From a virus: a stretch of DNA of 25,515 nucleotides. Shown in pieces: positions 1 to 25,515 of the stretch. Where the stretch lies: positions 1 to 25,515 of IMG/VR virus record IMGVR_UViG_3300028384_000646; one strand, 5' to 3'. Every line of letters starts with the position of its first letter. Positions within the stretch are counted from its first letter, which is position 1. The notes beneath the pieces are model-generated. The model searched no databases. It was not told where the DNA came from and saw only the letters and a program-made list of their open reading frames with translations. The position numbers were made by a program, and so were the translations under genes.

Positions 1-560
1 TGTCAGAACCGCGCTTGTATTTTATGAGCGTGGAGGGAAAGTCCCTCACGCTTTCGACGGATCAACTACAGAACCCTACGCTTTGGCAAAAGGCTTGCAT
101 GGAACAGTTGGACATGATGCCACCTGTACCTACGCGCGGGGATTGGCAGCAGTTGATTAACGGGATGCTAAGTACAGCAACCAAACAAGAGGTGGCACCA
201 GAACTCACGAGAGCAGGGAAGTTTGAGAACCTGTTACGGAAGTTTTGCACAAGCCACATTCGGGCGGTGGCACCAGAGGAGGTGCTCTCGGGCAAACCTT
301 GGACGGACAAAGGCAAGACGATGTTCCGCATCGATGCTTTTGAAAAGTTCCTGCGCAACAATGATTTCACTGACTTCACTACGGGTCGGATACAGGAACA
401 CATTCAGCGCATGAACGGCAGCGACAAATGCCATGGTCCCTTAAATTACACGAAGGATGACGGGAAGCGTTCCTCGACCCGAGTGTGGTGGGTTCCCGAG
501 TTTGAAAACTTGGACACAGATATAGACATAAAGGAGAAGAAGTATGACGTTCCATTCTAA
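1..560 (+). CDS. C-terminal part of an unrecognised phage replication-region protein (5' end outside window)
   Basis: The frame is open to the left edge (in frame from base 3), so the apparent TTG start at base 15 is unlikely to be the true start and the gene is partial. About 185 residues are visible. They are soluble and mixed-charge, with no signal peptide or membrane segment. The last 80 residues (basic helix, short strand, then R-V-W-W-V-P) look like a small winged-helix-type ending. I do not recognise the family with confidence. Its place upstream of a helicase and a DNA polymerase suggests replication, for example the tail of a primase or helicase, but that is inference from context only. 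It overlaps the next gene by 17 bases, which suggests co-transcription and translational coupling. Confidence 0.6.
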   Translation, partial: SEPRLYFMSVEGKSLTLSTDQLQNPTLWQKACMEQLDMMPPVPTRGDWQQLINGMLSTATKQEVAPELTRAGKFENLLRKFCTSHIRAVAPEEVLSGKPWTDKGKTMFRIDAFEKFLRNNDFTDFTTGRIQEHIQRMNGSDKCHGPLNYTKDDGKRSSTRVWWVPEFENLDTDIDIKEKKYDVPF

Positions 561-777
561 CGAGGACAATCCGCAGCTTATGAAGCTGAAGGATGTGTGT
601 GAGATGCTGACGATCTCACGGGCGACTGTGTATCGATGGGTTGATGAGGGCAAGTTTCCTGAACCTGTGATACTTGGTCAGGAGGAAGGCAAGCGCAGCG
701 CAGTTCGTTGGTACGAGACTGACGTATTGGATTGGCTGAAGAGCAAGCCCAAGGGTGTTCAGAAAAATGATTCCTAA
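544..777 (+). CDS. AlpA-family helix-turn-helix DNA-binding protein
   Basis: A 77-residue protein. Residues 13-66 form an AlpA/excisionase-type winged HTH: a first helix around K-D-V-C-E-M-L, a recognition helix in S-R-A-T-V-Y-R-W-V-D, the wing F-P-E-P-V, and a closing D-V-L-D-W-L helix. AlpA-like proteins are small DNA binders acting as transcriptional activators or as excisionases (recombination directionality factors) in phages and islands. Here it lies between a replication-region gene and an SF1 helicase and overlaps the upstream gene by 17 bases. It could therefore regulate the replication operon or act as an Xis partner of an integrase, but no integrase is present in the window. The fold assignment is firm. 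The role is inferred. Confidence 0.85.
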   Translation: MTFHSNEDNPQLMKLKDVCEMLTISRATVYRWVDEGKFPEPVILGQEEGKRSAVRWYETDVLDWLKSKPKGVQKNDS

Positions 778-2308
778 TTCGGAATTGATTTTTGGTCCCC
801 CAGGAACGGGCAAAACCTACACCTTGATTAAAGAGGTGGAGAACGCTCTTGCACGAGGGATTGCACCTGACCGCATTGGTTATGTGTCTTTTACGAAAAA
901 GGCTATCCACGAGGCCGTAGAACGCGCCTGTGGGCAGTTTGGGATCGACCAGAAGCAACTGCCGTGGTTTCGGACGCTGCACTCGTGGGGGTTCAATGGC
1001 CTTGGAGCGAGTGCCAACGACATGATGTCCTCGGAAGACTGGGATGTCTTGGGTCGTGAGGTGGGCATGAAGTTCTCTGGAGCCTCGAAGGTCAACCCAG
1101 ACGATGGGGTCTTGCTGCCGCCCGAGGGCGAGTTCGAAAAGGGAGACGCGTATCTCCGTATGATCGACCGTGCTCGGTATCGCATGGTGCCTGTGGAGAC
1201 AGAGTTCAACGAGGCCGAGGACTGGAGCAAAGACTTTAACATCCTCCGCAGGGTGCAAAAAGAGTATGCGCTGTATAAGTCGAAGCTGAACAAGATTGAT
1301 TTCGTCGATCAGATCGAACTGTATATACAATCTGGTATACCACCACACCTCGAACTGCTCATCATCGATGAGGCACAGGACCTCACGCCACTGCAATGGG
1401 AGATGGTGAAGAAGATCGCTGAGAATGCCGAGCGGGTGATTATCGCAGGGGATGACGATCAGGCGATCCACAGATGGACGGGTGTCGATATACGCAAGTT
1501 CTTGAACTCATCGAGTAACGTCCGCGTGTTGTCCCAGAGTTTTCGTATGCCGCACAAGGTGCACCAACTCTCGCAGCGCATCGTTCAACGGATCAGCCTC
1601 CGCAAGGACAAGCTGTTTAATCCTACGGACGAAGAGGGCCGAGTAGACTGGCACTATAGCGCAGAGGATCTGGACTTGGACCGTGGTTCATGGACCTTGA
1701 TGGCTCGAACAAATAACTACGTTCGCCTCTGGGGAACCAAGTTGCGAGAGCAGGGGTACATGTATTCATACAAGGGACACAGCAGCGTGAACCAGAAGTC
1801 CGCTCATGCCATGCAGACATGGCGCAAGCTACAGGCGGGAGAGGGTGTCGAACTCGGATTGATCCGTGACCTGTATAAACATGTCCGCAAACGCGGGGAT
1901 GGGGCGGTCGTAAAGCATGGGGCCGCAGGACTGCTTGACGCTGCGTCACCTGACAGCTTCCTGACATGGGACGAACTGGTGGCACAGTTTGGCATGATCG
2001 CAGACAAAGAGCGGGACGCGTTCGAAGTTGCGAGGTTCGGGGAGGACGAAAAGTTGTACATCGAATCCCTGATACGTCGTGGCGAGGACATCACCTCGAC
2101 ACCTCGGATCAAACTGTCTACCTTCCACAGCATGAAGGGCGGAGAGGATGACAACTGCGCAGTGTTTTCAAAGGTGCCTCCGATCTGTGATCTGAGCAAC
2201 ACGAAGACACCGGACGATGAGCATCGCTGCATGTATGTGGGGATCACGCGTTCGAAGCAGAGTTTGCACATCATCGATCCTCCAGGGAGAAACAAGTATG
2301 AGTTCTAA
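767..2308 (+). CDS. UvrD/Rep-like superfamily 1 DNA helicase
   Basis: A 513-residue ATP-dependent helicase of the UvrD/Rep class. Visible motifs: Walker A GPPGTGKT (10-17), motif Ia Y-V-S-F-T-K-K-A (about 39-46), motif II DEAQ (201-204), motif III G-D-D-D-Q-A-I-H-R-W (228-237), motif IV with Q-S-F-R (257-260), motif V S-T-F-H-S-M-K-G (451-458) and motif VI V-G-I-T-R-S-K (491-497). It is shorter than cellular UvrD, mainly in the 2B region. I prefer the ATG at 767 because AAGGG sits about ten bases upstream; a GTG at 755 would add four residues. Its end overlaps the next gene by 11 bases. It probably unwinds DNA for the family A polymerase in this operon or acts in phage recombination or repair; which of these is inference. 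Confidence 0.93.
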   Translation: MIPNSELIFGPPGTGKTYTLIKEVENALARGIAPDRIGYVSFTKKAIHEAVERACGQFGIDQKQLPWFRTLHSWGFNGLGASANDMMSSEDWDVLGREVGMKFSGASKVNPDDGVLLPPEGEFEKGDAYLRMIDRARYRMVPVETEFNEAEDWSKDFNILRRVQKEYALYKSKLNKIDFVDQIELYIQSGIPPHLELLIIDEAQDLTPLQWEMVKKIAENAERVIIAGDDDQAIHRWTGVDIRKFLNSSSNVRVLSQSFRMPHKVHQLSQRIVQRISLRKDKLFNPTDEEGRVDWHYSAEDLDLDRGSWTLMARTNNYVRLWGTKLREQGYMYSYKGHSSVNQKSAHAMQTWRKLQAGEGVELGLIRDLYKHVRKRGDGAVVKHGAAGLLDAASPDSFLTWDELVAQFGMIADKERDAFEVARFGEDEKLYIESLIRRGEDITSTPRIKLSTFHSMKGGEDDNCAVFSKVPPICDLSNTKTPDDEHRCMYVGITRSKQSLHIIDPPGRNKYEF

Positions 2309-2468
2309 GTGGGACCACTACTGGGATGTCAGAGATGACGCCTTGTATATTTGGGAGAGGGGTGGCGTCTTGGTAGCCAAGATCGACCCAGAACATTTCG
2401 CTGCAATGGTTGCAGATTTAGCGGAGCACGTAAAATGGCAAGAAGCAAGTCGGACAAAAAAACAATAG
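2298..2468 (+). CDS. Small hypothetical protein in replication operon
   Basis: A 56-residue acidic, tryptophan-rich protein with no recognised domain. I placed the start at ATG 2298 rather than further upstream because an AGGGAGA ribosome-binding site lies just before it and the upstream stretch runs through the helicase end in another frame. It overlaps the helicase stop by 11 bases and the polymerase start by 34 bases, so it is probably coupled to both. The N-terminal half looks like two short beta strands (Y-W-D-V, L-Y-I-W) and the C-terminal half is an amphipathic helix. It may be an accessory factor of the replication proteins, but nothing in the sequence proves this. Confidence 0.6.
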   Translation: MSSKWDHYWDVRDDALYIWERGGVLVAKIDPEHFAAMVADLAEHVKWQEASRTKKQ

Positions 2469-4279
2469 CGTTTTTGGAACGGATGGAGATGGACAATCCC
2501 GAACCGGATTGGAGTTGCCCATCAGAGTATCCAGACCTGACGCAATATAAAATCATTGCGGTGGACTTGGAAACGCGTGACCCGAACCTCATGACCATGG
2601 GGCCAGGATGGCCTCGGAACGATGGTTACATCGTCGGTATTGCTGTGGCAGCGGGGGATCAGTCTTGGTACTTCCCGATCCGCCACGAGCATGGGCAGAA
2701 CATGGATCCGAAGTTCACGCTCAAGTGGCTCAAGAAGATGATGGCAACGCCACACATCGACAAGCTGTTCCATAATGCGACATACGATGTGGGTTGGCTA
2801 TTGGCAGAAGGGATCGAGGTCCAAGGACGGATTATCGATACGATGATTGCCGCGCCTCTGGTGGATGAGAACCGTTTCTCCTACAGCCTAAACAACTTGG
2901 GCAAAGATTATGTGGGCGAACGCAAGAGCGAGAAGGTTCTACGCGCAGCAGCAAAAGACTGGGGCATCGATCCAAAGGGTGAGATGTGGCGGCTTCCTGC
3001 TAAGTATGTAGGGGATTACGCGGAGCAGGATGCCTCGCTGACCTTACGGCTGTGGGACCGCATGAGGAGTGAGATCAACGAGCAGGATCTGCACCACATC
3101 TTCGCATTGGAGACTAGCCTAATTCCGCTCATGGTCAAGATGCGTTCTAACGGTGTGCGTGTAGATTTAGACAAAGCTGCGCAGGTTAAAGAAAAGTTAG
3201 CAGTCAAGGTGTCTGAGTTAACTTCTGAGATCAAACGACGTACGGGTGTGTTGATCGAGCCGTGGGCCAGTGCTTCTGTTGCACAGGTCTTTGAGGATGA
3301 GGTGGCGCAGATGATCGTGAAGCTACGAGAGTTTGATAAGGCAAGTGGCACGTTTGTGGACTCGATCCTACGGCACGAGCACAATGGACGTATATACACA
3401 GAATTTCACCAGCTTCGGAATGATGACGGAGGCACGGTGACGGGTCGGTTCTCTTCCTCGAACCCCAACCTCCAACAAATCCCTGCGCGTGACCCAGACA
3501 TCAAGAAGATGATCCGTGGGCTGTTCCTCCCTGAAGAGGGAACCAAGTGGGGATCGTTTGACTATTCGAGCCAAGAACCGAGGCTCTTGGTGCATTTTGC
3601 TGCGTCCATGCCTGACTCTATGCGGCACCCGATTGTCGATACGATTGTTGAGGAATACCACAAGGGTGATGTGGACCTGCACCAGATGGTCGCAGACATC
3701 GCAGGGATCGACCGTAAGGAAGCAAAGACCGTAAATCTTGGTATCATGTACGGCATGGGCAAAGGTAAACTAGGGGCGCAGCTAGGCATCTCTGACGCGG
3801 ATGCGGGACAGTTGATGGCAACGCATGAGCAAAAGGTTCCGTTCGTTCGTCAGCTTGCAAAGGTCGCCAGTAAAAGAGCCGAGGACCAAGGACAGATACG
3901 CACGTTGCTCGGACGGGTGTGCCGCTTTGATAAATGGGAGCCTAAAACATTTGGCTATAGTCAACCATTATCTTTGGAGGAGGCCAATAAAAAATATGGT
4001 GGCGTGGGTCATCTGAGAAGAGCGTTTACTTACAAGGCGTTAAACAAATTGATCCAAGGATCAGCAGCCGACCAAACGAAAAAAGCGATGGCAGACTGTT
4101 TTTCTGAGGGATTAACTCCTTTGCTGACTGTGCATGATGAGTTATGCTTTTCTATAGAGGGCGACGATCAAGCACGACGCATCAAGGACATTATGGAAAA
4201 CGGGTTGTCGGATGTCTTGAAAGTCCCCTCTAAGGTAGATGAAGAGTATGCTGACGATTGGGGAGGTATTGTAGGATGA
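2435..4279 (+). CDS. polA: Family A (Pol I-like) phage DNA polymerase with 3'-5' exonuclease
   Basis: A 614-residue replicative DNA polymerase. The exonuclease domain keeps its metal ligands: D44/E46 in V-D-L-E-T, N114/D118 in H-N-A-T-Y-D, and Y195/D199 in Y-A-E-Q-D. The polymerase domain shows T-G-R-F-S-S-S-N-P-N-L-Q (336-347), motif A F-D-Y-S-S-Q-E-P-R (375-383, catalytic D376), motif B K-T-V-N-L-G-I-M-Y-G (431-440) and motif C V-H-D-E (566-569). No 5'-3' exonuclease domain is present, as usual in phages. The position equivalent to E. coli Phe762 is Leu435. I chose ATG 2435, preceded by GGAG; an upstream in-frame start at 2351 would add 28 residues lying inside the neighbouring gene. It stops in an ATGA overlap with the next gene. 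Confidence 0.97.
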   Translation: MARSKSDKKTIAFLERMEMDNPEPDWSCPSEYPDLTQYKIIAVDLETRDPNLMTMGPGWPRNDGYIVGIAVAAGDQSWYFPIRHEHGQNMDPKFTLKWLKKMMATPHIDKLFHNATYDVGWLLAEGIEVQGRIIDTMIAAPLVDENRFSYSLNNLGKDYVGERKSEKVLRAAAKDWGIDPKGEMWRLPAKYVGDYAEQDASLTLRLWDRMRSEINEQDLHHIFALETSLIPLMVKMRSNGVRVDLDKAAQVKEKLAVKVSELTSEIKRRTGVLIEPWASASVAQVFEDEVAQMIVKLREFDKASGTFVDSILRHEHNGRIYTEFHQLRNDDGGTVTGRFSSSNPNLQQIPARDPDIKKMIRGLFLPEEGTKWGSFDYSSQEPRLLVHFAASMPDSMRHPIVDTIVEEYHKGDVDLHQMVADIAGIDRKEAKTVNLGIMYGMGKGKLGAQLGISDADAGQLMATHEQKVPFVRQLAKVASKRAEDQGQIRTLLGRVCRFDKWEPKTFGYSQPLSLEEANKKYGGVGHLRRAFTYKALNKLIQGSAADQTKKAMADCFSEGLTPLLTVHDELCFSIEGDDQARRIKDIMENGLSDVLKVPSKVDEEYADDWGGIVG

Positions 4280-4467
4280 AGACCCTTGGTTTCCGTGAAA
4301 TGCATCAAACTCAAATACACGAACTTCTGGATTTCATTAACTGTTCACTGAGTGCCGCTGCAATGGCGGACCCCGAAGTCTACGAGGAGATGAGCGAAAA
4401 GGCTCAAGACCTAGTAGAAATCTTCGGTGGGATTCAGATTGTTACTGAGACCTCCCTAGAGATTTAG
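4276..4467 (+). CDS. Small hypothetical protein, last gene of the replication arm
   Basis: A 63-residue protein predicted to be almost all helical, with two helices split near residues 27-34 and a hydrophobic C-terminal end. The ATG at 4276 overlaps the polymerase stop codon as ATGA, a typical coupled start, so I prefer it to the in-frame ATG at 4258. I recognise no domain. The last 26 bases overlap, on the opposite strand, the 3' end of the giant virion protein, so the two transcription units meet without an intergenic spacer. It could be a small modulator of the polymerase or a host-takeover peptide; the sequence does not decide this. Confidence 0.6.
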   Translation: MKTLGFREMHQTQIHELLDFINCSLSAAAMADPEVYEEMSEKAQDLVEIFGGIQIVTETSLEI

Positions 4468-7400
4468 CCAACGCCTGTGTTGCCGGATCGTTCCCTAAAA
4501 CAATAGGGTCTATAACGGCAGACGCAGTTTGCACAGGAGCAGGGGCCACGGGCAGTGATCCCTCTCTTTGTGGTAGCAGATCATCGAACACCCCAGTAGG
4601 TGCAGGTGCTGCCGGAGCAGGACTACTTGGAATTAGATCATCGAACACCCCAGTAGGAGCAGTTTGTGTTGGCGCAGGTGCCCGTGGCTTTTCTGCCGTG
4701 GGCTGTGATCGTGCAAGCGGCTCGTTGATCCGGCTCGATGTCATCTGATTGAACGTGGTGAACGGCACACGGCCTTCAACAAAAGAGCGACCCTCTGATT
4801 TACGTGCGGCGTTGATGTCCTTGGCTAGCTCACGAGATGCTGCCGTAGGGAAGAACCGCCCATCCATGATTGCATTAGCCTCTGCACGGCTCATGTTCGC
4901 GCCCTGCACAAGGTTACGGCGAATGTCAAAGTCTGACAAACCAAGTTCACGAGCCGACTGGATGTCCGCGTAGAGCTTGCTCTGCTCACGGTACAAGTTG
5001 TCGAGGTAGTTGCCCCACGCTGTGTTCATTTCCTCAATCGTAGCGTCCGCACGTTTGATCACACGAGTAGCTGTGGTTTTGGCATCCGTACGGCGAGGAC
5101 CATACTCCAAACCTTTGAAGGCAAAATCGTTCTGAAGATCCACGGTCATAGGAGTGAAGCCCGTGACCAGACGCGCACCTTCTTTGAATACGTTGTACTC
5201 TTCGCCGCGTTTCCCTGGGAGGCCAGTAGCTGCGCGGTACACACGCCCTGGCTCGAACTCTCCAGTCTTCACATTCTCGAACTCTCCGACCAGGCTAATG
5301 TATTCAGGGATGACCCCGTTAAGAATGTGCGCTACACCTTTGCCCACCTGATCGCCAATGCTTTCGGTGTTAGAATAGATTGTTGCACCCGTTGCGGTCT
5401 TACCACCACGACCTACACCAAGAGACGACAGACCCTCGCTTGGCAGTACGTCTCTCAAGCGTTCGAAGATCATGGATTCAGAACCAAACGGCTCTAAGAA
5501 CATCTCCAGACCTTTGAATGCACCCGCTGCGATCTGCTCTGCTTCGCTCTTGTCTAGCTTCCCTGCCTGTGTGTACTTCTCGACTGCCGCACGAACAGGA
5601 TCGAGGACAAAAGCGTACGGACTAACGTACGACAGATCGATGTAATCAATCTTGCCCTTCTGGTTGTTGTTCAGAATGACGATGTCATGACCCGCCATAT
5701 ACTCTGGTAGCTGTTCACGAAGAGACTCCATCTGCTCCTCTGTGGTGCCAGTGGCGATCATAGATCCACGGACCATGGACTTTGGAACGGTGCTAGCAAC
5801 TGCCATGTACGACATCAAACGCTGCGCACCCATGCCACGGATTTGTTTCTCCAGTGCGGCTGCGCGATCTGGACCCATACCTTCCCGCAGCGCAGGAGAC
5901 ACCTCGAAGGACATCTCCTTCAAACCACGATCTAGGATGTTTACAGAGTTACGAATGTTCTCTGAAGCAAACGATGTAAAGTTACCGAAGATCGGAACCA
6001 TGTCGATGGCGCGAACGGCTTTACCAACACGAGGATAAATCGGCATGGTATCTTTGACGATGTCACCTGCCATGACCTCTACCTGAGATAGTCCCTCAGT
6101 TAGTCGAGTGGCACCCGCTTCGCGTTTGATCAACCCGTTCTCGTTCAGTGCATCAAGAAGATATGGGTTGTCGCTAGAAAGTCTCGCCGCGTTGAACGCG
6201 TTCATGAGTTTCTTTTCTTCACCAAGAAGAGCCAAGCCTTTAAAGAACGTATCTGACTCGGAGTAAATCCGCTCGAATAGCTGCATGAACGGAATGTTGC
6301 TTTCGAATACATCGATTGCGTTGGTCAGCTTGCCAGAGACAGTTAGGTCTCTACCTGCGTTGCGGTATTCTTTTAGGGCGCGGGTTACCAAGCTGGTATC
6401 TGCTACACCCGTTAAACTGATCTTCTTGGCTAGCTGTTCCAGACCCGCCTCGTTGAGCGTATCCAAGCTCGATGTGAAGATCTTAAACATATCGGTGAAG
6501 TCAGTATCGCGTCCAAGGTTCGCGTTCCCTGCTAGCATACCCATGTTGCCGACGATGTTACGAACCTGCGCACCAGGGTTTGGTACGATTGTCATCTTCT
6601 GAGACAACGAACGCATGGCAGACAGGATCCCTGTGATCTCGCCCAAGGCCCCAGAACCAAGTTTCAAGGGCGCAGTAAGGGCACCATAGGATTCAGGCGA
6701 CACCATCATGCCTGTCAGGTTGCCGTAAGAACCGCCAAAGACATGCTGGATATCTGCGCTATCGCCTAGCTGCACGTACCCCGCATCCCGTAACTGGTTC
6801 TTGTAGCTCTCAACCACAGTCTCGGGCTTGATATAGTTGGGGTTATCAACTGTGCGCCCTGCGTCATCTGTGAGCGACATCGGAACACCGATGTTCTGGT
6901 CTCTTGCAATATCTCTAAAGGGCTGCATCGCTGCGTTGTATGCTTCCGGAGACATGTTTATTGCGTCTGGAATCTCTACAATAGCAGGGCGACCACCTTT
7001 TGAAAGACTGTCCAAGGCAGGTATAAGATCAGCAACCAATCCCTGCGGTCTCATACCAGCGTACATGTCGGCTGCGGCGTTGGCTTGAGCCATATCATTT
7101 ACTGTACGCTTGTAAACCTCAAGCGGATCAGTCAGTTCGCCTTTTAGTTTCCGAAGGCTCGGGCTGATGTCCAAAATCTCTTTGCGCTCTACGAAGATGT
7201 CGTCGATGGACTTCAAGACAGGACGCTCACGCGCCACAAGGCCAAAGCCTTTGCCCTTCTCTTTATCTACAATCGACTGACGTAGGTTTTTTAACGCCTG
7301 ATCGGGCGGCAAACCACCCATACCTTGAAGCCCGAGGGAATCGTATACTACTCGTTTGGCTTGCGCTAAATCGTTGGCACCTGGTGCGCGTCCTTTGCCA

Positions 7401-8902
7401 ACAACCAAATGGCTAGCGACTTCGTTGACCGCATCGTCAAACTCTTTGGAGGCCAGATCGAGGTTTTTGTAGAACTGAACAGGGTTGGTGTACTGTTCAA
7501 ACAAACGACGCAAATAGCCTGTCTGCTTTGCCTGTGCGTTCTGCATTTCTTTCAATGCTTTTGCAGCTTTGATCTGTGCAGGAGTAACCGCATCCTCTAG
7601 CTCGTACCGCCCTGTCTTGATGTCCGCCATGCGACGACCTGTGTCAGGATCGAGCTTGTATCCGATAGCCTCTTCAAGCTGCACAATGATGTTGTCGTCC
7701 AACGAAGCGCGGACCTCGATCATCTTGTCTGCGTGTTTAACTAGGGCATCGTCGCCATAGGCTTCGAGAGCCGCACGGTTGCCGATCAAGAACTGGCCTA
7801 ACGCACCCTTGAGTTGCTCGGCATCCACAGGGGTTTTGTCTTTGCCTAGTTTGGCAGCTTTGACAAATGCCTGGGCAGCTTTGTCCCAGTCCTCTGCGGC
7901 CTGCAAACCAATCTTTTCATACATGTCTGCCTTGGCACGAGCGTCCTGCACTGTTTCGTACAAACGTGTGTCGGCCCCACCAGAGGCAGTAAAGTATTCT
8001 TTGAACTTCTGGTTGGCAGCTTTCATGCCTTTCGCTAGCTTGGGTGCCGCACCAACATCGAGTGTTGTGCGATCTAATGCATCCAAACCTTTCATAAACC
8101 CTTCTGAAACCTTACTAGGTGCAGCACGTAAAGCACGAGCCGTAGCCGCACCTGCTTCAGTTTGACCGATGGCCCGAGAACCCATAGCCGCACCTTTTAG
8201 TGCAGTGTCAAACACGCCACTTAGCAGCGCATCCTCTGCACCAACACGCAGCTTATTGCGAAGACGACGCTTGGCTTCGTCACGACCTGAAAGCTCTGTA
8301 TCCTCCTCAGTCTTTAAGAACTCTGGAAGTATTTCAAAGTTATCCGATAGGGTAGCACGACCGTCGCTAGCTACGGCTGTACTGTACGCACCCGCTGCAC
8401 CTGCGGTTGCTCCCGTCAATCCGGTCCAAGTACCGAGGGCCTTCTGACCTGTCTTCGATGAACCAAAGTTAATAGCAGATGTAGTGAACTTACCGCGTCC
8501 TGCGGTGGACAGAGGTCTGCCCATCTTAGCAAGTTTTGCAGCCTGACCCGCTCGACCTAGCCATCCAGCAATAGGAATAAACCCTACACCAAATGCAACC
8601 AGATCCTCTGTAACCTCTCCGGCTGTACCCATCTCTGGTTTGATTGACTCGAACGCCTCGGTCACTGTGCGTGAGGTGTTGGTATCCAAAGCCATGTCCA
8701 GACCCAAAGCACCAAGTTCCGCGATCCCTTGAGGGACAGACACGACACCAGAGTAGATACCTTTCCCGACATCCTCAAAGACATCGGGCACAAGTCCTTG
8801 GTCCCCTGATAGGTAAGACCCTTTCTTCTCTGGAACTAGATCGGCAAATGCGCCCGAGGATTGAGCCTGGCCCCCTGGAACTAGATCATCAAAGGCTCCC
8901 AT
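4442..8902 (-). CDS. Giant internal virion / DNA-ejection protein candidate with terminal FDDL motifs
   Basis: A 1486-residue protein, the last and largest gene of the virion arm. It is mostly predicted helix, rich in alanine, lysine and glutamate, with hydrophobic glycine/alanine segments (for example around residues 105-125 and 155-180) that could insert in membranes. Size, composition and position after the tail genes match T7 gp16-like or other large podoviral ejection proteins. I see no clear lytic transglycosylase or peptidase signature. The motif G-[AV]-F-[DA]-D-L-[VIL]-P occurs twice at the extreme N terminus (about 2-9 and 17-24) and twice near the C terminus (about 1418-1425 and 1437-1444), the latter pair in a proline/alanine-rich linker. 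Its ATG overlaps the preceding stop as TAATG. The ejection role is inferred. Confidence 0.85.
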   Translation of the reverse strand: MGAFDDLVPGGQAQSSGAFADLVPEKKGSYLSGDQGLVPDVFEDVGKGIYSGVVSVPQGIAELGALGLDMALDTNTSRTVTEAFESIKPEMGTAGEVTEDLVAFGVGFIPIAGWLGRAGQAAKLAKMGRPLSTAGRGKFTTSAINFGSSKTGQKALGTWTGLTGATAGAAGAYSTAVASDGRATLSDNFEILPEFLKTEEDTELSGRDEAKRRLRNKLRVGAEDALLSGVFDTALKGAAMGSRAIGQTEAGAATARALRAAPSKVSEGFMKGLDALDRTTLDVGAAPKLAKGMKAANQKFKEYFTASGGADTRLYETVQDARAKADMYEKIGLQAAEDWDKAAQAFVKAAKLGKDKTPVDAEQLKGALGQFLIGNRAALEAYGDDALVKHADKMIEVRASLDDNIIVQLEEAIGYKLDPDTGRRMADIKTGRYELEDAVTPAQIKAAKALKEMQNAQAKQTGYLRRLFEQYTNPVQFYKNLDLASKEFDDAVNEVASHLVVGKGRAPGANDLAQAKRVVYDSLGLQGMGGLPPDQALKNLRQSIVDKEKGKGFGLVARERPVLKSIDDIFVERKEILDISPSLRKLKGELTDPLEVYKRTVNDMAQANAAADMYAGMRPQGLVADLIPALDSLSKGGRPAIVEIPDAINMSPEAYNAAMQPFRDIARDQNIGVPMSLTDDAGRTVDNPNYIKPETVVESYKNQLRDAGYVQLGDSADIQHVFGGSYGNLTGMMVSPESYGALTAPLKLGSGALGEITGILSAMRSLSQKMTIVPNPGAQVRNIVGNMGMLAGNANLGRDTDFTDMFKIFTSSLDTLNEAGLEQLAKKISLTGVADTSLVTRALKEYRNAGRDLTVSGKLTNAIDVFESNIPFMQLFERIYSESDTFFKGLALLGEEKKLMNAFNAARLSSDNPYLLDALNENGLIKREAGATRLTEGLSQVEVMAGDIVKDTMPIYPRVGKAVRAIDMVPIFGNFTSFASENIRNSVNILDRGLKEMSFEVSPALREGMGPDRAAALEKQIRGMGAQRLMSYMAVASTVPKSMVRGSMIATGTTEEQMESLREQLPEYMAGHDIVILNNNQKGKIDYIDLSYVSPYAFVLDPVRAAVEKYTQAGKLDKSEAEQIAAGAFKGLEMFLEPFGSESMIFERLRDVLPSEGLSSLGVGRGGKTATGATIYSNTESIGDQVGKGVAHILNGVIPEYISLVGEFENVKTGEFEPGRVYRAATGLPGKRGEEYNVFKEGARLVTGFTPMTVDLQNDFAFKGLEYGPRRTDAKTTATRVIKRADATIEEMNTAWGNYLDNLYREQSKLYADIQSARELGLSDFDIRRNLVQGANMSRAEANAIMDGRFFPTAASRELAKDINAARKSEGRSFVEGRVPFTTFNQMTSSRINEPLARSQPTAEKPRAPAPTQTAPTGVFDDLIPSSPAPAAPAPTGVFDDLLPQREGSLPVAPAPVQTASAVIDPIVLGNDPATQALAKSLGRSQ
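4578..4657. repeat. 23-bp direct repeat encoding the duplicated C-terminal FDDL motif
   Basis: A perfect 23-base direct repeat occupies 4578-4600 and 4635-4657, with starts 57 bases (19 codons) apart. It encodes the two C-terminal copies of the G-V-F-D-D-L motif of the giant virion protein. The near-identity at DNA level points to a fairly recent duplication, while the N-terminal pair of motifs is more diverged. Confidence 0.85.
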
Positions 8903-9093
8903 TATAGCCCCCCTGGATCAACACCCATTTCTTGTAATCGTTTCTTGACGGCTTCAGGATCCGCACCTTGCTCAATAGCTCGACGCGCCTCTGTCATCAG
9001 GTTTTCAGGTGTCTGTTGACCACTACTTACGCTGCCTGTGATGGCCTGACGAACTTTAGTGCCGATGTTGCCGCCCATCTCTGCGTTCATCAT
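8902..9093 (-). CDS. Probable C-terminal continuation of the preceding virion protein, in another frame
   Basis: A 63-residue frame with a compact helical end (E-A-R-R-A-I-E-Q-G-A-D-P-E-A-V). As an independent gene it would start at ATG 9093 in an ATGA overlap with the preceding stop, with only a weak ribosome-binding site. The frame is open further upstream, and reading back through the junction gives V-P-S-S-E-V-E-Q-M-M-N, which continues naturally from the alanine/glycine-rich end of the upstream protein, whereas the upstream protein's own last eight residues (F-L-V-L-K-L-S-R) look like out-of-frame translation. I think this is the true C terminus of that protein, separated by a -1 frame change at a GGCGGCGGG tract near 9110. 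It stops by overlapping the giant gene's ATG. Confidence 0.6.
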   Translation of the reverse strand: MMNAEMGGNIGTKVRQAITGSVSSGQQTPENLMTEARRAIEQGADPEAVKKRLQEMGVDPGGL

Positions 9094-9980
9094 CTGCTCA
9101 ACTTCAGAACTAGGAACCCGCCGCCCTCGGCATCCGCTGCCGCTGCCGCTGCCGCTCGTGCCGACGCTGTCTGCTTGTAGTTTTGTAGACCTAGCAAGAT
9201 CGCCGCCGCAAACTCGTCTGGTCCTTTGCCAATAGCAGAAGACATAGCTACATCCGCAATACGACGGTTGATCTCGTCGATGTCGTTCACATCGTCTAAT
9301 CCGAATACGTTAGAAGCGAACTCTTTAACACCTTCGTCCGTTGCAGGTAGCCCCGCTTGGTCCGCTACAGTCTTCGCAATGTTCTCTGGGTTCTCGCTTG
9401 CAATCGCTGCTTCAATAGGAGCAACTTTCTTTTTAACTTCTTCTTCGACCTTCTCTTCAGAACCAAATCTATCCATCATAAATTTGAAGACTGCGCCACC
9501 TTGAAGAGCCATAACAGGATTCAGGATTGGGTTAGCCCCGATATCCACTGGTCCAGCATTCTCATCTTTTCTGACCGTCATAAAGTCTTTTCCAACTCGA
9601 CCAGCTACGTTAACTGCTGCGGGGAACATGCCAGTATCAAGTAGCCCACCCTCTTGCATCATCACAGGCTGCTGCTGTGGTTGAGGTGCGGGAGCCGCCT
9701 GTTGTACAGGTTGTTGTACAGGTGCGGGAGCCATGGGCGTAACTGCTGTCTGCATCGGAACCTGTGGCAACGCAGGTTGAACCATAGGAACAGGAGCCGC
9801 CATAGGTTGAGCCATGGGCCGAGGAGCGGGAGGCGTGGGCATCGCTGCTTGCATTAGTTCAGGGGAAGACGCCAGAATACCGCTAGGGGGACGCTTGATC
9901 CCCGCCATCTGTTCTAGTTTGCCTCGTGCCTCACGCTGTGATGCGTTGAACAATGCTGCGTTATTAATGCCACCCTGCAT
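9090..9980 (-). CDS. Pro/Gln/Ala-rich virion-associated protein, probably frame-interrupted at its 3' end
   Basis: A 296-residue frame. Residues 1-45 are helical. About 48-108 form a low-complexity linker of proline, alanine, glutamine and methionine. A Q-E-G-G-L-L-D-T-G-M-F block follows, and the rest is a helical domain with an E-E-K-V-E-E-E-V-K-K-K charged helix. It ends in a polyalanine run (A-R-A-A-A-A-A-A-A-D-A-E-G-G-G) encoded by a GCC/GCA repeat, then eight residues that look out of frame; the natural continuation is the neighbouring frame 8902-9093. It lies between the 303-residue helical protein and the giant protein, the usual place of internal-core or ejection proteins in podoviruses. 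No enzymatic motif is visible. The specific function is unknown. Confidence 0.75.
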   Translation of the reverse strand: MQGGINNAALFNASQREARGKLEQMAGIKRPPSGILASSPELMQAAMPTPPAPRPMAQPMAAPVPMVQPALPQVPMQTAVTPMAPAPVQQPVQQAAPAPQPQQQPVMMQEGGLLDTGMFPAAVNVAGRVGKDFMTVRKDENAGPVDIGANPILNPVMALQGGAVFKFMMDRFGSEEKVEEEVKKKVAPIEAAIASENPENIAKTVADQAGLPATDEGVKEFASNVFGLDDVNDIDEINRRIADVAMSSAIGKGPDEFAAAILLGLQNYKQTASARAAAAAAADAEGGGFLVLKLSR

Positions 9981-9998
9981 GTTATGCTCCGCTTGGAT

Positions 9999-10910
9999 TC
10001 ATGAGAGAGCCAAGGCCCCCGAATATATTTCCTTGGCCCTGCGCGCGCGTTGTACGTCAAACTCACGCTGCAACTGCTGCTGTTCCAACGACCCGACGTT
10101 GAATAGTGCGTTTACGTCTTTCTGACCAAGAGCCTGGGCCGCTTCGCCTAGTGCCCCGATCCCTGTACCAAGGCCCTGGAACAACTGACCCGCACTCTGT
10201 CCACGTTTCATCTGGTTTTCAAAAGCAGACTGTGCTTGTTGCTGCGCACCTGTGTATGCAGCCGAACGTAGCTGCGCACCAGTCCGTGCCATCTGCTCTG
10301 CTGTGTTCCGTGCTAGCTCTTGCTCTGCCACAGCCTGACGGGATCCGCCAAATGCGCCTTGGCCTACTGCCTCCGCACCAATGCGTCCGCGCTCGATGTC
10401 AGACTGGCGTTGGATGTCAGCAAGAGTTGTGTCGATAACCTGTTCTACAAACGGATCGTAGTATTGTTGGTACGATGTTGGATCATACGCCCCAATCGTA
10501 GGACGGATCGCCTCCAGGCCCTCTTCGTAGGTAGCAAGAGCTTCCTCTAGCCGTGGCTCATATACACCTGTCTGCTCTTGTGCCAGACGGATCGCTTCGA
10601 CCTGTGGGTCTGTAAAGCGGATAATATCAGGAGCAGCAACGCCGCCCTCTACCGCAAGTACTGGCTCACCGTACTGGTCCGTCTGAGCCATGCCGACATC
10701 AGAGGTATATGTCCCGTCCGCAGCAACGTACATCTGCTGCCCTGACTCATCCATGACCGGAGTACCATATAACGGCGATTGGGCAGCGATCCCTGTGATC
10801 GTGCCCGTCTCTTCGTCAACTTGGTAGACGTTTGCCAGTAGGTCTTTTAGAAACTTCTCCTGATACTCAGGAAGAAGCTGCATACTTTTGACAATGGATT
10901 CCTCCGCCAT
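9999..10910 (-). CDS. Helical virion protein, DNA-ejection/internal-core candidate, 3' end probably shifted
   Basis: A 303-residue frame. The N-terminal 110 residues are mixed and include short beta elements; the rest is long amphipathic helix rich in A, Q, E and R, with glycine-rich breaks (G-Q-G-A-F-G-G-S-R). This is the look of phage internal or ejection proteins such as T7 gp14/15 or P22 gp7/gp20, though I cannot assign one. The annotated end R-R-A-K-E-I-Y-S-G-A-L-A-L-S is suspicious. A -1 change in the CGCGCGCGC run near 10035 gives A-Q-G-Q-G-N-I-F-G-G-L-G-S-L-M-N-P-S-G-A and a TAA at 9982-9984, just one base before the next ATG, which fits the packing of this genome. The start overlaps the upstream stop. 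Confidence 0.78.
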   Translation of the reverse strand: MAEESIVKSMQLLPEYQEKFLKDLLANVYQVDEETGTITGIAAQSPLYGTPVMDESGQQMYVAADGTYTSDVGMAQTDQYGEPVLAVEGGVAAPDIIRFTDPQVEAIRLAQEQTGVYEPRLEEALATYEEGLEAIRPTIGAYDPTSYQQYYDPFVEQVIDTTLADIQRQSDIERGRIGAEAVGQGAFGGSRQAVAEQELARNTAEQMARTGAQLRSAAYTGAQQQAQSAFENQMKRGQSAGQLFQGLGTGIGALGEAAQALGQKDVNALFNVGSLEQQQLQREFDVQRARRAKEIYSGALALS

Positions 10911-11695
10911 CAGGCCATCCTTTCAAACTGGTTCATCATCTGGTACATCTTCGCAGCCCCCGCATTACGGTTGCCGTTCCCTGCACCTTTGACCGCATCC
11001 GCAGTCATGACGAACTCTCCATCAGATAGCCGTGCTTCCTGCACCGGACCACCATTCTGGTAAATCATAGCTGGAATGGAATCGCTTGTCCCTGTCCCAG
11101 GGCCTTCGATAAACCCACCCTCTGCACGGTAGCTCACAGTCGGAGTACCAGGGGCCGCTGTCCCACGATAATCAGGGCGGCGTTCGCCTGTGCGATACTG
11201 TGACAGCTCTGTCTCAGACATTACGTTCTCGAACCGTGGACGACGCTGTTGGTTTAGCATCTCCATCAGCAAGCCACCCATGATTGGATCCATCTTACCA
11301 TTAGGTTGTGAAATACCTGTAGCTTGCAAGATCCCTTGCACCGCGCCTGTCGGACCACCGCCGATCATTCCCATCGCGCCACGCTGCATTGCTGCCTCGC
11401 GACCTTTTTCCGACGCCAAGCCTTGTGTCAACATTTCGCCGCGTGAACGAGGAGAGTCACCGCCCAGCGCACCAAGAGCCAAACCTGCTCGACCCATCGT
11501 AGAACCAGTCATGAAGCTGCCGATACCAGATTGAAATGCGTCCTGCATGGAGCCGCCGCTCAACAGACTACCAAGTCCGGAGCCAAGGGCCGCGCCTAGA
11601 GGATTACCACCGCTAGCAACCATGCCAACAAGTGCGCCAATCGAGGAGAACAGATCGCCAGTTTTCTTTTCCGTTTGTTTTTCTTCTTCAGCCAT
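10910..11695 (-). CDS. Glycine-rich virion-associated protein with a conserved C-terminal EFVMTADAV block
   Basis: A 261-residue protein. A charged N terminus is followed by a glycine/alanine/serine/methionine-rich hydrophobic region (about 15-110) that could contact membrane or pack inside the virion, then a polar linker. The C-terminal block contains L-S-D-G-E-F-V-M-T-A-D-A-V and N-Q-F-E-R. I recognise this ending from many uncultured marine phage structural proteins, but no function is established that I can name. I chose ATG 11695, which overlaps the previous stop as ATGA; an upstream in-frame start at 11767 would add 24 residues inside the zinc-ribbon gene. Its place at the head of the ejection-type block suggests an internal or tail-tip protein. 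Confidence 0.75.
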   Translation of the reverse strand: MAEEEKQTEKKTGDLFSSIGALVGMVASGGNPLGAALGSGLGSLLSGGSMQDAFQSGIGSFMTGSTMGRAGLALGALGGDSPRSRGEMLTQGLASEKGREAAMQRGAMGMIGGGPTGAVQGILQATGISQPNGKMDPIMGGLLMEMLNQQRRPRFENVMSETELSQYRTGERRPDYRGTAAPGTPTVSYRAEGGFIEGPGTGTSDSIPAMIYQNGGPVQEARLSDGEFVMTADAVKGAGNGNRNAGAAKMYQMMNQFERMA

Positions 11696-11922
11696 CACGC
11701 CTCTCCCGAAATCGCTTCTGGGGCAGTTACAGTAATACTTGTGCTGCGCCGTTCCTTGCCTGTCCAAGATTCACCGCAGTCGGGGCAGTTGCCTGTTGGA
11801 TAAGTAGCAATTTCTTCTGGCGTGTCTACTGCGTTGTCGCAGTTTACACAATGCACTGTATCAGAACTCGTCGAAGGTTTCCACTTCGAACCGTTTGCCA
11901 TAGTTAAAATAGTGTCGCTCAT
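11695..11922 (-). CDS. Small zinc-ribbon protein
   Basis: A 75-residue protein. Four cysteines in two CxxC knuckles (C25/C28 in H-C-V-N-C and C46/C49 in N-C-P-D-C-G) are separated by 17 residues, a classic zinc-ribbon arrangement. The rest is polar and probably disordered. Such ribbons bind nucleic acid or protein and are not diagnostic of function. The gene sits between a small tail protein and the glycine-rich virion protein, with ATGA overlaps on both sides, so it is translated with the structural genes. It could be a minor virion component or an assembly factor. Confidence 0.72.
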   Translation of the reverse strand: MSDTILTMANGSKWKPSTSSDTVHCVNCDNAVDTPEEIATYPTGNCPDCGESWTGKERRSTSITVTAPEAISGEA

Positions 11923-12215
11923 GATGTTGTCACCGTAACTGAACCAACCCCACCTGTCCCAGCAGATCCACGAACATGAGGTTTATTGCTTAATGTAATC
12001 TTAACAAAACCATCCTGTTGAAACAATGCCCCTGTTTCAAGGTCATAATCGTCCGTTTGCAGGTCCGTTAGAGTCAGCCGTGTTGCACGGTCCTCCCCTG
12101 GGTTTTGTTGCTGCTGCATATATGTAGCAAAACTCCGCGTTAGGTTCGCGAAGTATGCTTGGTCGTATTCTAATGGAGGGACCGCAAAGTAGGGAAGGAT
12201 CTGGTTCCGAGACAC
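11919..12215 (-). CDS. Small tail/virion protein ending in a VGSVTVTTS strand
   Basis: A 98-residue protein starting at GTG 12215, which overlaps the preceding TAG by one base. A short helical N-terminal half (Q-A-Y-F-A-N-L-T-R-S-F-A-T-Y) is followed by beta-rich sequence (T-L-T-D-L-Q; F-V-K-I-T-L-S-N-K) and a glycine-rich end, G-T-G-G-V-G-S-V-T-V-T-T-S. That ending closely resembles the end of the 100-residue protein at 24350-24652 and the repeats of the protein near 22146-23037. Placement directly after the nozzle-like protein suggests a tail or head-completion component. No enzymatic motif is seen. Confidence 0.72.
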   Translation of the reverse strand: MSRNQILPYFAVPPLEYDQAYFANLTRSFATYMQQQQNPGEDRATRLTLTDLQTDDYDLETGALFQQDGFVKITLSNKPHVRGSAGTGGVGSVTVTTS

Positions 12216-14125
12216 TATCGCCTCCCGTCAGGCCGGATATCCAACCTTGGTGATCCTAACCTCCAGCCTACGCCACTGTCATCTGACTCTACCCGCATGG
12301 CAAAGCTACGCCCACGCAAACGCAGATGCACTTGGTCGGTAAACTGCTCAACAGGAACAGACGCAGACTTGGTGATCGCCTTCTCTGTAGACTGCAAATA
12401 ATCCCCACCAGGGAAGTTGCGGGTCTTGATTGTAAAGTTTGCACTCGGGCTTTCTGCCGTAGAATCACGGAACGTCAGGTCGGGTATCAACCGTTTGATA
12501 AATGCAAACTGGTCGCCGTCGCCAATGTCGATCTGACTAGACTCGATATAAGCTGTGATTGCAGATCCGTCGCCATCGAACCCCGACTCCTGTGTGTACA
12601 AATAATTGCCTGGTCCCGCCGCAATCGGATTATCGAAAATACCACGATCCATCCAAGCTGTACGAGGCAGTGTGCCATAGTACCAAACCTGCTGTTGGTA
12701 GTTGTACACAACATAGCGATCATTCGTGTCGCTGCCCGAAGACGGATAGAACCACCAGACCTCAGAGAACGCCGTGTTTGTTGACGCTACGATCTTTTCA
12801 CGTTGGTTCAAGTTGATGTCGTCAAAGACGTAATCCCGTACGGTACAAGGCAAACGCTGCACTGTACCACCGTAAACATAGAACTCTTGCTGGCCCATCC
12901 AGAACACGTTGTCCTCGACCGCTGCCGCACAAAGCGGACCCATCGTCGTAATGTTCTCTGAAATGTGGTTCACACCAAAGGTAAATGGCGGTCCTAAAAA
13001 CTGCATCGCGTATAAGCTGTCGTCCGTGAACACCAAGATTTGTTGGCGTGTCTCAACAGCCATAACAATCTCGGACCCAGAACCAAGGCGCAACTCCCCC
13101 GCAGTATTGGTCGCAGTCGCTGCCCAATCGGTCAAAGATTCTTGGGACGAGAACCGGATAGCCAACGGATCCTGCACACCAGGATTTGCCTCCGTATCAC
13201 AACCAAATGCAATAATGTGACGATCACGGTCTGACACCAGAACCTGCTTTGCAATCGTAGGTGTAGCATTTGCCCCTGACAAAGATGCAAGTTCCACGGC
13301 ACGAGAAGTAAGGCCCGATGTCTTATCCCAATAGTAAATGTCGCCGTTACGGACGTTGATCAGTAGGTCCTCACCAAAGTTATCGTGTGTCCAAACACGA
13401 AGCGTGGACGTAACAATAGGGGTTGATGCGGCAGATCCCCATGCGCCACGGCCCCAGAAACCGACACCCCAACCTGCACCAAAAGCAGAAGTATCAAGGC
13501 CCACGTTTACTTGATAGGCACCCACGCAAGCCGAACCACCGTTACCTGTGTCTGAACCGTCAGCATCTACTTCAGTAGGCGTAAGCACACCATCGACGGT
13601 GATATCTTGCAACGGGGTGTCTGCTGTCCGGGCTGTGATTGTATAGTTGTTATCGTCTATGATTTCAGTGATGTTATACTCTTGGTTCAATACACCTGCT
13701 GTGATGTTGCCACCAAGACTTACTGCATCGCTAAACGTAACAAAGTCATTGACCACCGCACCGTGATTAGAATCTGTCACGGTAATTGTGGAAGAACCAC
13801 TTGTTGCAGAAAAGGTTACATCTCCCGCAGCCGTAGTAGTACGAATAGGAGTAATGTCGTTATACAGACCACCATCTTGGTTGATGTAGTACTTGAGACT
13901 TGTGCCGATACCGATCAGGCGACTATTGTCCAAGGTTGACCAAGGATGCATCGCACGAGCAGAACCAAGGTACGAGGCCCCAGAAAACTTCTCCCACCCA
14001 CCAATCTTTTCAGGCATACCAAAGCGAAAACGTACTTTGTCTACATCGAACCATCCACCTTCGTTAGTATAAGAAGTGGTTTCTCTGTTTACGCCCGGCT
14101 TGAACTGGAGTTTGGTGAGAGGCAT
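12215..14125 (-). CDS. P22 gp10 / nozzle-like tail stabilisation protein (probable)
   Basis: A 636-residue beta-rich protein. The N terminus has a marine-phage structural signature (K-P-G-V-N-R-E-T-T, then V-R-F-R-F-G-M-P-E-K-I-G-G-W). Residues about 96-190 form a small beta domain (N-I-T-E-I-I-D-D-N-N-Y-T-I-T-A). A tryptophan/glycine-rich motif follows (G-W-G-V-G-F-W-G-R-G-A-W-G, 218-230). The rest reads as repeated beta blades (R-H-I-I-A-F-G; Q-I-L-V-F-T-D-D-S-L-Y-A-M; R-Y-V-V-Y-N-Y-Q-Q-Q-V-W). Blade pattern, size and position in the virion block resemble podoviral stabilisation or nozzle proteins (P22 gp10, T7 gp12), which seal DNA in the head and carry the tail. The assignment rests on pattern, not alignment. 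The spacer of about 26 bases upstream is the longest in the window and carries AAGGTGGT before the ATG. Confidence 0.78.
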   Translation of the reverse strand: MPLTKLQFKPGVNRETTSYTNEGGWFDVDKVRFRFGMPEKIGGWEKFSGASYLGSARAMHPWSTLDNSRLIGIGTSLKYYINQDGGLYNDITPIRTTTAAGDVTFSATSGSSTITVTDSNHGAVVNDFVTFSDAVSLGGNITAGVLNQEYNITEIIDDNNYTITARTADTPLQDITVDGVLTPTEVDADGSDTGNGGSACVGAYQVNVGLDTSAFGAGWGVGFWGRGAWGSAASTPIVTSTLRVWTHDNFGEDLLINVRNGDIYYWDKTSGLTSRAVELASLSGANATPTIAKQVLVSDRDRHIIAFGCDTEANPGVQDPLAIRFSSQESLTDWAATATNTAGELRLGSGSEIVMAVETRQQILVFTDDSLYAMQFLGPPFTFGVNHISENITTMGPLCAAAVEDNVFWMGQQEFYVYGGTVQRLPCTVRDYVFDDINLNQREKIVASTNTAFSEVWWFYPSSGSDTNDRYVVYNYQQQVWYYGTLPRTAWMDRGIFDNPIAAGPGNYLYTQESGFDGDGSAITAYIESSQIDIGDGDQFAFIKRLIPDLTFRDSTAESPSANFTIKTRNFPGGDYLQSTEKAITKSASVPVEQFTDQVHLRLRGRSFAMRVESDDSGVGWRLGSPRLDIRPDGRR

Positions 14126-14151
14126 GGCACCACCTTTTTATGTTTTCACTA

Positions 14152-16599
14152 CTAACTTTGTAGCAGATATTGCGGTTCCCCACTTTGGTTTGTAGAAACA
14201 GAGCCGATAATGTCTATTGAGGCAGGGTTAGTGTCGGCTACAGAGCCTCTATTCTCTAAGGAGAACGCAATAGCTTGACCGCCTGTTTGCTTGAAGCCAG
14301 CGATAGATACTTCTTCGTCAGGGTGGTAAACGAAATTTGTGACACCTACAGTGCTTGTATCTAAAGTGAATGACGAACTTATGTCTGTTAAATCAGTGCC
14401 TGAAATAGAGGCCGTAACATAATACGCACCACCTGTTGCGTAGAAGAACACCGCTTTTTGCTTAGACACATCATAAACAACTCTTGGATTTGATGTTGAA
14501 GCGTTGTTTATAGTAGCTACTGTTCCAAATGAGATTGATGTCCCAGAAACTGTGCCTAATACAGCTTTACCTTTATCACTGTCTCCGCCATCTTTGAATG
14601 CCACAATAACTTTATTATTTGTACTGTCGTAAGCTATATTAGTATCTTCCGTTGAAGAAGCAGAAAAAGTTGCAGCAGTACCAAAGCTCAAAGATGTTCC
14701 TGAAACGGTGGCTACAAGAGCCTTTCCATAGTTATTATCGTTGTTATCCCTATACGCTATTACAACTTTCTGAGCGTTTACATCATAAACAGGAGCAATA
14801 TAATTTGCATTGCCACTATCAAATGTTGCTGGAGTCCCAAAAGAAATTGAAGTTCCACTTACCGTACCTACTCTTGCCTCACCATCGGCATTTGTATTGT
14901 CACGATAAGTTACAACAACCTTTCCTGCATTCTCATCAAAAACCGCTTTATTGAACTCACTATTAGCTGAATTGTAGACAACAGGCGTCCCAAAGCTAAT
15001 GGAAGTCCCGCTTACTGTTCCGACTGCCGCCATCCCATAATAAGAATTGCTTGCATTCCTTGACACTACAACAACCTTATTATTTGTCGTATCATAAGTT
15101 ATTCCTGTCCAAGATGTTTCTCCGCTTTGGAAAACAGCAGGTGTTCCAAAGGTAAGAGTTGTTCCTGATACAGTGCCGACTACAGCATAGCCGTAATAAG
15201 GGCTTGCTGAGTAAGTATAACAAATAATTATCTTTTGCGTATCTGGATCATAAACAGAACCAGTAATTTCATTACCTAGTGTGTTGGAGTCAAATGTAGT
15301 TTTTGCTCCTGTTTCGCCTGCGACAACCACCCCCCTAGACATACCAATGTAGTTCTCTGCGGTGAGGTTAGGCACAGAACCCCCTGCTTGGTAGACAACG
15401 GCGTCTCCAGAAGTTGTTGAATTGTCTAGGTAGGCAATTACAGCTTTTTTAGAAGAAGCGTCATAACCCACCCCTGTTTGACCGCTGTTACTATTATTAA
15501 ACACAAACTCAGAGTCAAAACTAATACTTGTGCCACTTACTGTACCTGAAACAACAGTTCCATAATTTGAATTTCCATTATCTCGGTACGTTATCAGTAT
15601 TTTCTTTACATTGGCATCATAGGCCGCTCCAGTATGATTATGAGCGGCACTATTCCAAACTACGGGTGTCCCAAAACTAATAGAAGTGCCGCTTACAGTG
15701 CCAACGGCAGCGGTTCCATAATTTGAATTACCTGCGTCACGATAAGCAACTACTACTTTAGATGCGTTAGAGTCATAAGCGATAGCCATATCAGACACAA
15801 CTGCGCTTTCAAACTTTGTCTTAGACCCAAAACTAATAGAAGTGCCGCTTACAGTGCCTACAATGCCATAGCCATGCTCAGAGTCTCCATAAGTGGAAAA
15901 ACATATAACGGTTTTTTGAGCATCTGAATCATAAACAATTTGAGGATGTTGACTTCTTGCTGATTCGTAAACAACCTCTGAGCCAAAACTGATGCTTGTT
16001 CCACTTACTGTGCCTACAATAGCCGTACCATAGTTTGAATTACCCCAATCTTCATAAGCTATAACAACTTTTCCTGCCCCTTCATCAAAACCGATTGAAA
16101 CATGCTGAACTTCATAAGCATTAAAAACTGTTTCTGATCCAAAGGTAATAGAGGTACCACTTACATCTCCAACAATAGCATATCCATATCTTGATCCTTG
16201 ACTATTCGCATAAGCTATTACTACTTTGTTATTAACAGAGTCGTAAGTAGCATCTGACCATTCTACGTTTGTTGACGTAAATTGTACGGGCGTACCAAAA
16301 CTTATAGAGTTGTTACTTGCATTAACCGTTCCGACTACAGCGTGACCCCTATTAGAATCGGCGGTATCTCTATAAGTTACAACAATCTTTTGAGCGTTGC
16401 TGTCGTAAACAACCTCGTTTTCACCAGCAGTCGTAGCATCATAAGTAACGGCTGTACCAACTGCTTCGGTTACAGATGTCTCACTAACAACACTCACAGT
16501 CCCATCTGCATTCACAACCACAGGCTTGCCGTTGGGTAACGTGCCGCTTGCTACTGCTTTAAACTCACCTTCCTGTTCGCCGCCAATAACCTTGAGCAT
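14152..16599 (-). CDS. Tail adhesin candidate with two predicted seven-bladed beta-propellers
   Basis: An 815-residue protein. A short N-terminal module shared with the two upstream paralogues (A-V-A-S-G-T-L-P-N-G-K, N-A-D-G-T-V-S-V-V) precedes seven repeats of about 52 residues. Each repeat shows an [AV]-[YF]-D-x4-K-[VI]-[VI] strand, a Y-[GR]-D-x-x-[NG]-S-x-Y-G turn and G-T-V-S-G-T-S-I-S-F-G. A connector N-L-T-A-E-N-Y-I-G follows, then seven more repeats. The paralogues' C-terminal Y-Y-V-Q-T-D-G module is absent and the protein ends instead with a short unrelated tail (S-G-E-P-Q-Y-L-L-Q-S). Seven blades per set suggest two propeller domains, plausible for binding a host surface glycan or protein. 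The gene is visibly A+T-rich. Function is inferred from position and architecture. Confidence 0.82.
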   Translation of the reverse strand: MLKVIGGEQEGEFKAVASGTLPNGKPVVVNADGTVSVVSETSVTEAVGTAVTYDATTAGENEVVYDSNAQKIVVTYRDTADSNRGHAVVGTVNASNNSISFGTPVQFTSTNVEWSDATYDSVNNKVVIAYANSQGSRYGYAIVGDVSGTSITFGSETVFNAYEVQHVSIGFDEGAGKVVIAYEDWGNSNYGTAIVGTVSGTSISFGSEVVYESARSQHPQIVYDSDAQKTVICFSTYGDSEHGYGIVGTVSGTSISFGSKTKFESAVVSDMAIAYDSNASKVVVAYRDAGNSNYGTAAVGTVSGTSISFGTPVVWNSAAHNHTGAAYDANVKKILITYRDNGNSNYGTVVSGTVSGTSISFDSEFVFNNSNSGQTGVGYDASSKKAVIAYLDNSTTSGDAVVYQAGGSVPNLTAENYIGMSRGVVVAGETGAKTTFDSNTLGNEITGSVYDPDTQKIIICYTYSASPYYGYAVVGTVSGTTLTFGTPAVFQSGETSWTGITYDTTNNKVVVVSRNASNSYYGMAAVGTVSGTSISFGTPVVYNSANSEFNKAVFDENAGKVVVTYRDNTNADGEARVGTVSGTSISFGTPATFDSGNANYIAPVYDVNAQKVVIAYRDNNDNNYGKALVATVSGTSLSFGTAATFSASSTEDTNIAYDSTNNKVIVAFKDGGDSDKGKAVLGTVSGTSISFGTVATINNASTSNPRVVYDVSKQKAVFFYATGGAYYVTASISGTDLTDISSSFTLDTSTVGVTNFVYHPDEEVSIAGFKQTGGQAIAFSLENRGSVADTNPASIDIIGSVSTNQSGEPQYLLQS
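15670..15858. repeat. 33-bp perfect direct repeat between adjacent propeller blades
   Basis: Bases 15670-15702 and 15826-15858 are identical. The starts are 156 bases apart, exactly 52 codons, the blade length. They encode the G-T-V-S-G-T-S-I-S-F-G strand of neighbouring blades. Recombination between them would add or remove one blade in frame. Confidence 0.9.
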
Positions 16600-16602
16600 G
16601 TG

Positions 16603-18843
16603 CTACCCTTTCACGATAAGTTTGGTTGCAGATACAGCCGTGCCAGCGAATACGCTTGGGTCACCCGCCGTTGTACTTAGTGTGCCATCTGTTTGAACGT
16701 AGTAACTTTGACCAGCGGTTAAGTCGGTCAAAATTGTGTATTGAAAAACACTGTCGTTTGTAAATCCTAAGATATACATTTTAGAACCATCAGACTTAAA
16801 CTTAGGCCCACGGCTTTCCCCATCCTCTGAGATTGCAAAAGAAACATCAGCATACGAACCTGTGCTTACATCATACGCAGTCGTAAGGTCATACCTAGAA
16901 ACGTTATCGTTAAACGATCCAGTTATAAACAACTGCGTTCCGTCAGAGTTAAATTCTACGCCTCTTGGCTCACCTTCTTCTGTTCCGACACTTAAACTTT
17001 TACTAGCATATGATGCTGAAGAAACATCCCAAGCTGTGCTTAACGTGTATTCAAATATCGCATTGCTTACGTTTCCTGTGACATACATTTGAGTGCCGTT
17101 TGGATTAAAAGTTACGCCTTGTGGCGAAACATCTTGTGAAGACACGCTAAAAGCGACTGTAAAAGATGCCGTGGACACATCCCATGCCGTACTTAATGCG
17201 TATTCATTTACCGCATCACTAGATGTTCCAGTAATAAACATTTTAGTGCCATCAGTTTTAAACGCAATATCCTGTGCGGCTGTTTCTTGACCACTGTAAC
17301 TGAAACTTTTGCTTGCATAAGATGCAGTCGATAAATCCCAAGCGGTGCTTAAAGTATACTGGTAAACCGTATTATTTTGACTGCCGCCAACATACATTTT
17401 GGTTCCATCTGCGCTGAACGCAAAGGCTTGTGGGGATTCATCTTGAGATGTCACGCTAAAGCTAACACTGTCATAAGACGCATTAGCAATATCATAATAA
17501 GTCACTGGTATATCAGACACGTTACCCTGCGTATTCACAACAACGCCATCGCCATCCGCTGCGCCTGACTTGGCTGTGCCGATGTAGTTTTCAGAGGTGA
17601 GGTTTTGTGAAGTGTAGGCATTTTGGAAAACAGAGTATGTACCCTTACTTGAATTACCTTGATCCACATACGCAAACACTACAGTCTTGGTGTCAGGATC
17701 ATAAGCCGTCCCGTTCCATGCTGTTGAAGCTGCCTCAAAAACAAAAGGTGTTCCAAAAGTAATTGTGGCACTTGACGCATCAACAGTACCCACAGCACCT
17801 GTGCCGTAGTAAGAATTTGTTACATCACTGTATATAACAACTACTTTTTGTGCATTTGGGTCATAGGTTGCTGACTGTAAATAAATATTAGATTGCTCGT
17901 AAACAACGGGACTTCCAAAAGTAATCGAACTCGCACTAATTGTTGCAGTTACCGCAGTTCCATAGCCTGAGTTCCCACGATCTGCGTAGAAAACAGCGTG
18001 TGCTTCCTGATCGCTGTCATACGCTATAGCAATGTCTTCTACGTCAGCAAATTCAAAAGTTGTAATTCCGCCAAATGTAATGTTGGCCGAACTTACCGTC
18101 CCTACAATTCCCTGCCCATAACCAGAAGTGTTAAAGTTTCTCCAAAGAATTAAGTGCTTTTGCACTGAAGCGTTGTAAGAAACCGTTGTAAAATCACTTC
18201 TGGAAGAATTAAAGACTTGAGGTGTTCCAAAAGAAACCGTCGATCCATCTGTATTAGCAACAACCGCAGTGCCGTAATCGTTGTTTCCGTGATCCCTATA
18301 AACAATTACAGTCCGACCATTCGGTGGATTGTAAGCAATAGAAATGTAAGAAGTTAAACCGTTGCTATTAAAAACAGCAGGTGTGCCAAAGCTGATTGAC
18401 GTACCTGAAACAACCCCTGGAACGGCTGTACCATAACTGGAATTAGCGTTGTCTCTATACGCTACGAGTATAGCACCAACACTTTCATCAAAGGCACCTC
18501 TTATCCTTGTAGTTGTACCACTTTCAAAAACAACAGGAGTGCCAAAGCTAATAGATTGACCACTTACTGTACCAACTACCGCAGTCCCGTAAGATGAATT
18601 GTTATTATCACGATAAAGCAAAACAACCTTGTCATTCGTTGTATCGTAGACAGCATCGACGTGAGTAGTCCCGCCGGGCGTAAATTCTGCTGGCGTACCT
18701 ACGCTTTGAGAAACATTTGTCTCTGCCACAGCACTCACAGTGCCATCAGAATTAACTACAATAGTATCCCCCGTGGACAGCGTACCACTGGCGACAACTT
18801 GTGTCTGTCTTGGTGTATTGGGATCATTACCAATGATACGCAT
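16603..18843 (-). CDS. Chimeric tail adhesin candidate: seven-blade propeller plus five YVTN-like repeats
   Basis: A 746-residue protein. The N-terminal module (Q-V-V-A-S-G-T-L-S-T-G-D-T-I-V-V) and seven 52-residue repeats match the paralogues on both sides and are closed by N-L-T-S-E-N-Y-I-G. From about residue 455, five repeats of about 50 residues of a different family follow, each with F-[SKN]-x-[DN]-G-[TS]-[KQ]-[ML]-[YF] and a [YF]-x-L-[ST]-T-A-[WY]-D-[VL]-S turn, as in YVTN/NHL-like propellers. The end is L-T-A-G-Q-S-Y-Y-V-Q-T-D-G then the L-I-V-K-G terminus shared with the 475-residue paralogue. This is a clear fusion of two repeat families. It is probably a virion surface protein; the receptor is unknown. 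The V-K-G codons also form the ribosome-binding site of the next gene. Confidence 0.82.
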   Translation of the reverse strand: MRIIGNDPNTPRQTQVVASGTLSTGDTIVVNSDGTVSAVAETNVSQSVGTPAEFTPGGTTHVDAVYDTTNDKVVLLYRDNNNSSYGTAVVGTVSGQSISFGTPVVFESGTTTRIRGAFDESVGAILVAYRDNANSSYGTAVPGVVSGTSISFGTPAVFNSNGLTSYISIAYNPPNGRTVIVYRDHGNNDYGTAVVANTDGSTVSFGTPQVFNSSRSDFTTVSYNASVQKHLILWRNFNTSGYGQGIVGTVSSANITFGGITTFEFADVEDIAIAYDSDQEAHAVFYADRGNSGYGTAVTATISASSITFGSPVVYEQSNIYLQSATYDPNAQKVVVIYSDVTNSYYGTGAVGTVDASSATITFGTPFVFEAASTAWNGTAYDPDTKTVVFAYVDQGNSSKGTYSVFQNAYTSQNLTSENYIGTAKSGAADGDGVVVNTQGNVSDIPVTYYDIANASYDSVSFSVTSQDESPQAFAFSADGTKMYVGGSQNNTVYQYTLSTAWDLSTASYASKSFSYSGQETAAQDIAFKTDGTKMFITGTSSDAVNEYALSTAWDVSTASFTVAFSVSSQDVSPQGVTFNPNGTQMYVTGNVSNAIFEYTLSTAWDVSSASYASKSLSVGTEEGEPRGVEFNSDGTQLFITGSFNDNVSRYDLTTAYDVSTGSYADVSFAISEDGESRGPKFKSDGSKMYILGFTNDSVFQYTILTDLTAGQSYYVQTDGTLSTTAGDPSVFAGTAVSATKLIVKG
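16606..16611 (-). promoter_or_regulatory. Shine-Dalgarno (AAAGGG) embedded in the V-K-G terminal codons
   Basis: The last codons of the 746-residue paralogue (GTG AAA GGG TAG) contain AAAGGG six bases before the ATG of the 815-residue paralogue. The same layout recurs at 19118-19123. Confidence 0.6.
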
Positions 18844-18853
18844 GTGCTAGTCC

Positions 18854-19111
18854 TTATTCTACAGTCTCAGGGTCAACCCAATCAGGGTTTAGCGTCCATG
18901 TTGTTCCGTCGAAGGTGTACTTGTTGCCTGACCAATCCGCAGGAGCGTTTGTCACGTTCTCTGTGATTGTCACTGTGCCACTGTTTAAGTCGCCAATGAT
19001 GAACTGCGCGGGATCGCCAACAACGATGTTATCTGCGTTGCTTGTGATTGTTACGTCATCCTCAAGCAAATACTTACTTAGACCTGTTGATGTTTCTACG
19101 ATGGTTTTCAT
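18854..19111 (-). CDS. Small hypothetical virion-cassette protein
   Basis: An 85-residue acidic, beta-rich protein (D-D-V-T-I-T-S-N-A-D-N-I-V-V; G-T-V-T-I-T-E-N-V) ending in an aromatic segment F-D-G-T-T-W-T-L. I recognise similar small proteins from marine phage tail-fibre neighbourhoods but know no function. It lies between two propeller paralogues, its ATG preceded by AAAGGA formed by the last codons of the upstream paralogue. It may be a fibre-associated cap, chaperone or decoration protein. The base composition is less A+T-rich than that of its large neighbours, which suggests the three large genes had a separate history. Confidence 0.68.
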   Translation of the reverse strand: MKTIVETSTGLSKYLLEDDVTITSNADNIVVGDPAQFIIGDLNSGTVTITENVTNAPADWSGNKYTFDGTTWTLNPDWVDPETVE

Positions 19112-19114
19112 GTC

Positions 19115-20542
19115 TTATCCTTTCACCAAGATTTCCGTAGATGATATTGCTGTGCCAGCTTCCACCGATGGATCAGCGGCAGTTAAGCCCAATGCTCCAT
19201 CCGTCTGTACATAATACTTCTGACCAGCAGTTAAACTTGTTTGGCTGCGATCCACAGTGCAAGTCGTGTTAATCACTGCGCTCTGCGTGTCTGCGTATGC
19301 GCCATCAGCAAAGCCTATGAAGTTGTCTGAGGTGAGGTTGGTTGATGGTGCTTGGTAGACGACAGCATACCCATCAACATTTTTGTTTAGTATGATTACA
19401 TTTGACTCACTCGTAGCGTCATAAACAATTCTTTGATTGTAAGATACAGTGCCAGTATCTACTGCTGTCGTAGAGCCAAAAGATATAGTAGTACCGCTTA
19501 ATTCTACAGGTACAGCAGAAGTTCCACCACTTCCATCTTTAAAAGCAATAATTGTCTTACCTGCTTTAGCGTCATAGGTTATCCCTAAATACTGGCTATC
19601 TTCTGTGTTAAATACTGCTTTTGTTCCAAAGGTTATGGATGTTCCGCTTACTGAACCTGCTATCGCTGTTCCATAATTGTTATTAGTTTCTTCAGCATAT
19701 GCAATAACAACATTTCCAGACGCTTCATCATAGGCTATTTGACCTCTAAAGCTATCACCAGATTCGTATGTAACTTCTGACCCCACGCTTATAGATGTAC
19801 CACTGACAGTAGCAACTCTTGCAACACCGCTGTCACCACCATTGGTTCCGTCCCTGTAAGCTATGACCATCTTATCATTGGCACTGTCATAACAAATAGA
19901 GGGGTTTTCAGCACCATCCTCAAATCTATTTACTGTGCCGTAACTAATCGAAGTACCAGAAACCGTTCCTACCCTCAAAGTCCCATCAATGGTTTGATTA
20001 TTGTTACGATAAAATAAAACTACTTTTTGGGCTGTAGAATTATAAGCTATAGAGTATTCCGTAGTGTATCCACTTTCAAATACAACTGCGGAACCATAAC
20101 TAATACTGGTTCCACTAACGGTTGCCACAATAGAAGTTCCGTAAAAACTATTACCAGAGTCCATATAGATGATTACATGCTTACCCGCATTTGCATCATA
20201 AGCTATTTGAACCCCATAAGTTGTTGATGAATTAAAAGTAGCAGGTGATCCAAATGTAATAGAAGTTCCACTAACGGTTCCAACTACAGCCTTGCCCCTG
20301 CCAACATCTTGTGGGTCTGCATATGCTACAACAATTTTTCCATTTGCGCTGTCGTAAGAGATGCCCATTGAGCCATCTTGGTCATCAAACATTACGGGTG
20401 ATCCAGAGCTTGCAGAGCTAACGGCAACCGCACTCACAGTGCCATTGGAGTTCACAATAATAGTATCGCCATTAGATAGCGCACCAGAGGCTACCGCCCT
20501 GACCTGAGCATCCTTTTGGACGTTGCCAATAGTCTTTACCAC
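19115..20542 (-). CDS. Tail adhesin candidate with one predicted seven-bladed beta-propeller
   Basis: A 475-residue protein, the simplest member of the paralogous trio. Its layout is the N-terminal module (A-V-A-S-G-A-L-S-N-G-D-T-I-I-V-N-S-N-G-T-V), seven 52-residue repeats with Y-D-x4-K and V-S-G-T-S-I motifs, the closing N-L-T-S-D-N-F-I-G, and a C-terminal module L-T-A-G-Q-K-Y-Y-V-Q-T-D-G followed by E-I-L-V-K-G. It starts at GTG 20542 behind AAGGAG (20550-20555), which overlaps the TAA of the preceding gene. It is A+T-rich compared with the neck and ejection genes. It probably forms a virion surface or fibre component. Copies of this order suggest the trio arose by duplication of this basic unit. 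Confidence 0.82.
   Translation of the reverse strand: MVKTIGNVQKDAQVRAVASGALSNGDTIIVNSNGTVSAVAVSSASSGSPVMFDDQDGSMGISYDSANGKIVVAYADPQDVGRGKAVVGTVSGTSITFGSPATFNSSTTYGVQIAYDANAGKHVIIYMDSGNSFYGTSIVATVSGTSISYGSAVVFESGYTTEYSIAYNSTAQKVVLFYRNNNQTIDGTLRVGTVSGTSISYGTVNRFEDGAENPSICYDSANDKMVIAYRDGTNGGDSGVARVATVSGTSISVGSEVTYESGDSFRGQIAYDEASGNVVIAYAEETNNNYGTAIAGSVSGTSITFGTKAVFNTEDSQYLGITYDAKAGKTIIAFKDGSGGTSAVPVELSGTTISFGSTTAVDTGTVSYNQRIVYDATSESNVIILNKNVDGYAVVYQAPSTNLTSDNFIGFADGAYADTQSAVINTTCTVDRSQTSLTAGQKYYVQTDGALGLTAADPSVEAGTAISSTEILVKG
19118..19123 (-). promoter_or_regulatory. Shine-Dalgarno (AAAGGA) embedded in the V-K-G terminal codons
   Basis: The end of the 475-residue paralogue (GTG AAA GGA TAA) supplies AAAGGA six bases before the ATG of the 85-residue gene, the same arrangement as at 16606-16611. 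Confidence 0.6.
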
Positions 20543-20553
20543 GACTGTTCTCC

Positions 20554-20928
20554 TTATGAGATTTCTTCGTAGCTCACAATTATTTCAAGGTCGTTAGCCG
20601 CACTTGCTGTCGCTGTGATCGAACGGTCTTCTTCCAAGTATAGAGCCGTGTTCTTGTCCAAAACAACAAGAGATGCATCCGCCGCAACCGAAGCCGTTGA
20701 AATCAACGAGTACGCTGTGCCGCCGCCTGCCGCCGCGCTGTGAACATCAATCGTAATGTCCGCTGCGTTTGTTCCATCGACGTTTGCAACTTGAATCATG
20801 TTGATCTTGTAAACCGCGTTGCTTGAAGCTGCGTTACTAACAAGTGTTGTTTGTGAAGTTGTAGAAAGCGCGACAGTGGCGGTCTTGCCTGTAATCGTGC
20901 TTACATTAACTATGTTTGGTGCAGTCAC
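20554..20928 (-). CDS. Small beta-rich virion structural protein
   Basis: A 124-residue protein rich in serine, threonine, alanine and valine, with alternating hydrophobic residues throughout (K-T-A-T-V-A-L-S-T; A-D-I-T-I-D-V-H-S; A-S-L-V-V-L-D-K-N; L-E-I-I-V-S-Y), consistent with a beta-sandwich. I recognise this type from marine phage genomes, where it is usually listed as a structural or hypothetical protein. It starts at GTG 20928 behind a strong AAGGAG, part of which overlaps the TAA of the endonuclease gene. The sequence around its two ends (TAAGGAGAA, then GTG 11 bases after the stop) is alike, so gene boundaries in this area share a pattern. The exact role is unknown. Confidence 0.75.
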   Translation of the reverse strand: MTAPNIVNVSTITGKTATVALSTTSQTTLVSNAASSNAVYKINMIQVANVDGTNAADITIDVHSAAAGGGTAYSLISTASVAADASLVVLDKNTALYLEEDRSITATASAANDLEIIVSYEEIS

Positions 20929-20935
20929 CTTATTT

Positions 20936-20941
20936 CTCCTT
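20936..20941 (-). promoter_or_regulatory. Strong Shine-Dalgarno AAGGAG supporting a GTG start
   Basis: AAGGAG overlaps the stop codon of the endonuclease gene and lies eight bases before the GTG of the 124-residue gene. The same TAAGGAGAA layout precedes the GTG at 20542. Confidence 0.7.
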
Positions 20942-21446
20942 ATGCGTGACGGGCGAAGTCGCCGTGAAGATTGTTTCTAGCTTTGGTCGCAGCCAAAGCC
21001 GCTTCTTCTATTGTATCAAAGTAACCGATGTTTGTGCGAATTTTATTCGCATCCACATACGCAAACCATCGCCCACTATGAGAATGCCACGAAACTCCCT
21101 TAAAACCAGAACTATTGTTTTTAAACTTCGACCGATTAGACGCATTTTCAGATGCCTCACAAGGCCGCAAATTTTCAATACGATTGTCTAAAACATCGCC
21201 ATTAATGTGGTCCAGTTGCTTTGGAACTTCACCGTAATGAAACATGTATATTAAGCGGTGAAGACGGTAGCTTTTACCATCTATCTTAACTGTTACATAT
21301 CTATGTGAACGTTTTTTAAGACTTTTGGGCCTGCATCCGATAACTGAACCAGCAAAATTTCCGTTTCCTGACGTAGTATATCGCCGAATCAGATTTCCAT
21401 CTGACCGGTAATCATAACGATCACGTAATTCAGCTTGCGTTATCAT
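20940..21446 (-). CDS. Free-standing HNH homing endonuclease with AP2-like DNA-binding domain
   Basis: A 168-residue protein. Residues 1-28 form an N-terminal element with Y-R-S-D-G-N-L-I-R-R. An HNH core follows: L-H-R-L-I-Y (62-67, H63), L-D-H-I-N-G-D (78-84, H80 and N82) and D-N-R-I-E-N-L-R (87-94). An AP2-type domain is at about 114-155 (F-K-G-V-S-W; W-F-A-Y-V; I-G-Y-F-D-T-I-E-E-A-A). This is a well-known phage mobile endonuclease architecture: it cuts a cognate site lacking the gene and is copied by repair. It sits between virion genes, in line with a selfish insertion. I prefer ATG 21446; a GTG at 21458 in overlap with the upstream stop would add four residues. No intron or intein is evident. 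Confidence 0.9.
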   Translation of the reverse strand: MITQAELRDRYDYRSDGNLIRRYTTSGNGNFAGSVIGCRPKSLKKRSHRYVTVKIDGKSYRLHRLIYMFHYGEVPKQLDHINGDVLDNRIENLRPCEASENASNRSKFKNNSSGFKGVSWHSHSGRWFAYVDANKIRTNIGYFDTIEEAALAATKARNNLHGDFARHA

Positions 21447-21454
21447 ACTTTTTG

Positions 21455-22135
21455 TCACCCAAACACGATTGCCATGGCGATTGCCTTACCAGTTGAAATT
21501 CCAGCACTACCAAAACTTAAAGTGCCGCTACCATTTGTTACCAGTGCTTGGTCTGCACTTCCATCAGATGTTGGCAGTGTAAGTGCATCTACAAAACCTT
21601 GCAAGTTTGCATCATATGCCAACACATCTGTTCCTATCGCCACGCCCAAGTTTGTACGAGATGTTCCTGCGTTTGAAACATCCGACAAGTTATTTGCCGC
21701 CAGCAACGCTCCGGACAAGGGAATCGTTGAAGTCAAATCAACTACTGCCGCACTCGCTCCTGCGCCGTCACAGTAGATAATTCCTGTGTTTCCATCGGCT
21801 ACACTGACATTAGCACCGGACCCCTGAGTAAACGTAGCAGTTTGTCCTGAGTTGTTTTTTACAAAGTACAAACGCTTTACGTCATTAGGACTAATAGTAA
21901 TCGTGTTTGTTCCAGAAGGTGTGCCCCCTAGAACAAGAACATGATACTGACCATCCGCCGTCGAACCATCGCTTGTTGTTAGCGTGTGCGTTGTTCCAGA
22001 AAGAGTAATGTCTCCGACACCTACCGCCAAACGGTCAATGATATCGAAGTTCGTATTGGTGGACGTACCCCATGTACCGGATTCGTCCCCCGTGGCGATC
22101 TTTTTTATCCCGCCGTTTGTTGTATAGGTAGCCAT
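21455..22135 (-). CDS. Tail-fibre-like virion protein
   Basis: A 226-residue beta-rich protein of a type frequent in marine phages. The N terminus has G-T-W-G-T-S-T-N-T-N-F-D, followed by repeated strand-turn units, an F-V-K-N-N-S-G-Q-T-A-T-F segment, then a fibre-like region with L-A-A-N-N-L-S-D-V and A-G-T-S-R-T-N-L-G-V, a signature I associate with phage tail-fibre repeats, and a hydrophobic glycine-ended terminus (A-M-A-I-V-F-G). It lies upstream of the endonuclease and the propeller cassette, so it is probably a tail-fibre or fibre-attachment component. The exact partner is unknown. AAAGGT lies before its ATG. Confidence 0.8.
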   Translation of the reverse strand: MATYTTNGGIKKIATGDESGTWGTSTNTNFDIIDRLAVGVGDITLSGTTHTLTTSDGSTADGQYHVLVLGGTPSGTNTITISPNDVKRLYFVKNNSGQTATFTQGSGANVSVADGNTGIIYCDGAGASAAVVDLTSTIPLSGALLAANNLSDVSNAGTSRTNLGVAIGTDVLAYDANLQGFVDALTLPTSDGSADQALVTNGSGTLSFGSAGISTGKAIAMAIVFG

Positions 22136-22145
22136 GTTTTTACCT

Positions 22146-22568
22146 TTACGCTGCTATCTCAGTCCAAATTGTTCCAGGTGTTGGTCCCTCTTCGGTCCAT
22201 GTATCTCCTCCTGAAGGAGTCACTGGCGTCCAAGACGTTCCTGGATCTGGAATAATGTTACCATAAACTAGCACAGAACCAACTGTTGCGCTAGAACTAA
22301 GACCCGTCACGTTTACAATGGCATCCGCCTCTGCGGAAACAGCACCCACGGAAGCAGTTGCCAAAATACCAATGTTGTTAACAGGTACACGTTGCGCGGT
22401 TATGAGCGTAGGTGTACCAACCTCACCTGTACCTGCAACCCCTGTAAGATCAAGAGTGGAGTCTCCAATAATAGAAGGCTCAGTAACGCCACCTGTAGCA
22501 GCGATTCCTGTCACATCTACATCAACACCAGCACCCTCGATGATTGTAACCGAACCAACATTGCACAT
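22146..22568 (-). CDS. Downstream part of a repeat-rich virion protein, shifted frame
   Basis: About 140 residues that continue the protein at 22522-23037 in another frame. The repeat theme V-G-S-V-T-[VI]-x-E-G-A-G-V resumes immediately after the junction (N-V-G-S-V-T-I-I-E-G-A-G-V). Further degenerate copies follow, ending in a threonine/tryptophan-rich tail with T-W-T-E-E-G-P and T-I-W-T-E-I-A-A. The frame is open further upstream to an ATG at 22649, but those first 27 residues look like shadow translation of the upstream frame, so I start it at 22568, where homologous sequence begins. The frame change is +1 relative to the upstream part. It could be an indel error, recent decay or recoding. 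Confidence 0.6.
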   Translation of the reverse strand: MCNVGSVTIIEGAGVDVDVTGIAATGGVTEPSIIGDSTLDLTGVAGTGEVGTPTLITAQRVPVNNIGILATASVGAVSAEADAIVNVTGLSSSATVGSVLVYGNIIPDPGTSWTPVTPSGGDTWTEEGPTPGTIWTEIAA

Positions 22569-23037
22569 AAGCATTGATAATAACATCAACACCGTTGATC
22601 GCGGTTGTACCAACCAAGGTCGCCGTGATTGGAACCGTGACCCCCGCACCCTCTACAACAGTGACAGATCCAACCGCCGTTGTAGCTACAAGACCCGTTT
22701 GCGGAATGTTTTGATCAGTGCGTAGTGTTACATCACCAACCGTACCTGTGCCTTCAACACCGACAACTGTTACGTTGTTGTTGCCTTTGGCAATTACAGA
22801 GCCTACCGCTGTTGTAGCTTCAAGACCTGTAAGAACAATCGAGATGTCTTCACGAACAACAGCCGTTCCGACCTGCCCCTGTAAGGCATCAATAGTGGAC
22901 GCTTCCCCGCCCCAAGCGGTGTCGCCAAACCCTAACTCACCCCAACCGTTGAGCGTATGGCCCACACGAACGGGGAGTGCTTCGCTCCAAGCACCCTCGC
23001 TCCATGTTCCACGACCCCAACCGTTGATGTTCGCCAT
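22522..23037 (-). CDS. Upstream part of a repeat-rich virion protein with tryptophan-rich N terminus
   Basis: A 171-residue frame; the reconstructed full protein would be about 297 residues. The N terminus is tryptophan/glycine-rich (N-G-W-G-R-G-T-W-S-E-G-A-W, later G-F-G-D-T-A-W-G-G). Repeats of about 25-30 residues follow, with T-G-L-[EV]-A-T-T-A-V-G-S-V and V-E-G-A-G-V. Sense ends near residue 157; the last 15 residues (from Y-V-Q-C-W-F) appear out of frame, and the repeats continue in frame 22146-22568. AAGGGG precedes the ATG. Similar W-rich starts occur in marine phage structural proteins. It is probably a tail or capsid surface protein; no catalytic motif is present. Confidence 0.65.
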   Translation of the reverse strand: MANINGWGRGTWSEGAWSEALPVRVGHTLNGWGELGFGDTAWGGEASTIDALQGQVGTAVVREDISIVLTGLEATTAVGSVIAKGNNNVTVVGVEGTGTVGDVTLRTDQNIPQTGLVATTAVGSVTVVEGAGVTVPITATLVGTTAINGVDVIINAYVQCWFGYNHRGCWC

Positions 23038-23048
23038 AGGGAAACCCC

Positions 23049-23498
23049 TTACGCGATACGGATAATCGCGTTAGATGCGTCAGCCGTTGGGAATACGATC
23101 TGGAAATCACCCGCTGTGGAAGACTTGTCAGAACCAAAGTCTAGTACAACAACTGTATCTGTTGTACCAGAACCCGCACCTGTTGTGGTGTTGTAGATCA
23201 ACGCCCCACGCGCAGTAATTGTCGCTGACGTAAACGTCAAGTCCGCAAAGTCTGTAAACGCTGTTGTACCAGATGTTGTAGGTGTGACATTCGTCAACGT
23301 ACCACCACCCGCTGCATACGAACCAGAATCACCTACTTCGTTTGTTGCAGTGTAGTCAGTGGTAGACGCATCAAAGGTCGCGTTGTTGTCATACAATGCT
23401 AGTTTGAACGTATCACCTGTTGAGTTTGTAAAGTTATGACTTCCTGTCAGCAATTCCTGCTTGAAGGAAGTACACATGTAGTTGCCGCTGAAAGCCAT
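23049..23498 (-). CDS. Beta-rich virion structural protein
   Basis: A 149-residue protein starting M-A-F-S-G-N-Y-M-C-T-S-F-K-Q-E-L-L, a beginning I recognise in many marine phage structural proteins. The helix around K-Q-E-L-L is followed by strands rich in T, A, G and F (T-F-K-L-A-L-Y-D-N-N-A-T; T-V-V-V-L-D-F-G-S), then D-F-Q-I-V-F-P-T near the end. I chose ATG 23498; the longer in-frame version from 23573 would overlap the upstream 67-residue gene by 74 bases, and its extra residues look random. It is probably a tail or head decoration component. Confidence 0.78.
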   Translation of the reverse strand: MAFSGNYMCTSFKQELLTGSHNFTNSTGDTFKLALYDNNATFDASTTDYTATNEVGDSGSYAAGGGTLTNVTPTTSGTTAFTDFADLTFTSATITARGALIYNTTTGAGSGTTDTVVVLDFGSDKSSTAGDFQIVFPTADASNAIIRIA

Positions 23499-23499
23499 G

Positions 23500-23703
23500 T
23501 TACAGATATGCAACCAGCTTTTCGATGTGCTTTGAGAAAGCACGAGCTTGGTCCCGTATGCCAGGATGGGCACTATCGGAAACCGAAATTACTTTTTCTA
23601 CGCATTGCTGCGCTAGTTCTTCAGGTGTAAAGCCGCGATTGTCCGTAGAACGAACCCCCACAATCGCATCTTCTTTTGGTACGCTTACGTCAACTTTGAA
23701 CAT
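23500..23703 (-). CDS. Small helical hypothetical protein of the neck region
   Basis: A 67-residue protein. A short beta beginning (F-K-V-D-V-S-V) precedes T-P-E-E-L-A-Q-Q-C-V-E-K-V-I-S-V-S and R-D-Q-A-R-A-F-S-K-H-I-E-K-L, two amphipathic helices. I recognise proteins of this pattern next to neck or terminase genes in marine phages, without a known function. Its ATG overlaps the stop of the upstream adaptor-like gene as TAATG, so its translation is coupled to it. It could be an assembly factor or a terminase-associated protein. Confidence 0.72.
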   Translation of the reverse strand: MFKVDVSVPKEDAIVGVRSTDNRGFTPEELAQQCVEKVISVSDSAHPGIRDQARAFSKHIEKLVAYL

Positions 23704-24353
23704 TATTGTTTCGCCCTTACAACTTTACCTGTGCGGTACTCGTCTGTTGTTTCTTTGGCTTCTCCCAGCATCTTAATGCCTACCAAAGATTCTTGGAAGC
23801 GTGAGTTATACATCGCCATAACGTCCTGCTCCCCCTTCATGTAAATATACGCTTCGATTAACGCGCCATACAGCAACGCCATCTCAGCATTTATACTTAA
23901 CCAGGTTGTTCCGCTGTCCGAACCTGCGGTCAAACTTGCGGGACGGTAGAAGTAGTGAAGTTCTGCGGTGTATGTTGTGTCAGGTGTCGGCCCCAACAAA
24001 AAATTATCTACGTCAAACACACAGTAATACTTCGGCTCACCTGTCGTGGTGGTGTCCGGTGTATATGTCTGCACAAAGCTCGGATCCTTAAACTCGACAA
24101 AGAAACGATCCCCATCCGCACCACGCAAGCTCAACGAGAACGGAGCAAGATAGTCAGACGGAACCGCTAGATATGGGTTCGACGCTGTCGTAGATGCTGT
24201 CGCATTCTTGCGGAACAAACTAAGCTGTACGTTCTTCAGGATGCGCTCTTCCGCTTGACGAATGAACAACGGAAGATTGTTTACGAAAGACGTTTCATCA
24301 TTCTCCGTATAATCCTGAATAGCCTGTTTAAGCTGTGCGTATGTAAAACTCAT
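23703..24353 (-). CDS. Head-tail adaptor-like neck protein
   Basis: A 216-residue protein. An N-terminal helical pair (Y-A-Q-L-K-Q-A-I-Q-D-Y; L-P-L-F-I-R-Q-A-E-E-R-I) leads to a central beta region (Y-L-A-V-P-S-D-Y-L-A-P-F-S-L-S; Y-Y-C-V-F-D-V-D-N-F-L-L-G-P) and C-terminal helices (A-L-L-Y-G-A-L-I-E-A-Y-I-Y-M; F-Q-E-S-L-V-G-I-K). This helix-beta-helix plan with an F-I-R-Q-A-E-E-R-I segment is typical of phage adaptor proteins such as the SU10-type adaptor, which sit between portal and tail. I assign the class by pattern. The start shares an ATGA overlap with the gene before it, and the stop a TAATG overlap with the gene after it. Confidence 0.75.
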   Translation of the reverse strand: MSFTYAQLKQAIQDYTENDETSFVNNLPLFIRQAEERILKNVQLSLFRKNATASTTASNPYLAVPSDYLAPFSLSLRGADGDRFFVEFKDPSFVQTYTPDTTTTGEPKYYCVFDVDNFLLGPTPDTTYTAELHYFYRPASLTAGSDSGTTWLSINAEMALLYGALIEAYIYMKGEQDVMAMYNSRFQESLVGIKMLGEAKETTDEYRTGKVVRAKQ

Positions 24354-24652
24354 GACGTACTCACCGTAACTGTGCCAACCTGACCCACACCACGAAGGCT
24401 AGTCAAGTTTGGGTTTTCTACCAACGGAACACCGACATACGCCTGAACCGTTTCTTTTGTGTCTGGGCGTGGATTTCTCAACGCCTGGGGATCTGGATAC
24501 GCCTTGGGCGGATATAGCTGCGGATGCTTCGGCTCGAACTCATCAGGACCAACCTTGGCACCCGTCCACTCCACCTTCATCTCACGAAGACGGTAACGGC
24601 GACCTGACCGATCCGATATACCCCAAGCATGTTTACCACTAGCGTATGCCAT
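24350..24652 (-). CDS. Small virion protein with VGTVTVSTS terminus
   Basis: A 100-residue protein. A glycine/tyrosine/arginine-rich N terminus (H-A-W-G-I-S-D-R-S-G-R-R-Y) leads into a proline-rich middle (H-P-Q-L-Y-P-P-K-A-Y-P-D-P-Q) and a C-terminal strand G-V-G-Q-V-G-T-V-T-V-S-T-S. I recognise similar proteins in neck/tail regions of marine phages; the function is not established. The ending matches that of the 98-residue protein at 11919-12215. ATG 24652 overlaps the stop of the P22 gp4-like gene. It may be a minor head-completion or tail component. Confidence 0.75.
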   Translation of the reverse strand: MAYASGKHAWGISDRSGRRYRLREMKVEWTGAKVGPDEFEPKHPQLYPPKAYPDPQALRNPRPDTKETVQAYVGVPLVENPNLTSLRGVGQVGTVTVSTS

Positions 24653-25317
24653 TAAACCCTCAAGTAACTCAAGCTAGGCTGTAGCTTCAATGGTGTACGA
24701 CCTTCGTCCTCGTCCGCCGCACGTTGGAACTCTTCCTCGTACACAGACTTCAACAACTGAATCCGCTCTGGCGCACGTTTCATAGCAATATAGTACGCTA
24801 ACCCCGCCACCATACAAGGATAGAAACGAAAAGGCATATCAGTAGTATTAACCAAAGCATCTGCGTCCTCGATCCTCCGAACGTAATAGTAGATCAACTG
24901 ATCGGTAGAGTTCTCTGGTACTGACCAAAGATTAATTACCGGATCAATCTGACGATCAAAGTAGTACTGACTTGGGCGACCCTGCGTGGTTTTGTTTGGA
25001 AGTGTGGCGTATTCGCCACGACTGATCCGCTCAACCTCGTAGTCCGTACCGTCACGACGAAGCGTTACCTCCAACAGATCCACAACATCATCGGTCAGCG
25101 TTTCTTGAGCCTGACCCGCAGTCAACGTAATCGTACCCTGCTTAACCGTCCAAAGGTTTAGACCACGGTTAGCCCAGTCCGCGAACATCAGGTTCAATGA
25201 CCGACGCGCTGTTCGAGCGTCGTAGCCCGTGCGAACTTCAAGGCCACAGCGTTCGTACGCTTCCTCGATGATCTCACCTACGTCTAAGTTAAAGTCTCTT
25301 GAACCTGATGTGGTCAT
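24652..25317 (-). CDS. P22 gp4-like head-tail adaptor (tail accessory factor)
   Basis: A 221-residue protein. The N-terminal half has the pattern of P22 tail accessory factor gp4 and relatives: E-I-I-E-E-A-Y-E-R-C-G, D-A-R-T-A-R-R-S-L-N-L-M-F-A-D-W-A-N-R-G, L-W-T-V, then a beta domain starting with T-I-T-L-T-A-G-Q-A. The rest has Y-Y-F-D-R-Q and Y-Y-V-R-R, then a helical end. Such proteins form a ring beneath the portal and begin the tail. P22 gp4 also has muramidase activity, but nothing here allows me to claim that. It is the first large gene of the minus-strand block visible here; portal, capsid and terminase are presumably beyond the right edge. The start overlaps the upstream TGA as ATGA. 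Confidence 0.82.
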   Translation of the reverse strand: MTTSGSRDFNLDVGEIIEEAYERCGLEVRTGYDARTARRSLNLMFADWANRGLNLWTVKQGTITLTAGQAQETLTDDVVDLLEVTLRRDGTDYEVERISRGEYATLPNKTTQGRPSQYYFDRQIDPVINLWSVPENSTDQLIYYYVRRIEDADALVNTTDMPFRFYPCMVAGLAYYIAMKRAPERIQLLKSVYEEEFQRAADEDEGRTPLKLQPSLSYLRV

Positions 25318-25508
25318 GACTCCTGTTTCCTTTCTCCCCAGTTATAGCACTGTAAGTTTACTATAACTGAACCTACATACTTGCTTTGCAATGACGGCAG
25401 ACCGTTGTTCATTAAGTCTGCGTAGCAATCCTGTTCTGACGGATGACCTGGGCCACCAACTGCAAAACAAAAGTTTTGCGTACAAATCAGAACAAATGCT
25501 GTCCACAT
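25314..25508 (-). CDS. Small secreted or membrane-anchored hypothetical protein
   Basis: A 64-residue protein. The hydrophobic N terminus (W-T-A-F-V-L-I-C) resembles a short signal or anchor, and four cysteines follow (C9, C14, C27, C54), three of them beyond that segment, so one disulphide is possible after export. I recognise small proteins of this pattern (M-W-x-A-F-V-L-I-C) in marine phages; the function is unknown. ATG 25508 is seven bases from the window edge, so its ribosome-binding site is not fully visible. The stop overlaps the ATG of the P22 gp4-like gene. A lysis or superinfection-exclusion role is possible but unproven. Confidence 0.65.
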   Translation of the reverse strand: MWTAFVLICTQNFCFAVGGPGHPSEQDCYADLMNNGLPSLQSKYVGSVIVNLQCYNWGERKQES

Positions 25509-25515
25509 TACATTT

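Follow-up and report, generated by a model that had tools for sequence, protein, structure and literature searches.

The flanks of three tandem phage proteins are locked to gene position, and the seven-repeat domains set between them are exchanged freely between positions and between viruses. We consider it probable that the three genes encode a three-place tail-fibre tip, in which position-locked frames carry interchangeable, probably glycan-binding propellers. In each protein a predicted seven-bladed propeller is inserted into one loop of a small beta domain, the frame. The genes lie in a 25,515-nucleotide stretch of viral DNA (the window), and an ORF check located all three paralogues on the minus strand of this marine phage at the coordinates listed here. 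Since the gene just downstream is related to virion structural proteins, the cassette sits in a virion-structure region.

20554..20928 (-): conserved gene for a 124-aa protein, immediately upstream of the cassette; matched at 58 loci, identity reaching 93%
19115..20542 (-): P0003, 475 aa, position-1 paralogue; ORF with GTG start, one predicted seven-bladed propeller in the frame domain
20411..20542 (-): P0003 frame-domain N-half, residues 1-44, ASGxLxxGDxxxVNxxGTVS; by alignment; joined directly to the C-half in proteins that lack a propeller
19352..20410 (-): P0003 seven-repeat propeller, residues 45-397; by repeat HMM
19313..19339 (-): P0003 NLTSDNFIG, residues 402-410, where the frame domain resumes; by alignment and propeller-free proteins
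19118..19351 (-): P0003 frame-domain C-half, residues 398-475; by alignment, propeller-free proteins and PF09956 comparison
18854..19111 (-): 85-aa gene separating the first two paralogues, probably for a tail-fibre assembly chaperone; by homology and position
16603..18843 (-): P0002, 746 aa, position-2 paralogue with predicted seven-bladed and five-repeat propellers; by ORF, repeat HMM and model
17626..18705 (-): P0002 seven-repeat propeller, residues 47-406; by repeat HMM and model
17578..17604 (-): P0002 NLTSENYIG, residues 414-422, where the frame domain resumes; by propeller-free proteins
16726..17469 (-): P0002 five type-B repeats, residues 459-706, predicted second propeller; by repeat counts and insertion site
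14152..16599 (-): P0001, 815 aa, position-3 paralogue with two predicted seven-bladed propellers; by ORF, repeat HMM and models
15376..16467 (-): P0001 propeller 1, residues 45-408; by repeat HMM and model
15343..15369 (-): P0001 NLTAENYIG, residues 411-419, where the frame domain resumes; by propeller-free proteins and insertion site
14245..15318 (-): P0001 propeller 2, residues 428-785, insertion point after NLTAENYIGMSRG; by repeat HMM, model and insertion site
14152..14182 (-): P0001 truncated end, reading frame lost inside the last frame motif; by comparison with the consensus of relatives
12215..14125 (-): gene just downstream of the cassette, related to "phage stabilization" and virion structural proteins; phrog_3287, E 1e-76

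Repeats were counted by splitting each protein on the repeat and by searching with a repeat HMM. The first block of P0003, P0002 and P0001 alike holds seven units of about 52 residues, and NLTx[ED]N[YF]IG begins some 5-10 residues past the last unit, which bears out what the first-pass annotation had described for all three paralogues. The units span residues 45-397 in P0003, 47-406 in P0002 and 47-405 in P0001. In complete ORFs of relatives the block comprises seven units in 142 of 188 cases and 14 in 27, and among 162 relative clusters at 80% identity the total per protein is 7 (123 clusters), 14 (26) or 28 (1); because these values dominate, the seven-unit count cannot be attributed to chance. 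The earlier claim of exactly seven holds for the first block of each paralogue and for most relatives, but not for a few: two loci (L245 and L213) carry six near-identical copies, the product of either deletion or assembly collapse. In several distant members the repeats are only partly detected. An apparent eighth repeat in L230 proved to be a 3-bit false hit, the true count there being seven. P0001 has a second block of seven units (431-785), the last of them degenerate (the HMM picks up six, and the model shows a full ring), and in P0002 the type-B repeats are inserted in a later frame loop, ahead of LTAGQ; type-B blocks in complete ORFs of relatives count 5 (111), 10 (10) or 15 (8). Both of these additional blocks, as well as the 85-aa gene, had been overlooked in the first-pass annotation.

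The repeat census and two high-confidence models support the prediction that the domains of about 52-residue (type-A) repeats are closed seven-bladed beta-propellers of four-stranded blades. In the AlphaFold2 model of the P0002 propeller, pLDDT is 94-97 and the match to YncE has a Z of 32.8 (308 residues aligned, rmsd 2.5); propeller 1 of P0001 matches the same structure with a Z of 32.2, and both P0001 rings are modelled as closed and seven-bladed. Full-length alignments to solved seven-bladed rings were obtained for the propeller models, whose pLDDT exceeds 90; these rings include PLL4 lectin (Z 31.6) and a designed seven-bladed protein, v13WRAP-T, for which all 286 residues aligned. The seven-bladed fold proposed at the outset is thus borne out as a prediction, and the models contain no linear fibre or solenoid. 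No Pfam propeller model, those of the WD40, YVTN and Kelch families included, matches the type-A repeats above cut-off. The type-B part of P0002 matches SGL weakly, below the Pfam cut-off, and on the basis of repeat counts and a whole-protein model we predict that it forms a five-bladed ring. Pfam Cyclophil_like2 (PF18050) scores above cut-off in P0003, although it spans only a 33-residue repeat fragment there, and it also turns up in 11 of 31 relatives; we take it as a chance match to one blade.

Proteins in which the frame is contiguous and free of any propeller exist (L201, 9788-10258, 140 bits, E 3e-42; also L169, 115 bits), and because of them we can say that NLTx[ED]N[YF]IG is the point at which a small host domain, the frame, resumes after the inserted propeller. 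The segment had been suggested to act perhaps as a clasp or to begin the next domain. We have dropped the clasp, since the motif comes after the last blade and is part of the frame, not of the ring; the second suggestion was nearer the mark, in that the segment is the second part of a domain that the propeller interrupts. Further frame loops can take up extra propellers, either another seven-bladed one or one with five blades, and the frame is thus an example of a small domain that accepts whole propellers in several loops.

The frame also resembles the phage cement proteins of PF09956 (Phage_cement_2), with which it is collinear over most of the profile, insertion point included (E 0.0057-0.02). 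This likeness would fit a capsid rather than a tail decoration, with the frame a relative of cement proteins and the propellers serving as head-displayed lectins that bind cells or mucus. We regard that arrangement as improbable: every PF09956 match falls under the curated cut-off (best 16.9 bits against 24). Unlike cement proteins, the frame holds inserted propellers and probably sits on fibres. In stalked relatives, which are of tail-fibre type and match PHROG tail fibres (E 4.7e-27 and 4e-14), the module forms the C-terminal end, Mtd_N precedes the propeller-free frame on L201, and the 85-aa neighbor is 42% identical to gp48 of Lentibacter phage vB_LenP_ICBM2, annotated as tail assembly chaperone / tail fiber protein. 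The 85-aa gene itself is matched at 102 loci, with identity reaching 95% and with most of the matches no more than 60 nt downstream of a frame gene; judging from this homology and position, it is a probable tail-fibre assembly chaperone. Their virion-structure context and fibre-type relatives make the three genes candidate members of the phage tail-fibre or receptor-binding class, and we suggest that they encode the tips of a tail-fibre apparatus.

In 23 of 31 enclosed loci the stalk-less genes form a tandem row of exactly three. The triplet is not found everywhere: ICBM2, L222 and L245 have one detected gene each and L039 has two. When positions 1-3 are assigned by gene order in metagenomic contigs, the nearest relative falls in the same position for 93% of N-flanks and 96% of C-flanks in 29 triplets, and for 34% of propellers, where chance would give 33%. 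N- and C-flank identities are correlated (0.76, Mantel p 0.0005); the propeller is uncorrelated with them. Two cross-position swaps are visible in the DNA: the position-1 propeller of L015 and the position-2 propeller of L021 are 97% identical in amino acids and mostly 97-100% in DNA, with flanks at 28-60%, and a second pair, L001 and L003, agrees at 86% of amino acids. Because the frame halves, NLTx[ED]N[YF]IG included, are specific to position 1, 2 or 3, their most likely role is to dock the three proteins, each in a place of its own, to the tail or to one another, with help from the 85-aa chaperone-like protein. The propellers are interchangeable heads traded by recombination between positions and phages.

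The three proteins had been proposed as alternative or combined receptor-binding proteins. Of this putative role, the tail-fibre context is supported by the stalked relatives and the chaperone-like neighbor, and because the triplet is fixed, combined use is favored over alternative use. It is nonetheless quite possible, if short of likely, that the paralogues are three separate fibres, or alternatives in different virions, a variant compatible with the other parts of the explanation we prefer. ICBM2 (Zobellviridae, Cobavirinae; fibre genes gp47-gp55, PMC6775973) offers such a case: its fibre module includes a distant type-A gp49, a type-B gp51 and the homologue of the 85-aa gene beside the type-A gene, but gp49 and gp51 are diverged, annotated as hypothetical, each equipped with its own assembly gene, and not part of a triplet. 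Three tandem stalked fibres likewise occur in L215 and L228. What weighs against separate fibres here is that the stalk-less genes form a fixed triplet, with flanks specific to position and a single chaperone-like gene; in addition, the matches of those window proteins that were scanned included no invertase or reverse transcriptase. More tentatively, and with some doubt, we suggest that the three frames join into one hetero-oligomeric tip, with combinatorial receptor recognition by head exchange. Were this so, a phage population would bring together, in varying combinations, three propeller specificities that are independent of one another, on a holder whose three places are fixed.

Within the repeat, variability peaks at positions 10-20 and 33-40 and is lowest in the SGTS turn. 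The variable face of the propeller, made up of the D-A and B-C loops, most likely binds host surface glycans, and the virion would therefore display three or more specificities simultaneously. It seems very unlikely that the propellers are enzymes, either lyases or hydrolases of surface polysaccharides, instead of simple binding heads, even though tailspike enzymes are common in phages, which speaks for this reading, and the fold matches include Virginiamycin B lyase (Z 31.4-31.9) and a rhamnose-glucuronate lyase (Z 28.4). The sequences give no convincing match to an enzyme family (a stray GH32 hit, E 0.007, in one of 31), the positions conserved in the repeat seem to serve the structure, and variation is greatest on the presumed top face, whereas an active site would be conserved. 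As candidate glycan-binding heads, the propellers may be compared with PLL lectins, which rank among the best fold matches. The predicted ring, like theirs, has seven four-stranded blades, and for many PLL entries Z is about 30-31, but identity in the structural alignment is only about 8-13%. Neither phmmer nor a profile search gave a sequence match to a PLL lectin chain or to any solved lectin; moreover, these are phage proteins in which the ring is inserted in a frame domain and glycan binding is putative.

Receptor-binding proteins of marine phages are mostly unannotated, and a search of the literature on propellers in such proteins found nothing on the type-A family. The frame-propeller module is common, since one viral collection contains at least 522 places that match it, and its grammar is recognizable: frame fixed, gene position fixed, head free. 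Should different heads bind different glycans, one could infer host range from the heads that a phage carries and track it as heads move between phages. Modular phage receptor-binding proteins are likewise described as having fixed attachment parts and exchangeable recognition parts (PMC10684548); that paper mentions no propellers, whereas here a whole propeller inside a domain is exchanged among three position-locked frames. A paper on the host-recognition device of Staphylococcus phage phi11 (PMC4901313) discusses beta-propellers. A comparison with phage isolates gave matches to the type-A proteins from ICBM2 and one single-cell marine virus only, so there is no cultured close relative; matches in bacterial or archaeal contigs are mostly to metagenome-assembled, possibly viral, contigs. 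In P0001 the 3' end of the frame domain is absent, and an alternative frame reads TAISATKLVVKT and then a stop, matching how its relatives end.

The window, 25,515 bases long, is a virus record of IMG/VR. The three reading frames that the first-pass annotation placed within 14152-20542 all lie on the minus strand, and a repeat model built from their own units returns the seven repeats of about 52 residues counted there by eye: residues 45-397 of P0003 (475 residues, gene position 1), 47-406 of P0002 (746 residues, position 2) and 47-405 in the first part of P0001 (815 residues, position 3). The shared closing segment also stands as described, since no more than about ten residues beyond each set we read NLTSDNFIG, NLTSENYIG or NLTAENYIG. 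P0001 carries a second set of seven, six found by HMM and a complete ring in the predicted model. Beyond its first propeller, P0002 has five repeats of a different type (type B, about 50 residues each).

AlphaFold2 models of P0002 and P0001, made with alignments from the window and viral-contig relatives, have mean pLDDT values of 88.3 and 85.9 and exceed 90 across most of the propellers. In structural alignments of these models, residues 44-412 of P0002 and 43-408 and 428-784 of P0001 match seven-bladed proteins. These include virginiamycin B lyase as well as YncE (Z 32.8 and 32.2) and Photorhabdus PLL lectins (Z about 30-31); the designed v13WRAP-T, also seven-bladed, aligns over its full 286 residues. 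No relationship of the propellers to these four was detectable in sequence. Propeller rings usually close when a strand from the first unit completes the last, and the register of the repeats suggests that here, too, the first unit would give a strand missing from the last. The fold and the modularity of these proteins are well supported, and the seven-bladed family is an uncatalogued one.

The counts observed among relatives point the same way. In a census of about 240 loci (five viral-contig scans, one genome scan and two annotated phage records), 142 of 188 blocks of the 52-residue repeat, type A, hold seven units and 27 hold 14 (177 complete type-A proteins); after clustering at 80% identity, 123 of 162 clusters have seven repeats in total, 26 have 14, and one has 28. 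The last is a protein of 2353 residues (L162:3430-10488) made of four blocks of seven; its contig is labelled as a Euryarchaeota MAG and may be viral. Seven repeats also occur in three cellular-looking contigs (L165, L167 and L168). True departures from the count were seen in two proteins, each with six near-identical copies. Type-B blocks hold five repeats in 111 cases, ten in 10 and fifteen in 8. Such adherence to seven and five, or to multiples of them, argues for closed rings; these demand it, and open solenoids do not. Type-B proteins with 5, 10 or 15 repeats (L045-L157 and others) are plentiful in marine viral contigs, often with several genes in tandem, and are also carried by Roseobacter phages CRP-13, CRP-9 and CRP-738.

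The propeller is preceded by the consensus ASGxLxxGDxVxVNxDGTVS and followed by NLTxENFIGxA...LTAGQxYYVQTDGTL...AGTAxSATxLxVKG. When both flanks were joined in one HMM and run against all proteins, propeller-free copies with contiguous flanks were found at L201:9788-10258 (140 bits) and at residues 255-360 of a protein of L169 (115 bits). The propeller is therefore an insert in a small domain, the frame, and NLTxENYIG marks the resumption of that domain. Members of the frame family resemble Pfam Phage_cement_2 over most of the profile, all below its cut-off. Second propellers sit in other loops of the frame: among the matches listed, the site follows NLTxENYIGMSxG in most 14-repeat proteins, and the type-B ring precedes LTAGQ in P0002 and two relatives. 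Two frame genes at position 2 (L003:7042-8619 and L014:8832-10478) carry another cargo, about 400 residues long and unrecognised, which the type-A model does not match.

At 14152-14182 the last residues of P0001 depart from the consensus past NQSG and run out of frame; the intervening LTAGQ...AG portion and part of the final frame motif are missing, and another frame there reads TAISATKLVVKT, then a stop. Relatives of P0001 have intact ends, and the damage is either a natural lesion or an assembly error. The N-flank of P0001 is also poorly modelled by AlphaFold2, which, together with the damaged end, fits a joint folding of the two frame halves.

Frames keep their places, and propellers move among them. 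Where stalk-less frame genes lie in a locus flanked on both sides, they form a tandem row of exactly three in 23 of 31 cases; stalked ones, with long N-terminal parts, stand alone in 15 cases and form triplets in 3. For 29 non-identical triplets whose copies 1 and 2 are separated by a gap of 200-320 bases holding an 85-residue gene, each segment was compared with those of other loci. Its closest relative shares its gene position in 93% of cases for the N-flank and 96% for the C-flank (permutation 33%, p 0.0005); propellers in these triplets do not track position (34%, p 0.49). Among 31 aligned proteins with a single propeller, the identity of the N-flank follows that of the C-flank (correlation 0.76, Mantel p 0.0005), and propeller identity is uncorrelated with either flank. 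Recombination of propellers between positions is visible: L015 position 1 and L021 position 2 share a propeller with 97% protein identity and a DNA identity mostly of 97-100%, with flanks down to 28-60%, and the propellers of L001 position 2 and L003 position 1 have 86% in common. The cassette has a GC content of 0.41-0.45, lower than the window's early and replication part (0.50-0.55). The propellers serve as exchangeable heads in three position-locked frames, most likely at tail-fibre tips.

The surroundings of the cassette include the following genes:

12215-14125, neighbour gene with relatives among phage stabilization and virion structural proteins
20554-20928, conserved gene upstream of the cassette, relatives in 58 loci
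21455-22135, conserved gene upstream of the cassette, relatives in 53 loci; weakly resembles tail-fibre families

Ejection- and structure-type genes lie beyond the first of these. Long N-terminal parts are present in 37 relatives, several of which match PHROG tail-fibre families, and an Mtd_N domain lies at the start of L201. Matches to the 85-residue gene occur in 102 loci, and most of them begin no more than 60 bases downstream from a frame gene. In Lentibacter phage vB_LenP_ICBM2 its homologue comes after the type-A gene gp49; one record annotates this homologue as a tail assembly chaperone, the other as a tail fiber protein. The Cobavirus paper (PMC6775973) assigns the gp49 region to the tail-fibre module.

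We suggest that the three frames could dock through their position-specific flanks, either on each other or at separate places, and so present three different heads. The N-terminal peptides, short and poorly ordered in the predicted model (pLDDT about 36), might suit a docking role. Within the repeat, variation peaks in two stretches: positions 10-20, with the D-A loop and the beginning of strand A, and positions 33-40, with the B-C loop. The C-D turn, SGTS, varies least. In propellers the D-A and B-C loops make up one face, a common binding face.

An HNH endonuclease gene (20940-21458) adjoins the cassette; among the fetched loci its only relative, 62% identical, is in L245, beside a frame gene with six near-identical repeats. 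At 22146-23037, two overlapping ORFs (171 and 167 residues), each in its own frame, carry short valine/glycine-rich repeats that resemble one another; a frame change may have split a single gene.
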